Assembly (NCBI GenBank): GCA_945873125.1
Contig: CAMCBV010000004.1
Span: forward strand, 38,001-102,000
Direction of reading: 5' to 3'
Origin: Prosthecobacter debontii
GTDB taxonomy: Bacteria; Verrucomicrobiota; Verrucomicrobiia; Verrucomicrobiales; Akkermansiaceae
Length of the DNA stretch: 64,000 nucleotides
Made by a program: the position numbers and the translations under genes. The notes beneath the pieces are model-generated. The model did not search any database. It worked only from the letters and a program-made list of their open reading frames with translations, and was not told the origin of the DNA. Positions 1 to 64,000 of the stretch are shown here, piece by piece (positions within the stretch are counted from its first letter, which is position 1; each line of letters opens with the position of its first letter).

Positions 1-2
1 CT

Positions 3-314
3 GCGAAAGACGAAACCATCCGCGTTTATCTCGGCAACTCATTTGACCTCGTCGGTGAGCGCCGCCGCACCGGTTATAAAGCCGATAGTTCTAATAAATG
101 GCTGGACGAAACGTTCGAAATCAAACTCCGCAACCACAAGAAGGAAGCCGTTGAGATCCGCGTGGTTGAGCATCTTTCGCGTTTTGATAACTGGGAGATC
201 AAGGAAAAGTCCAACGACTTCCGCAGTCTCGACAGCCACACGATCGAATTTCCTGTCACTCTCAAGCCTGATGAGGAGAAAATTGTGACCTACAAGGTTC
301 ATTATACCTGGTAG
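3..314 (+). CDS. C-terminal end of a DUF4139-like protein (5' truncated by window edge)
   Basis: Open frame from base 3 reads ...DETIRVYLGNSFDLVGERRRTGYKADSSNKWLDETFEIKLRNHKKEAVEIRVVEHLSRFDNWEI...KPDEEKIVTYKVHYTW*, typical of the DUF4139 C-terminus. Confidence 0.75.
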   Translation, partial: AKDETIRVYLGNSFDLVGERRRTGYKADSSNKWLDETFEIKLRNHKKEAVEIRVVEHLSRFDNWEIKEKSNDFRSLDSHTIEFPVTLKPDEEKIVTYKVHYTW

Positions 315-393
315 ACCGTTGGATCGATTTTTTAGAGAGATTACTTAGAGGGCTGGTTTTGTGCGTTTCAATTCGCGTGTCATCTTTCCAAGT

Positions 394-468
394 ATGCCCA
401 TGCATCAAATACTGGAGGACGAGAACATCCTCCTCATCGAGCCGATGGAATCATTTTCGCGAATATGA
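394..468 (+). pseudogene. Possible decayed N-terminal fragment of a SpoIIAA/STAS-like protein
   Basis: Short ORF MPMHQILEDENILLIEPMESFSRI*; in another frame ...YDFDA* follows, suggesting a frameshifted remnant. Confidence 0.2.
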
Positions 469-519
469 CTTTGACGCGTAACTCGGGACATATGACCCCT
501 TAGGTGAGGCTTCCATTGC

Positions 520-1983
520 TTACGCGAGGGCTTCTTCAAAAGCCGCGATGAGGGTTTCCACCGGTTCCGTTCCGACTGAGACGCGTAGCAAATTCGATGG
601 AACCCCGCAGTCTTCACACCAGTCGAGTTCGTCGTAGTGTGCAAGGAGGGTATAGGGACAAACGAGAGTGAAAGGAGTTCCGAAAGATGGACCCTTGCAG
701 AGTTTCAGGCTATCGTAAACTTTCGGAGCTTTTTTTGGATTTGCCAGGGTGATGGAGAGCAATCCGCCATAGCCGCCTTGCTTGCGTTTGATCGAATCGA
801 AATTCGCGGTATGGATCAGGGATGGGTGCCAGACTGAGGCGATGGCGGGATGATTTTTGAGGAACTCGACAAGTTTCAGAGCATGCTCATTAATCAGTTC
901 ATTGCGTTTGGCGTAGCCTTTGAGATTCGAGAGCAGCACCTCGGCATCCGCGATGTAGAGCGGTGCGCACTCCGCAGCATCGGCGGAAATGGAATCACGT
1001 AGTTCCGCAATCAAATCCGAATCTGGGCGCAGGGTAAGGGCTCCTGCCATGACATCGCCAGCTCCGGAAACCCATTTCGTGAGAGAAGAAGTCAGGATGT
1101 CACAGTAAGGCAAGACATCGACATTGAGAGGTCCGGTGGCTGAGTCGTCAAGGACGAGAGGGGTCTTGGAAAACGCGCATGCTTCCGAGACGCGCTTTAG
1201 ATCGATGGTGCGCAGCAGCGGATTGGAAGGGATTTCCGTAAAGACCCCGGCAAATTCGCCGCCGCGAATGCGTTGGATCGCTTCATCGAAGGATTCGCCA
1301 GAAGCATCGTTGAGATAAACCACGCCATTGCCAAATCGCTCTTGGATTTTGAGGGAATCGACGTAAGGAAACTCAATTTGCAGAGTTTTTTTTCCTTCTC
1401 GGACACCGGGTAAAGAGCGCAGGGCGGCAAGTGCGGCGGATATGCCGCTGGAGAAAATGAACGTGTCCTCAGCTTGTCCACCGTTGAAATTGGCGATGGC
1501 ACGGGAGAGGAGATGAGATTTAGAGCCTTCGCGGATTTCTCCGTCAAGAAAGTCCTGAGCTTGTCGGGATGAGATGCCTTCGCCGGAAAAGCGCCAGTAG
1601 AGATCGGAAAGTTTTTTGACTTTTTCAGGGAAGATCAGGGCATGCAGGCCGTGAAAAGAAGCGCTGCGGATGGCCGTTTCGGCCTGGCGTTCCAGCCAAC
1701 GATGCGCGCGTTGGGCGGAAATTTTTGTAGGTAGCACCAACACATCTTCGCCTTCGGAGGTGAGTTCGGCGCGCGCGTTATCGAAGATACGCTCGACGGA
1801 TGGGTGTTTGAAAAAACGTGGATATCCCGTGCGGAGCCGACGGATTATTTTTTCACGACCCTCCTCATAGCCGACGACTGCATCCCAGGTAGGGAGACAG
1901 ACAGAACAAGCATGGGTGGAATCCGGTAAAGGCATACCGAGATCTTCCTCTTGCCAGGCGGGGGCTGCTAACAAATCGCGCAC
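520..1983 (-). CDS. Cys/Met metabolism PLP-dependent enzyme, cystathionine gamma-synthase-like with fungal-type N-terminal extension
   Basis: 487 aa; PLP-Lys region DILTSSLTKWVSGAGDVMAGALTL; N-terminus PLPDSTHACSVCLPTWDAVVGYEEGREKIIRRLRTGYPRFFKH. Confidence 0.85.
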   Translation of the reverse strand: MRDLLAAPAWQEEDLGMPLPDSTHACSVCLPTWDAVVGYEEGREKIIRRLRTGYPRFFKHPSVERIFDNARAELTSEGEDVLVLPTKISAQRAHRWLERQAETAIRSASFHGLHALIFPEKVKKLSDLYWRFSGEGISSRQAQDFLDGEIREGSKSHLLSRAIANFNGGQAEDTFIFSSGISAALAALRSLPGVREGKKTLQIEFPYVDSLKIQERFGNGVVYLNDASGESFDEAIQRIRGGEFAGVFTEIPSNPLLRTIDLKRVSEACAFSKTPLVLDDSATGPLNVDVLPYCDILTSSLTKWVSGAGDVMAGALTLRPDSDLIAELRDSISADAAECAPLYIADAEVLLSNLKGYAKRNELINEHALKLVEFLKNHPAIASVWHPSLIHTANFDSIKRKQGGYGGLLSITLANPKKAPKVYDSLKLCKGPSFGTPFTLVCPYTLLAHYDELDWCEDCGVPSNLLRVSVGTEPVETLIAAFEEALA

Positions 1984-2164
1984 CGGTGCTAGATGGCTTC
2001 TTGGGTTCGAATGGGCAAGCCTGTTTTAACGGTTTTTGACGTGGATGATGGCCCGACTGGCATATTTTCGGTTCCACGCACCAAGAGACCGCTTTGTCCT
2101 TGCTTCAGGGGCTTGAGTGGTGAGAATCCGCGCCCCGACCCGCGGAGCACGGTTGATTCATCAA

Positions 2165-3166
2165 ATGGAAGACAAAGATTTCAGTCAAGTCATCGAAGAT
2201 ATAGGTGCCGTTATCTCGGCGCATCACAGCTTCCTGCTCATGAGCCATGTCAGGCCGGATGGCGATGCGATTGGCTCGCAGATCGCTCTGGGTTTTTCGC
2301 TGATGGCGATGGGTAAAGAAGTTTACCTCGTCAATGAGGACGGGGTTCCTGAAAGTCTGGAGTTTTTGAAAGGCTCTGAAAAAGTGACCCTTCCACCAAA
2401 AGAAGCCATTGAGGTGGATGTGGCAATCGCGCTGGATACCGCAACCAAACCGAGGTTAGGCGACAAGTCGCTTCATGCCGCTTCTAAGGCGAAAGTCTGG
2501 CTCAATATTGACCATCATATTTCCAATCCAGCCTATGGAGATGTGAACTTGATCAATGCAAGAAAGCCAGCAACTGGTCAGATCGTATACGAATTGCTGA
2601 TCGCCTTGGGTTATCCGATTCCGGACGAGACGCGTGATGCGATTTATGTGGCCGTATCCACGGATACGGGATCTTTCCAATACGCTTCGACCACCGCAGA
2701 GACATACGTGCTGGGAGCCGATTTGATTCGACGCGGTTTGAATGTCGGAAAAATCAATGCGGATACCTATGACAACCATCCTTACCGCAGGTTGGAATTG
2801 ATGCGTGCGTTGCTGAATACCCTGCAAATTTCAGAAGACGGCCAACTGGCATACTGGGAGTTATTGGACAAGACGCGTATGGATCTGGACTTGCAACCGG
2901 ATGACAGCGAGGGATTGATTGACATGATCCGCTCGGTGAAAGGTGTCCGTGTCGCTGTCTTTTTCGAAGAACTTCCGGATGGAAAAATCCGGGTGTCGAT
3001 GCGCTCCAAGGATTCCGGAGTCAATGTATGCGATGTAGCGATGACATTCGGTGGTGGGGGGCATGCTTTGGCTGCTGGAATCCGGATGGCAGGACCGCTC
3101 GTCGATGCGAAGCCAAGGGTTTTATCGGCCCTTAGGTCGGCATTGGCTTCGCAAAACAATTTTTAA
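2165..3166 (+). CDS. nrnA: DHH/DHHA1 phosphoesterase (NrnA-like bifunctional oligoribonuclease/pAp phosphatase)
   Basis: SHVRPDGDAIGSQ, NIDHHISNPAYGDVNLI, C-terminal GGGGHALAAG; ATG at 2165 preferred over the upstream start in the ORF track. Confidence 0.88.
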   Translation: MEDKDFSQVIEDIGAVISAHHSFLLMSHVRPDGDAIGSQIALGFSLMAMGKEVYLVNEDGVPESLEFLKGSEKVTLPPKEAIEVDVAIALDTATKPRLGDKSLHAASKAKVWLNIDHHISNPAYGDVNLINARKPATGQIVYELLIALGYPIPDETRDAIYVAVSTDTGSFQYASTTAETYVLGADLIRRGLNVGKINADTYDNHPYRRLELMRALLNTLQISEDGQLAYWELLDKTRMDLDLQPDDSEGLIDMIRSVKGVRVAVFFEELPDGKIRVSMRSKDSGVNVCDVAMTFGGGGHALAAGIRMAGPLVDAKPRVLSALRSALASQNNF

Positions 3167-3172
3167 TTCAAG

Positions 3173-3907
3173 ATGAGAAAACAAGTTGAAGAATATTCCG
3201 GACCAAGTGGGGTGCTGCTGGTCGACAAAGCTCCTGATATGACATCGCATGATGTCGTTGCTATTGCCAGACGTGCTTTGAATACGAAAAAAATTGGTCA
3301 TTGCGGCACGCTTGATCCGATGGCGACAGGCTTGCTCATGCTGGTGATCGGCAAAGCCACGAAAATTCAGGATTTACTGATGAGTGAGGACAAGGTTTAC
3401 GAAGGGACGCTGACATTGGGTCAGCGAACCAGTACCCAGGATAAAGAGGGTGAAGTCTTGGAGACGCGCGAGGTCGGAAATTTATCCGAAGCGGATGTGC
3501 GGGCGGCATTCGATGTCTTCAAGGGTGAATTTGAACAGATGCCTCCGATGGTTTCCGCTATCAAGATGGATGGCGTGCCGCTGTATAAACTGGCTCGCAA
3601 AGGCGTGGAGGTCGAGCGTAAGCTTCGGCCTGTGCGTGTGACAGGTTATGAGATCAAACGGGTTGAACTTCCCGAGGTCGATTTCCGGGTTCATTGTTCG
3701 AAAGGATTTTATGTGCGGACCTATGCGAACGATATCGGTGAAAACCTTGGTTGCGGTGCTCACTTGAGTGCTTTGCGTCGTACACAATCTGGGAAGTTCG
3801 ATTTGGAACGGTCCGTGACCGTTGCTCAACTTAAAGAAGCCAATCCGGAGATATTGCTCAAAGCATTGATCTCCTTGGCAGAAATTTCATTGATGCGAGG
3901 TGCGTGA
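3173..3907 (+). CDS. truB: tRNA pseudouridine(55) synthase
   Basis: GVLLVDKAPDMTSHDVV, KIGHCGTLDPMATGLL, GFYVRTYANDIG. Confidence 0.95.
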   Translation: MRKQVEEYSGPSGVLLVDKAPDMTSHDVVAIARRALNTKKIGHCGTLDPMATGLLMLVIGKATKIQDLLMSEDKVYEGTLTLGQRTSTQDKEGEVLETREVGNLSEADVRAAFDVFKGEFEQMPPMVSAIKMDGVPLYKLARKGVEVERKLRPVRVTGYEIKRVELPEVDFRVHCSKGFYVRTYANDIGENLGCGAHLSALRRTQSGKFDLERSVTVAQLKEANPEILLKALISLAEISLMRGA

Positions 3908-3910
3908 GAA

Positions 3911-4828
3911 ATGATGCTAATCCGTCTCGACAAGCTTGAGGACCTGGTCAGGCAGCAAGGGCCCCTCCACTTGGCGTTGGGCGTGTTCGATGGTGTGCAC
4001 AAAGGTCATCAGGTGGTGATCGATCAGGCAGTACGGGCCGCGCGCGCGAGCGGCGGATTGTCGTTTGTCGTGACTTTTTCGCCTCATCCGATTCAGGTGA
4101 TTGCAGCCAACAAAGCTCCGCTTTGCTTGCTCGCGAGCCTGGAAGAAAAGGCGGCATTGATGCATTCCCACGGGGTGGATGGACTCTTGGTGATTCATTT
4201 TGACCAAGATTTCGCATCGCTGGCGGCTGAGGATTTTGTGCGAAAACTCTGCGAGGCGGATGTGGCTTCAATCTCCGTGGGTGAGGATTGGCGCTTTGGA
4301 AACAAGAGGCTGGGGGATGTGGCTCTTCTCAGGAGGATGGCGGTCGAATTCGGGTTTGAGTTGGTGGCGGTTGCGCCTGTGATCTGGGACGAGGAGCGGA
4401 TTAGTAGTAGCCGGATCCGCCAGGCGATAGGTTCAGGAAATTTCAATGCGGTCGAGGCGATGTTAGGTCGTCCCTATGTAATTTCTGGTAAAGTGGTCGA
4501 AGGCCGTAAGCTCGGCAGGACGCTCGGTTTTCCCACAGCAAACCTGCATTTCACAGAAATGCAGCTGCCCAAAGACGGGGTATGGTTGGTCGAGGTAAAT
4601 GGCCAACAGCGAGGTATCGCCAATCTCGGTATGCAACCGACTGTAAATGGTAGCCAGCGCACCCTTGAGGTGCACATTTTCGATTTTTCCGCGGATCTAT
4701 ACGGACACATGCTAAGGATACGGTTCCTGCATTTCATTAGGGAGGAGCGTAAATTTCCCAGTATCGACGCACTGCGGGAACAGATTTCGGCAGATGTTCA
4801 ATTGGCACGAAAAATAGCCCTTGATTAA
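3911..4828 (+). CDS. ribF: Bifunctional riboflavin kinase/FAD synthetase
   Basis: GVFDGVHKGHQVVI, GRKLGRTLGFPTANL, truB-ribF adjacency. Confidence 0.95.
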   Translation: MMLIRLDKLEDLVRQQGPLHLALGVFDGVHKGHQVVIDQAVRAARASGGLSFVVTFSPHPIQVIAANKAPLCLLASLEEKAALMHSHGVDGLLVIHFDQDFASLAAEDFVRKLCEADVASISVGEDWRFGNKRLGDVALLRRMAVEFGFELVAVAPVIWDEERISSSRIRQAIGSGNFNAVEAMLGRPYVISGKVVEGRKLGRTLGFPTANLHFTEMQLPKDGVWLVEVNGQQRGIANLGMQPTVNGSQRTLEVHIFDFSADLYGHMLRIRFLHFIREERKFPSIDALREQISADVQLARKIALD

Positions 4829-4852
4829 ATACTGTTTATATGAACAGTATTT
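4827..4852. promoter_or_regulatory. LexA/SOS-box-like dyad
   Basis: AAATACTGTT-tatatg-AACAGTATTT, 10-bp perfect arms; contains CTGT-N8-ACAG and TGTTT-N4-GAACA. Confidence 0.5.
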
Positions 4853-4855
4853 GTC

Positions 4856-4990
4856 ATGAGCTCACGCGAATATAGGAGATTGAGATGGAAACTGCTGCGA
4901 ATCGAATGGCGAAGAAAAATTTCCATCTGGATGCGAGATTGGCATAAGGTCGAGCAGCACCAAGAAGAGCAGCTTGAATTCAGACTTTAG
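4856..4990 (+). CDS. Small hypothetical protein (44 aa), candidate SOS-regulated, C-terminal QLEFRL
   Basis: ORF absent from supplied track; MSSREYRRLRWKLLRIEWRRKISIWMRDWHKVEQHQEEQLEFRL*; 3 nt after the dyad; no clear SD (possible leaderless). Confidence 0.4.
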   Translation: MSSREYRRLRWKLLRIEWRRKISIWMRDWHKVEQHQEEQLEFRL

Positions 4991-5096
4991 GACCCCCGTC
5001 AAATCTGTGGTTATGATCCTTGAGTTTTTTTAACAATCTGGGATTTTGCGCTTACCCTTTTAAGCTCGGGTGTTTATAGGTTTAAGAATACTTCGC

Positions 5097-7550
5097 ATGC
5101 GATTTCCTTTCATTGTAGATTTTCCGAGTTGTGGCCTTGTGCTCTCAATTTCTTTCGCGCTTTGTTCGATCGGTTTGACTCAGGAAATCAAACCGAGTTC
5201 ACCCCTTGCAGCGCAAGAGTTACAGAGACGCCGGGTGGCAGTCGAAGAGGGACAAATGTTGTTGCTAAAGGGTGACGAGGCCTATTTGGCGGGTCATTTC
5301 AAAGATGCGGTTGATGCTTATGCTGGAGCGACATCAGCCCTGCCTGATTCACCTGCAACCCTCGAACTCAGAAACTCGGCACTGGAGAGATACGCCCAGG
5401 CCTCGGTTGAACATGCCAAGTCATTGGCAAGGAAAGGCAGAATTGAAGAGGCTAAGGCAGCGATTGATGTGGTTTTGGCCAAAGACGTCACTCCCAATCA
5501 TCCAGCGGCCATCGCGGCACGCAACGCCCTTGACGATCCGATTCGAACCAACCCTGCACTCACTGCTGAGCATGCCAAAAATGTGGATCAGGTCAGAAGA
5601 CTGCTTTACATGGCAGATGGCGCCTATGATCTCGGAAAATTTGATGAGGCAAAACAACATTACAACGAAATTTTAAAAATCGATCCTCACAATCATGCTG
5701 CGACTCGGGGATTGGAGCGGGTGGCGAGTGAAAAAACGAACTATTTCCAATCGGCATACAAACAAACCCGTGCTGAGGCTTTGATGGAGTTGGCAGCCAC
5801 TTGGGAATTGCCCTCGGAAACCAGCCTAGTGGTTCCTCCCGCACCCGTAGTAGCTAAGGATACCCAGCAAAGTTCTTACATTCCCCTGGGTAACAAGCTC
5901 AGTCGCATCATCATTCCGAAATTCATTGTTGAAAATGTGACCTTGTTGGAAGCCGTGGATGTATTGAGGGCCAGAACCATGGAGAACGATGTTTTCGAAT
6001 TGGTTCAAGATCTCAAAGGAATCAATATTACGGTGAATCTTGGTGATCCGATGGCTTCTCCGGCCAAACAAATATTGGAAAAGCGATTCGATCTGAAACT
6101 TGCAAATGTTCCGGTTGAATCCATCCTCAAATATATCACAAGCATGACGCAGACCGGTTTTCGGTATGATGATCATGCGGTTACAATCCATCATCGGGGA
6201 GCTGCCGGAGGCGGTTTGATATCCCGTACTTATCGAGTTCCTCCCGATTTTATGGGTAACCTTTCTGCTGGTGCGACAAACAAAACAAAGGATGAAGATA
6301 TTTTCAATGCCAAGCCAGAGGTCAATGGAATGATGGCCCAACGAATGGGGGCTCAGGAAGCTTTAGCTCAACAAGGTGTTTCGTTTGCCGACGGTGCTTC
6401 AGCAACCTACAATCCTTCCAGCAATACCTTGTTGGTCATCAACACGGCAAACAATCACGACATTATTCAACAGATCATTGACACGATCGTGAGCACAGAA
6501 CCGGTCATTGTGTCTGTAAAAGTCACGATGGTGAAAGTTGAAAAGAGCATATTGGAAGAACTCGGGTTTGATTGGATGCTCAATGATTTCGGACTGGGCG
6601 GTGGAAGTGGGCCGGCTCCGAACCGTGGATACCTATCTGGAGGAACCGTGGGCAGCGGAACCATCATCGACGATTTCCCCATTGTGCCGGGCAATCCGAC
6701 CCCACGTAATCCGCTCACCGCCGGTAACCGCAGTGGAGACGCCGCATTTGCAAGGTATGATTTGGATCAGCTTCTGGGTGCAGGGGCGAGCCGTACGGTT
6801 GAGCAATTTGACCGGGGTCCTGGAATTATTGGAGTCAATGGCGTGGTAAACGATACGACTATCGCCATGTTGATGCGGGGATTAGATCAGAAAAAAGCAG
6901 CGGACATTCTCGCCACGCCCTCGGTTACCACTCGCAGCGGTCAAGCAGCCTCCATCACGATGGTCAAGGAGTTCATGTATGCGACAGAATATGACCCGCC
7001 GGAATTGCCTCAAAGTATCGGCACTTTTAACAATCCCGTCTTTGACGATCAGGGTAACCAAATTGGTGTGGATTCGGTTACGGTGACACCCCCGATTATT
7101 CCAGCGTTTCCCAGCTCATTCGAAACTCGTGACATAGGAGTTTTTCTTGAGGTTCTGCCGACAGCTGATGCAAACCGTCAATACATCGATGTGGCGTTAA
7201 AACCGGTCATGACCGATTTCGATGGTTTTGTGAATTACGGCACACCGGTCAATTTTGTTGCCAACGGCACGACCACCGTCCTTGCGGAAAATCCGATTTT
7301 AATGCCGGTATTCAGTGTGAAAAAAGTGGATACCAGTATGGTTATTGCGGACGGAGCGACGGTTGTGGTTGGTGGTTTACTTAAAGAATCTCTCACAACG
7401 GTTCATGACAAAACTCCAATCCTTGGCAATCTTCCGATGGTGGGTAGGCTTTTTCAAAACAATGGTACGAAACACATTTCTACAGCGATATTGTTTTTCG
7501 TGAATGTCGAATTGGTTGATCCAACTGGCAGACCGTATCGCAAGCGCTGA
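5097..7550 (+). CDS. Secretin (type IV pilus/type II-like outer membrane secretin, Amuc_1098-like) with TPR-like N-terminus
   Basis: VSVKVTMVKVEKSILEELGFDW, GGLLKESLTTVHDKTPILGNLPMVGRLFQ, ILFFVNVELVDPTGR; N-terminal repeat region EAKQHYNEILKIDPHNHAA. Confidence 0.85.
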   Translation: MRFPFIVDFPSCGLVLSISFALCSIGLTQEIKPSSPLAAQELQRRRVAVEEGQMLLLKGDEAYLAGHFKDAVDAYAGATSALPDSPATLELRNSALERYAQASVEHAKSLARKGRIEEAKAAIDVVLAKDVTPNHPAAIAARNALDDPIRTNPALTAEHAKNVDQVRRLLYMADGAYDLGKFDEAKQHYNEILKIDPHNHAATRGLERVASEKTNYFQSAYKQTRAEALMELAATWELPSETSLVVPPAPVVAKDTQQSSYIPLGNKLSRIIIPKFIVENVTLLEAVDVLRARTMENDVFELVQDLKGINITVNLGDPMASPAKQILEKRFDLKLANVPVESILKYITSMTQTGFRYDDHAVTIHHRGAAGGGLISRTYRVPPDFMGNLSAGATNKTKDEDIFNAKPEVNGMMAQRMGAQEALAQQGVSFADGASATYNPSSNTLLVINTANNHDIIQQIIDTIVSTEPVIVSVKVTMVKVEKSILEELGFDWMLNDFGLGGGSGPAPNRGYLSGGTVGSGTIIDDFPIVPGNPTPRNPLTAGNRSGDAAFARYDLDQLLGAGASRTVEQFDRGPGIIGVNGVVNDTTIAMLMRGLDQKKAADILATPSVTTRSGQAASITMVKEFMYATEYDPPELPQSIGTFNNPVFDDQGNQIGVDSVTVTPPIIPAFPSSFETRDIGVFLEVLPTADANRQYIDVALKPVMTDFDGFVNYGTPVNFVANGTTTVLAENPILMPVFSVKKVDTSMVIADGATVVVGGLLKESLTTVHDKTPILGNLPMVGRLFQNNGTKHISTAILFFVNVELVDPTGRPYRKR

Positions 7551-7563
7551 TTTCAAATTGTTT

Positions 7564-9129
7564 ATGCCAGATCCCAATATCGATCCTGAGAATTATTCCA
7601 TTGATGAAATGTTAGACCGGTTGAAAAGCCGCAATGACAGGGTATCTCAGGATGATGGTGAGTTGGTGACGAGATCAGATGGAACGACGGCTGTAAAGGT
7701 AAGGAAACGTAAACGCCGTACAGACCAAACCAAGGATAAGTTAAAGGCGCATAATCAACGTATCCAGTTGGTTCAAATTGCGGGTTTCATGATTTTCTTG
7801 GTCGCATTGCTCTTCATAGGGGGAGGTTTGATTCTTTATTCAAACAGTTCCGTTTTTTATGATGATTTCATCACCAAGATTGAATGCGCAACAGGGAGCA
7901 AAGCGAAAATCCAGCAATTCAGAATGAATCCGGTGACCGCATCTTCTGCGCGCCTGGAAATGAATTGGCCAAAAGAGCATGCGTTAGAACGACTGGAGGC
8001 AAATGATTTAATGGCGAAGATCGCTCCTATCAGCTTTTTTGGAAGAATCTTTCAGGGTCAGGAGGCGGTTGCGGCCAAGGGCAATCTGTTTTTGAAGGCG
8101 CCGCAATTTCAAGAGCCCTTATCCGGCAAAACAGCAAGCAAGGAAGTATCCAAGATCAAATTCGGCCGCTACTCGGTGAATAGCTTGAATGTCTTTTTTT
8201 CTGATCAACAGCCATGGACTCGGATGATTGAAAACGTCGAGGCTTCATATCTGCCGGTGAAAACCAGCAAGGGTGACGAGATCCGTTTGAACCAAGGACT
8301 TTTGAAAATGAAGGGTTGGCCATCATTGCAGCTTGATCGGGCATACATCCAAGTCAGAGATCAGGAGTTTGATATCAAGAGCATGCGATTCCAGATGCCT
8401 TCCAAGTCGAATCAGAAAATTCATGAAGGTGGTTCGATCAATCTGTCAGGCATCATAAAACCATCGGGTGAAAATGTGACCCATCAGCTCTCTGTGGGTG
8501 TGGACTCATTTCAGATCTCAGCTCTGCTTGGGAATGGCTTGGGTCGTTTTTTTGAAGGTAAAGTCATTACAAATCCTGATGAGACTTCCAACTCACTCCA
8601 ATTCACCCCCGGTTCCGGACAAGATGCCTTACTGAGACTGAATATGTCGAACGCTCTTGATTCGCGTATCGGGCTTTCTCAATTCGAGTTTTTGGGACAA
8701 CTCGCCATTGCGTTGGATGATCGCTGGTATGAATTTCCGTTCTTTGATGATGAAGTGAAGTTGCTCATGAAGAGGAGTGGTGACATGATCCAGCTCGAGG
8801 AAATTGATTTGTTGCAACGCACCAGAATGGTCGTGCGTGGCTCCCTTTCGGTCAAGGATGAGACTGGAACTATTTCAGGAACGCTCAAAATCGGTATTCC
8901 CCAAATCATTATCACCGCATCTAAAAACCGTCGCCTTGATGCGTTGTTCGGACCCGTTACCGAGGCTTATCGCTGGATTCAACTGGAAGTGGGAGGAACT
9001 GGGGTGGCACCCGTTGACAATTTCAAGGAGCTGTATCAAGCCGTCAAGCTCAGCAGTATTCCGGAAGTTAAAACCGATCCAGCGGCAAATGGCGTCGATT
9101 CTTTTGATCGTTTGATCGAAGTCAAATAA
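7564..9129 (+). CDS. Hypothetical single-TM protein, AsmA/translocated-type domain architecture
   Basis: TM IAGFMIFLVALLFIGGGLILY then long beta-rich region; follows the secretin by 13 nt. Confidence 0.6.
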   Translation: MPDPNIDPENYSIDEMLDRLKSRNDRVSQDDGELVTRSDGTTAVKVRKRKRRTDQTKDKLKAHNQRIQLVQIAGFMIFLVALLFIGGGLILYSNSSVFYDDFITKIECATGSKAKIQQFRMNPVTASSARLEMNWPKEHALERLEANDLMAKIAPISFFGRIFQGQEAVAAKGNLFLKAPQFQEPLSGKTASKEVSKIKFGRYSVNSLNVFFSDQQPWTRMIENVEASYLPVKTSKGDEIRLNQGLLKMKGWPSLQLDRAYIQVRDQEFDIKSMRFQMPSKSNQKIHEGGSINLSGIIKPSGENVTHQLSVGVDSFQISALLGNGLGRFFEGKVITNPDETSNSLQFTPGSGQDALLRLNMSNALDSRIGLSQFEFLGQLAIALDDRWYEFPFFDDEVKLLMKRSGDMIQLEEIDLLQRTRMVVRGSLSVKDETGTISGTLKIGIPQIIITASKNRRLDALFGPVTEAYRWIQLEVGGTGVAPVDNFKELYQAVKLSSIPEVKTDPAANGVDSFDRLIEVK

Positions 9130-10731
9130 CTTGGCTTGGTTTCATGATCTGTAACCCGAGCAGGCATACGTCATCGTCAAAGTGATGGGAGCCCGAAAAA
9201 TCAAGGACGGTTTCGATGATCGATTCCAACCATTCTTCGGTGTTTTTTTGTGGATCCTGGCTCGCGATTTGCAGAAGTCGTTGATCCATGAACTGCTCTC
9301 CTTCGTCATTCTCTGCCTCAAGCACACCATCTGTGAAAAGCAGCAGACGTTCAACGTCCGAGAGATCCAGTGAGTGGATGGGATAGATCAAATTCTCCAT
9401 AAGTCCGAGAGCGGGACCTTTTTCGCCTCGACCGGTGCAGAGCTGTTGGCTGACCTTGTTGCCAACCATGATGGGTCCCGGGTGACCGGCACAGGAATAG
9501 GTCATGGATAAGGTGTTCAGGTCAATGATGCCATAGAAGGCTGTGGCAAACATCGTCACATCGGCACGTTTCAATATGGAGGACAAGCCGGAATTGAGTT
9601 TCTCAAGGAATTGCGAGGCGTTGTTGGTCTCATTAGCTTGAGTGGCAAGGAGGCCTCTAAGCATCGCAACCACCAAGGCTGCACGGACACCGTGACCCAT
9701 GACGTCGCAGATAAAGATGCCATGGCAGTTATGATTGAGTTTGATGATTTCATAGAAATCGCCAGCCAGTCCCGAGATGGGCAGATAACGTGAGGCAAAT
9801 GAAATCCGGTTGCCGTTTTGGGCGATGGCAGGCGGATAGCCCGAGGTTGAGAGTGCTTGTTGAATCTCGTGGGCGAGTTTGACCTCTTGCTCATAAGCGA
9901 TGTTTTTCTGTTGCAGTTCATTGGCCAGTTCGGTCGCCTGACGTTGTGCGAGAACAAGGGAAGTTACATCACTCGAGACGCCGAAGGTGCCTTTGATTTT
10001 TCCGCTCTTGTCCCTCCATGGAAATTTTGATGTCACCACAAAGGTCTCGCTTCCTTCCCTCCATGTCTCGCACTCAAGTTGTCCTGTCATCGGAATGCCG
10101 GTTTTGATGATTCGTTTCTCATCCGCTTCCGCTTTTTCCCAATGAGTGTTGGAAAATAAATCCCTGTCGTGCTTTCCGATAAGGTGATCGCTTGCCTCAA
10201 AGTTATGATATTCTGCCATGCCTCGGTTGATCATGACGAACCTAGAATCAAGGTCTTTGAAATAGATTTGAAGCGGTACGTGATCGATGAGGGTACGTAA
10301 AAGATGGCGTTCTTCCTCAATTTGAGACTCGGCGTTTTTACGCAGGCTGATATCAATCATCGACCCGGCGATACGGGTGGCTTCGCCTTGGCGATTTCGA
10401 ACGACGGTTCCGCGGATCCGAAGCCAACGCCACTCGTTGCCACCCGTTTGAACGCGTGCATCGACAGCGAGGGTTTCGGGGCCGCTGATGTCCAGGGCAC
10501 GATGAACGGCTTTTGAGAAAGCCGGACGATCGTGTTCGTGGACATGGATATAAGGCTCGAGAAATAGGTTAGGAGCGCCGGACTCCGTGCATTCGAGAAA
10601 TTCGATAATGCGTCTTGAGTAATAGATTTTTTTTCACCGACCATCCAGTCCCATATGCCTTCATTGGAAGCTCTTAAGGCGAGTTCGAGTCGATCATTGT
10701 TTTGTAATTCTTGAGGTGATGACTCTGACAT
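9122..10731 (-). CDS. PAS-PAS-SpoIIE (PP2C-type) serine phosphatase, interrupted by a frameshift at an A8 tract
   Basis: ORFs 10357..10731 and 9122..10360 join if one A is added at 10627..10634: ...GIWDWMVGEKK/IYYSRRIIEFLECTESG...GNEWRWLRIRGTVVRNRQGEATRIAGSMIDISLRKNAE...; phosphatase GDFYEI, CDVMGHGVRAAL. Confidence 0.85.
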
Positions 10732-10888
10732 GGTTTTGTTTTTAAAAGGAAATTACCTATGCGGAAAGCTATCTAGTCGCAGGGAGAAGGGCGGTTCAAG
10801 AAAGATCTCCGGATGAAAAGCCTCAAATGCGCGATTTTTCGCCAGTTCTGGGGTTGCTTTTGGAGCGCGAGCGTCTAGAACAACGGCG

Positions 10889-10999
10889 ATGAAACGTATC
10901 GCTTTACTCATACTTCTGGTTGGTTTTGGTCTGGGCGCCTGTGAAAGACACGATTTCAAGGATACCAGACGTCTGCACGAGCATAAAGAGGACCATTGA
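10889..10999 (+). CDS. Very small lipoprotein (36 aa)
   Basis: MKRIALLILLVGFGLGACERHDFKDTRRLHEHKEDH*; signal peptide with LGAC lipobox. Confidence 0.55.
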   Translation: MKRIALLILLVGFGLGACERHDFKDTRRLHEHKEDH

Positions 11000-11104
11000 A
11001 ATGCCGATATCCGCATTTCACTCCTTAATTTGAGCATTCTCTCCCCATACAAGGCTTGTCAAACGCCGTGAGCGGCTTCACAGACACGCTCTTCAAGGCA
11101 TTCC

Positions 11105-12940
11105 ATGAATCAAGACATTGCATTAACTCTCTTAATCGTCGGGCTCACCCTCGTCGCGTTTATCCGTGAATGGGCGTCACCTGATGTCCTGTCATTATCG
11201 ATTCTTTGTATTCTGGTGGCGTTGGGATTGATTGGCATGGAGAGCATGGCAAAAGTTTTCAGCAATGAAGCGCCACTGACGATTGCCGCGCTGTTTGTCA
11301 TTGGAGGGGCCTTGGAGAAATCCGGAGCGGTCAATCAGATAGGTCGCTTATTGGAGAAAAAAGTGAATGGTGGGGTGAGAACCTCGATCTTTGCATTCAG
11401 CCTGGTCGCAACATTTTTTAGCGCATGGATGAACAATACGGCCATTGTGGCCATTTTGATGCCGGTTGTGCTTGGTTTTGCCAGATCAAAAGATATCGCG
11501 GCATCGAAGTTGCTCATTCCGCTGTCATATTCATCGATTTTAGGCGGTTGCTGCACCTTGATCGGGACATCCACCAATCTTCTCGTGAACGGCAGTCTCA
11601 GGGAAATGGGTTTGGCTCCAATGAGCATGTTTGAACTGGCTCCGGTGGGCGTGCCGCTAGCGATTGCGGGTATTGCCTATATGGTGATTTTCGGCCCTAG
11701 ATTATTGCCATCCCGTTCATCGATTACCGGAAGTTTGGATATCGATTACAGGGTGGTTCCACTGCATCACTTGTTGATCATGGATGGTTCCGCTTTGATT
11801 GGTAAGAAACTGCTTGATACGCCTTTGGGAAGTCGGGAAGCGGGGATACACATTTTGGAAATCCGCCGGCGCGGCACACGTCTGATGCTTCCACTCAAGG
11901 AAGTGACCGTGGAGAAAAACGACAGGTTTCTGGTGGCGCTCCACCGCCGCAAGGGCGGAGCGGCAAAAGCTCAGGAATTATTTGTGAACATCGGGGCACA
12001 GGAACTCTCCACGGTGGATGGGATGGTATCCGAATTGGTGATCCCGAGTGAGTCCTCGTTGGTTGGGAAAACCCTGGCGGCCTCGGATTTTCGTCAACGC
12101 TACAATTGCGTAGTGCTCGCCGTGCATCGTAGCGGTTTGAATATTACCAGCAGTATGGCGGAGATTCCGTTGGATCGTGGAGACACCCTGTTGGTGATTA
12201 CCGCGGTGAACAATCTCAGGAGCTTGAAGGAAACGCGCGATTTCGTTCTCACTGATACATTGGAATCCAAAACCGATGATATGGCAGCAGAGGATGAATG
12301 CCTTAAATCAATCAAAATTTCATGGGCGGTTTTGATTGGTGTGATTTTAACCGTTTCGGTAACTGATTTTCTAGGTCGGATGGATATCGGAGTTCCCGCG
12401 ATTCCAATTCATTACGCATCGGTGGTAGGGGCTCTGAGTTTGTTATGGATGCGTATCCTTACGCCGCGCGAAGCCTATGCGAGCATCGATTGGCAGGTTC
12501 TGCTCATGTTATACGGTTTGTTGGGTCTTGGGATGGCTATGCAAGGAACCGGCACAGCGGAATGGCTCGCGAAGTGCATGGTTGACATCACGGGCCATTA
12601 TGTAGCTCCGAAGATTTTGCCATATGTGCTGCTATGGGTGGTGTATCTTTTCACTTCGTTGCTTACCGAGGTATTGTCGAACAATGCAACGGCGGTCATG
12701 TTGGTACCCATTGTGGTCGGACTTGCGGAAAACCTGGGAGTTGATTCTAGGCCTTTCATCATCACTATCACAGTTGCAGCCTCTTGTGCTTTTGCCTTAC
12801 CGATGGGATATCAAACCCACATGATGGTTTACGGACCCGGGGGTTATAAATTCAGCGACTATATTCGCATGGGTATTCCCTTAAATCTGATTATCTGGCT
12901 TGTAACATGCAGTCTGGTGCCTTTGATCTGGCATTTCTGA
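11105..12940 (+). CDS. SLC13-family anion permease with TrkA-C (RCK_C) domains
   Basis: Multi-TM; two RCK_C-like segments (LIGKKLLDTPLGSREAGIHILEIRRRG; SSLVGKTLAASDFRQRYNCVVLAVHR); NNATAVMLVPIV. Confidence 0.88.
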   Translation: MNQDIALTLLIVGLTLVAFIREWASPDVLSLSILCILVALGLIGMESMAKVFSNEAPLTIAALFVIGGALEKSGAVNQIGRLLEKKVNGGVRTSIFAFSLVATFFSAWMNNTAIVAILMPVVLGFARSKDIAASKLLIPLSYSSILGGCCTLIGTSTNLLVNGSLREMGLAPMSMFELAPVGVPLAIAGIAYMVIFGPRLLPSRSSITGSLDIDYRVVPLHHLLIMDGSALIGKKLLDTPLGSREAGIHILEIRRRGTRLMLPLKEVTVEKNDRFLVALHRRKGGAAKAQELFVNIGAQELSTVDGMVSELVIPSESSLVGKTLAASDFRQRYNCVVLAVHRSGLNITSSMAEIPLDRGDTLLVITAVNNLRSLKETRDFVLTDTLESKTDDMAAEDECLKSIKISWAVLIGVILTVSVTDFLGRMDIGVPAIPIHYASVVGALSLLWMRILTPREAYASIDWQVLLMLYGLLGLGMAMQGTGTAEWLAKCMVDITGHYVAPKILPYVLLWVVYLFTSLLTEVLSNNATAVMLVPIVVGLAENLGVDSRPFIITITVAASCAFALPMGYQTHMMVYGPGGYKFSDYIRMGIPLNLIIWLVTCSLVPLIWHF

Positions 12941-12992
12941 GAATGAAATTTTCCCTTCGCTCATTGGCTAAAATGGATCTTACTTGAGCGGC

Positions 12993-15674
12993 ATGGATTT
13001 TGATTTTCCAGAAAGTTTTCTGCTCTTGCCTTTGTTGGCTTTGGTTGGGTGGTTTTGGCCTAGGCTGGGGTTATTCCGTCCCTTGCGCCTGGTGATTCTG
13101 ATTTTGGCCGTCGCCATGCTTTCGGGGCCTAATTTCGTGAAACAACAGAATGCTCTGGAGTTGATTGTGCTGTTGGATCGATCCGACTCGACCGAGGATC
13201 TGATTGATAAAAGTCTGCCAGAATGGACGCGGCTTTTGGAGACTTCCAAACCTGGACGTAAGGATAAGTTACGCTTTGTGAATTACGCGGCTGAGGTTGC
13301 GGACGCGGGAATAGACGGTTCTTCATTTACGGGCTCCCGCAAGCAGACACGAACCGGTTTGGCATTATCGAATTTGATGGCGCAGGTAGATGAGAAAATG
13401 CCGACGCGGGTGCTGTTGTTTACCGATGGATATTCGACCGAACCCCTGAACGAGGCGGCGGAGCAAATGAAGAAACGCGGTGTGCCTCTGGATTACCGGC
13501 TGGTACGTGAAGAGACGATTGAAGATGCGCGTGTGGCGCGGTTGCAGTTTCCGGAACGCGTGCAGGTGGGTGAGCCGTTTCTAATTTCTGTTTTGGTCAG
13601 ATCCAACAAAGATGAAGCCGTTCCATTGGTGATTAAGCGCAATGGTCAGACTTTAGTGCAGACCGATCTGGTGATCAAAGACGGTGTCGGTACTGCTGAG
13701 TTTACGGATCGTTTAGCGCAGGTCGGGGCTTTTGAATATGAAGCGGAAATCCGTCCGGAAGTCGATGCTCACTTGGGTAACAACCGGATCAAGCGTTGGC
13801 TTGAAATCACCGGCGGACCGCGCCTTTTACTGGTCACCAAATATGAAGATGATCCGGTAGCGCTTGCGATGGCGGATATGGACTTCGATGTGCAGGTGAT
13901 TAAAGACACATCCCAGCTCAAACCCGGCATGTTGGGTGGAACAAAGGCCGTGATTTTTAATAACGTTCCAGCACATGAGATTCCCAACGATTTCATGAAA
14001 TCACTGGATTTCTTCGTCAGGGAACAGGGAGGTGGATTTATGATGGTTGGCGGGAAACATTCATTCGGAGCGGGTGGGTATTTTCAATCTGACATTGATG
14101 AGCTTTTGCCAGTATCGATGGAATTAAAATCAGAGCATCGGAAGCTTGCCGTTGCTTTGGCAATTGTCATGGATCGCTCAGGTTCAATGGGTGTGGAAGT
14201 TGGCGGAGGGAAAACGAAAATGGATTTAGCTGACTCTGGTGCGATCGCTGCTGTGAATTTGTTAGGTGCCATGGATCAGATAACGGTTTTTGCGGTGGAT
14301 AGTGAGGCAAAAAAAACCGTGCCTCTCAGCTCGGTTGGCGGAAACCAGGCGAAGATCAATCACCAGATATCAAGGATTTCATCTGGTGGTGGTGGAATTT
14401 ATGTCCACACAGGCTTGAAGGCGGGGTGGGAGGAATTGAGAAAATCCAAAGCTGGGACACGCCACCTTATTCTGTTTACAGATACTCAGGATACCGAAGA
14501 GCCGGGCGACTATAAGAAGCTCATCGATGAAATGACCAAGGAAGGTGCGACGATTTCAGTCATTGGTATGGGTACGAAAGCCGATTGTGACGCAGCCCTA
14601 TGTGAGGATATTGCCAAGCTTGGAAAGGGTCGGATGTTTTTCTCGGATCGTCCGATGGATATTCCGCAAATTTTCGCGCAAGAAACGGTCACCATCGCAA
14701 GATCCGCTTTTCTTGAAGAAAAAGTTGCTGCACTGGCATCGGGGCGCTGGAGCGAAATTTCGCCGAAGCCAATCGATTGGATGTCGGTGCTTGGCGGTTA
14801 CAATTTGTCTTATGCTCGAAAAGACACCACGGTTTCCCTCGTCTCAAAAGATGAATACGTGGCGCCGCTGGTGGCGCATGCTCGCCGTGGCTTGGGTCGG
14901 ACGGCGGCGGTTTCTTTTCCACTGGGTGGAGATTACTCCGAGGATGTCAGAAACTGGAAAGGATACGGGGATTTTGTCCAGACGATGGGCCGGTTTCTCA
15001 TGGGGCAGCAATTGCCACCGGGTCTCGCAATCCGGCATCAGCTTAAAGGGACTCGTTTGGAGTTGAATTTGTATTACGATTCAGAGGTTTGGGGTGATCG
15101 TTTGAATCAGGATCCACCCGTCGTGAAATTACAGGATGAGGCAGGCGGTATGATTTATGATATTCCATGGCGTCGTATCGCTCCCGGGCAATTTTCACTG
15201 AGTCGTGATTTGAACGAAGGTAGTGTGGTGAAAGGCGCGATTCGCGTTGGAGATCATGCGTTGGCGTTTGGTCCCGTGAGTGTGGGATCCAGTGTGGAAT
15301 GGGCTTTCGAATCCGAGCGTTTGGAAGAATTGCGTCAGGTTTCCCACCAAACCAACGGGCGGAAATTATTGAATCTTGAAGATGCCTGGTTACGACCTCC
15401 GTATCTCGCTGCACACTCATTGAGCCTGCCCTTGGGGATTTCGCTTTTGATCATGATACTGATAGAAGCGTTGGTTACCCGAACCGGTTGGAAGATGCCT
15501 GAATTTTTCAGATCGAAGCATGATAAGATCAAGGATCCTAAACCCTTGAAAGCCCGAGCACCAAAAGTATCGAAGCCCGTGGTGCCGGAAGTTCTTCGCG
15601 AAAATACTGAACCGATTATCGAAGCGGACTCTGAGCGCCGTTCGAGGTTTCAAAAGGCAAAAAACAAGAAGTGA
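12993..15674 (+). CDS. Large membrane-anchored VWA-domain protein
   Basis: N-terminal TM segments; MIDAS-like VALAIVMDRSGSMG; HLILFTDTQDTEEPG. Confidence 0.75.
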   Translation: MDFDFPESFLLLPLLALVGWFWPRLGLFRPLRLVILILAVAMLSGPNFVKQQNALELIVLLDRSDSTEDLIDKSLPEWTRLLETSKPGRKDKLRFVNYAAEVADAGIDGSSFTGSRKQTRTGLALSNLMAQVDEKMPTRVLLFTDGYSTEPLNEAAEQMKKRGVPLDYRLVREETIEDARVARLQFPERVQVGEPFLISVLVRSNKDEAVPLVIKRNGQTLVQTDLVIKDGVGTAEFTDRLAQVGAFEYEAEIRPEVDAHLGNNRIKRWLEITGGPRLLLVTKYEDDPVALAMADMDFDVQVIKDTSQLKPGMLGGTKAVIFNNVPAHEIPNDFMKSLDFFVREQGGGFMMVGGKHSFGAGGYFQSDIDELLPVSMELKSEHRKLAVALAIVMDRSGSMGVEVGGGKTKMDLADSGAIAAVNLLGAMDQITVFAVDSEAKKTVPLSSVGGNQAKINHQISRISSGGGGIYVHTGLKAGWEELRKSKAGTRHLILFTDTQDTEEPGDYKKLIDEMTKEGATISVIGMGTKADCDAALCEDIAKLGKGRMFFSDRPMDIPQIFAQETVTIARSAFLEEKVAALASGRWSEISPKPIDWMSVLGGYNLSYARKDTTVSLVSKDEYVAPLVAHARRGLGRTAAVSFPLGGDYSEDVRNWKGYGDFVQTMGRFLMGQQLPPGLAIRHQLKGTRLELNLYYDSEVWGDRLNQDPPVVKLQDEAGGMIYDIPWRRIAPGQFSLSRDLNEGSVVKGAIRVGDHALAFGPVSVGSSVEWAFESERLEELRQVSHQTNGRKLLNLEDAWLRPPYLAAHSLSLPLGISLLIMILIEALVTRTGWKMPEFFRSKHDKIKDPKPLKARAPKVSKPVVPEVLRENTEPIIEADSERRSRFQKAKNKK

Positions 15675-15953
15675 AGCATATCAGGCCTCTCGGAATCGCT
15701 TCGTTGGGTCGTCTCTCGTATTAGGTTATTTGAAACAACTCGATATGAGCACCGTATGAATCGAGCGCTTTTTCCTAGTGTCTGAAGTGGGATTTTTGAA
15801 GATTTCACAGGAGATGAAGGGTGTCGGTATGGCAAAGGATTGGGTGTATCGCCTGATGAATGATAAGGTAGCGCAGAGTTTGTTGCGGAAAGTCCCTAAA
15901 TTGGACGATAGGGTCTTGCAAACTCGGCGTCTGCCCATTAATTCCTCCTCGCC

Positions 15954-16568
15954 ATGTCTAAATTAGGAGCGATTGATTTCCCAAAATCCGGTTACGAAGC
16001 AGTGATTTTCGACTGTGATGGTACGCTTGTGGATTCCATGCCCGCGCACTTTGATGCATGGTGTGAAGCTCTTGCTGCCTACGGTGCAGGAGGTATTTTT
16101 AAAGAGGACGTGTTTTTCGCCATGGGTGGCAGGCCTACCCGCGATATCGTGGTCGATCTCAATGAGGAGTATGATTTGAAGCTTGATCCGGAGGCCGTTG
16201 CGCTGGCGAAGCGAGATGCCTATTTGAAAAAACTTCATCAGGTGGAGTTTATCGATGAGGTTGCGGATTTTGCTAAATCACTCAGGGGGAAGATGCCTCT
16301 TGCTGTGGCTTCAGGCGGTTCACGCTACGTAGTTGAAAAGACGCTGAAACTTTTGGATTGTTCAGATTGGTTCGACGAGGTCGTGACCGCTGATGACGTT
16401 GCCAATGGCAAGCCTGCGCCAGACATTTTTCTCAAGGCTGCGGAATTGCTCGGCGTGGCTCCTGAAAAATGCTTGGTCATTGAAGACGCGCCTCCAGGTG
16501 TGATCGCAGCCCAAGCAGCTGGAATGCAAGTCATCTCAGTACCGATGCCGATGCTCAACAGAGACTGA
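15954..16568 (+). CDS. HAD-superfamily hydrolase (beta-phosphoglucomutase-like)
   Basis: VIFDCDGTLVDSMPAHFDAW, VASGGSRYVVEKTL, KPAPDIFLKAAELLGVAPEKCLVIEDAPPGV. Confidence 0.92.
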   Translation: MSKLGAIDFPKSGYEAVIFDCDGTLVDSMPAHFDAWCEALAAYGAGGIFKEDVFFAMGGRPTRDIVVDLNEEYDLKLDPEAVALAKRDAYLKKLHQVEFIDEVADFAKSLRGKMPLAVASGGSRYVVEKTLKLLDCSDWFDEVVTADDVANGKPAPDIFLKAAELLGVAPEKCLVIEDAPPGVIAAQAAGMQVISVPMPMLNRD

Positions 16569-16772
16569 TCAGGACTTCGGAAGTTATTTGTCCTGCATCT
16601 CTGCCAAAGCTACGGGTTGGATATCAGGCACACGCTCAGCCTTGGGCGAATACTTTAGGCAATACTCAAAAATGCAAGGAAACCAGCGAGATGCCAGGCA
16701 ACGCTGCTTTCGAATATGATCAAATAAAAAGACGGCGTCTCATGACATATCGGAGCGGGCAAAAGATCGCCA

Positions 16773-17912
16773 CTATTGCGGCACATCGATCCATCGGCCT
16801 TCATCATGGGATTTGATCGAGAGCTCTGCGAGTTGAACTCCTTTTGCTCCCTCGCGAAGGGTCCATTTGAAAGGCGTGTCGATGACCACGTGTTTGAGAA
16901 ACATTTCCCACTGGATTTTGAACGCATTATCGAAGTTGAGTTGGTCGGGCACTTCGGTCCAGTTCGCATAGTAATCGATCGGTGAATCGATGTCCGGATT
17001 CCAAACTGGGCGCGGGGTGACGGACTGATGTTGGGTCCAGCATTTGCGAAGACCGACGATGGCCGAGCCTTCGGTACCATCGACCTGCATGGTGAGAAGG
17101 TCGTCACGACGGACGCGGACGTTCCATGAAGAGTTAAACTGGCAGGTGACACCGGTGTCGGTCTCAAAAATCGCGTAGGCGGAGTCGTCTGCTGTGCAGT
17201 TGTAGTCCTTGCCTGCTTCATCGAAACGGCGAGGGATGTGTGTGGCGGCTTTGCAAAAAACCCGTGTGACATTGCCAAAGAGGTTATCGATCACGTAGCG
17301 CCAGTGGCAGTGCATGTCGATAATCATGCCGCCGCCATCCTCGGCACGATAATTCCATGAAGGACGCTGGATGGGTTGGCCTTCGTGTTCACCGGTGAAA
17401 ACCCAGTAACCGAACTCGCCGCGCACGGAGAGGATTTTACCGAAGAATCCTTGCTCCTTGAGTAACTGGAATTTGCGAATGCCAGGAAGCCAGAGTTTGT
17501 CTTGGACAGTGCCGTTTTTCACTCCGGCTTTTTCGGCTATTTCCGCAATCCGAAGCGCCTCTGAATATTCCACCGCAGTGGGTTTTTCGCAATAAACGTG
17601 CTTACCGGCGGCAATGGCGCGTTCAAGGAAGGGAATGCGGTGAGGAGTCCCTGAAGCGTCGAAGAAGATCTCGTTGTATGGATCGGCAAGTGCCGCATCG
17701 AGATCGGTGGTGAAGCGTTCGACTCCGTGGGTTCTCGCAAGTTCAGCAAGTTTGTTTGCGTTGCGACCGGTGAGGATGGGATCGGGGACGATTCTCGAAC
17801 CGTCAGGAAGGAGGATGCCACCTTGATCGCGGATCGCGAGGATGGATCGAACGAGGTGCTGATTGGTGCCCATGCGTCCGGTGACGCCGTTAAGGATGAT
17901 GCCGATTTTCAT
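16773..17912 (-). CDS. Gfo/Idh/MocA family oxidoreductase
   Basis: GIILNGVTGRMGTNQH, GKHVYCEKPTAVEYSEAL, EDGGGMIIDMHCHWRY; ATG at 17912 preferred. Confidence 0.9.
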   Translation of the reverse strand: MKIGIILNGVTGRMGTNQHLVRSILAIRDQGGILLPDGSRIVPDPILTGRNANKLAELARTHGVERFTTDLDAALADPYNEIFFDASGTPHRIPFLERAIAAGKHVYCEKPTAVEYSEALRIAEIAEKAGVKNGTVQDKLWLPGIRKFQLLKEQGFFGKILSVRGEFGYWVFTGEHEGQPIQRPSWNYRAEDGGGMIIDMHCHWRYVIDNLFGNVTRVFCKAATHIPRRFDEAGKDYNCTADDSAYAIFETDTGVTCQFNSSWNVRVRRDDLLTMQVDGTEGSAIVGLRKCWTQHQSVTPRPVWNPDIDSPIDYYANWTEVPDQLNFDNAFKIQWEMFLKHVVIDTPFKWTLREGAKGVQLAELSIKSHDEGRWIDVPQ

Positions 17913-17988
17913 AAGTTTCAAATTTCAAGTTTCAAGGAGAGAAAGGGATACGGATAAATGATTTTTACTTAGATCTAAGAGCTAACAA

Positions 17989-18801
17989 CTATAAATCCTT
18001 CGTCGAATTGAGGATTTTTGTTAGAAAGTCTTGTTGGTTCATAGCCCAGTATTTGCGGGAGAAAATTTCGACTTCTGCGAGACCGTTGAAATCGGTGGTG
18101 CGGATCATATTGAGAATGCGTGGGGTGGCGTTCACTCCCTCGCCGGGAAGTCCGCGGTCCAAAAGCGGGTGATCGAAGTCCGGTTTGAACTCACAGATGT
18201 GAAATGCGAAAAGGTGTCCGTTGTTAGCACAGGTCTGGATTTCCTGTTCTAGATTCGTTTCCCACCAGACGTGGAAAGTATCGACTGCGATTCCGACCAA
18301 TGGGTGATTGATGCGTTGTGCCAGGACGTTGGCATCTCGTAGAGAAGCGACGGCGGAGCGGTCTCCCGCATACATGGGATGGAGGGGTTCGATGGCAAGT
18401 TTGATTCCGGACGCCTCGGCGCGCGGGAGGAGTGCGCGGATCCCGGCTTCGATTTGTTCGAGGTTTTGCTCAGGGGTTTGCCCCATCGTTGCTCCGCAAA
18501 CCAACACGATCATCGGCAAGCCCAGCAACTCGGCTTCTTCCAAGGCATTGAGGTTTTGCTCTATCGCTGCCTGACGATCCGGCGCGGAGAGAGCGGTGAA
18601 AAAGCCACCGCGCACGAGCGAAACGGGAGTCAGTCCGCTATCGGCGAGATGGATTCTGACTTTTTTCAAATCCTGACCCGCAAGCGTTTCACGCCAAATC
18701 GATATTCCTCCAATCCCAGCGCGCGAGTAATTCTCGATGCATTCATCAATCGACCATGGCTGGTTAGTAAATGTATGGATGGCAATTTTTTCGGGTGACA
18801 T
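17989..18801 (-). CDS. Sugar phosphate isomerase/epimerase (xylose-isomerase-like TIM barrel)
   Basis: MSPEKIAIHTFTNQPWSIDECIENYSRAGIGGISIWRE...IAVDTFHVWWETN...FHICEFKPD; upstream part of the ORF overlaps the LacI gene so the start was trimmed. Confidence 0.85.
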   Translation of the reverse strand: MSPEKIAIHTFTNQPWSIDECIENYSRAGIGGISIWRETLAGQDLKKVRIHLADSGLTPVSLVRGGFFTALSAPDRQAAIEQNLNALEEAELLGLPMIVLVCGATMGQTPEQNLEQIEAGIRALLPRAEASGIKLAIEPLHPMYAGDRSAVASLRDANVLAQRINHPLVGIAVDTFHVWWETNLEQEIQTCANNGHLFAFHICEFKPDFDHPLLDRGLPGEGVNATPRILNMIRTTDFNGLAEVEIFSRKYWAMNQQDFLTKILNSTKDL

Positions 18802-18820
18802 GAAAATAGATAAAAAAAAT

Positions 18821-19807
18821 TTATGAAGATTCGCCGATAAGGAATTCACCGACGACCCGATGAATGGCTTTTTGGGGAACATGATTGATGATTTCCTCCT
18901 CAAGGCCGAATGCTGCAGCCTTAGCAATTTCATGCAGTGGCATGCTGACGGTGGTGAGCAGGGGGCGGGAAAGTTGCCGGACTGGAGAGTCATCGAAACC
19001 CGTAACGGAAATGTCTTTGGGGACAGTCTTGCCGAGTCGGTCCAGCTCACTGAGAACCACGGTGCCTACGATATCGTTGACGCAGATGAGGGCATTGTAT
19101 TTTTTTGAGAGACTAAGAATTTTCGCGTTGGTCATTGCATTGATGTTCGCAAAGGAAAAGCTGTCTCTGACGGGATCAAAATCCGTATCGATTATCTTGC
19201 AAGCGGCATCGATCCCACTGAGGCGTTCTTCGTGAATTTGTCCGAGGCCATCTAGCGTGATGAAAGCAGGTTTGAGATTTTTCCCGCGTCTTTTGAAAAG
19301 GTGGGAGACAATAACGTTCATTCCGGCTTTGTTTTCAGATGCTACGCAAGGGATTCCTGGTATGTCTCGGTTGAGAACAACGCATGGGGTCTTGTTTTTT
19401 TTGAGCTGCTTGAATGTGTCATCCGAAGGACGATGGAATGCGAAGATGAAACCATTGGTATCGCCGCCTTTTTTATGGGGATAGGGTTGATAATCTCTGC
19501 TGTTAGTCTCACAGACGAGGTTAATGCTGCAATGTTTGAAGCCGGACTGAATGCCTTCGATAAGCGAGGCAAAGTCATAGAACAGGGATCGCTCCGGCTC
19601 CATGTGGCGGGGGAGTATGAGTTTAATATTTAAGATCGAACGACCGCGGTGTTTGCTGATGTTACGTTTTTCATAACCCATCAGATCGGCCTGTTGCTGG
19701 ATTTTCGCAGTGAGTGCCGGATCCACCAAACGGGACTTGTTTAATGCACGCGACACCGTTGCGGTGGAGATCCTCATTTTATCAGCGATGTCGGTGATGG
19801 TGGTCAT
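18821..19807 (-). CDS. LacI-family transcriptional regulator
   Basis: MTTITDIADKMRISTATVSRALN HTH; ISVTGFDDSPVRQLSRPLLTTV. Confidence 0.93.
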   Translation of the reverse strand: MTTITDIADKMRISTATVSRALNKSRLVDPALTAKIQQQADLMGYEKRNISKHRGRSILNIKLILPRHMEPERSLFYDFASLIEGIQSGFKHCSINLVCETNSRDYQPYPHKKGGDTNGFIFAFHRPSDDTFKQLKKNKTPCVVLNRDIPGIPCVASENKAGMNVIVSHLFKRRGKNLKPAFITLDGLGQIHEERLSGIDAACKIIDTDFDPVRDSFSFANINAMTNAKILSLSKKYNALICVNDIVGTVVLSELDRLGKTVPKDISVTGFDDSPVRQLSRPLLTTVSMPLHEIAKAAAFGLEEEIINHVPQKAIHRVVGEFLIGESS

Positions 19808-19826
19808 GAATGAAAATTTTCGGAAA

Positions 19827-20768
19827 TTAATAACCTAGGCGGGTCGCGCAATCGGCAAGAATTTCGCTTTCCCATTCCGGACGTTTCGCGGATTTAGGAT
19901 GGGTGAGTGCGGATGGAATGCGACCGATGAGATTTTGAAAAATCGCGCAGGAATGTTTGTAAGCCGGAACAGGTGCACGGAATGCGATGTTGCCGAGATA
20001 CTGGATGTTATCGGTGAGTTTCGCGTAGCGGTCATCGCCTTCTAACCAATATTTGTCGCGAAGCGCAAAGAGCTCAGGACAGAAAGCGGCGAGTCCGAGC
20101 AAGTAATCCGAGCCGTATTCAGTCATGTCGATCGCAAGATCGTTACCGGTGAAAATTTTAAAATCGGGTCGGACTTCATCACGGACTTCCAGACGGCGCA
20201 TTTCGATATCGCGTTCCAGTGATGAATGTTTGATGCCTTTAAGTGATGGAATGTTGATCAGGCCCTTGAAAGTTTCCTCATTAAAAATCATGCCGTTTGG
20301 CGCAAACATGGCACCGAGTTCGAATGCGATCACCGATTCATAGCCGTCGCAGACTTCGGCGTAGAGATCGATGATTTGCGATGCTTTCCATGGATGAAAA
20401 CGTGTAGTTTGAAAAAGGATGGGCGTGCCTCCGTGGGAAACGATTTCATCCATTTGGGATTTATATAGCTGTACCAGATCACCCTCGAGGCCTTCGACAA
20501 ATACGCCAGCGATGAAATCCCTTTTGCCGGCAATGGTTTGTTGGGTCAGTTCTAATATTCGGCTTCGTTCATCACAGGTCAGATAATTCGCATAACCGGT
20601 GTCCATATTCACCGCGCAGCCGAGTCCGGCATCGGAGGTGCGGGCTACGGCGGCTTGAAACGCATCTTCTGCAATCGTGCCATCGGGATTGAAAGGCAGC
20701 AAACATGCGGCATATCCCGTGGTTTGACGATGCAGTTTTATTGACTGGTGACGTTTGGCGAGTGACAT
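19827..20768 (-). CDS. Dihydrodipicolinate synthase family protein (class I aldolase)
   Basis: AACLLPFNPDGTIAEDAFQAAV; KGIKHSSLERDIE (Schiff-base Lys region). Confidence 0.75.
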   Translation of the reverse strand: MSLAKRHQSIKLHRQTTGYAACLLPFNPDGTIAEDAFQAAVARTSDAGLGCAVNMDTGYANYLTCDERSRILELTQQTIAGKRDFIAGVFVEGLEGDLVQLYKSQMDEIVSHGGTPILFQTTRFHPWKASQIIDLYAEVCDGYESVIAFELGAMFAPNGMIFNEETFKGLINIPSLKGIKHSSLERDIEMRRLEVRDEVRPDFKIFTGNDLAIDMTEYGSDYLLGLAAFCPELFALRDKYWLEGDDRYAKLTDNIQYLGNIAFRAPVPAYKHSCAIFQNLIGRIPSALTHPKSAKRPEWESEILADCATRLGY

Positions 20769-20873
20769 GATCGGATGGCTCTTACGTCTTTATTATTTGC
20801 ATGTAAAATTATTTTTTCTCTAAAGTGGAATTTTTTGTCATGACATCGGAGTAGGTTTGCGAAAGATGGAGTC

Positions 20874-21248
20874 ATGTACGAAGCGACAGGTAAAATTAAG
20901 GTGATTTATGAAACACAGTCTTTTCCGAGTGGGTTTTCCAAACGGGAATTCGTAGTGACAACGGCGGACAGCAAGTATCCGCAAGATTTGAAATTCGAGG
21001 TTGTGAAGGACAAGTGTGGTATCTTGGACAACTATAAGGAAGGCAGCGATGTTGTCGTGAATTTTGATGTCCGCGGTAACGAGTATAACGGAAAATACTA
21101 TGTGAACTTATCCTGCTGGAAACTGTCCGGAGGAACGGGTGGTGGTGGCCGTAACAAAGAATATTCCCAAGAATCTCCGGGTCATGCCGAGCCTTCGCCT
21201 GAGGACTTACGCAAGACGGATGATTTCGATGACGATATTCCGTTTTGA
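20874..21248 (+). CDS. DUF3127-type protein (OB-fold-like)
   Basis: GKIKVIYETQSFPSGFSKREFVVTTADSKYPQDLKFEVVKDKC; acidic tail DDFDDDIPF resembling SSB-type tips. Confidence 0.8.
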   Translation: MYEATGKIKVIYETQSFPSGFSKREFVVTTADSKYPQDLKFEVVKDKCGILDNYKEGSDVVVNFDVRGNEYNGKYYVNLSCWKLSGGTGGGGRNKEYSQESPGHAEPSPEDLRKTDDFDDDIPF

Positions 21249-21257
21249 TTGAAGAGG

Positions 21258-21347
21258 CTTAACCACGAAAAACACGAAAGGAATAGCTGAGAGTAAATGC
21301 TCAGGATTCATTTCATTGTTTCGTGAACTTTTTTTTGTGTGGTTAAG
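21258..21347. repeat. Imperfect inverted repeat of CCACGAAAAACACGAAA type between convergent genes
   Basis: cttaaccacgaaaaacacgaaa ... tttcgtgaacttttttttgtgtggttaag. Confidence 0.6.
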
Positions 21348-22230
21348 TTGATTCGACCATTGCGCTCCCAATCCGCGCATAGAGCTCGATTTGTTTGCTG
21401 GAGTTTTCTAACAAGTCTTTCGAGAGGGTGACTTTACCAGCTTCGAAAATCGTGATGGTGGATGAACCGCCGAACGCGAAGTAACCTTTCTCCGCACCTT
21501 TTTCGACAAGTTGATTGGGGGTATAGGTTTGGTGAATGGAACCCACGCAAGTGGCGCCGATTTCTAGGATTAGGATCTTTCCGAACTCATTGGTTTGGAG
21601 TTGGGTGAGGGTGCGCTTGTTGGTCCAGAGATAGGATAGCTTTTTCGCCAGAGCGATGGGTGAAACAGAAAAAAGCGGACCGGGAATTGTGCGAGTTTCA
21701 GATGGGATGCCAGCGGCAGGGAAATGGAAGCGGTGATAATCGACCGGGCACAGCCGCGACAGCACCAGTGAGCCGTTGGCGTATTTTGCAGCAAGACCTG
21801 GATCGCCAAGAAGGGTGGGGAGGTCAAAAGTTTGGCCTTTTACGAAAAACGAATGGATTTTTGAGATATCAGGAAAACCGAGGTGGCGCCCATCGGCTGG
21901 GAAAACGATGGGTTCGGCTGATATGGGGCGGGCTTCCGGTTTGAGTTTGCGGAAGAAAAACTCGTTGAAACTTTTGTAAGAGGAGGGTGCTTCGAGAAAA
22001 TCCGCCGGATTCATCGCGTATTTCTCAATGAATGGCAGAATCCGGTTTGCGGAATCGGGTTTTGACATGCGCCTGCCATACCATTTGGAGAACCCATGGC
22101 GCTTGACCAGAGCGTGGAGTGCGAGTTTACCGAATGGATTTCCGTATGTCCAACGCAGGAAAGATTCGCCATAGATCTGCTCGGTTTCCAGTTTTTGGGT
22201 GTGTCGGTTGAAATAACGGATGGTTTCCAC
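21343..22230 (-). CDS. psd: Phosphatidylserine decarboxylase
   Basis: LCPVDYHRFHFPAAG, C-terminal FGGSSTITIFEAGKV. Confidence 0.92.
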   Translation of the reverse strand: METIRYFNRHTQKLETEQIYGESFLRWTYGNPFGKLALHALVKRHGFSKWYGRRMSKPDSANRILPFIEKYAMNPADFLEAPSSYKSFNEFFFRKLKPEARPISAEPIVFPADGRHLGFPDISKIHSFFVKGQTFDLPTLLGDPGLAAKYANGSLVLSRLCPVDYHRFHFPAAGIPSETRTIPGPLFSVSPIALAKKLSYLWTNKRTLTQLQTNEFGKILILEIGATCVGSIHQTYTPNQLVEKGAEKGYFAFGGSSTITIFEAGKVTLSKDLLENSSKQIELYARIGSAMVEST

Positions 22231-22359
22231 GCAGGCAGGAAACCCTTTGTGAATATGAATGTCAAAGAACTATAAAAGTGGAAATAAGTGAGCGATTAGC
22301 CACGTAGTATCCTTGAATTGAACTTGCGGGGCATGCATTCCGCGTTTATCTCCCCAAAA

Positions 22360-22953
22360 ATGAAAGTCTCCTCTATCCTTATCCCAATGATCTTTCTCTG
22401 TCTCCTGGGCTGTGAGAAGCGCAAAGAGCGGGTTCTTGTTGAGGAAATGCGGCATCGGACAACCAAAGACGTCTCTCCGAAAATGTTCGCTACGAGCGAT
22501 GAAAGATTTCGTGATATCAAGCCAAGTCCTGTTCAGGGAAATCCTCCGGCACATTGGTTGGCGTTACCTGCGAATCAGTTCCGTTTGCTCAATTATCGTT
22601 TTGGAGAGTCAGGGCTGGGGGAGGTTTACGTATCGATCTCTTCCGGCGGTGTGCTGGAAAATGCGAATCGCTGGCTCAAGCAGTTTGGACGTGAAGCGAT
22701 GACTGCCGAAAGTTTCTCAACCATGCAAAAGATTCCAGTGGTGGGTATGGAAGGCGTATGGATTGAAGCGGAAGGTGAGTATGGAGCTGGCATGGGTGCT
22801 GATTCGAAACCGGGTTATGGACTGGCGGGTGTGATTGCTGAAACAGGAGGACAAATCATCACGGTCAAAATGATCGGACCGAAAAACGAGGTGGATGCCG
22901 AAAAACCCGCACTCCGCGAATACATCGGTAGCTTGCGGATGAACGAAAAATGA
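22360..22953 (+). CDS. Hypothetical lipoprotein
   Basis: MKVSSILIPMIFLCLLGCEKRKE lipobox LLGC; precedes the resB gene. Confidence 0.7.
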   Translation: MKVSSILIPMIFLCLLGCEKRKERVLVEEMRHRTTKDVSPKMFATSDERFRDIKPSPVQGNPPAHWLALPANQFRLLNYRFGESGLGEVYVSISSGGVLENANRWLKQFGREAMTAESFSTMQKIPVVGMEGVWIEAEGEYGAGMGADSKPGYGLAGVIAETGGQIITVKMIGPKNEVDAEKPALREYIGSLRMNEK

Positions 22954-22979
22954 TCTGAAGATTTTTTAGCCAATTATAA

Positions 22980-24215
22980 ATGGACACCCAATCTTACACC
23001 AAGGAAATGCCTCGCGAGAAATCTGTGCTTCGTCTGGTTTATGATTTCCTCTCCGGATTCAAACTCGCGACAGCTGTTCTGCTGCTTCTGTTGCTGCTCA
23101 CTTGGCTGGCTACACTGGAGCAGATTGATCACGGTTTGTACGCGACTTTGAATAAGTATTTCAGCTGGAAATCCTTTTTTCTCATTCCTGAAATCAACGG
23201 TAAGAAAATACCGCTGATTTTACCCGGCGGTTATTATGTTTGCGCATTGCTGCTGGTGAACATGATCCTCGGTGGGGTCATTCGCATTCGCAAAGGTCCG
23301 AAACAGATCGGAAATCTCATCGCTCATTTCGGAATTATTTTCATGCTAATTGCCGGGGGAGTGGCTCACCACTTTGAGGAGCGTGGCAATATGGCGATTT
23401 ATCCCGGTGAAAGTAGTAACGTGGCAGAGGATTATCATGAATACGTTATCGAAGTCGCTGAAGTGAAAAACGGTGAACTCGATAAGTTTCACATCATTCG
23501 TGGTGATTCTCTAACCGATCTCAAAGGCGGAAATCAGAGAAAGTTTGATTTCAAGGATGTGCCGTTTTCACTTATTGTGTCCGGACACCTGAAAAATTCT
23601 CAGCCAGTAAATATTACTGAACAAGCTCCGAAGAAGGGTGAGTTAGTCACTGACGGTTATTATTTGTTCGAGCGCCCTGCAGATGAAACAGCTGAAAGAA
23701 ACATAGCTGGGGCGTATGCTCAGGTCGTTTTTGATGATGGTGAGAAATCCGCGCCTTTTATTTTGTTTGGAGCGAGCTATTACCCATTCACCGTGCGGGA
23801 TGGCGAAAGGCTTTTCACCGTCGATATGCACAAGCGTTTGTGGCAGATGCCGTTCGATGTGAAGCTGGACAAGTTTAAAGCAGAATTCCATCCCGGTACA
23901 TCCCGACCTGCTGAGTTTGTTAGCGATGTTCGCCGCATTGAAAACGGTCAGGAGGCTAAGGTGCGTATCGAGATGAACGAGCCGATGCGTTATGAGGGTT
24001 TCACATTTTTTCAAGCGAGTTACGGACCGCCAGATGCGAAACCCGGTGATGTGATGTTTACAGTTTTGGAAGTAGTCAAAAACCCTGCGGATATGTGGCC
24101 TGAATACAGCCTCTATATCGTCGCGTTTGGTATGCTCGTTACTTTTTTAACTAAACTCATCGGTCACGTTCAGACCGTTTCAAAAAAGAGACAGAACCAT
24201 GCAAAAAAAATCTAA
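22980..24215 (+). CDS. resB: Cytochrome c biogenesis protein ResB
   Basis: SGFKLATAVLLLLLLLTWLATLEQ; GFTFFQASYGPP; followed by CcsA. Confidence 0.88.
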   Translation: MDTQSYTKEMPREKSVLRLVYDFLSGFKLATAVLLLLLLLTWLATLEQIDHGLYATLNKYFSWKSFFLIPEINGKKIPLILPGGYYVCALLLVNMILGGVIRIRKGPKQIGNLIAHFGIIFMLIAGGVAHHFEERGNMAIYPGESSNVAEDYHEYVIEVAEVKNGELDKFHIIRGDSLTDLKGGNQRKFDFKDVPFSLIVSGHLKNSQPVNITEQAPKKGELVTDGYYLFERPADETAERNIAGAYAQVVFDDGEKSAPFILFGASYYPFTVRDGERLFTVDMHKRLWQMPFDVKLDKFKAEFHPGTSRPAEFVSDVRRIENGQEAKVRIEMNEPMRYEGFTFFQASYGPPDAKPGDVMFTVLEVVKNPADMWPEYSLYIVAFGMLVTFLTKLIGHVQTVSKKRQNHAKKI

Positions 24216-26211
24216 AGTAGGCAGCTGGGTTTTCGCGATTCTTGCCGCCATCGGTCTGGTCATGGCGTTGGTGAATCTTTTCATCGATAATATGCCCAAA
24301 GGTGAGGTTCAAAAAGTGGAGGGTTATAAACCGTGGGATAAGGAAACGATTGATTTGGTGTCCGAACTACCCCTGCAAGACGGAGGTCGTATCAAGCCGT
24401 TTTCAACTTTCGCGGGTTTTAAAATGCTGGGTTATCATGGTGCGCGGTCGATGAAAGTGAAGGACGACGCGGGTGTGGTTCATAAAATCAAACCGACCGC
24501 TTGGCTTATGGAAACCGTTTTTCGTCCGCATGTGGCGATCAAGCTCCCCACGTTCCGTATTGATAACTCCAAAGTATTAGAAGCGATTGATGTTAAACAA
24601 AAAGGCCGCCGCGATCGTTACAGTTACGAGGAGATTATTGAGGGTCGTGAGAAATTGTTTGAACTCGCAAAATCCTATGAACCCATCGAAAAGAAAAAAC
24701 GTGATCCTGAGCAGCAACAGACGATTGACCTTGCTTACAACATCAGAAATTACGAAGCGCTCTTGGGTTATTTCAGTTACGCGATAACCGGTGTCAAACT
24801 TGATGGAACAGGCGTGGATGGTGCGCCGGATCAGCGTGTGGATTTCAGTGCTGTGATGTCATCCGCTCCTGGCTTAATTCCTGAACTGGAACGAATAAAA
24901 TCCGAACAGGGACGGGTTCCTGAGCGGCTTTTGTCTCTCCTGCAGCAGATTGAAGACGGCGCAAATTATGCCAAATACGGACTTTTCATGCTGCCTCCGG
25001 CAGACACATCCAAAAAAGATTGGTTAACGGCAGGAAACGCAATCATGGAAACGATGACTTTGAAATCCGATAAACCTGATGTTGCAATTAAAGATATTGC
25101 TGCAACGGAAGTCGCTGTTCGTGAACTGGCAAATGGTGAAAAAGGATTTCGAGAGGCGATGACAAGATGGATCAAGCGCACAAACGATCGCGCCAAGCCA
25201 GATGATATAAAATTCATTTCACTGGAGGCGACTTATTTCAAGAGAGACTTTTTTCTTAATGCCATGATCCTTTTTCTGCTGGGATCGATAAGCTCACTTG
25301 TCATGTGGGGCCTTGGCCAGTCACGAGTGGCGAAACTTTTCTACTGGGTAACTTTATCCACGACAGTGATTGCTGTCGCATTGTGTGTGACGGCAATTGT
25401 GATTCGCTGTATCATCATGCAGCGTCCACCAGTTGGTAATTTATATGATACGGTGATTTTTATTGGCACCACGGGTGTGATCCTGTCGCTGGTTGTTGAA
25501 TGGATCAGCAGGAATAGGTTTTCACTCGGAATCGCTCCCGTGCTCGGAACGGCTCTGATTATTTTGGCGCGTCGCTATGAAGTTGGCGATGCCGGAGATC
25601 ACTTGGATCCATTGGTTGCTGTTTTGGATTCTAATTACTGGCTTACTACCCATGTGATCTGTATCACGCTTGGGTATACGGGTGGGTTATTGGCTGCGAT
25701 GCTCTCCTGTGGCTATATTCTCATGCGCGGTCTGAATCTCGATGGTGATAACAAAGAGCTGCGCCGCTCACTTACCAAGGTCGTATACGGATGTATCTGT
25801 TTGACGGTTTTTCTCTCATTGGTCGGAACCGTGCTTGGTGGTATCTGGGCGAACTATTCTTGGGGACGTTTCTGGGGCTGGGATCCGAAAGAAAATGGTG
25901 CACTCATGATTGTGCTGTGGACTCTTGCTATTCTTCACGCGCGCCTCGGTGGCATCATCAAGGATTGGGGATTGCATCTGGCTTCGATTTTCACGGCCTG
26001 TGTCATTGCTTTCTCATGGTGGCATGTGAATTTCCTTGGTGTGGGTCTGCATAACTATGGTTTCACCACCGGCAAGGGCACGATTTGGATTTTCTATATC
26101 GTCATGCTCGTCTTCATGTTGTTTGGATTCATGGCGATGTTTATGGAGAAATCATCAGTCGATCATAAGGTCCAGAAGAACCTAGATGACGCGGATTTGG
26201 CAAAGTCTTGA
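24199..26211 (+). CDS. ccsA: Cytochrome c biogenesis protein CcsA
   Basis: YSWGRFWGWDPKENGALMIVLW (WWD motif), multi-TM. Confidence 0.92.
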   Translation: MQKKSKVGSWVFAILAAIGLVMALVNLFIDNMPKGEVQKVEGYKPWDKETIDLVSELPLQDGGRIKPFSTFAGFKMLGYHGARSMKVKDDAGVVHKIKPTAWLMETVFRPHVAIKLPTFRIDNSKVLEAIDVKQKGRRDRYSYEEIIEGREKLFELAKSYEPIEKKKRDPEQQQTIDLAYNIRNYEALLGYFSYAITGVKLDGTGVDGAPDQRVDFSAVMSSAPGLIPELERIKSEQGRVPERLLSLLQQIEDGANYAKYGLFMLPPADTSKKDWLTAGNAIMETMTLKSDKPDVAIKDIAATEVAVRELANGEKGFREAMTRWIKRTNDRAKPDDIKFISLEATYFKRDFFLNAMILFLLGSISSLVMWGLGQSRVAKLFYWVTLSTTVIAVALCVTAIVIRCIIMQRPPVGNLYDTVIFIGTTGVILSLVVEWISRNRFSLGIAPVLGTALIILARRYEVGDAGDHLDPLVAVLDSNYWLTTHVICITLGYTGGLLAAMLSCGYILMRGLNLDGDNKELRRSLTKVVYGCICLTVFLSLVGTVLGGIWANYSWGRFWGWDPKENGALMIVLWTLAILHARLGGIIKDWGLHLASIFTACVIAFSWWHVNFLGVGLHNYGFTTGKGTIWIFYIVMLVFMLFGFMAMFMEKSSVDHKVQKNLDDADLAKS

Positions 26212-26230
26212 TTCTAATCAAAGATTTGAA

Positions 26231-27652
26231 ATGAAACTCACCTGTTTATTTGCTGCGATTATTTTAGCGCTTGCCTGCCTCGTTCAAGGTCAGTCGGCAG
26301 ATAAACCAAACTTTCTCTTCATTATTTCAGACGATCAGAGTTATGAAACGATACGTGCTTTGGGTCATACGGATATCGAGACGCCAAATTTGGATCGTCT
26401 GACAGCAAGTGGCACGACTTTCACCCATGCCTACAACATGGGTGCATGGCATGGTGCGGTCTGTGTGGCAAGCCGGACGATGCTGGCGACTGGACACACG
26501 GTATGGAATGCCCATGCGATAGAGAAATCACTCACTGCGGAACGCGAGGCTGGTCGGTTGTGGTCACAGCGCATGGCGGCTCAAGGTTATGAAACTTACA
26601 TGAGTGGAAAATGGCACGTTGGAGTCAAAGCGAATCAAATCTTTGCCAACACCGTGAACATTCGTGCAGGGATGCCGCAAGATGCTTCCCGAGCTTACAA
26701 TCGTCCGCTGCGCGGTGTGCCTGATACATGGAGTCCAAGCGATGAAAGTTTGGGGGGGTATTGGAAAGGCGGCAAACATTGGAGTGAGGCATTGGGAGAC
26801 GATGGGACCGGACTCATTGAAAAGGCAGCGAAGTCGGAAAAACCGTTTTTCATGTATCTTGCTTTCAATGCGCCTCATGATCCCCGCCAGTCGCCCAAAG
26901 AATTTGTCGATCGCTACCCCTTGGATCGAATCAAGATTCCGGAAAATTATCTTCCTGAGTATCCTTACAAAGAGCAGATCGGCTGCAGTGCAAAGTTGCG
27001 TGATGAAAATCTCGCGCCATTTCCTCGCGATGAACATGCAGTGAAAGTACATCGTCAGGAATACTATGCGATCATCACGCACATGGATGTTCAGCTAGGC
27101 AGAATCTTAGATGCATTGGAAAAATCCGGTAAAGCGGATAACACATGGATTGTGTTCACGTCAGATCACGGACTTGCTTGTGGACATCATGGTCTGATGG
27201 GTAAACAAAACATGTATGAGCACAGCCTGCGTGTGCCATTCATAGTGAAAGGTCCGGGAGTCAAAGCAGGTGCGAAAAACGAAGCGCCTATCTATCTTCA
27301 AAGTGCCATGGCTACAGCCCTTGATCTAGCGGGAGACGATGGTAAAGATATCCAATTTCAAAGTGTTCGCCCAATATTGGAAGGCAAGAGCAAAGGCTTG
27401 GATGCCGTTTATGCAGGATACATGAAAGTGCAGCGTGCGGTGATTCATGAGGGTTGGAAATTGATCGTTTATCCTGATGCGAAAGCCACGAGGCTTTATC
27501 ACTTAGCGAAAGATCCTCAGGAGTTGAAAGATCTCGCTGCTGACCCTGCTACGCTGGATCGAAAGAAAGCTCTTTTTACAAAACTGCAAACTCTTCAGAA
27601 AGAACTTCATGATGATTTGGATATCGCATCGGTTTTTCCTGAATTGAAGTGA
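26231..27652 (+). CDS. Secreted sulfatase
   Basis: KPNFLFIISDDQSYETIRALGHTDIETPNLDRL; formylglycine-type motif CVASRTMLATG. Confidence 0.92.
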   Translation: MKLTCLFAAIILALACLVQGQSADKPNFLFIISDDQSYETIRALGHTDIETPNLDRLTASGTTFTHAYNMGAWHGAVCVASRTMLATGHTVWNAHAIEKSLTAEREAGRLWSQRMAAQGYETYMSGKWHVGVKANQIFANTVNIRAGMPQDASRAYNRPLRGVPDTWSPSDESLGGYWKGGKHWSEALGDDGTGLIEKAAKSEKPFFMYLAFNAPHDPRQSPKEFVDRYPLDRIKIPENYLPEYPYKEQIGCSAKLRDENLAPFPRDEHAVKVHRQEYYAIITHMDVQLGRILDALEKSGKADNTWIVFTSDHGLACGHHGLMGKQNMYEHSLRVPFIVKGPGVKAGAKNEAPIYLQSAMATALDLAGDDGKDIQFQSVRPILEGKSKGLDAVYAGYMKVQRAVIHEGWKLIVYPDAKATRLYHLAKDPQELKDLAADPATLDRKKALFTKLQTLQKELHDDLDIASVFPELK

Positions 27653-27675
27653 TCGGCTTGAAAAATCGACTTGAT

Positions 27676-27708
27676 ATACAGAAATCTGTAGATTACATAT
27701 TTCTGTAT
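27676..27708. promoter_or_regulatory. Candidate autoregulatory operator of the TA operon
   Basis: ATACAGAAAT...ATTTCTGTAT perfect 10-bp arms plus internal TACAGA-AA-TCTGTA; right arm overlaps the antitoxin ATG. Confidence 0.55.
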
Positions 27709-27967
27709 GGTTACTTCAATTAGTACAACCGAAGCCGCTCGTCATCTGGGTGATTACCTAGCGCGCGTGAAGCATAAAGGGGAGCGCTTTGTGCTGACAA
27801 AGAATGATCTACCTGTTGCGGAACTTTCACCAACATCCGGTATGCGTCGCGCCACGTGGGGTGAATTGAAGGCTGCTGTGATGCGGTTGCCACACGATCC
27901 AGCATTTGCGGATGATTTAGAGAAAGTAAACGATGCTGATCAACCCGCTTTAAATCCATGGGCTTAA
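27707..27967 (+). CDS. Type II antitoxin, Phd/YefM-like
   Basis: SISTTEAARHLGDYLARVKHKGERFVLTKNDLPVAELSP; overlaps the downstream PIN gene. Confidence 0.85.
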   Translation: MVTSISTTEAARHLGDYLARVKHKGERFVLTKNDLPVAELSPTSGMRRATWGELKAAVMRLPHDPAFADDLEKVNDADQPALNPWA

Positions 27968-28371
27968 TGATTGATACATCCGCGCTTATTGCTTGGGAGC
28001 GAGCCATTCATGCCGGCCATGAAATCACTCTCGGCGACGACGAAGAATTATTGTTGCCCGCCGTGGTCTGGGCAGAAGCATTAGCAGGAGTTCGTTTGGC
28101 TGACAGCGCCACTCGCGCAGCTCGTCGTCTTGCTCGATTGGAAGCTCTCCGCCGCTTGACCGGAATCGAGCCTTTCACTGCCGAAATAGCGGAACATCAT
28201 GCCGATATTTTCGCCGAACTCGCCCAAAATGGTAATATGATACCCCAAAACGACATAGCTGTTGCGGCTTCGGCAAGATGTCTAAATTGCGGCGTACTTG
28301 TTGGTCCAAAAGATGAAGCTCATTTTCGGCGTATTTCTGGATTGGAAGTGCGTGTTCTCAAAGTGGAATAA
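27958..28371 (+). CDS. PIN-domain toxin (VapC-like)
   Basis: MIDTSALIAWER, VVWAEALAG, IPQNDIAVAASA acidic residues. Confidence 0.87.
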   Translation: MGLMIDTSALIAWERAIHAGHEITLGDDEELLLPAVVWAEALAGVRLADSATRAARRLARLEALRRLTGIEPFTAEIAEHHADIFAELAQNGNMIPQNDIAVAASARCLNCGVLVGPKDEAHFRRISGLEVRVLKVE

Positions 28372-28412
28372 CATCATTTCACAGCTTGATTTCTTACATA
28401 GCTGACGACTTC

Positions 28413-29864
28413 ATGAAAACTCTGTTTTTGCTTCTCTCTGCGACTGTGCTCGCCGCGGAGAAACCCAACATTATTTTCATCATGGCGGATGATCAGGGGT
28501 ATGGCGATACAGGTTCGTACAATCCCGAATCAAAAATTAAAACTCCTGGCGTCGATCGTATCGCCAAGGAGGGCATGCGTTTCACCGATGCTCATAGTGG
28601 ATCGTCGGTTTGTACGCCAACTCGCTACGGTTTATTAACGGGTCGCTACTCATGGCGTAGTCGCCTGCAGTCGGGCGTTTTGACTGTAAAATCGAGTCAT
28701 GGTAGTTTGATCGCACCTTCCATCCTGACCGTTCCGGAATTTCTCAAGGAGCAAGGCTATCAAACGGCCATCGTTGGCAAATGGCATCTCGGCTTTAACT
28801 TCCAATTTCCTGAGGGAGCTAAGTCAGAAACGATCGTTACTCAAAAACCTTACGGTAAATTTTCAATTGAAGCCGCACCAGTTGGCACCAAAGTCATCGA
28901 TGGGCCGATTCAACATGGCTTCGATGTGTTTCATGGATTCCATAATGCTCGAGAAATGCATTCGTGGTGTGTCAATGATGAGGTGACGGAACACATTCCG
29001 CTCGATCAAGTGATCACTCGTTTGGGTGATAGAAGTATTGAATTCATCGAGAAAGAAACGAAGGCAAACCAACCGTTTTTCCTCTATCTTCCGCTAGGTT
29101 CTCCGCATACACCCATCGTTCCATCTGAGAGGTGGGTGGGTAAAAGTGGAATCAGTATTTATGCTGATTTCGTGATGGAGTCCGATCATTGTGTGGTGCG
29201 TGTTCTTGAGGCTCTGGACCGATTGGGTATAGCTAATAACACCTTGGTGTTTTTCACAGCTGACAATGGCTGCTCGCCCGAAGCGAATTTCAAAGAGCTG
29301 TTAGCCAAAGGACATGATCCAAGTTATTCTCTCAGGGGTATGAAATCCGATGCATGGGACGGCGGACACCGTGTGCCTTATGTTGTGCGTTGGCCAAAAT
29401 TCATCAAGCCAGGGAGCGTTTCTGACGAACTGATCTGTCATAACAATCTGATGGCGACCTGTGCCGAAATCCTCACGGCCAAACTGCCTCAAACAGCCGC
29501 TTTGGATAGTTTCTCCATTCTGCCTGTGCTTAAGGGAGAAGCGCTGAAAGAGCCAACTCATCCCTTTGTTATCCATCATTCCATCACTGGTCGATTTGCC
29601 ATCCGCAAAGGTGATTGGAAATTCATCGCCGCCAAAGGCTCAGGTGGATGGTCGAAAGGCGACGATGGTGAAGCCTCCCAACTTTATGACATGGCAAATG
29701 ATCGCAAGGAATCGAAGAATCTTGTCGCCGAAAAAGCTGGAACTGCAGCAGAGCTCACCAAGTTGCTAGAGTTCGCTATCGCCAACGGCCGAACAACACC
29801 TGGGGCAAATCAGAAAAACGATGTCGATGTCGTCTTGTGGAAAGATAAGGCAGTGAAGAAGTAA
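28413..29864 (+). CDS. Secreted arylsulfatase
   Basis: KPNIIFIMADDQGYGDTGSY, CTPTRYGLLTGRYSWR, GKWHLGF. Confidence 0.94.
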   Translation: MKTLFLLLSATVLAAEKPNIIFIMADDQGYGDTGSYNPESKIKTPGVDRIAKEGMRFTDAHSGSSVCTPTRYGLLTGRYSWRSRLQSGVLTVKSSHGSLIAPSILTVPEFLKEQGYQTAIVGKWHLGFNFQFPEGAKSETIVTQKPYGKFSIEAAPVGTKVIDGPIQHGFDVFHGFHNAREMHSWCVNDEVTEHIPLDQVITRLGDRSIEFIEKETKANQPFFLYLPLGSPHTPIVPSERWVGKSGISIYADFVMESDHCVVRVLEALDRLGIANNTLVFFTADNGCSPEANFKELLAKGHDPSYSLRGMKSDAWDGGHRVPYVVRWPKFIKPGSVSDELICHNNLMATCAEILTAKLPQTAALDSFSILPVLKGEALKEPTHPFVIHHSITGRFAIRKGDWKFIAAKGSGGWSKGDDGEASQLYDMANDRKESKNLVAEKAGTAAELTKLLEFAIANGRTTPGANQKNDVDVVLWKDKAVKK

Positions 29865-29888
29865 AACGTGGCATGAAATCCGCCACCA

Positions 29889-31043
29889 TTATTTCAAATT
29901 TCCTAACACCCAATGATACTCAGCAGCGATCTGCTCTTCGACAGGGCGTTGCAAGGTGTTTGGCAGAACGCCCCATGTATACGTTTCGATCTCAAAATGC
30001 TGACATATGTTCGGATGCTTGAGGTGCCATCGCAGGGTTTCTTCGACGTGGACATGGGTTGATCCCAAGGGATCTGTGGGCTTCGCGTCCAGGGGAATGT
30101 GGAAATGCACACGTGCTTCATGGAAATCAGTCGGCTGAATTTTTCTGGAATCGACCGCCTCAAAAAAGACAGGCAGATCTTTGAAGCGCTCGAGTGATCC
30201 ATCGGGTCGGCGTGCGATGACTTGATGAAAATAGGTCGGTTCGTTGAACTTGCGGATCGCCTCAAGGGCTGTTGGATCAGACGGGTTCAATTTTAAGGCG
30301 TTGGAAAGGTGGATTTTCGACAGGCGGATGTTCGCATCGATCGCGATGGCATCGAGAGATTGCTTTGCATCGTCGAACTCGATCGCGAAATGGCAGCAAT
30401 CGTAGTTCAGGCCGATGCGTTGTTGGATGATGATTGGACTGGTCGCATCTCGGTGGAGGCGCTCGAAAAACGCTAATGTTTCCGCGGTATTTTCAAAATG
30501 CCCTAGCGGTTCTGGCTCAAGACCGAGGTGAAGGTCGATCTGATGCTTTTGCGAGAGGTCCTCAATGAAATAGGCAATTTGGATGAGGTTCTTGCGGATG
30601 ATGGTTTCATCGGCATGAAAGGTCTTATGCGAGCCGGGGAGGGTGGAAATGGATCCTCCAGAGCTTTTCGGAGCGATCTCGGCGATGATTTGGAAGAGAT
30701 TCTGTGTGTATATGACCCGCTCTTGGGACGTCCAATCGGGTTGGAATACCTTTTCCTTCACCACAGTCCCGTGAAATGCGCCGTAGGGAAAGCCGTTGAT
30801 GGTGAAAACCATGCAGTTGTTTGCAGCGAGCCAATCTTTGAATCGATCCAGATGATCTTCCTGAAGCAATTCCTCTGCAGCTCTGGCAGATAGCCTCAAA
30901 CCAATCGGATAGGGCTTGTCGGAAGGCTGATGCCCAGTCACCAGCAGTTTGTCACGCACCGTCAGCACGTGCTTTTCAAGCGCATGCAAGGTTTCCTCCC
31001 ATGATTCGGCGGGGTGGATGTTGGTGCAGTAACCGAGGATCAT
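29889..31043 (-). CDS. EboE-like TIM-barrel protein
   Basis: MILGYCTNIHPAESWEETLHALEKHV...LHLGLEPEPLGHFENTAETLAFFE...VHVEETLRWHL; start trimmed to ATG at 31043. Confidence 0.65.
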   Translation of the reverse strand: MILGYCTNIHPAESWEETLHALEKHVLTVRDKLLVTGHQPSDKPYPIGLRLSARAAEELLQEDHLDRFKDWLAANNCMVFTINGFPYGAFHGTVVKEKVFQPDWTSQERVIYTQNLFQIIAEIAPKSSGGSISTLPGSHKTFHADETIIRKNLIQIAYFIEDLSQKHQIDLHLGLEPEPLGHFENTAETLAFFERLHRDATSPIIIQQRIGLNYDCCHFAIEFDDAKQSLDAIAIDANIRLSKIHLSNALKLNPSDPTALEAIRKFNEPTYFHQVIARRPDGSLERFKDLPVFFEAVDSRKIQPTDFHEARVHFHIPLDAKPTDPLGSTHVHVEETLRWHLKHPNICQHFEIETYTWGVLPNTLQRPVEEQIAAEYHWVLGNLK

Positions 31044-31050
31044 TGAGGAA

Positions 31051-31102
31051 GTTTCAAATTTCAAATCTCAAATTTCAAGGAAGAGGAAGAGGAAGAGGAA
31101 GA
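31051..31102. repeat. AAATTTCAA-type low-complexity repeat followed by (GGAAGA)4
   Basis: gtttcaaatttcaaatctcaaatttcaagg then ggaaga x4 at 31079..31102. Confidence 0.85.
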
Positions 31103-31112
31103 ATTTTACTCT

Positions 31113-32528
31113 TCAGTATTTACGTGATTCGATGGCTTTGGCCACTCGTAGCATCGTGGCCTCGCCGAAGCTGGGGGCCATGACTTGGATGCCTACGGGG
31201 AGTTCTGCGGCTCCGTCGAAGGCTGTGGTTCCGCAGGGGACGGAAATGGCCGGGATACCAGCAAGGTTGGCTGCAATGGTGAAGACGTCTGCGAGGTAGT
31301 CTTCGAGTGGGTTTTCGGAGCAGGTGCCGATCCGACGAGCTGGGCTTGGAGTTACGGGAGAAAGGATGACGTCGACTTTTTCAAACGCTTGATTGAAGTC
31401 GCGCGCGATCAGTTTTCTGACTTTCTGAGCACGGGTATAATAGGCATCGTAGTAGCCGGAGGAGAGAACATAGGTTCCTAAAATGATCCGACGTTTCACC
31501 TCGGGACCAAAACCCTGTTCGCGGGATTGGTGGTAAACATCGATGATGTCGGAGGCTCCGGTAGCGCGATTTCCGTAGCGAATTCCATCGAAACGGGAGA
31601 GGTTCGACGATGCTTCGGCTGGGGCGATCACATAGTAGGTTGCGACCACGTGGGAGGTATATGGTAAAGAAATCTTGATTATCTCTACTCCTTGACTTTC
31701 AAGGTGTTGGATACATTTTTCCACATTTTCTCGAACGCCTGGATGGATGCCGTCCGCGAAGTATTCAGCAGGAATTCCTACCCTCAAACCTTTGACTCCA
31801 TCTTTAAGGGTCGCCAAATAATCGGGAACTGGGATGTTGACGGAGGTCGAGTCTCTCGGGTCATATCCAGCGATCGTTTGAAGTAATAAAGCAGCGTCAT
31901 CCACCGACTGAGTGAGTGGTCCGATCTGGTCCAGAGACGAGGCGAAGGCGACCACTCCGTAGCGGGAAACTCGACCATAGGTGGGCTTGAGTCCGACGAT
32001 TCCGCAGTGAGAGGCGGGCTGGCGAATTGAGCCACCCGTATCCGAGCCGAGGGCGGCGTATGCGGTGAGATCGGCGACCGCGGCCGCGGATCCACCAGAT
32101 GAGCCACCTGCAATACGCTCCGGATCTCGTGGGTTGCGGGTGAGTTGGATCGCGGAGTTCTCGGTGGCCGAACCCATGGCGAACTCATCCATGTTCATCC
32201 TGCCAAACGGAATGGCTCCGGCTTCTTTGAGCTTTCGGATGACCGTCGCGTCATAGGGAGAGATGTAGTTTTTCGCTAAAAACTTCGATCCACAGGTGCA
32301 GGGCTCGGCAAAGGTGTTGATGTTGTCCTTAATCGCAATCGGAAGACCCCCAAGCGGTTTGGATAGATCGGCATCTGCGGCGGCTTTGAGCGCGGCCTCG
32401 AGATCATAGGAAATATAAGCCTTCGTTCTCTCATCCCGCTCAGCGATGGCGGCTGCGAGATTCTCGAGAGCTTGGGTCGGGGTGGTTTCACCAGAGAGAA
32501 ACTGCTGGCGGAGCTGGGTGAGAGTCAT
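31113..32528 (-). CDS. gatA: Asp/Glu-tRNA amidotransferase subunit A
   Basis: GLPIAIKDNINT, GGSSGGSAAAVADLTAYAALGSDTGGSIRQPASHCGIVGLKPTYGRVSRYG. Confidence 0.96.
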   Translation of the reverse strand: MTLTQLRQQFLSGETTPTQALENLAAAIAERDERTKAYISYDLEAALKAAADADLSKPLGGLPIAIKDNINTFAEPCTCGSKFLAKNYISPYDATVIRKLKEAGAIPFGRMNMDEFAMGSATENSAIQLTRNPRDPERIAGGSSGGSAAAVADLTAYAALGSDTGGSIRQPASHCGIVGLKPTYGRVSRYGVVAFASSLDQIGPLTQSVDDAALLLQTIAGYDPRDSTSVNIPVPDYLATLKDGVKGLRVGIPAEYFADGIHPGVRENVEKCIQHLESQGVEIIKISLPYTSHVVATYYVIAPAEASSNLSRFDGIRYGNRATGASDIIDVYHQSREQGFGPEVKRRIILGTYVLSSGYYDAYYTRAQKVRKLIARDFNQAFEKVDVILSPVTPSPARRIGTCSENPLEDYLADVFTIAANLAGIPAISVPCGTTAFDGAAELPVGIQVMAPSFGEATMLRVAKAIESRKY

Positions 32529-32608
32529 GTCTTAGAGTGGGAGAGAGGGAGAGTCTGATGGTAGGGTCGTTTCGATGAAACGACCGAAGTCGATTTTCGC
32601 GCTTCAAA

Positions 32609-32899
32609 TTAAGCATCTGCTACAACTTTTGGGACGCGGATTTGGGATTGGGCTTGGTCTGGAGCGTTGCGTAGGACGAGTTCGGGGTCGAGACTTGGAA
32701 GCGGGGTATCATCGCGCATCAGGCCGAGGTGATCATGATTGTCGAGACCAAGGTCGTTGGGAAGTTCGACGCTTGAGAGAGATTCGACGTGCTCCAAAAT
32801 TGCCTCGAGTTGGGACTGAAAAGTCACGACTTCGGCAGGAGTCAGATCAAGACGCGCCAATTTGGCGACGTAGCTGACATCAATGTGTGGGTGGGACAT
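32609..32899 (-). CDS. gatC: Asp/Glu-tRNA amidotransferase subunit C
   Basis: VSYVAKLARLDLTPAEVVTFQSQLEAILEHVESL; upstream of gatA. Confidence 0.93.
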   Translation of the reverse strand: MSHPHIDVSYVAKLARLDLTPAEVVTFQSQLEAILEHVESLSSVELPNDLGLDNHDHLGLMRDDTPLPSLDPELVLRNAPDQAQSQIRVPKVVADA

Positions 32900-33032
32900 G
32901 AGATGCGGTTAAAAGTTCTTAGTTCTGGGTTCCTGATTGTCAGGAACGGCGGGGCAAATCATTCAGGGTAAATTCAAAAATGCAAACCACAGAATGAGGG
33001 TTAGCTGCAGATAATGTGATGCGCGCGCATGA

Positions 33033-33560
33033 TCATCCTCCAACCGCCGACAGAATTTCAGAAACATCTGCCAATCTGCCAATTCCTTGATATCCACAAG
33101 CGAGATCACCGATGGCGGGTTGGATGAATTGGCAACCATCGGCTTCGAGTTGTTGGATGTTGCGTTGGGTGGCGGGATGCAGCCACATTTTGCCATTCAT
33201 GGCAGGGGCAATCAGAACGCGGGTTTCACGTGGTAGGGCCAGATAAATGGAAGTCAAAGGGTCTGGAGCATGACCATTTGCCAGCAGGGCGAGGGTATTG
33301 GCTGAGGCAGGGGCGATAAGCAAGAGATCTGCGGTATCGGCTAGCTCGATGTGACCGGGCTTCCACGAATGTTTCTCATCTTCCAATGAAACCAAAACTG
33401 GATGGCGGGTCAGAGTCTGGAGCGTGAGCGGGGTGATGAATTCACAGGCGGATCGGGTCATAACTGCATGCACTTCATGACCTTCTTTGACGAGCTGCGA
33501 CGCGAGGTCGGCGGCCTTGTAAGCAGCGATGGAGCCAGTGATGCCGAGGATGATTTTCAT
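33033..33560 (-). CDS. Flavoprotein / phosphopantothenoylcysteine decarboxylase (CoaC domain only)
   Basis: MKIILGITGSIAAYKAADLASQLVKEGHEVHAVMT; LIAPASANTLALLANG; IAPAMNGKMW. Confidence 0.9.
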   Translation of the reverse strand: MKIILGITGSIAAYKAADLASQLVKEGHEVHAVMTRSACEFITPLTLQTLTRHPVLVSLEDEKHSWKPGHIELADTADLLLIAPASANTLALLANGHAPDPLTSIYLALPRETRVLIAPAMNGKMWLHPATQRNIQQLEADGCQFIQPAIGDLACGYQGIGRLADVSEILSAVGG

Positions 33561-33675
33561 GAAACTGTAAATTTTAAATATTAAGACAGCTGCTGCGGAC
33601 GATTCTTATTATACTGGTAAGCAGTTGTGGATTGGAAGAGGAATGATCATAGGCTCTTCATTGAGATTTGAGATT

Positions 33676-34878
33676 TCAGCGCAGCATGGTTGCGGCTTTT
33701 TTAATGGCTTGAGCAAGGGAATCGATGTCCTGCTCGGTGTTGTAGAGGGCGAAAGAGGCGCGTGTGGTGCCAGTGATGCCAAATCGGGCCATGAGAGGCT
33801 GGCAGCAGTGGTGACCAGTGCGGACAGCGATGCCCATCTGGTCGATCAACGTTCCCAGATCGTAATGATGGATGCCTTCGATAGCAAAAGAGATTGCGCC
33901 GATCCGATCCGCCGGGCCGTAAAGGTGGATGCCCGGTATTTCGGAAAGGGCTGCTGCTGCCTGGCAGATGAGGGTTTCTTCGTGGGTATGGATTTCTGAT
34001 AGGCCGATGCGATGGATGTAATCGAAAGCGGCTGCAAGCGCGATGGCGCCTTCGATATTGGGAGTGCCGGCTTCGTATTTGAAGGGAAGATCGTTATAGG
34101 TGGTTTTCTCAAACGTGACCTCTTTGATCATTTCACCACCGCCACGCCATGGGGGGAGAACTTCCAACAAACTTTTACGGCCCCATAACACACCAATACC
34201 AGTGGGCGCGTAAACCTTGTGGCCTGAGAAGACAATGAAATCGGCACCGAGCGCTTGGACATCGATGGCGAGATGAGGGATGGCTTGTGCGGCATCGATT
34301 AAAACCATGGTGCCGTATTTCTTCGCGGCGGCTGTCATTTCAAGGACAGGATTGACCGTGCCGAAAGCGTTGGAGACCCAGGTGATGGCGAGGACTTTGG
34401 TTTTCTCGGAAAGGAGATTTTGGAAAGCGGCCTGATCCAAAACACCTTGTTCATCGCATGGAATCACACGCAGCGTTGCGCCGCTTCGTTGTGCGAGCAT
34501 CTGCCATGGAACGATGTTGGAATGATGCTCGAGGGCGGATATGAGAATTTCATCGCCGGCGGAAACTGGAACAATATTGGAGACGAGGTTGATGCCGTCA
34601 GTACATCCCGAGGTGAAAATTACTTCTTCGGGTGAACCGGCGTTGAGGTATTTTGCGATGGTTTCCCGCGCGTGTTCATGGGCGGCAGTGGCTTCACGGG
34701 CGAGGTGGTGCGTGCCGCGATGAATGTTCGAATTGATCTTCTCATAATAACGGCGCGAGGCATCCAGAACCGCGATCGGTTTTTGGGTGGTGGCGGCGTT
34801 GTCGAGATAGACCAAGGGGCGTCCGTTTACCTGCTCCGAAAGGATGGGGAAGTCGGCTTTGAGGGAGGAGGTAAGCAT
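33676..34878 (-). CDS. sufS: SufS-family cysteine desulfurase
   Basis: VYLDNAATTQKP, HKVYAPTGIGVLWG, VRTGHHCCQPLM. Confidence 0.94.
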   Translation of the reverse strand: MLTSSLKADFPILSEQVNGRPLVYLDNAATTQKPIAVLDASRRYYEKINSNIHRGTHHLAREATAAHEHARETIAKYLNAGSPEEVIFTSGCTDGINLVSNIVPVSAGDEILISALEHHSNIVPWQMLAQRSGATLRVIPCDEQGVLDQAAFQNLLSEKTKVLAITWVSNAFGTVNPVLEMTAAAKKYGTMVLIDAAQAIPHLAIDVQALGADFIVFSGHKVYAPTGIGVLWGRKSLLEVLPPWRGGGEMIKEVTFEKTTYNDLPFKYEAGTPNIEGAIALAAAFDYIHRIGLSEIHTHEETLICQAAAALSEIPGIHLYGPADRIGAISFAIEGIHHYDLGTLIDQMGIAVRTGHHCCQPLMARFGITGTTRASFALYNTEQDIDSLAQAIKKAATMLR

Positions 34879-34918
34879 CTGAAGAGTGAATGATGAAAAG
34901 TGAAGAGTGAATTTTTTT

Positions 34919-35023
34919 GACCACGAAATTCACGAATGACTCAAAGGGTTATGAAACGAATAAAATACCAATTTTTTAAATGATGACTGTTCGATTCGTG
35001 TGTTCTGTGAAATTCGTGGTTTG
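34919..35023. repeat. Imperfect inverted repeat, CCACGAAATTCACGAAT family
   Basis: gaccacgaaattcacgaat ... attcgtgtgttctgtgaaattcgtggttt between fabD and sufS. Confidence 0.6.
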
Positions 35024-35034
35024 AAATCTTTTCC

Positions 35035-35961
35035 CTAAGAAAGTTGTTCGATGGCAGCTTCGAGAGATGGAAGGTCTTCGATGGATATGACCTTCGCATC
35101 GGGTGCGATTTTTCCAACCAAGCCAGCGATGACTTTTCCGGGACCGATCTCGATGAACTCACTGTGACCTTTTGAAATGAGGTATTGGATGGATTCGATC
35201 CAGCGAACCGAGCCAGTGACTTGGGATGTGAGGGTTGAGCGGATTTCATCGGACGAAGAAACCGGGGCTGCGGTGAAGTTCGCAATGACAGGAATCTGTG
35301 GAGAAACGATGGCGGTGGAAGCGAGTTCGCCAGCGAGTTGTTCTTGGGCGGAGGTCATAAGCGACGAATGGTAGGCGCCAGCGACGTTGAGTTTGATCGC
35401 ACGGCGAATGCCATAATCTTTGGCTTTGGCAACCGCGTCATCAATGCCTGCGCTTGAGCCGGAAATCACGATCTGACCTGGAGCATTGAGGTTTGCGACA
35501 TCGACACCGGTTACTTTCGCGAGTTCGCGGATTTTTTCCTCTTCGCCGCCAATTAGGGCGGCCATCGCACCATCGGTGGCGTTACAAGCCTCTTCCATGA
35601 ATGTTCCGCGTCGCGAAACGAGGCGAAGGCCGTCTTCGAAGGAGAACGTCCCGGCAGCGGCATGGGCGGTAAATTCACCGAGGGAAAGCCCGGCGGCGGC
35701 GGCGGGCTTGAAATTTGGCAAGCGGGATTTCAGAAGTGCAAGACCGATCAAGCCATGAAGATAGAGAGCGGGTTGGCATTTAGAGGTTGCGGTTAGAGTT
35801 TCCTCAGGGCCGTCGAACATGATGTCGGTGAGTGAATATCCAAGCGTAGTATCGGCTTTGACTGCGAGATCGCGAGCGATGCTTGAGGACTCGATCCAAT
35901 CGCGAGCCATGCCGATTTTTTGTGCGCCTTGTCCGGAGAAGAGGATAACGGGTGAAGTCAT
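35035..35961 (-). CDS. fabD: ACP S-malonyltransferase
   Basis: ILFSGQGAQKIGMARD, AAGLSLGEFTAHAAAG, GAYHSSLM. Confidence 0.94.
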   Translation of the reverse strand: MTSPVILFSGQGAQKIGMARDWIESSSIARDLAVKADTTLGYSLTDIMFDGPEETLTATSKCQPALYLHGLIGLALLKSRLPNFKPAAAAGLSLGEFTAHAAAGTFSFEDGLRLVSRRGTFMEEACNATDGAMAALIGGEEEKIRELAKVTGVDVANLNAPGQIVISGSSAGIDDAVAKAKDYGIRRAIKLNVAGAYHSSLMTSAQEQLAGELASTAIVSPQIPVIANFTAAPVSSSDEIRSTLTSQVTGSVRWIESIQYLISKGHSEFIEIGPGKVIAGLVGKIAPDAKVISIEDLPSLEAAIEQLS

Positions 35962-36082
35962 GGTGGGCTTTTTAAACAGATGAAATCACCTTGGCTAGTC
36001 TTTCGTGGTCATTCATCTTCATCAAAATATGCGTGGTTTATGGGAGGAATGGGGTGTGCAGGACTCCGGTTGGGTGCGTAGA

Positions 36083-37348
36083 ATGATGATGATGAGTTTT
36101 CAAATCGCCGGGCTAAAATTATTAGCGCTGAGCCTATTGCTGGTTCAGGGCGTTTTTGCGCAGGGAAGTCGGGATTTTTGGGATCTGGAGCCGATTCGCT
36201 ATTCGGATACGATGCCGACGGATCGATTGGCGGGATTGAAGGCAAAGTTGGAGGCTAGAAAAGCGGAGGGACAGTTGGGTTATGGATTGAACGCTTTGGA
36301 GTTCGTTTTGGATGAATTGGATGTGCCGAAAGAATCGCAGGTTTTGGTGTTTTCAAAGACCAGTCTGCAGAACAGCCGGATCACTCCACAGACTCCGAGG
36401 TGTTTGTTTTTTTCCGCAAATTCCTATGTGGGCTATGTGCCGGGTGGGTCGATCGAAGTGATCGTTCAGGATGCGGCCTTGGGACCGGTGTTTTACCTCC
36501 TCGAACCGGATCGGAACGGGGCGATTAAAATCGAGCGGGATACGAATCGCTGTCTCTCTTGTCACGCAACCTCACGGACTGAAAATGTTCCGGGCTTATT
36601 GATCCGATCGGTTTATGCGGAAGCAGAGGGGCATCCAATTTTGCAGTTAGGGACTCACGATGTGGCTCATGAAACGGCATTGGCGGACCGATGGGGCGGT
36701 TGGTATGTGACAGGGAAAAGCTCGCTACCGCATCTGGGTAACCGGATTTTCAAAGATGATTCCGATCTGACGCCTTCGGGAATCCAGATCAAGTCGGTGG
36801 AAGGTAGGGTGGACGTTAAGAATTATCTGAGGCCGACCAGTGATGTCGTGGCTTTATTGGTGTTAGAGCATCAGACGAAGATGCATAATTTGTTAAATGC
36901 CGCGACGATGAACTATCGGCGTTCGGTTTATTTTATGAAAATCCTGAATCCCGATGCGGATCCGGCGGTTGGCTCTGCGAGCGATATCGCTGAGAGTGGA
37001 GCGAAAGACATTGTGAGCTATCTGTTTTTTAAAGATGAGGCGGATTTGGGTGACGGAGTGGAGGGTGATGCGAAATTTCAGCAGGCGTTCGTGAAGCGTT
37101 TTCCTAAAAGCAAGGAAGGTGACAGCTTGGCGGAGTTCCGATTGTACGGGCGGATTTTTAAAAATCGCTGCTCCTACATGGTGTATTCCGATGCGTTCAA
37201 AGGCATGCCTGTTCTGTTGAAGCAAAAAGTGATCGCGCGAATGAAACGCGTCGTAGCGGGTGAGGAAGAGGGTTTTGAATATCTGAAGAAATCCGAGCTC
37301 AAGCGGATCGACGGAATTTTGAGCGAGACCTTGGCAGATTGGAAATAG
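36083..37348 (+). CDS. Hypothetical secreted protein with one CXXCH heme-binding motif
   Basis: Signal peptide LALSLLLVQGVFAQ; CLSCHATSRTENVPGLLIRSVY; ATGATGATGATG start cluster. Confidence 0.65.
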   Translation: MMMMSFQIAGLKLLALSLLLVQGVFAQGSRDFWDLEPIRYSDTMPTDRLAGLKAKLEARKAEGQLGYGLNALEFVLDELDVPKESQVLVFSKTSLQNSRITPQTPRCLFFSANSYVGYVPGGSIEVIVQDAALGPVFYLLEPDRNGAIKIERDTNRCLSCHATSRTENVPGLLIRSVYAEAEGHPILQLGTHDVAHETALADRWGGWYVTGKSSLPHLGNRIFKDDSDLTPSGIQIKSVEGRVDVKNYLRPTSDVVALLVLEHQTKMHNLLNAATMNYRRSVYFMKILNPDADPAVGSASDIAESGAKDIVSYLFFKDEADLGDGVEGDAKFQQAFVKRFPKSKEGDSLAEFRLYGRIFKNRCSYMVYSDAFKGMPVLLKQKVIARMKRVVAGEEEGFEYLKKSELKRIDGILSETLADWK

Positions 37349-37592
37349 AGTCGAAATTCCACTCACGCTCTTGAATTCCTAGCTTACAATTTTTGTCGTG
37401 GCCGTGACAAAGATTGTAAAAAGTATTTTTCGCTGGATTGAAATTTGTTCGGGCTGTTCGAGAGCATGGATGAGGAATTGAACGGCAGATGAGCGCGGAT
37501 CATTGAAGAATGAGTATTTTCTCGGGTTCTAGGTATGCTATGGCCTGAGCAAATTTCTTTGATCCCTTCAGGAACAGGTGCAATATGTTGTT

Positions 37593-39071
37593 ATGGCTAC
37601 TGTCACGGTGAAGCAAATGAGAGAGATTGAGCAACGGGCGATGCGTTCGGGAATCTCCGAGGCTGAGCTGATGGAGTGCGCGGGGGTGGCATTGGGTCAT
37701 GCGATCGGGATTCAATATCGGGAGGTCGGAACAGCCGTGGCTTACGTGGGAAAGGGACATAACGGCGGCGATGCCTTGATTGCGTTGCGGGTGTTGCATG
37801 AAGAGTTCGGTTGGAAAATCGGAGTGCGTTCCGGTTTTGAAATCGACTCATGGGCGGAGTTGACGCGTGCACAATGGGATGAGTTGGATCTGGATGGTTT
37901 GTTGGATGAGGGATTTGAAAAGTTCACTTACGCTCCGCTGTTATTGATTGATGGATTGGTTGGGATTGGTGCGAAGGGACCTCTGCGAGATTCTTTGTTG
38001 GCAATGGCGGGAGAAATGAATCGTCTGAGAAATGAATGCGGTGCGGTGATTTTGTCGGTGGATGTTCCATCGGGGCTAGATCCCGATACGGGTGAGGTTT
38101 TACCAGGAACGGTCATGGCGGATCGGACCTTCATGATCGCTGCGGCCAAGAGTGGATTGCTTTTCTCGCATGCAGCCAAAGCAACGGGCCAGCTTGCTTT
38201 GGTGAGGGTCGATGCCCTGAATGCTGAAGATGCGTGCGAAATGGATTTGATCTGCCCGCAAACCATGAGTTTTGGAAAATCTCCGCGGCCGTTCGATTTT
38301 CACAAAGGCAAAGCCGGGCGGGTGGGAATTGTCGCGGGTTCAACTGCGTTCACCGGCGCGGCGTTGCTTTCGGCGCTCGGCGCTATCCGTGCCGGTGCGG
38401 GTTTGGTGACTTTGTATGTGCGCTCAGTGATCCATGATTCCATGATTTCACGCCTGCCTCTGGAAGTGATGTTGAAACCCTGTGATTTTCCCGAGCAGTT
38501 GTTAGAGGAAAATCTCGATGCGATTGTCATCGGTCCAGGGTTGGGAGAGATGTGTCAGGATTTCACCTATGGTCTGTCTCAGTTGATTGCTCAACCTCGT
38601 GTTCCAACCGTTATTGATGCGGATGGGCTGAATTTCATGGCTCAGCATGGTTTGAAAACGCATAAGCTTCACATTCTTACACCGCATCCGGGTGAGTTTG
38701 CGAGATTAGCACCCACTCTCTCAATACTCGAACGTGAGAACGCCGCTCTTGAGTTTGTTGAGAAAAACGATGCGGTGCTCTTACTGAAAGGCGCGAGAAC
38801 GATCGTTGCAAAGAATGGTTCTCCCTTGCGCATCAACTCCACTGGAACACCTGCCATGTCAAATGGTGGGCAGGGTGACCTTCTTTCAGGCGTTATCGGT
38901 GCTTTGCTCGCCGGTGGGATGAATCCCTTCGACGCAGCGGCATGGGGTGCGTGGTTATGTGGTCACGCGGCAGAACTTGCTCAAGCGGAGATCGGCGATG
39001 TCTGCACTGCGACGGATACGGCGACTAGACTCGGGGAGGCGATAAGGAATTGGCGGAGGGGTGGGAGGTAG
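37593..39071 (+). CDS. nnr: Bifunctional NAD(P)H-hydrate epimerase/dehydratase
   Basis: GKGHNGGDALIALRVL; TGTPAMSNGGQGDLLSGVIGALLAGG. Confidence 0.93.
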   Translation: MATVTVKQMREIEQRAMRSGISEAELMECAGVALGHAIGIQYREVGTAVAYVGKGHNGGDALIALRVLHEEFGWKIGVRSGFEIDSWAELTRAQWDELDLDGLLDEGFEKFTYAPLLLIDGLVGIGAKGPLRDSLLAMAGEMNRLRNECGAVILSVDVPSGLDPDTGEVLPGTVMADRTFMIAAAKSGLLFSHAAKATGQLALVRVDALNAEDACEMDLICPQTMSFGKSPRPFDFHKGKAGRVGIVAGSTAFTGAALLSALGAIRAGAGLVTLYVRSVIHDSMISRLPLEVMLKPCDFPEQLLEENLDAIVIGPGLGEMCQDFTYGLSQLIAQPRVPTVIDADGLNFMAQHGLKTHKLHILTPHPGEFARLAPTLSILERENAALEFVEKNDAVLLLKGARTIVAKNGSPLRINSTGTPAMSNGGQGDLLSGVIGALLAGGMNPFDAAAWGAWLCGHAAELAQAEIGDVCTATDTATRLGEAIRNWRRGGR

Positions 39072-39098
39072 TGGGGAGATTATTTGGAATTCTCTCAT

Positions 39099-39968
39099 TC
39101 ATTTTTTTTCATTCAAAACTCTTGCGAGCCATGCTCTGGCCACATCGCGATACTCACTTTCTCTCTGCATCCAGAGATCTGTATGAGGATGGATGACATT
39201 GCCTTCGGGGATGTTGAATATTTTTTCTGTTGGTACATTCAGGAAAGTGAAGCGCGCCAAATCAAGGTGTTCTTTCATGTAATCGGCGTCCTTGCCACAG
39301 ATGAGTACGGATCTGCCTTTTAGGCGAGCAAGTCTCGCAAGAGCGGATGCACGATCGTCCTCGGGATATCCCCATTTCCGTTGTCCATCAAAGTGATCGT
39401 GTGTAAAAAAGCCTTTCCAAAGTTTCGCAATTTCATCGTCGGCTAATCCAATGTAACTGACGCCAATCGCGCCGCGAGAAAAGCCGCAGATAAAGATGTT
39501 ATCGCGATCTCCACCAAATGATTTGCAGATGCGCGGCAGGTTGACTTTACAATAATCAACAGTCGCTTGCCGATCTCCCCACCATTTGAGGGCGTTCTTT
39601 TTGCGGTCCTTCTCGATATATGGCATCGTGATCCAGATAAATCTTTTTCCTCCGCTCATGCCGTAGCCGAAATTTGCGTCCTTCACCTCGCCAGTGGATC
39701 CGGAAGAGGGCGATTCATTGCCAGTGTATTCAACAATGACCGGATATTTGCCATCAGGTTTCCAATCTACGGGAAGAAACAGGGCATGGTAGACATCGGT
39801 TCCTTGATACTCCGTTGCAACCTGACGCACGCGAAGTCCCGGGGCGGGATCGGCATCTACCATCTTTGGCGTGACTAAATCAGAACGAGTTGTCTCTAAA
39901 TCCGCTGCTTGAACCGCTGCGAAATGAGATGAAACCAAAAACAAGGGAATGATCAGGTATCGCTTCAT
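39099..39968 (-). CDS. Secreted alpha/beta-hydrolase/esterase-like protein
   Basis: Signal peptide; NIFICGFSRGAIGVSYIGL nucleophile-elbow-like motif. Confidence 0.6.
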   Translation of the reverse strand: MKRYLIIPLFLVSSHFAAVQAADLETTRSDLVTPKMVDADPAPGLRVRQVATEYQGTDVYHALFLPVDWKPDGKYPVIVEYTGNESPSSGSTGEVKDANFGYGMSGGKRFIWITMPYIEKDRKKNALKWWGDRQATVDYCKVNLPRICKSFGGDRDNIFICGFSRGAIGVSYIGLADDEIAKLWKGFFTHDHFDGQRKWGYPEDDRASALARLARLKGRSVLICGKDADYMKEHLDLARFTFLNVPTEKIFNIPEGNVIHPHTDLWMQRESEYRDVARAWLARVLNEKK

Positions 39969-40135
39969 ATGTGGGATACTGCAGATGGGTCGAATATTTT
40001 TAAAACCGACTGAAAAAATTCGAATAAGAAGTAGAGTAGTCGAGCGCCTTCGGCAGTTATTTAACCGCGAATTTAACTTGGCACACCCAGATATCGATTG
40101 GAATTTTAGCTGGGTAGATAAATCCGCCGCCCTAG

Positions 40136-41329
40136 CTATCTCCGCTTCTTCCCGCCAACCTTCTTCTTACGAATCGGTTTAGATGGTTCGTCGTCTAGGA
40201 GGGCCGTGTAGGTATAGTTGAAATCTTCAAGCCTACGGCGGGGAATGGTCTGGTTTACGTAGATCTCGACGGATTTTGCGAAGTCCAGCTCGTCGGCGGT
40301 CAGGATGGTGAATGCGTCGCCTTCGGCTTCCGCACGTCCGGTGCGGCCGATGCGGTGGACATAGTCCTCGGCGTTTTCCGGAACGCGATAGTTGATGACG
40401 TGGGTGACGCCGGAGACATCAATTCCGCGCGCGGCGACATCGGTGGCGACGAGGATCTCGAAATCACCGCTCTTGAAGCCTGCCAGGGCTTTCATGCGAT
40501 CAGTCTGATTGATATCGGAGTGCATGGCGGCGACTTTCGTCTGGCCGGTGCCTTTGATCATGCTGGTGACTTCATCCGCCTCGCGACGGGTGCGAGTGAA
40601 AATCATGACCGAATGATAATCGGTTTGTTTGAGCAGGGCGAGGAGCAGTTCATCGCGTTGATCGATGGAGACCGGGTAAAAGGCATGGGAAACCGTGGAG
40701 GCAACTTCGCGGCGTGCGATTTCGATTTTCACGGGCTCAACGAGGCACCACTGAGCGAAGGTTTGGATCGCTGGCGGCATGGTGGCGGAGAAGAACAGAG
40801 TTTGACGTCCTTCCCACGGGCAGAGATTGACGATCTTGCGGACCTGCGGGAGGAAGCCCATATCGAGCATGCGATCGACCTCGTCGAGGATGAGGATTTT
40901 CACTTCACCGAAGCGCATCGCGGCGCGGTAAAAGCAATCGACCAAGCGACCCGGAGTGGCGACGACGATATCGACGCCGGAAAGGAGTTGTTCTATTTGT
41001 TGGCCGAGGCCGACACCACCATAGAGCAGGGCGACTTTCATGCCGGTTTTTGCACCGTATTTTTCAAATTGCTCGGCGACCTGATGGGCGAGCTCGCGGG
41101 TGGGTTCCAAGACCAAGATTTGAGGTTTTCCCAATTTGGTGATCTTGGAAAGAGATGGGAGTGCGAAGGCAGCGGTTTTACCGGTTCCGGTCTGCGAGGC
41201 GCCGATCACGTCCTTGCCCTCCAAAATCACCGGAATCGCTTGTGCCTGGATTGGTGTTGGATTGGTGTAGCCCGTTTCTAGAACTGCTTCGAGAACGGGT
41301 GCGGAGAGGCCAAGTGTGTCAAATCCCAT
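40136..41329 (-). CDS. DEAD-box RNA helicase (RhlE-like)
   Basis: ASQTGTGKTAAFALP, LEPTRELAHQ, LDEVDRMLDMG, FSATMP, HRIGRTGRAEAEG. Confidence 0.95.
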   Translation of the reverse strand: MGFDTLGLSAPVLEAVLETGYTNPTPIQAQAIPVILEGKDVIGASQTGTGKTAAFALPSLSKITKLGKPQILVLEPTRELAHQVAEQFEKYGAKTGMKVALLYGGVGLGQQIEQLLSGVDIVVATPGRLVDCFYRAAMRFGEVKILILDEVDRMLDMGFLPQVRKIVNLCPWEGRQTLFFSATMPPAIQTFAQWCLVEPVKIEIARREVASTVSHAFYPVSIDQRDELLLALLKQTDYHSVMIFTRTRREADEVTSMIKGTGQTKVAAMHSDINQTDRMKALAGFKSGDFEILVATDVAARGIDVSGVTHVINYRVPENAEDYVHRIGRTGRAEAEGDAFTILTADELDFAKSVEIYVNQTIPRRRLEDFNYTYTALLDDEPSKPIRKKKVGGKKRR

Positions 41330-41383
41330 GAGACGCTCGGTTTAGGTGCGTGTGGGGGCAGGGTCAAGGATTTGATTTGGTGG

Positions 41384-41472
41384 AACGTGGCTTGGCGGAT
41401 TCTATCCGCTAAGCCAAATACCGAGATGAAAAAGTCATTTTGGCAGGTCGGATAGAATCCGCCGCCACGTTT
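41384..41472. repeat. Short MITE/REP-like inverted repeat
   Basis: aacgtggcttggcggattctatccg ... cggatagaatccgccgccacgtt (15+8 bp arms, 2-nt bulge). Confidence 0.75.
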
Positions 41473-41475
41473 ATC

Positions 41476-43737
41476 TTACTTCTTCAATGTCACGCGCTCC
41501 TTGGTGAAGGGGTGTTCGCGGGCGGTGATCCATACGGTAGGTTTGAGGTCTTCTCCGCCGCCTTTCATGCCGAGGAGGACGACTTCGAGGTCTTGGTTGA
41601 GCATGGTTTTGTCCAAGGGGATAAAATAGGTATAGCCGGTATCCTTGCCTCTCACGGGGTATTCCCATGCGTTGGAGGGGTAAGAGACGGCTCGATCTGG
41701 CGCGCCGATCAAACGATCTCCCATGCGGAGTGCGGCGTAACAGCCTTCGATCCCGTGTTTGCCTTCCACTGCGACGCAGAGGTAGGAGGTCGGGGTCATT
41801 TCATCGATTTTGATTTTCGCCGACCATGTTTTCACGACGGGAACGACATCTGGGTGGGCAAAGAGATTGTTTCCCGTCCAGTTGGTGCGAGTCAGCAAGG
41901 TCTTGCCTTTCCATGCCTCGAATTCCGCAACGCGTTCCGGGGCCTGTTGCATGCGGAAGTAGCGCCACTCACCAGCGGGTGGATAGATGTTGAGGGTATT
42001 GCCATCCACAATGGCTTCCACGAAGGGAGTCCAAGTCTTGAGGTCGTTGCTGAACTCTGCTCCTTTCAGCTCGTTGTTGATCAACGTGCTGTCCAAAGCC
42101 TGGGTGAGGATGGAGATACGGTCGAAACTTTCCGATTTGGAAAAATCGATACGCAAGCAGCCAGTAGAGATGCGAAGATCGCGATTGCGAACCATCACAT
42201 CAAAGACGGTGGTTGGATCGCCATCGAACATGTATTGATCCGAAACCGCACGGGCCTTCATGAGCGGTTGATCGATAAATGCCTGACGTGCTGCTTTTAC
42301 AGCGGGGATTTGGGTTTCGCCGGAACGTTTCAAGCTGCGGAGTTCGAGCGCGTTGTTATCGGCGGCGAACATGGTGGCTTCGTAGAGAGCTACCCAATCA
42401 TTCGGTAGGTCGGACGGTGCGAGATCGGCGAGCTTGCGATGCCAGGGTTGTTTGAGCTCGATGGGGATGAGGCGATCCATGACCGTGCCTTCACTACCGG
42501 AACCTTTGATCACTTGATACGGGCCTTTGGCGAGGGAGGGCTCGTTGATTTTATCTGTAGAAACGACGACAAGAGTCGCGCGGAAGGGTGCGACAGTGAC
42601 TTCGATGGTTTTCTTGGAATCGAGACCTTTGCCAAGGATTTCCTCGTAAGGGTGGAGGAGTCGTACTTCACGTGGCTTGGTGCTCGTCAAGCCGATGGAC
42701 GAGTCGAGCGCGATTTTGTGAGTGACCGGCTCCCATGTCAGATTCCGGAGTGTGATGAAGCGGGTTTTTTCGTCGCCGCGTGAGACTGCGTTTTTTCCAT
42801 AGGTTTCTTCAGGAAGGACCATGCCTTTGGTCAGGATGTCGCGGTAGTGGCGGTGGATGTTGAAAATGCGGGCAAGCTTCGCGTATTCGTCATCGCGAAG
42901 GAACCAAGGGCTACCATAAAGCTGCGGTGCGAGAATCATCGAGCGATTGAAGCCTTGGAGTATGAGGTCTTCCTCCCAGTAATCGAGGCAGGAAGAAAGG
43001 CAGACCCCGTGATCTTCTGCGAGGCGCTTCAGCTCGGGTGGAAGACCTCGGGAAAGGGCGGCGGCGCGGTTGTGAGTGGCGGTCGCTTTGTTGGCCATGT
43101 GCACGTCGATGTAAGTCTCTGCGCCTTCCCAGAGGAAAGTGGTCGCGTGATCCACACCCGGACCGAGATTCAAACGATGATTGAGAAGGATAAGGTCGGG
43201 AGTGTGCTTCCGGACTTCGGTCATCAATTTGATAAACGATTGCTGTTTTTCGTCACGGAGTTGTCCGCATACCGCATCCATTTTGAAGAGCTTGAAGTTG
43301 TGGTCTCTACCCAATGAAACAAGCAGATCGATGCGTGCCTTTTCCTCTTCAGGGGTATTTCCAAATCCATCCGGACCCAACCAGACACCGAGCCGGCCAC
43401 CAAATCCCTCTGCCTGTTTTGCAAACGGACCGAAGCCTTGCGGGAAATGACCTTTGAATTTCTGTGAGTCCGCGTTGCCATAGTAATTCGGCATATCAAT
43501 GGCGCCGGCATCGAAGGCATAGATGTCCAAGGTCATTCCGTATTCATCCTTCAACCACTGAAAGAACCCGAGGTTCGCTTGGGTCTGTTCTGGAGCGGGG
43601 CCTTCGTTGGTATTGTTGATCCATGTGAAGTAATGCGCATTGGACGGAGTGTCCTCGGTGGCACCGGGAATCACTTTTTCCTGAGCGGTCAGGGTCAATG
43701 GAAATAGCAGGACGAGAGGAAGAAGGTAGAATTTCAC
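41476..43737 (-). CDS. Secreted glycoside-hydrolase-like protein (alpha-galactosidase-like barrel plus C-terminal beta domains)
   Basis: Signal peptide; GGRLGVWLGPDGFGNTPEEEKARID, FKLFKMDAVCGQL. Confidence 0.55.
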   Translation of the reverse strand: MKFYLLPLVLLFPLTLTAQEKVIPGATEDTPSNAHYFTWINNTNEGPAPEQTQANLGFFQWLKDEYGMTLDIYAFDAGAIDMPNYYGNADSQKFKGHFPQGFGPFAKQAEGFGGRLGVWLGPDGFGNTPEEEKARIDLLVSLGRDHNFKLFKMDAVCGQLRDEKQQSFIKLMTEVRKHTPDLILLNHRLNLGPGVDHATTFLWEGAETYIDVHMANKATATHNRAAALSRGLPPELKRLAEDHGVCLSSCLDYWEEDLILQGFNRSMILAPQLYGSPWFLRDDEYAKLARIFNIHRHYRDILTKGMVLPEETYGKNAVSRGDEKTRFITLRNLTWEPVTHKIALDSSIGLTSTKPREVRLLHPYEEILGKGLDSKKTIEVTVAPFRATLVVVSTDKINEPSLAKGPYQVIKGSGSEGTVMDRLIPIELKQPWHRKLADLAPSDLPNDWVALYEATMFAADNNALELRSLKRSGETQIPAVKAARQAFIDQPLMKARAVSDQYMFDGDPTTVFDVMVRNRDLRISTGCLRIDFSKSESFDRISILTQALDSTLINNELKGAEFSNDLKTWTPFVEAIVDGNTLNIYPPAGEWRYFRMQQAPERVAEFEAWKGKTLLTRTNWTGNNLFAHPDVVPVVKTWSAKIKIDEMTPTSYLCVAVEGKHGIEGCYAALRMGDRLIGAPDRAVSYPSNAWEYPVRGKDTGYTYFIPLDKTMLNQDLEVVLLGMKGGGEDLKPTVWITAREHPFTKERVTLKK

Positions 43738-43842
43738 GAACGCACTAGAGCGAGTTAGGGGAAGGGGTTCAATGAGGAAGTTTTCGGGGATGGCTGGAGC
43801 GTGTCATTCAACTGAAAAGGATGCTTGTCGGCTATCTTATTC

Positions 43843-43858
43843 CGGACAGAGAGGGATT
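43843..43858. repeat. 16-bp duplicate of the tRNA-Ser 3' end (candidate att remnant)
   Basis: cggacagagagggatt identical at 43843..43858 and 44042..44057. Confidence 0.8.
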
Positions 43859-44001
43859 GACTCCGCGATGCTCCGTCCCTGCGGGGTGCGCTTTGCGTTG
43901 GTAATGAAAATTCGCTAGCGCGAAATTTGCAGTCAAACCCTGTTTCGCTCCACCCCGACTAGTCGGGGCTTTATTCAAGGGGTTCTCGTTCCTCCTTTAA
44001 A

Positions 44002-44043
44002 CGCCATCACCCCAACCCCGCTGACGGGGTTGGGGTGATGGCG
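44002..44043 (-). terminator. 19-bp perfect hairpin at tRNA-Ser 3' end (terminator or trailer structure)
   Basis: cgccatcaccccaaccccg-ctga-cggggttggggtgatggcg; stem includes tRNA CCA and discriminator. Confidence 0.6.
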
Positions 44044-44128
44044 GACAGAGAGGGATTCGAACCCTCGGTGACGTTACCGCCACACACGCTTTCCAAGCGT
44101 GCTCATTCGACCACTCTGACATCTGTCC
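44039..44128 (-). tRNA. tRNA-Ser (GGA)
   Basis: Minus strand GGACAGATGTCAGAGTGGTCGAATGAGCACGCTTGGAAAGCGTG...GGGTTCGAATCCCTCTCTGTCCGCCA; anticodon loop CTTGGAAAG; long variable arm; CCA encoded. Confidence 0.93.
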
Positions 44129-44195
44129 TTGGAGGGCGGGACGCTAGGTAGGGTCGGATGGGTGGGCAAGCTCATTTTTTGATGAATGAACTTTT

Positions 44196-45254
44196 TTACC
44201 AACTATCCAGACCGGTGGTGGGTTGGAGGTCGTGCATGAGGTTGAAGGATTGCACGGCTTGTCCGCCTGCGCCTTTGCCCAGATTGTCTTCGGCCGACAT
44301 GAGGATTAACCGATTTGTGCGGGTATCAATCTCGAAGCCGATATCGATGAAATTGGTGCGGGTGACCATTTTCGTATCGGCTGGTTTGCCTTGTCCGAGC
44401 AAGCGGATGAAAGGTTGTGTTCCGTAAGCGCTTTCCAGAACTGCTGTAATTTGATCCGCTCCGACTCCATGGGCGAGTTTCACCGTGGTGGTGGTGACAA
44501 TGCCGGAGTTGACGGGGATGAGGTGGGGGATGAAGGAGATGGTCACCGGTTCACCGGCGGCTATGGATAGTTCCTGTTCGATTTCTGAAAGATGCCTGTG
44601 TTTCGGGACTCCGTAAGCACGTGCCGATTCATTGCATTCACAGAAGAGCAGCGAGACATCCGCTTTCCGTCCGGCACCGCTGACGCCGCTCATCGAGTTC
44701 GCGACAATGGTGGATGGATCGATGAGTTTCGCCTTCAGCAAAGGGATCAAGGGCAGGATGATGCTGGTGGGATAGCAACCCGGCGATGCGATGAGCCGCG
44801 CCGATTGGATCGATGCTCCATGAATTTCAGGAAGGCCGTAGACTGCCTCGCAGAGAAGTTCGGTTGCTGGATGAGGGTGTTTGTAGAACTCCTCATAAAC
44901 CGCCGCAGAACGCAGTCTGAAATCAGCGCTCAGATCAATAACTTTGATTTGCCGCTCTAAGAGGGCGGTCGCAATTTCTGCCGCTATTCCATGCGGCAGG
45001 GCAAGAAAGGCAACCGTCGCGCCTGATGCGGCGATTGCATCGGGATCGGGCAGCGAGAATTTTAATTGCGCCGCATTGGCCTTGGCGAATCGAGGAAAGA
45101 CTTCATCGAGTCTTTTGCCGGCCTCCGTGCGAGAGGTAACCGCAGTAAGTTCGACCGATGGATGACTCAGAAGAATTCTAAGCAATTCCATTCCGGTGTA
45201 ACCGCTTGCTCCGATGATGGCTGTCTTGATTTTGTTCACGGGGAAATTCATCAC
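44196..45254 (-). CDS. argC: N-acetyl-gamma-glutamyl-phosphate reductase
   Basis: AIIGASGYTGMELLRIL, SPGCYPTSIILPLIPLL, HRHLSEIEQEL. Confidence 0.95.
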   Translation of the reverse strand: MMNFPVNKIKTAIIGASGYTGMELLRILLSHPSVELTAVTSRTEAGKRLDEVFPRFAKANAAQLKFSLPDPDAIAASGATVAFLALPHGIAAEIATALLERQIKVIDLSADFRLRSAAVYEEFYKHPHPATELLCEAVYGLPEIHGASIQSARLIASPGCYPTSIILPLIPLLKAKLIDPSTIVANSMSGVSGAGRKADVSLLFCECNESARAYGVPKHRHLSEIEQELSIAAGEPVTISFIPHLIPVNSGIVTTTTVKLAHGVGADQITAVLESAYGTQPFIRLLGQGKPADTKMVTRTNFIDIGFEIDTRTNRLILMSAEDNLGKGAGGQAVQSFNLMHDLQPTTGLDSW

Positions 45255-45314
45255 ATGGTTTTACGTGCTTGCCAACACGGGAATGGACTGCTTTTTTAAG
45301 CGCCTTTCCGGAAA

Positions 45315-45391
45315 CGGGCTATAGCGCAGCCTGGTAGCGCGCTACACTGGGGGTGTAGAGGTCGTGGGTTCGAATCCCGCTAGCCCGACCA
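45315..45391 (+). tRNA. tRNA-Pro (GGG)
   Basis: CGGGCTATAGCGCAGCCTGGTAGCGCGCTACACTGGGGGTGTAGAGGTCGTGGGTTCGAATCCCGCTAGCCCGACCA; loop CTGGGGG; CCA encoded. Confidence 0.95.
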
Positions 45392-45430
45392 AACCCCGCC
45401 ACCCAACGCTTTGGGTGGCGGGGTTTGGTC
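45387..45430 (+). terminator. Terminator-like hairpin overlapping the tRNA-Pro 3' end
   Basis: gaccaaaccccgccaccca-acgctt-tgggtggcggggtttggtc followed by tttct. Confidence 0.7.
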
Positions 45431-45433
45431 TTT

Positions 45434-45492
45434 CTAGTAAGTGAGTCCCTTGGGTAGATCCCCGAGAGGTCGAGCTAGCAAGTGAGTCCCTT
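45434..45492. repeat. Two 18-bp direct repeats CTAGYAAGTGAGTCCCTT, 41-bp period
   Basis: 45434..45451 and 45475..45492, one mismatch. Confidence 0.85.
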
Positions 45493-45676
45493 ACCTCCGT
45501 CAGTTTGTCATCTCAGCAGAGATTTCATCGTATCCTTTTATTCCAATCTTTAATTTTTCCTTTCCTTGGAAATTGCTCGCGATAGTTTTCAAGGGGAGTC
45601 GATTTTCGATCTCCAGCAGTCCCAACAATGAGTCTCTGCTGCCTTTAATCCGACCCAAACCCTTCATTTAAATCTC

Positions 45677-48424
45677 ATGCGCATGAAAACCCCGATCTTC
45701 TCGACCATCGCCAGTACATGCGTCTTCATCGTCGCTTTATCGCCCGGAACAAGTGCATGGGCGCAAATCAAGCCAGTAGCTAGCAGCGATCCGGCTTACT
45801 ACAGCGCCGCCAGCATGCCGATTTTCAATCCTTTTCCCAACATCAATGACAAGAGGCCATGGTTGGTGAAAAACCTTGGTCCGGTTGGAATCGGCATCAA
45901 CCTGATCCGTCCGGGCATGACCATGCAGATTAACAACGTGGAGAAAGGTTCTCCTGCCGAGGCCACAGGTAAACTTCAGAAAGGCCAAATCATCGAGAGC
46001 ATCAACGGCAGGATTCTCAAAGATAGCGATCCCCGGGTCATTTTAGGTGACATCGTCACAGAGGCCGAGGCGAAAGATGGCAAGGTTGTTTTAAAGATCA
46101 AAGAGGTGGGCGATGTGACGGTCAGTATCCCAGTGATGGGTGCTTACAGCAAGACTTGGCCGGTGAATTGTCCGAAATCGGATAAAATTGTTAGAAATCT
46201 TGCGGATGTCATTGCAAAGCAGGCACAGCCGAAATGGGGATCGGTGATGTTTCTTCTTTCCACAGGTGATGAGAAAGATCTCGCAGTGGTTCGCGGTTGG
46301 ATGAAAGACATCAAGACGATCGGTGGATTGAACTGGGAGAAAGGTTACAAAGGGCCGGGTCTTTGCGAATATTATTTGCGGACAGGTGACCAGAGTGTGG
46401 TGCCTGTGATCAAACAGATGACCGAGGAACTCAGAGTTAACATGTTTAATGGTGGCTGGAGTGGTCGCGGCGCACCAGCGGCTTTCACCTATTCAGTTGG
46501 CACGGGTCAGGTTCATGCCTCTGGCGTGAATTGCATGTCTTTTTTGCTCATGGCGAAATTGTGTGGTGTGGAGGTCGATGACTACATGTTTAAAGAATCT
46601 TTTGCGCAGTTTTATCGTTTTGCCGGACATGGTAACGTTGCTTACGGCACTAACCTTCCAGAAGGTGGTTTCAGGGACAACGGCAAGTCAAGTGGTCTGG
46701 CATTTGGCTTGGGCGCGGCTGCGATGATCGCGCCAGAGGGTGAAACTTCTGTCTTTGCCAAGGCGCGTGACAACACCGCGATGAAAGCATTTTACGCAAC
46801 CAACTGGTTTCATGCTGCCCATACAGGCGGCGGCATGGGTGAAATCTGGCACCATACCGCCATCAATCAAGTGCGCGAGAAACGCCCAGTAGCCTTCCGT
46901 TCTTACATGGACACCAGACGTTGGGTCATGGATCTTTCCCGCCGTTTTGATGGAAGTATCGGTATCGCAGGTATGGATGACCGTTATGATGCGTCCGAGA
47001 CCGAGGACAGTCACGGGTGGGGAACCTATTTCGCATTGACCTACACCCTGCACCGCAAGCATTTGCAACTTTTTGGCGCCCCTCGCAGCAAGTGGGCGAA
47101 GTCCATGCCACTGCCGCGCCCATGGGGTAACGCGACGGACGACATTTTCCATTCCATCGAGCCAATTCCGGGCGGCCCCTTGGAGATTGGAATGCTCTTG
47201 AATGAAAAGGTCGAGACCGACGCATCAGCGGCGGTGATCGCGAAACTCCTCGATCCGGCGCTGACGGATAAGACGTTGCTCACCTATATTTATCATCCCG
47301 AATATGATCTGCGAAGTATGGCGATGGATCAAGTCGTGAGACGGGGTAAGGTCGAAATGGTTCTTCCTTTGCTCAAATCCACGGATGCACGTCTTCGTCA
47401 GGCAGGATTGCTTGCCCTAACTGGAATGTTCAAAGGTAGTCCACTACCAGCGGACAAAGTGACACCTGACATGTATAAAGAGGTTAGCAAAATGCTCAAT
47501 GATTCGAATGAGTCCTGGTGGGTGGCGTTGCATGCCATCGAGGCCGTGGGTCGTGCCGATAAAAGCCTGATTGCCACACATCGGAATCGATTGATTCAGT
47601 TTTTGGATTATGACTGTGTGTGGATTCAAACCGCAGCGGTTTGTGCTCTCGCCAAAATTTCGGCGGAGCCAGCGCATTATAAAGCCGTGTTGCCTGTGAT
47701 TGTGAAAAAAGCGGCTTCTTTCACAGTGGATTCATCTTCCAGTCGATCCACAAAAGCGATTTCCGACGCGTTGAAGACCGCAGGTCCGGAGGTTAAGACA
47801 TTTGCCAATCCGCTACTAAAAACGATATACTCAAGCATGCCTAATGTGCTCGCAGAACCCAATACGGGTGCGGTCATGGGGGGTGGAGCCAAAGTCGTTC
47901 GCTCGCGAGTTGGGAATATCGTGCAGGAACTGCCGGGAGGGCGTGAATTTGTGGAGAGAATTCCGAAGACCACGCTTGCCTCCTATGTCAGCGGCAAGCA
48001 ATCCGACCTTTATGTTTACAGCGGTAAGTTTACTCCAAACAAGTCACTTGTGGGCACATGGGCATGGGCGATTTATCCTCAGCCCAACAACCCAAGCGAG
48101 GTGGATGCAAAAATCCAAGCGTTCATGAATCCAAAGAATGGAAAAATACCTGATAAAATTGAGAATCCGAAGGATGTGATCCAGATCCTTGATGGTGGCA
48201 AAGTCGCCAAATCGAAATTTTTCGGCGGTTATTTCTGGACGGGCAATATGATCATCGGAGTGAACGATGACCAAGCTCTCAAGATGGAGGTCAGGACGTT
48301 CAATGGACGGGACTTTCTTATCATTGAGCGGGGCGGATTTAATGCCGTGCCGGACAGCGATGAAGTCAAGCAGGTGGCCAAAGACTACCACTGCGGTTAT
48401 CATGTTTATATGAGGGTGAATTGA
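45677..48424 (+). CDS. Secreted protein with PDZ-like domain and HEAT-like repeats (DUF6288-like)
   Basis: IRPGMTMQINNVEKGSPAEATGKLQKGQIIESINGRIL; long GG...WHAAHTGGGMGEIWHH region; C-terminal repeats. Confidence 0.6.
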   Translation: MRMKTPIFSTIASTCVFIVALSPGTSAWAQIKPVASSDPAYYSAASMPIFNPFPNINDKRPWLVKNLGPVGIGINLIRPGMTMQINNVEKGSPAEATGKLQKGQIIESINGRILKDSDPRVILGDIVTEAEAKDGKVVLKIKEVGDVTVSIPVMGAYSKTWPVNCPKSDKIVRNLADVIAKQAQPKWGSVMFLLSTGDEKDLAVVRGWMKDIKTIGGLNWEKGYKGPGLCEYYLRTGDQSVVPVIKQMTEELRVNMFNGGWSGRGAPAAFTYSVGTGQVHASGVNCMSFLLMAKLCGVEVDDYMFKESFAQFYRFAGHGNVAYGTNLPEGGFRDNGKSSGLAFGLGAAAMIAPEGETSVFAKARDNTAMKAFYATNWFHAAHTGGGMGEIWHHTAINQVREKRPVAFRSYMDTRRWVMDLSRRFDGSIGIAGMDDRYDASETEDSHGWGTYFALTYTLHRKHLQLFGAPRSKWAKSMPLPRPWGNATDDIFHSIEPIPGGPLEIGMLLNEKVETDASAAVIAKLLDPALTDKTLLTYIYHPEYDLRSMAMDQVVRRGKVEMVLPLLKSTDARLRQAGLLALTGMFKGSPLPADKVTPDMYKEVSKMLNDSNESWWVALHAIEAVGRADKSLIATHRNRLIQFLDYDCVWIQTAAVCALAKISAEPAHYKAVLPVIVKKAASFTVDSSSSRSTKAISDALKTAGPEVKTFANPLLKTIYSSMPNVLAEPNTGAVMGGGAKVVRSRVGNIVQELPGGREFVERIPKTTLASYVSGKQSDLYVYSGKFTPNKSLVGTWAWAIYPQPNNPSEVDAKIQAFMNPKNGKIPDKIENPKDVIQILDGGKVAKSKFFGGYFWTGNMIIGVNDDQALKMEVRTFNGRDFLIIERGGFNAVPDSDEVKQVAKDYHCGYHVYMRVN

Positions 48425-48567
48425 TGATTTTGGCTTCGTGAAAAATGCCGAGTCTATAGGGAGTTCATTTTCGATCAATGCCGTATGGGTGGACTGACAT
48501 TTGTAGTTTCCAGTCCTCAAGTTTGAAGTTCTTTTCTGCTTTTCGTTCTATTTGATTAACCCGTTTC

Positions 48568-48945
48568 ATGGATAGCTATAACACCCCGCTTATTTCCGAT
48601 TTATCCAACATCCAACTTCTCAAAAGGGTGGGAATGGTCATCGGTATTCGTGCCGAATGCTTGGATGAGTATCGGAGAATGCACGCGGAATCCTGTTCGG
48701 GAATTCGTGATCTCTTGGTGAAATATCACCTGCGCAATTACTCAGTTTTTTTGCAACGGATCGAGGATCGTTGGTATGAGTTTGGCTATTACGAGTATGC
48801 GGGTCGTGATTTTGAAGGGGATATGGCATCGCTCGCGGCAGAACAAAGAAACCAGGAATGGCTGGCAATCTGCGAGCGGATGTATGTGCCACTCGAAGAT
48901 GAGGCGGGTTGGGTTAGAATGGAGCAGATCTTTTTCAATCCATGA
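48568..48945 (+). CDS. L-rhamnose mutarotase-like protein
   Basis: AECLDEYRRMHAESCSGIRDLLVKYHLRNYSVFLQRIEDRWYEFGYYEY. Confidence 0.85.
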   Translation: MDSYNTPLISDLSNIQLLKRVGMVIGIRAECLDEYRRMHAESCSGIRDLLVKYHLRNYSVFLQRIEDRWYEFGYYEYAGRDFEGDMASLAAEQRNQEWLAICERMYVPLEDEAGWVRMEQIFFNP

Positions 48946-48996
48946 TCACATGGCTTGGGGATCGACAACTTCCCACGTCTTTTTTAAATTCTTCAA

Positions 48997-49455
48997 ATGT
49001 TCAACATTGTATTGGTCGAGCCTGAAATTCCCCACAATGCCGGGGCTGCGGGACGGCTCGCTTTAGCCACAGGCTCTGCACTGCATTTGGTCAAGCCTTT
49101 GGGATTCTCACTGGATGACAAGTATGTGAAAAGAACCGGTTTGGATTACTGGCAGGATGTTGATCTGCATGTATGGGAGAACTTAGAGGAATTTCAAGCG
49201 GCGATGGACGGCAAGAAAATGTGGATGCTTTCAACGAAAGCAGAAAAGTCGCCTTGGCAGGCACGGTTTTCGCCGGGTGATTGTCTGGTCTTTGGGAAAG
49301 AGACCAAAGGTTTACCAGTCGAGATGGTGAGTTCAGCGGGAGATGCTGCGTTAAAAATCCCGATGGTGCCTGGCGGGACACGCAGTTTGAATTTATCGAC
49401 CGCGATTGCCATTGTGCTCTATGAGGCGGTGAGGCAACAAGCGCCTGAATGGTAG
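48997..49455 (+). CDS. trmL: tRNA (cytidine(34)-2'-O)-methyltransferase
   Basis: MFNIVLVEPEIPHNAGAAGRLALATGSALHLVKPLGF; VFGKETKGLP; SLNLSTAIAIVLYE. Confidence 0.93.
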   Translation: MFNIVLVEPEIPHNAGAAGRLALATGSALHLVKPLGFSLDDKYVKRTGLDYWQDVDLHVWENLEEFQAAMDGKKMWMLSTKAEKSPWQARFSPGDCLVFGKETKGLPVEMVSSAGDAALKIPMVPGGTRSLNLSTAIAIVLYEAVRQQAPEW

Positions 49456-49491
49456 GCTATTTACCTCATGACCTATGCCGGCTGATTCGCT

Positions 49492-50778
49492 CTATTTTGC
49501 TTCCATGATGATTTGATCGTTCTTGTCGATCTTGATGTAGTGGGGTTCCGATTTTCCTATATGTCGTGTTACCACTCCACTGAAGGTAACGGTTTTTCCC
49601 ACCAACTTTTGCAGATTGTCTTCGATTTTCATGAAATCTTGATGATCATAAGGACCTCCCTCAAACGATTTCGGATAGAATACGACTCCAATCTGTTGCT
49701 TATTGGAAGGAGCTACAAAAGAAACGTATAGCCCGCTGCCTGGAGACGGAATGCTGAGTGTTTTTACCACGCCTCTGACTGATGCCGGCTGGTTTGATTT
49801 GATTTCGGCAATGACTTCGACATCTTCTGGTGAAAAGATGACCGGAGCAGCAGTTTGAGCGGAATGCGCTTCGTTAGGAATGGTCAGACCGGATGCCGAT
49901 CGCCTTTCTTTGTTCTGATAGAAAAAAATGGCGAGTGCCACGGTGACGCATGCTGATATGGCCATGATGATCACACTCTTTCTTTTTAAGCGAAGAGAAT
50001 TGGCGTTTGTTAGAACAGCTGCTTGAACAGGTTGATCGCAAGTATCCACTGCGGCTTCTATGTCGTATCCATCATCCAGAATTGGTAGGGATTCTAGAGC
50101 TGCATGGAGGCCCATATCCGGATGCTGACGCAGCAACATGAGCCAGTCACCAAGTCCCAGGTCCGATGGTTCGCTGACGGATTGCGATTCTCCGCTCATT
50201 AGTGCCTCGGCCAGATCGGCAATCGCGGTTAGGTCTTTATGACTGGACCTAATACCCAGCCATTTGAACGGGCATAATTTGAAAGTGAAGGACGGTTTTT
50301 CCTCCTGATTGCTTACAATAATGGATTCCGGATTCGTATCGATCCAAACCGCTTCATTTTCGAGAGAGTTGGAAAGGGCTATGCAGACACCGAGAGCTTG
50401 GCGAATGATCCCGATGATCATGTTCGAGTCTATAGAGTGGATTTCGAGTACATCGGCAAGTGATGCGCCATCAATCCATTCGGTTACAACATACGGCATG
50501 CCATCAACAGGATCAGTGTCTCCAAAAATGGTTTTTCGAAGTGCGGGATGGCTGATATAGGAAACTTGCTGGCAGGCGCTCGAAAAAGCCGCGCCATCCT
50601 GTGGGCTCAGTCCTGTTTCACCCTCTTCGTCCTGACCGTAGGGGAAAAACCGACGCAATGAGACGATTTGACCAAGTGATTTGTCCAGTGCACGAAACGT
50701 GATCCCGTCCTCATTCTGTGCGGCGATATCCTGAATCTCGAAGCGTGTTATGGGAGTGAATGAAGATTCGGACATCAA
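49492..50778 (-). CDS. Pseudokinase-like protein with TM helix and C-terminal OB-fold-like domain
   Basis: Kinase-like YVVTEWIDGASLADVL...NPESIIV; TM SVIIMAISACVTVALAIFFY; C-term RGVVKTLSIPSPGSGLYVSF...LVGKTVTFSGVVTRH. Confidence 0.6.
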   Translation of the reverse strand: MMSESSFTPITRFEIQDIAAQNEDGITFRALDKSLGQIVSLRRFFPYGQDEEGETGLSPQDGAAFSSACQQVSYISHPALRKTIFGDTDPVDGMPYVVTEWIDGASLADVLEIHSIDSNMIIGIIRQALGVCIALSNSLENEAVWIDTNPESIIVSNQEEKPSFTFKLCPFKWLGIRSSHKDLTAIADLAEALMSGESQSVSEPSDLGLGDWLMLLRQHPDMGLHAALESLPILDDGYDIEAAVDTCDQPVQAAVLTNANSLRLKRKSVIIMAISACVTVALAIFFYQNKERRSASGLTIPNEAHSAQTAAPVIFSPEDVEVIAEIKSNQPASVRGVVKTLSIPSPGSGLYVSFVAPSNKQQIGVVFYPKSFEGGPYDHQDFMKIEDNLQKLVGKTVTFSGVVTRHIGKSEPHYIKIDKNDQIIMEAK

Positions 50779-50779
50779 C

Positions 50780-51391
50780 TTAATCTAAGGGAATCGATTC
50801 AAAGGTTACGGTTGGAAAACAACTGGGTTGATGAAAATCTGGCTTATCCCCAGAGAGTTTGGAAGCACTAAGATAACGCGGCGATGGGCTTTCACGTATG
50901 AAGGTGGTGTTTGCGCTGGTTTTGACGCTGAAGTCGATTTCCCTTTTGAGGAAGTCCAGGGAAATTTCCAAGCCGACCACACGCTGATCGAGTTCGCTGG
51001 ATTCGTGATGGGATTGAATGTGTTCAGTGAAAAAAGGTTGTGTGCCTGCCGGTTCGCGGACGGATGAGAATTTCGAGGCCCACCATGCTCCATTCGAAGT
51101 CAGGTTGAATTCGAGGTATTCGCCTGTGGCAGGGTTTGCCAAAAACAATTCTGCGACATCATATTTCCATAGTTCAGCAGTGAATTGTCCCGGATTTGCA
51201 GCGGGATGGATGTTCGAATGTTGCGGAAAAACAGCGATGAAACAGAGGGATTTATCGTCTTTGGCGAGGGTAAATACGGAGGGGGAGGTGAGGTGAGTTC
51301 CGAACCAGTCTTCGGTCAGACCGCACAGTGGAAGCTCAAGTTTTCCCCATGACAACGGCTGATTTGATGTGAAAATCCGCATGGCAATCAT
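50780..51391 (-). CDS. Hypothetical protein, CBM9-like fold
   Basis: ELWKYDVAELFLANPATGEYLEFNLTSNGAWWASKFSSVREPA. Confidence 0.5.
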   Translation of the reverse strand: MIAMRIFTSNQPLSWGKLELPLCGLTEDWFGTHLTSPSVFTLAKDDKSLCFIAVFPQHSNIHPAANPGQFTAELWKYDVAELFLANPATGEYLEFNLTSNGAWWASKFSSVREPAGTQPFFTEHIQSHHESSELDQRVVGLEISLDFLKREIDFSVKTSANTTFIRESPSPRYLSASKLSGDKPDFHQPSCFPTVTFESIPLD

Positions 51392-51522
51392 TCAAACGGA
51401 ACTTTGCCAAATAGCCAGCCGTCTTTCCGAATAGACGGATGCTTGAAAAAAATCTGAACATTTTGATTATTTGATAGCTTCGCGCACGCGGGTTGCTTTA
51501 AGTGTGAGCAGTTTTAACCCCC

Positions 51523-52281
51523 ATGGCACGTTCTCGCTCAGGATATTACAACACGATCGAATACATCGGTCCGCGTCCGAAAAAACCCAAGAAATCGGGT
51601 TTCTTCGGTGGTTGGGTGATTATTTTGATCTCGGTTGTCGCCGGAATTGTCATCTCAAAGCCTTGGATTGGGAGCCTGGTTGCGGCACAAAACGGCCCAA
51701 CTGACGCTCAGAGTGAGTCGATTATCAGAGAGTTGGAAGCATCGGATTTGATTGGAGATCGTCTCGCTGCAGAGGCTCTCAAATATTCGAACCGTGGCAT
51801 TTCATTCGATTCCGCATACTATGAAATCACATATCCTAATGGAGATATTCCTCGTTCAAAAGGTATGGCGGCAGACTTGATCGTTCGTTGTTTTCGCGAA
51901 GTCGGATTTGATCTTCAGCAGTTGCTCCATGAGGACATGAAGCTCGATTTCCGAGTCTATCCCCAATTATGGCAGTCCACGACTGCGGATGAAAACATCG
52001 ATCATCGTCGGGTTTCGAACTTGCAGCGGTTTTTCAGCCGTAAAGGTCAGGTTTTGAAAATCAGTCGAGATGTGAAAGATTATCATGTGGGAGATATCGT
52101 AGTCTGGGCACTGCCCAATGCCGAGGCGCACATCGGGATCGTGGTTCCTGGTCCGCAAGGGAAACTCGGTGGTTCACCATGGGTCATCCATCATCCCGCA
52201 TATGACACGGTGAAATGGGAGGATGGCTTATTCGATTACCAGATTCTGGGTCATTTCAGCTATCCAGTCGGAGATCAATAA
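51523..52281 (+). CDS. DUF1287-type membrane-anchored protein
   Basis: ISFDSAYYEITYPNGDIPRSKGMAADLIVRCFREVGFDLQQLLHEDM; DYHVGDIVVWALPNAEAHIGIVV. Confidence 0.8.
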   Translation: MARSRSGYYNTIEYIGPRPKKPKKSGFFGGWVIILISVVAGIVISKPWIGSLVAAQNGPTDAQSESIIRELEASDLIGDRLAAEALKYSNRGISFDSAYYEITYPNGDIPRSKGMAADLIVRCFREVGFDLQQLLHEDMKLDFRVYPQLWQSTTADENIDHRRVSNLQRFFSRKGQVLKISRDVKDYHVGDIVVWALPNAEAHIGIVVPGPQGKLGGSPWVIHHPAYDTVKWEDGLFDYQILGHFSYPVGDQ

Positions 52282-52354
52282 TGACTTTCCTATCGGTTTG
52301 AGGTTAGAGTGGTTGGGTTTTGTGTGGTGAGTTCCTCCGGATTATTTTTTAAGC

Positions 52355-54064
52355 ATGTCTACCTGGCGCCCCATCTCTGAAGTGAGTTTTTGGAAAAGGT
52401 GGCTTCCGGCATGGATGCACGCGCCAGTGGTTTTGATGTTTTGGGCAAGTGTCAGCTCGGCTTTCGTCGGTCTTTGTTTGGTGTTTTTCTACTATTTGAA
52501 AGCTTCGAACTATGACCTCGATGAAGTCGGCAAAATGCCGAGGGAGAATGTTTATTATGACCGTTCGGGGAAAATCATCGATCTGTCAGGCACGGGAGGA
52601 ACTGAAATCATCAAGCGCGCGGACATTCCCGATGACTTGGTGCATGCTTTGATTTCGCGAGAGGATGCCCGGTTTTTTGAACATGGGGGCGTGGATTTCA
52701 GAGGCTTGGCACGCGCAATGGTTCGTAATCTTAAAGATAGGGATTTCACCCAAGGAGCCTCCACGCTGACCATGCAACTGGCGCGTAATACTTTTGAAAT
52801 GCGCGCGAAATCACTGCATCGAAAAGCTTTGGAGATCGCCTTGACGATACGGATTGAAGGGCGCTACTCGAAGGATGAAATCCTGACGAGTTACCTGAAT
52901 CGCATCTATTTCGGATCCGGCGCTTACGGGATCGAGCAGGCGGCGGAAACCTATTTTGGCAAGTCGACACGTGATTTGCACCCCGGCGAGTGTGCAATGA
53001 TTGCGGGTATTATCCGCGGACCCCATGTATTTTCGCCTTTAAGAAATTTTGATGGTGCCATCGAGCAACGCAATCAGACCCTGGCGAGGATGGTGGATGC
53101 CGGTTATATCTCGGATGAACGTGTGGAAGAAATCAAGGCGATGGAGATCGTTCTGAATCGGAAATCTCGGCAAAATGACGTGCAGCGATCTTATGCCCTG
53201 CAAGCCGTTAAGCGGGAGCTGGAAACAATCATGGAAAGGGAGAATATCCTGCTGAATGGTCTGAATATCCATACCACATTGGACATCGGTTGGCAGGCGA
53301 GGTTGGAAGAGGAGTTGAATCTAGCGGTCAAGGCTTTGGAAAACGAAAAGGGTTGGGAACATAAAAGTTACGGTCAGCATGAAATGGGAATGGATGCTGA
53401 TTATCTTCAATACGCCGCTATCACGACCGAGACTAAATCCGGCGCAATCCTTGCCTTGATCGGGGGAAGGGATTTTTCCCATTCAAGTTATGATCGTACG
53501 TATGCGAAACGTGATTTGGGATCGGCTTTCGAGCCATTCGTTGCAGCGGCAGCGGCAGAGCGCGGGAAGTTGGTTTTGGCGGGTAAGCCAGTTCAAACCG
53601 GACGCCAAATCGGTGCGGCGGAAGTGCGACGTTTGGCGAAACGTTGTGGTATTTCCGGGCCGTTTCTGGATACGGAGGATCTGTTCAGAGGTGCCGTTTC
53701 AGCGACGCCCATGGAAATGTCAGTCGGCTTGGCGACTCTGGGAAACAAAGGCAACAAACCGCGTCCACACCTGATTCGCAAGATCACTGACGGTGAGGGT
53801 AACGTGCTCTTCCAGATGAAATTAAAAGCACAGCCCGCCTTATCCAAGTTAGCGGCAGAAGACGCGGTAAGTGTTTTGAAAAACATATCCGGAACACGTT
53901 CCTTTACGGGTGCCACCGGATCTGAGCGTGATGCCTGGGTGATGCGGCTGGGACCCAGCGGATCCACTGCGATTTGGATCGGCTTTGACACGCCTAAAAA
54001 AATCGCGGCCGAGCAGCGGCTCAATGCCCTGTTGGAAGAATTTGTCAGACGACTGGGGAATTGA
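52355..54064 (+). CDS. GT51 peptidoglycan glycosyltransferase with degenerate transpeptidase domain
   Basis: EDARFFEHGGVDFRG, QGASTLTMQLARN, RKALE, KDEILTSYLNRIYFG; TP region has GSAFEP and no KTG. Confidence 0.85.
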   Translation: MSTWRPISEVSFWKRWLPAWMHAPVVLMFWASVSSAFVGLCLVFFYYLKASNYDLDEVGKMPRENVYYDRSGKIIDLSGTGGTEIIKRADIPDDLVHALISREDARFFEHGGVDFRGLARAMVRNLKDRDFTQGASTLTMQLARNTFEMRAKSLHRKALEIALTIRIEGRYSKDEILTSYLNRIYFGSGAYGIEQAAETYFGKSTRDLHPGECAMIAGIIRGPHVFSPLRNFDGAIEQRNQTLARMVDAGYISDERVEEIKAMEIVLNRKSRQNDVQRSYALQAVKRELETIMERENILLNGLNIHTTLDIGWQARLEEELNLAVKALENEKGWEHKSYGQHEMGMDADYLQYAAITTETKSGAILALIGGRDFSHSSYDRTYAKRDLGSAFEPFVAAAAAERGKLVLAGKPVQTGRQIGAAEVRRLAKRCGISGPFLDTEDLFRGAVSATPMEMSVGLATLGNKGNKPRPHLIRKITDGEGNVLFQMKLKAQPALSKLAAEDAVSVLKNISGTRSFTGATGSERDAWVMRLGPSGSTAIWIGFDTPKKIAAEQRLNALLEEFVRRLGN

Positions 54065-54101
54065 ACAAGGTTGGATGTTGACGGCTGACTTGGGGATAGG
54101 C

Positions 54102-54722
54102 ATGGGTATGAGTATGAAACGATGGTTCTTGTTATTGGCGATGGCAACGCGTCTGTGCGGACAGGATTTCGATGCTCAAAATGTGCCCGCCGAAATCACC
54201 AAATCAGCGATCGCGGCAGTTGGATCTCTTGGTAGGGAAGTCGTGCTGGGCAAATATCAGGTTGCGATTGATCGGATGTATCCGCAGTGGAAAGAACGTG
54301 CTGCGAAACGTATGGGCGGGATGGAGAAATTGGAAAAACAATTGGAGGATGTCTCTATCGAAATGCGCAAGCATGGGATCTCAATTACCGATTTCAAGCC
54401 ACAGGGGCAGCCTCAGGCTTTTGAAGTTTATCCCGGCAAACAGGTGAAGGTGGTCGATGGCAAACAGGTGGAGAGCATGCGTTACACCAAATGGCTGGTT
54501 ATCGTTCCAACCATCACTCGCGTCCGCATGCTGGTTAAAGGCGAACCGGTGGCTCTGAATTTTGAAAGCACAGGTTTCCAAGTCGCCATTTCTGATAAAG
54601 ACAGTGAGGAATGGCATTTTATTGATGGCTCTGCCGTGACCGTGAATGAACTGCGCAGTTTGTTCATTACCTTGCCGGAAAACCTGCAACTGCCACCCTT
54701 GGAAAAGAAACAGATCAAATAA
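54102..54722 (+). CDS. Hypothetical secreted protein
   Basis: Start near MGMSMKRWFLLLAMATRLCGQ signal peptide; colinear with neighbours. Confidence 0.6.
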   Translation: MGMSMKRWFLLLAMATRLCGQDFDAQNVPAEITKSAIAAVGSLGREVVLGKYQVAIDRMYPQWKERAAKRMGGMEKLEKQLEDVSIEMRKHGISITDFKPQGQPQAFEVYPGKQVKVVDGKQVESMRYTKWLVIVPTITRVRMLVKGEPVALNFESTGFQVAISDKDSEEWHFIDGSAVTVNELRSLFITLPENLQLPPLEKKQIK

Positions 54723-54732
54723 ATTTACCCGC

Positions 54733-55314
54733 ATGTCGAAATCCGATAAGAAACGCAAACCGAAGCTCAGTGATGAGGAACTCCATAGGCTTCTCCTGAA
54801 ATTCTGGAATCGTGCTCAAAGTGATCTTTGTGAAGTACGTGGATCATCGATTCATGGGCGAGGTGTTTATGCAACGCGTGACATCGCGGCTGATGAACGG
54901 ATCATCGAATATGTGGGTGAATTGATTAACAAAAAAGAAAGTGGTCAGCGCGGAACCTTGCAGCAGGAACGCTCTTTGAAGCATGGAGATGCGGCAGTGT
55001 ATATTTTCAATCTAACGGATAAATACGATCTGGACGGCAACGTGCCATGGAATACCGCCCGCTTGATCAATCATTCTTGTGAGCCGAATTGCGAAGCATG
55101 GATGACGGGAAAGCGCATTTATATTCACGCACTGCGCGATATCAAGGAGGGTGAGGAACTTACCTTTGATTATGGCTTTGATGTGGAGTGTTATGAGGAC
55201 CATCCCTGTCTGTGTGGACGTGACGCATGTGTCGGTTACATCGTCAGTCGTGAGCAGTGGACGATACTGGAGCAAAAATTAGGAAGTAAAAACCACGCTG
55301 GGAAAGCGAGCTAA
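54733..55314 (+). CDS. SET-domain protein lysine methyltransferase
   Basis: SSIHGRGVYATRDIAADERIIEYVGE, RLINHSCEPNCEAW, EGEELTFDYGFD, post-SET-like CLCGRDACVG. Confidence 0.9.
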   Translation: MSKSDKKRKPKLSDEELHRLLLKFWNRAQSDLCEVRGSSIHGRGVYATRDIAADERIIEYVGELINKKESGQRGTLQQERSLKHGDAAVYIFNLTDKYDLDGNVPWNTARLINHSCEPNCEAWMTGKRIYIHALRDIKEGEELTFDYGFDVECYEDHPCLCGRDACVGYIVSREQWTILEQKLGSKNHAGKAS

Positions 55315-55317
55315 GCT

Positions 55318-57222
55318 GTGGGTCTGATTGCCAAAGAAACGATTGAGCAGGTATTGTCCGCCACGGATATTGTCGACCTCATCGGTTCCTATATCCCGTT
55401 GAAACGGGCAGGCACAGGCTACAAGGCGAACTGTCCGTTTCATCACGAAAAATCACCCTCGTTCAACGTCAGTCCGAGTAAGCAGTTCTTTCATTGCTTC
55501 GGTTGCGGCAAGAGCGGAAACGCGATTGGTTTCGTGATGGATCACGAGGGGTTGGTTTTCATGGATGCGCTGAAAAAACTTGCTGCGAAGGCCGGAGTGC
55601 ATCTTGAAGAAGAACCCGATGATCCTCAAGCGCGTGCGGCAAAAAAGTCGCGTGGTAGGTTGCTTGATCTGCACCGCGAGGCATCGGCATTTTTTCATGA
55701 GCTCTTGAAAACCGATCCAAACTGCCAGCATGCGCGAGATTATCTGAAGAGCCGCGGTTTTGGAAAAGAAATGGCAGAGCGGTGGGAAATCGGATGGATG
55801 CCCGATAATCCAAAAATCTTCCTAGATTGGGCGCGTGGCCGGAATTTTAATGGAAAGGATCTTGTGGCGTCGGGTCTTGCGTCTTTGAGAGAGGAAAACA
55901 GGCCGGCTGCTGGATTGTATGTCCGCTTTCGTGATCGCTTGATGTTTCCCATCCGAAATGAAGTGGGTGATGTCATTGCGTTCAGCGGTCGCCAGCTGAG
56001 GGATGATCCGAGATCCGGAAAATACATCAACTCTCCTGAGACCGATATTTTCAAAAAATCGAACGTGCTGTTTGCCTTGGACCGGGCGAAAAAAGCGATA
56101 CTCAAGGAAAAAACCGTGATTCTCTGTGAAGGACAGATTGATGCGATTTCCTGTCATGAGCGCGGCGTAGAAAATGCCATCGCTCCCTTGGGAACAGCTT
56201 TCACATCGCAACATGCCCGTATTCTCAAACGCTACGCGCAAACGGCTTTATTGTGTTTTGATGCGGACTTGGCTGGAATGAAAGCCTGTGAACGGGCATT
56301 TCGCGAGCTCACACCCGAAGGGCTTTCTGTAAAAGTGGTCGAGCTACCTGCCGGAGACGATCCAGACACCTATCTCAAGGCACACGGTATCGAAGGCTTT
56401 AGGAAGGAAGTTGATAAGGCTCGGGAATTTTTCGACTTCAAGATCGAGTCAGGTAGAAAAAATGGCCGATTGGATACGGCGGAAGGTCGGACTGAAATGA
56501 CCCGCGAATGTACCGAGTTACTTGCCGTGATGGGTGATCACGCGGCCCGTGACCAGCAGATCAATGTGGTGGCGTCGCTGCTTGGTGTGGGTTCTGCCAC
56601 GCTCAGGCAAAACATCGGGCTCGCTGCAAAAAAAGCTAAAGCTTTGGCGGGCAGGACGCAGAATCGCGATGAGCCGCAACCCTCCGAGGAAGCGGCTGTT
56701 CAAGCCATGCCGCTTGACCGCACGGTCGGATATCTCTGTCACCTTGCGATCACATCCGCGCCAGCCCAACATTATTTATGCGAACAATTTGAAACCCTTC
56801 ACGAAGCCAAGCCGTGGTTGGAGGGAATCGGATTACTTGAGAAAATTCTGGCTGCGGCACCAGATCCTTCTTCGATTTCAGCGGTCAACGCCTTTGTTGC
56901 AGGCCTGCGCAAGAGCGAGCAGTTGGCGCTCCATCAGGAAATGGGCGGCGGCGAAATCAAAATCGAAGATGGTCTACAATCCGCCGGACAGGCCATTCAT
57001 ATGCTTTCTTCCATCGTCCTGCAAAAAAGGGATGCGGCAGTTAAAGCCGCATTGAATGAGCCCGGCTTATCCCTAGAACGCATGAAAGACCTTCTTGAGG
57101 AAGCCAAGGAAATCGCAGCCCTACTCAGAAAGTCTGAATCTGCTCGCTCGCTCTATGATGACGAACTACCGCACGAAACCAAGAAGGCAGAGAAAAAGCC
57201 GTGGGAAAAGTGGAAGAAGTGA
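55318..57222 (+). CDS. dnaG: DNA primase
   Basis: GTG start; zinc motif CPFHHEKSPSFNVSPSKQFFHCFGCGKSG; VILCEGQIDAIS; CFDADLAGMKA. Confidence 0.96.
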   Translation: MGLIAKETIEQVLSATDIVDLIGSYIPLKRAGTGYKANCPFHHEKSPSFNVSPSKQFFHCFGCGKSGNAIGFVMDHEGLVFMDALKKLAAKAGVHLEEEPDDPQARAAKKSRGRLLDLHREASAFFHELLKTDPNCQHARDYLKSRGFGKEMAERWEIGWMPDNPKIFLDWARGRNFNGKDLVASGLASLREENRPAAGLYVRFRDRLMFPIRNEVGDVIAFSGRQLRDDPRSGKYINSPETDIFKKSNVLFALDRAKKAILKEKTVILCEGQIDAISCHERGVENAIAPLGTAFTSQHARILKRYAQTALLCFDADLAGMKACERAFRELTPEGLSVKVVELPAGDDPDTYLKAHGIEGFRKEVDKAREFFDFKIESGRKNGRLDTAEGRTEMTRECTELLAVMGDHAARDQQINVVASLLGVGSATLRQNIGLAAKKAKALAGRTQNRDEPQPSEEAAVQAMPLDRTVGYLCHLAITSAPAQHYLCEQFETLHEAKPWLEGIGLLEKILAAAPDPSSISAVNAFVAGLRKSEQLALHQEMGGGEIKIEDGLQSAGQAIHMLSSIVLQKRDAAVKAALNEPGLSLERMKDLLEEAKEIAALLRKSESARSLYDDELPHETKKAEKKPWEKWKK

Positions 57223-57789
57223 TCAGCCCAGCAAAGTCGTCCGCGTGAAGAGCGGGATGACATGGATGCCGCGGGCTTCGATGGCTTCGCGACCGCCTTC
57301 CTCCCGATCCACGAGAACGATGGCGAATTTCACATGGCCGCCCTCACGCTCGATGGCATCGATCGCTTTCAGGGTGGATCCGCCCGTGGTGATGACGTCA
57401 TCGACGACGATCACATTTTGCCCGAACGCAAAGTTTCCTTCGATTTGCTTGCCGGCTCCGTGGCCTTTGGGTTCTTTTCTTACAGTAAAAACCTGAAGCG
57501 CCTCATCGGGATGCTGGCGGGCGGAGGCCATGCCAATGGCCAGCGATATCGGATCCGCCCCGAGAGTCATGCCACCGATAGCTTGGATGGAGAGTTTTTC
57601 AGAATGGATTTTGGAACGAACCGCATGCCAACCGAGATCTCCGATCATTGCCGCTCCGAACGGATCGAGGGCTGTGACGCGGCAATCGATATAGAGATCC
57701 GATTGTTTTCCCGAGGCCAAGGTGAAGGTCCCAGTGCGGACGGATTTCTTGAGAAGGAGAGCTTTGAGGTCGGCGGTTGTTTGAAGCAT
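57223..57789 (-). CDS. pyrE: Orotate phosphoribosyltransferase
   Basis: FTLASGKQSDLYIDCR, VIVVDDVITTGGSTLKAID. Confidence 0.94.
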   Translation of the reverse strand: MLQTTADLKALLLKKSVRTGTFTLASGKQSDLYIDCRVTALDPFGAAMIGDLGWHAVRSKIHSEKLSIQAIGGMTLGADPISLAIGMASARQHPDEALQVFTVRKEPKGHGAGKQIEGNFAFGQNVIVVDDVITTGGSTLKAIDAIEREGGHVKFAIVLVDREEGGREAIEARGIHVIPLFTRTTLLG

Positions 57790-57932
57790 GCGGGTAGAGT
57801 TCCGCTTTCTTGGAAAAGTTTCAATCGCGAATCAGAAAATCGTCGGGAAATCGGGCAAAAGAATTTACCGTTTTTTCTCATCTCCAGCTTGCCACGGGAC
57901 TTGGTAAGTTTAGGTTTGAGGCCAAGACACAT

Positions 57933-58802
57933 ATGAAGATCTGGTTAGACGGCAAGTTGGTGGATGAGCAAGAAGCGAAAATTTCGGTTTTCGATCATGG
58001 TTTGTTGTATGGTGACGGAGTATTCGAAGGGATTCGTTTTTACAACGGTCGCATCTTCCGTTTGGAAGATCACATCCGCAGATTATTTGAATCAGCCAAG
58101 GCAATCCTGTTGAATATTCCATGGACTCAGGAGGAGGTTTGTAAATTCACCTGTGAAACCGTCGCTGCGAACGGATTGAAGGACGGCTATATCCGCTTGG
58201 TTGTGACTCGTGGCGCTGGCGAGCTGGGATTGAATCCCTATCTCTGCCCCAAAGCATCGATGTTTATCATCGCCTCGACCATCAAGCTTTACCCCGAAGA
58301 ACATTATCAAAAAGGTTTGGCCTTGATTACTTGTGCGACGCGTCGTCCCGCTCCGGCAGCCTTGATGCCGCAGGTGAAAAGCCTGAACTACCTGAACAAT
58401 GTCATGGCAAAAGTAGAGGCAATCCAAGGTGGTGCGCTTGAAGCTGTGATGCTCAATGAACAGGGTTATGTTGCCGAGTGCACGGGAGACAATCTTTTCA
58501 TTATCAAAAACGGAGAGCTGATCACCCCCTTGATTTCAGACGGTGCATTGGATGGTATCACCCGAGCGGTGATTTTGGAAATCGCACACAAGATCGGTGT
58601 GAAAGTCGTGGAGCGTTCGATGACTCGTTATGACATCTTTATTTCGGATGAATGTTTCCTGACGGGGACAGCCGCCGAGGTGATTCCTGTGGTATCTTTG
58701 GATCGTCGTGTGATTGGTGATGGTAAGCCGGGTCTGTTAACGAAAAAGTTTCTCGCTGAGTTTCATGAGCTTGCCAACCACACCGGCACTCCGTTTGGTT
58801 GA
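57933..58802 (+). CDS. ilvE: Branched-chain-amino-acid aminotransferase-like (class IV)
   Basis: MKIWLDGKLVDEQEAKISVFDHGLLYGDGVFEGIRFYNG; SLNYLNNVMAKVEA. Confidence 0.9.
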   Translation: MKIWLDGKLVDEQEAKISVFDHGLLYGDGVFEGIRFYNGRIFRLEDHIRRLFESAKAILLNIPWTQEEVCKFTCETVAANGLKDGYIRLVVTRGAGELGLNPYLCPKASMFIIASTIKLYPEEHYQKGLALITCATRRPAPAALMPQVKSLNYLNNVMAKVEAIQGGALEAVMLNEQGYVAECTGDNLFIIKNGELITPLISDGALDGITRAVILEIAHKIGVKVVERSMTRYDIFISDECFLTGTAAEVIPVVSLDRRVIGDGKPGLLTKKFLAEFHELANHTGTPFG

Positions 58803-58825
58803 TGATACGTTGGATCCGATGAACC

Positions 58826-59344
58826 ATGAAGTGCGATTACTGCGATAACAAGGCAACGGTGTTTCTCACCCAGCTTGCGGAAGGTCAGATGAAAAAAGTC
58901 TGTCTATGCGAGAGTTGTGCCAAAGAGCGCGGTGTGACGGATCCGACAGGATTCTCAATGGCTGAAATGTTGTTGGGGAATTTCCAGAAAACGGTCTCTG
59001 GAGCGGTTGAGCCTCAGGGCTCCGTCAAGTTCATGGGTTCCGGAAAGATCTGCCCCGAGTGCGGATTTTCCATGGAGGATTTGCAGAAAGTTCGGCGTTT
59101 CGGTTGTGCGAATTGCTACAAGGTTTTTGCCAACGAGTTGGCGCCCATGCTCAGGGGCATGCATAAAGGAACGACTCATCTGGGGAAAGTGCCCGTGGGT
59201 CTGATCGAGACGCATTACAGGCAGCTACGAATCGAGGAGTTGCAGCAAAAACTTGAACAGGCGATTTCATCGGAAAGTTATGAGGATGCTGCGGGTATTC
59301 GTGATGAGATTCGCAAATTAGACGAAACGGAGGTGGCGGAATGA
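58826..59344 (+). CDS. mcsA: McsA-like zinc-finger/UVR-motif protein
   Basis: CDYCDNKATVFLTQL...CESC, CPECGFSMEDLQKVRRFGCANCYKVF, C-terminal UVR motif; adjacent mcsB. Confidence 0.92.
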   Translation: MKCDYCDNKATVFLTQLAEGQMKKVCLCESCAKERGVTDPTGFSMAEMLLGNFQKTVSGAVEPQGSVKFMGSGKICPECGFSMEDLQKVRRFGCANCYKVFANELAPMLRGMHKGTTHLGKVPVGLIETHYRQLRIEELQQKLEQAISSESYEDAAGIRDEIRKLDETEVAE

Positions 59345-60462
59345 TGCGCTTTTCCACGTTGTTGAAGCATCCCGCCGATTGGATGATTGGTTCTGACGAA
59401 GCGCACAGTGCGGTCATCACATCACGAATTCGCCTAGCAAGAAACCTGCGTGGCCACCCATTTCCGGGTTGGGCAAAGAAAGGCGAACGTGCGGCGATTT
59501 TGGATATTATTCGTCCTGCCGTCGAGGATTTGGCTCCCATGAAAGACGGCTTTTCCCGCGAGCTCAGTGAATTAAGCTCGTTGCAGAAGCAGGTTTTGGT
59601 GGAGCGTCATTTGATTTCCCGTGAACATGCGGCACGGACTGATGGCTCAGGTGCGGTGATTGAGCGCAGGCAGAGCTTATCCATCATGCTTAACGAAGAG
59701 GATCATCTGCGGATGCAGTCCATCCGTCCCGGGCTGCAACTTACGGAAGCTTATGAGGCTCTGAATGATTTGGATAGCGAACTGGAGCAGAAGCTTGATT
59801 ATGCGTTTGATCCACATTGGGGATATCTGACGACCTGCCCAACCAATCTCGGAACTGGGATGAGAGCCTCAGCCATGTTGCACCTTCCGGCGTTGGTGTT
59901 GAGCGATCAGATCGGACAAGTCTTGCAAGCCGTTAATAAGATCGGCCTGGCAGTACGGGGTCTCTATGGTGAGGGAACGGAATCACTTGGAAATCTGTAT
60001 CAAATCTCCAATCAATCGACGCTGGGCGAGAGTGAGGAAGCCATCATCCGTCGCTTGGAACGTGTCATATCCCAGGTTGCCAGCCATGAGCAAAATGCGC
60101 GCGAAAAGCTGATGGAAGATGACCCAGACATGGTCGCGGACAAAATCGGCCGCGCATACGGAGTTTTACGGCATGCTTTTCTCATCGATTCCAAGGAGGC
60201 GTTGAATTACCTTTCCCTGTTGCGCCTTGGCGGTAATCTCGGTTTTTTCGCCAAAGAAACCGTGAATTTATGCGATTCGTTATTGATGGATATCCAACAA
60301 GCGCACCTCCAGCTTCATGCTGGCATGAAATTATCTCCGGAACATCGCGATTCAATCCGTGCAGAAATCTTACGCTCCCGTTTGCAATCCCTCGATTCTC
60401 CATATAACTTTTCATCAGGTCATAAGGCAGACCGCCCTGACTCAGGTGATCAACCCGATTAA
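59341..60462 (+). CDS. mcsB: Protein arginine kinase
   Basis: SRIRLARNLRGHPFPGW, SIMLNEEDHLRMQSI, TCPTNLGTGMRASAMLHLP. Confidence 0.95.
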   Translation: MMRFSTLLKHPADWMIGSDEAHSAVITSRIRLARNLRGHPFPGWAKKGERAAILDIIRPAVEDLAPMKDGFSRELSELSSLQKQVLVERHLISREHAARTDGSGAVIERRQSLSIMLNEEDHLRMQSIRPGLQLTEAYEALNDLDSELEQKLDYAFDPHWGYLTTCPTNLGTGMRASAMLHLPALVLSDQIGQVLQAVNKIGLAVRGLYGEGTESLGNLYQISNQSTLGESEEAIIRRLERVISQVASHEQNAREKLMEDDPDMVADKIGRAYGVLRHAFLIDSKEALNYLSLLRLGGNLGFFAKETVNLCDSLLMDIQQAHLQLHAGMKLSPEHRDSIRAEILRSRLQSLDSPYNFSSGHKADRPDSGDQPD

Positions 60463-60465
60463 ATC

Positions 60466-63027
60466 ATGAACAATTTCACTCCTAGAGCGCAACAAGTCCT
60501 GGCCTTGGCAAGGAAAGAGGCGGATCGTTTCAATCATGCCTACGTTGGCACCGAGCATTTGCTTTTGGGTCTGATTAAGCTCGGCCAAGGTGTTGCCGTC
60601 AATGTGCTCGAGCGCATGGGTCTTGAACTTGATACCGTTCGGATGGAGGTAGAAAAGGAAGTGGGCTCAGGGCCTCCTCAGAAGAGTCCGGGAAACATCC
60701 CCTATACGCCGCGCGTCAAAAAAGTTCTGGCACTCGCCAACAAGGAAGCCAAAGCACTTAATCATTCCTACGTTGGTACTGAGCATCTGTTGCTGGGTTT
60801 GCTTCGTGAAGGGGAAGGCGTCGCCGCTCGTGTTTTGAAAAGGTTGGATGTGGATATCCAACGCACCCGTAATGAAATTCTTGCTGAGATCGATCCCAAT
60901 TTCTCACCCGAGGATATGGATGATGATGACGATGAAGACGAGGATGAGGATATGGGTGTGTTTGAAGATGGGGCTGAAAACCAACCTGAATCCGGTCCGC
61001 AGGAATCCAGTGAAGGGAAATCCAAAACGCCAGCTCTTAAAGCATTCGGGCGCGATTTGACCAAGCTCGCACAGGAGGGCGGGCTGGATCCGGTGATCGG
61101 GCGTGAATCTGAAATTGAACGCGTGATTCAGATTCTCTGCCGCCGTACCAAAAACAATCCGGTGCTGATCGGCGAGGCCGGTGTGGGTAAAACCGCCATC
61201 GTCGAAGGTCTGGCGCAAGAGATCGTGAGTGGAAATGTTCCGGAACTGCTGCGTGATAAAAAGGTGATAACTCTAGACCTCGCACTTATGGTCGCGGGAA
61301 CGAAATACCGCGGCCAGTTTGAGGAGCGCATCAAAGCGGTGATGGATGAAATCCGTAAAGTGAAGAACGTGATACTCTTTATCGATGAGCTTCACACCAT
61401 CGTTGGAGCGGGTTCCGCCGAGGGAGCGATGGACGCTTCCAATATTATCAAGCCGGCGCTCAGCCGTTCCGAATTGCAATGTGTCGGCGCGACGACACTC
61501 AATGAGTATCGCAAATACATCGAGAAGGATTCGGCGCTGGAGCGTCGTTTCCAACAGGTCAAAGTGGACGAGCCCTCCATCGAGGATGCGATCCTGATTT
61601 TGCAGGGCCTGCGTGAAAAATATGAAACTCACCATAAGGCTCTCTATACGCCTGCGGCGATTGAGGCTTCGGTAAAACTGACTTCTCGTTATCTGACTGC
61701 CCGCTATTTGCCGGACAAGGCGATTGATGTCTTGGACGAAGCGGGCGCCAAGGCGCGAATCGGCACGATGACGCGTCCGCCATCGATCAAGGAAGCGGAA
61801 TTGGAGATTGAGGAAATCAATAAGCTCAAAGTCGCGGCGATCGCCGAACAGGATTTTGAAAAAGCGGCTTCACTGCGTGACGATGAGAAAAACGCCAAAA
61901 AGAAACTCGAGGACACGCTGAAAGATTGGCGTGCTTCGTCTGAAGAAAAAGTCGTTGTCGTGGATGATGAGGATATCATGGCGGTGGTTTCCAAATGGAC
62001 CGGAGTTCCTCTGAAGCGCATGGAGCAGAAGGAAACCGAGAAACTCCTTAAAATGGAGGACGAACTGAAGACTCGGGTCATTGGCCAGAATGAAGCGGTT
62101 GTTGCGATTTCCAAAGCACTTCGTCGCTCACGCGCGGATCTCAAAGATCCGAAACGTCCGATCGGCTCTTTCCTTTTCCTCGGCCCTACGGGTGTGGGTA
62201 AAACCTACCTCGCAAGAAACCTTGCGGATTTCATGTTTGGTGACAAAGAGGCGCTGATCCAAATCGATATGTCGGAATACATGGAGAAATTCACCGCATC
62301 CCGTTTGATCGGGTCTCCTCCGGGATATGTTGGCTATGAAGAAGGCGGTCAGCTTTCCGAGGCGGTGCGTCGTCGTCCTTACTCGGTCGTTTTGTTTGAC
62401 GAGGTTGAAAAGGCCCATCCGGATGTCATGAATCTTCTGCTCCAGATTTTGGAAGACGGAACGGTGACGGATTCTCTGGGACGTAAAATCGATTTCCGCA
62501 ACACGATCATCATCATGACCTCGAACGTCGGAGCCTCGACGATCAAGCGTCAGACTTCGCTCGGATTCGGCGCGATGAATGCGGATGAATCTGATTTCGA
62601 AGGGATGAAGGAGAAGATTCTTGATGAATCCAAACGCTATTTCAAACCGGAGTTCCTAAATCGCTTGGATGATCTCGTGGTGTTCCACATGTTGGAAAAA
62701 GTGGATCTCAATCAGATCGTCGATCTCGAAGTTTCCAAGTTGGTTTCTCGCTTGAAAGAGAAAAGTATCGATATGACCCTTGCCGAGGAAGCTCGCGAGC
62801 TGCTTAGCGAAAAAGGCTTCGATCCGAATTACGGTGCTCGTCCGATGCGCCGTGCGGTTGAGCGTTACTTGGAAGATCCGTTGGCTGAAGCTTTGTTAAG
62901 GGGTACCGTCAAAACGGGCGATAAAGTTCGGGTCACCCGCAAGGAAGGAACCGAGGAATTGCTTTTCGATACGTCAAATCCGGATGGAGGTTCAGGCAAA
63001 GGCTGTAAAAAGGTAAAAGCAAAGTGA
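60466..63027 (+). CDS. clpC: ATP-dependent Clp protease ATP-binding subunit ClpC
   Basis: Two Clp-N repeats ([11 protein letters not shown]), [33 protein letters not shown]-like linker. Confidence 0.96.
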
Positions 63028-63029
63028 TC

Positions 63030-63377
63030 ATGGAGAAGCAGGGTTTCACCGCGAATGCGGATTATGAGGAAAATAATACCCAGGCGATCCGTCTCGAAGC
63101 CGGCCAGGAAGTGACCAGTGGACCCGCAGACAAGACATGGCCCGGCTGGATTTGGGCGACTGACTCGTCGGGCCGGAATGGTTATGTTCCCGCTGAATTT
63201 CTTGAGCCCCTCGGTGAGGATCGCTGGGCTGCCACCCAGTCCTTTGATCCGACGGTTCTGAAGATCACTCGTGGAGACAAACTTACCTCATTGCAGCAAA
63301 TCCATGGCTGGCATTGGTGCGAGAATGAATCCGGCGCTCAAGGCTGGGTCGCCGGCTATTTGTTGCGTCCCATATAG
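63030..63377 (+). CDS. SH3-domain protein (two SH3-like units)
   Basis: WPGWIWATDSSGRNGYVPAEFLEPLG ... WHWCENESGAQGWVAGYLLRPI. Confidence 0.75.
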   Translation: MEKQGFTANADYEENNTQAIRLEAGQEVTSGPADKTWPGWIWATDSSGRNGYVPAEFLEPLGEDRWAATQSFDPTVLKITRGDKLTSLQQIHGWHWCENESGAQGWVAGYLLRPI

Positions 63378-63541
63378 GAGAGCCGTTCCTCCGGCTGGCT
63401 GAATCGAGAAGTCAGGAAATCAAGAGATTGGCCTTTGATGTTGAACTCAGCGCTGTCCTTGATGACCAAACACCGATAACGCAATTCTTCCCTCTGTCCC
63501 GCCTCAAACGGAATGTCTGATTTGACACACTGAGTTAAACT
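63356..63541 (-). pseudogene. Possible C-terminal remnant of a truncated protein next to the IS element
   Basis: ...KSDIPFEAGQREELRYRCLVIKDSAEFNIKGQSLDFLTSRFSQPEERLSYMGRNK*; overlaps 3' end of SH3 gene. Confidence 0.25.
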
Positions 63542-64000
63542 ATGGCCGGTCAACCCGCACCGACCATGAAACCAAAAGACAATCAATCCGAATCCGCCCG
63601 TTCACGCCACCATTTTTCCGCCGAGGAAAAAGTCAGGCTCTTGAAATTACACCTTGTTGAAAACAAGCCGATCTCTGTCATCTGCGACGAGCATCAGCTC
63701 CATTCCACACTTTTTTTATCAGTGGCAAAAAAACCTTCTTTGAGAAGGGAGCGGCAGCTTTTGACCGCTCGCCCCGTCCTCGCATCATCAGTGATCAAGG
63801 CTCCCAGTTCAAAAGCAGAGAGTTCAAATCCTTCATCGCGCAGTGGCAGGTCAGCCATGTGATGACCAGCCCCTACTACCCACAATCAAACGGCAAACTC
63901 GAACGTTTCCATCAAACACTCAAAGATCAGGCCATCCGTCCGCTCACGCCACTTGACCTTGAAGAGGCGAAACGTGTCACAGGTGACTTCATCGAATATT
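63542..64000 (+). mobile_element. IS3-family-like transposase remnant: OrfA N-terminus fused to OrfB C-terminus, frameshifted; continues past window
   Basis: HFSAEEKVRLLKLHLVENKPISVICDEHQLHSTLF/YQWQK/TFFEKGAAAFDRSPRP then IISDQGSQFKSREF...SPYYPQSNGKLERFHQTLKDQ; extra base in T7 and A7 tracts. Confidence 0.8.

Follow-up and report, generated by a model that had tools for sequence, protein, structure and literature searches.

Can a bacterial SOS response include a gene that encodes only a short helix and a docking motif for the replication machinery? The question is raised by a 44-codon open reading frame in Prosthecobacter debontii, located within the 64,000-nucleotide stretch of DNA analyzed here (the window). 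The original prediction took the inverted repeat in front of this frame for a LexA box and the last six residues of its product, QLEFRL, for a motif that binds the beta sliding clamp, and it proposed an SOS-induced microprotein acting as a replication brake or polymerase-exchange factor. Comparative genomics supports LexA control and translation of the microprotein; we infer clamp docking from the motif, and a brake or polymerase-exchange outcome is speculative. On balance, we consider it probable that the locus is a LexA-repressed, single-gene SOS unit whose peptide would dock on the beta sliding clamp and act as a competitor or in polymerase access.

Putative operator and promoter of the microprotein gene

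The open reading frame occupies positions 4856 to 4990 of the forward strand and has the sequence and QLEFRL ending first described for it. A 26-bp dyad at positions 4827 to 4852, AAATACTGTT-tatatg-AACAGTATTT, stops 3 nt short of the ATG at 4856, and the two 10-bp arms of this putative LexA operator are indeed perfectly matched. Allowing up to three mismatches, the dyad pattern has no other match in the window and none in 100 shuffles. The core of the dyad (positions 4833 to 4846, TGTTTATATGAACA) is, as had been claimed, one mismatch away from TGTTC-N4-GAACA, the Verrucomicrobia-type LexA motif. Perfect 10-bp-arm dyads stand at the same position before the homologous frame in the closest relatives, with both arms changed in step. 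Matched two-arm changes relative to the window give AGATACTGTTTAAATGAACAGTATCT at locus L006 and GATAGTGTTCATTGGAACACTATC, an exact TGTTC-N4-GAACA, at locus L007; among the genomes, G015 and G021 carry perfect 10-bp-arm dyads with matched changes at this place.

A -35-like element, TTGATT (positions 4821 to 4826, forward strand), lies 35 nt 5' of the ATG and shares bases with the ribF stop codon; it matches the consensus weakly, and by that measure the window promoter is weak. A possible -10 element, CAGTAT (positions 4845 to 4850, forward strand), is placed from spacing only: it follows the -35-like element by 18 nt and leaves 5 nt to the ATG. A consensus scan of the window did not pick it up. 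In most family members, the box is flanked by the -35 element on one side and the start codon on the other. For 33 of 49 members with starts as first assigned, the best TTGACA-like hexamer has its first base 34 to 37 nt ahead of the start codon, and three further members reach a spacing of 35 nt if the next in-frame Met is taken. This spacing would put transcription initiation on the start codon or only a few nucleotides away, suggesting that the microprotein mRNA is probably leaderless. The operator of several subclades includes the start codon itself (ATGAACA), so that the first residues are fixed as Met-Asn.

The genome of the window (G000; 2.88 Mb in 83 contigs) encodes a LexA with both DNA-binding and S24 peptidase domains, and perfect TGTTC-N4-GAACA boxes precede its lexA, recA, and Y-family polymerase genes. 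A single box nevertheless proves little, since the whole genome has 58 boxes with at most one mismatch versus 54 in a reversed control; conservation is what counts. The operator of the microprotein gene is conserved with the gene across species, and most family members match the motif with zero or one mismatch.

Perfect boxes also precede several other genes in these genomes. They are found before a tyrosine integrase and an ORF6N-domain protein (L036, L046, G000), before a macro-domain-like protein in G015 (L041; by resemblance, not by profile), and, in same-genus genomes with a second DnaE, 5' of an imuA-imuB-dnaE2-type operon (L202-L206, L210, L212, L213). Another lies 18 nt before the gene for a 153-aa Whirly-domain protein (PF08536, E 2.8e-11) in both G000 and G015 (L042, G000:C46:3807; L043, G015:C80). 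The Whirly fold is best known from single-strand DNA-binding proteins of plant organelles, and a candidate LexA-controlled bacterial protein of this type deserves separate attention.

Co-occurrence of box and microprotein upstream of a pilus secretin gene

The original prediction proposed aligning the ribF 3' flank in related genomes. The constant neighbor instead lies downstream: an Amuc_1098-family type IV pilus secretin gene (positions 5097 to 7550, forward strand; NF042912, 885.6 bits), which we place outside the SOS unit. The same secretin gene follows in 13 of 14 homologous regions, and the upstream gene varies between ribF and unrelated genes. G015 retains ribF, box, and open reading frame without an adjacent secretin. 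The secretin gene has a conserved promoter-like element of its own, GGGATTTTGCGCTTACCC (positions 5040 to 5057, forward strand), which is distinct from the microprotein unit. This element (TTTCCCGGATTTTNNGCTTAC...TATA) remains at L114, L124, L126, and L134, where box and open reading frame are both lost.

We used the secretin as an anchor for locus comparison, as the first six-row alignment of the microprotein was too variable to seed a search of genome contigs. Eighty secretin loci were compared, 78 of them with enough upstream DNA, and related loci among them are not independent. Those closest to the locus in the window come from Akkermansiaceae, Luteolibacter, Haloferula, Rubritalea, and Roseibacillus records, which puts the genome of the window with Akkermansiaceae. 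Homologs of the microprotein keep its box-to-start layout both in same-genus genomes and, 5' of the secretin, in genera farther away. A first pass sought upstream small open reading frames ending in Q[LMI]x[LFMI], blind to any box; at loci without a LexA-like box, it returned only the ribF tail or short unrelated frames.

A box with at most one mismatch lies within 650 nt upstream of the secretin at 49 of the 80 loci. A motif-bearing frame accompanies it at 47 of these 49 by script, or at 48 when L141 (Rubritalea profundi) is counted, whose 58-aa frame has its QMEFSF farther from the end. None of the 23 loci that lack a box (best site with at least three mismatches) has such a frame. The predicted co-occurrence of the box with a C-terminal QLxFxL in relatives is therefore strongly borne out. 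Frames at boxed loci span 41 to 58 aa and usually carry Q[LMF]x[LF] near the C terminus; when two mismatches are allowed in the box, 49 of the 78 loci combine it with a motif frame of 41 to 54 aa that starts 7 or 21 to 26 nt after the box begins.

Near-perfect boxes are about 70-fold enriched upstream of the secretin across the 80 loci: 71 sites with at most one mismatch occur in 50,851 nt of upstream windows versus 13 in 654,114 nt from other parts of these loci. The corresponding Poisson figure is extreme but ignores shared descent. The tail motif itself is rare, being present in 37 of 1,656 small open reading frames (38 to 56 aa) at these loci, all but one of them family members; for the control frames the count is 1 of about 1,620.

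Two variants of the arrangement were also observed. L116 keeps the box and a related N terminus and has lost the clamp-like tail, and is probably a decayed copy. At L093, L096, L117, L123, and others, two overlapping LexA-like boxes 15 to 17 nt apart precede the microprotein gene.

A variable, predicted cationic helix with a conserved tail

Searches with the 44-aa peptide matched same-genus open reading frames at 66% (G015), 48% (G021), and 49% (G004) identity, and weaker matches in G005 and G032 proved real on inspection. A six-member profile recovered 14 full-length homologs and a divergent one in G026. A 32-member profile found matches at E <= 1e-3, one copy each, in 65 of 262 genomes of the family and in 50 of 74 of the same genus; both counts are lower bounds because this profile misses the Roseibacillus form, and many of the searched genomes are metagenome assemblies. 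An order-wide sample of 387 genomes gave no match outside Akkermansiaceae, the family of the window, and the gene family has so far been seen only in this family of Verrucomicrobiota. No match was obtained in roughly one-third of same-genus genomes or in most of the family's other genera, a patchiness indicating that the gene is dispensable. For genomes without the locus (Luteolibacter marinus, Haloferula, and others), we found no convincing copy elsewhere, with a search of limited sensitivity that detected the Rubritalea marina copy and missed the Roseibacillus and Rubritalea profundi forms. The 32 members match no described family in Pfam or NCBIfam, and a single member has a marginal match in PHROGs (E 0.049).

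Judged by its conservation, the microprotein is a real, translated gene family. The pN/pS ratio is 0.22 to 0.30 among the window, G015, and G094-type copies, indicating purifying selection, and is mostly 0.04 to 0.5 within eight subclades, with few pairs up to 0.69. Mean column identity across 32 members is only 31%, and no position other than Met1 and the Q of the tail motif is at least 90% conserved. Members are strongly cationic, with a mean net charge of +8.8, and AlphaFold2 predicts a single helix over residues 3 to 43, confident in the body and less so in the tail.

Besides Met1, strong conservation in the family is confined to the C-terminal tail. In the window, this tail reads QLEFRL (positions 4970 to 4987, forward strand) and would be a motif of the sliding-clamp type. 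Over 51 members, the Q is invariant (51/51) and is followed by L, F, or M, then mostly by E or D, then by F or L and a variable position; W (31), F (8), or L (4) occupies position 6. Subclade tails read QLEFRW, QLEFPW plus four residues, or QLRLPFD, and the Roseibacillus type offers only an internal QFDLLD as a less certain candidate. Protein bodies diverge, the Q motif persists, and selection acts on the peptide tail.

Proposed clamp docking, rival explanations, and known systems

Clamp clients are typical SOS products, and when an SOS-type gene ends in a conserved Q-[LM]-x-[FL]-x-[WFL], a clamp motif is the best interpretation, although F4 and W6 are unusual for one. The window's genome encodes an ordinary DnaN clamp that can be aligned to solved clamps and ends in YVLMPMRV, and a QSSLFD sequence occurs in the DnaE of this genome. 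Bacterial clamp clients use a QL(S/D)LF-type motif that is probably tolerant of much variation, and the F at position 4 and W at position 6 of the microprotein depart from this consensus (PMC9690074). The co-occurrence of box and tail, together with use of the Verrucomicrobia-type motif before lexA, recA, and a polymerase gene, makes an SOS-controlled clamp-docking microprotein the best-supported reading; the SOS part of the original prediction is supported by this evidence, and docking and braking extend beyond it as interpretation. ImuB sequences of relatives, read for a comparable motif, gave no clear result, and in the accessible literature no clamp microprotein under SOS control turned up. 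A role as a DnaE2 accessory was considered and dropped: G000 has one DnaE match, and a second DnaE occurs in 16 of 51 carriers versus 14 of 23 non-carriers, a difference confounded with genome size.

The regulatory and conservation evidence would be identical if the tail of a LexA-controlled microprotein bound a partner other than the clamp, such as another repair, division, or replication protein, and the F4 and W6 residues are atypical for clamp clients. We regard such a partner as unlikely, given that the QLRLPF, QLHLPF, and QLQLPF tails of some subclades closely approach classic clamp motifs and that clamp clients are common among SOS products. The constancy of the downstream secretin could also point to control of the secretin by a leader peptide or promoter element, which would link DNA damage to type IV pili. 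This explanation has little to recommend it: the promoter-like element of the secretin survives loss of the frame and box, G015 has both without an adjacent secretin, and selection acts on the peptide tail.

A membrane-active stress peptide like TisB, the other option of the original prediction, would account for a small, cationic, Trp/Arg-rich product under SOS-type control. We consider it highly improbable, since members have a single predicted basic helix and a mean net charge of +8.8, and conservation is concentrated in the short Q motif rather than in a hydrophobic membrane segment. The overlap of the -35-like element beside the dyad with the ribF stop codon would fit a chance open reading frame behind a ribF terminator hairpin, the outcome that had been named as refuting the prediction. 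Next to no credence is left for it: there is no terminator-like site, box and frame persist where ribF is absent, the frame is under purifying selection, and the promoter spacing is conserved.

Under the clamp-docking reading, LexA would occupy the dyad, which separates the -35 element from the start codon, and keep the small gene off. DNA damage and LexA self-cleavage would then release a leaderless transcript starting at or within a few nucleotides of the ATG, from which a cationic helical peptide of about 44 aa would be made. Its short C-terminal motif would dock in the hydrophobic pocket of the DnaN sliding clamp, and the basic helix may add a contact with DNA or another protein. With the pocket occupied, the replicative polymerase or other users of the clamp would most likely face temporary competition, and for the duration of SOS either replication could be slowed or repair or bypass could gain access. 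It is this expected competition with polymerases, by a pocket-occupying peptide made only in SOS, that suggests a brake or exchange factor.

LexA control and a clamp motif are combined in Pol IV, UmuC, and ImuB, and the motif of Pol IV is C-terminal; the microprotein differs from all three in lacking a catalytic or folded domain, with only a short helix and a tail. TisB, SidA, YneA, and SosA are short, lineage-specific, LexA-controlled proteins that act on membranes or the division machinery. The microprotein resembles them in size, in lineage specificity, and in its LexA-type control, and we know of no such small SOS effector with a clamp-type tail as its conserved element. Knowledge of how bacteria slow or reprogram the fork in the SOS response comes mostly from a small number of model organisms. 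If our reading is correct, fork control during SOS could be built from one peptide motif, and a gene of about 45 residues in which a LexA-type operator and a clamp-type tail are fixed would extend the thinly studied SOS regulon of Verrucomicrobiota, in carriers that include many relatives of the gut bacterium Akkermansia.

Clamp-targeting toxins offer another comparison: SocB of Caulobacter, which uses a clamp-binding motif, and RipA of Streptococcus pneumoniae (PMC9690074, PMC12795458). By description, not by sequence, they resemble the microprotein as dedicated proteins that act on the hydrophobic pocket of the clamp. They are, however, members of toxin-antitoxin systems, whereas the microprotein is under a LexA-type operator; a search for an adjacent antitoxin gene across the homologous regions found none conserved, with a variable gene upstream and the pilus secretin downstream. 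Archaeal small PCNA-binding inhibitors such as TIP (PMC4929162) likewise act on a sliding clamp and are set apart by their domain of life, their clamp, and their motif. The microprotein may represent, as we tentatively suggest, a dedicated SOS clamp-occupancy peptide, leaderless and LexA-repressed, in which a tail for docking on the sliding clamp is the main feature under selection; it would provide Akkermansiaceae with a replication checkpoint based on occupying the clamp pocket, not on a division block or an added polymerase.
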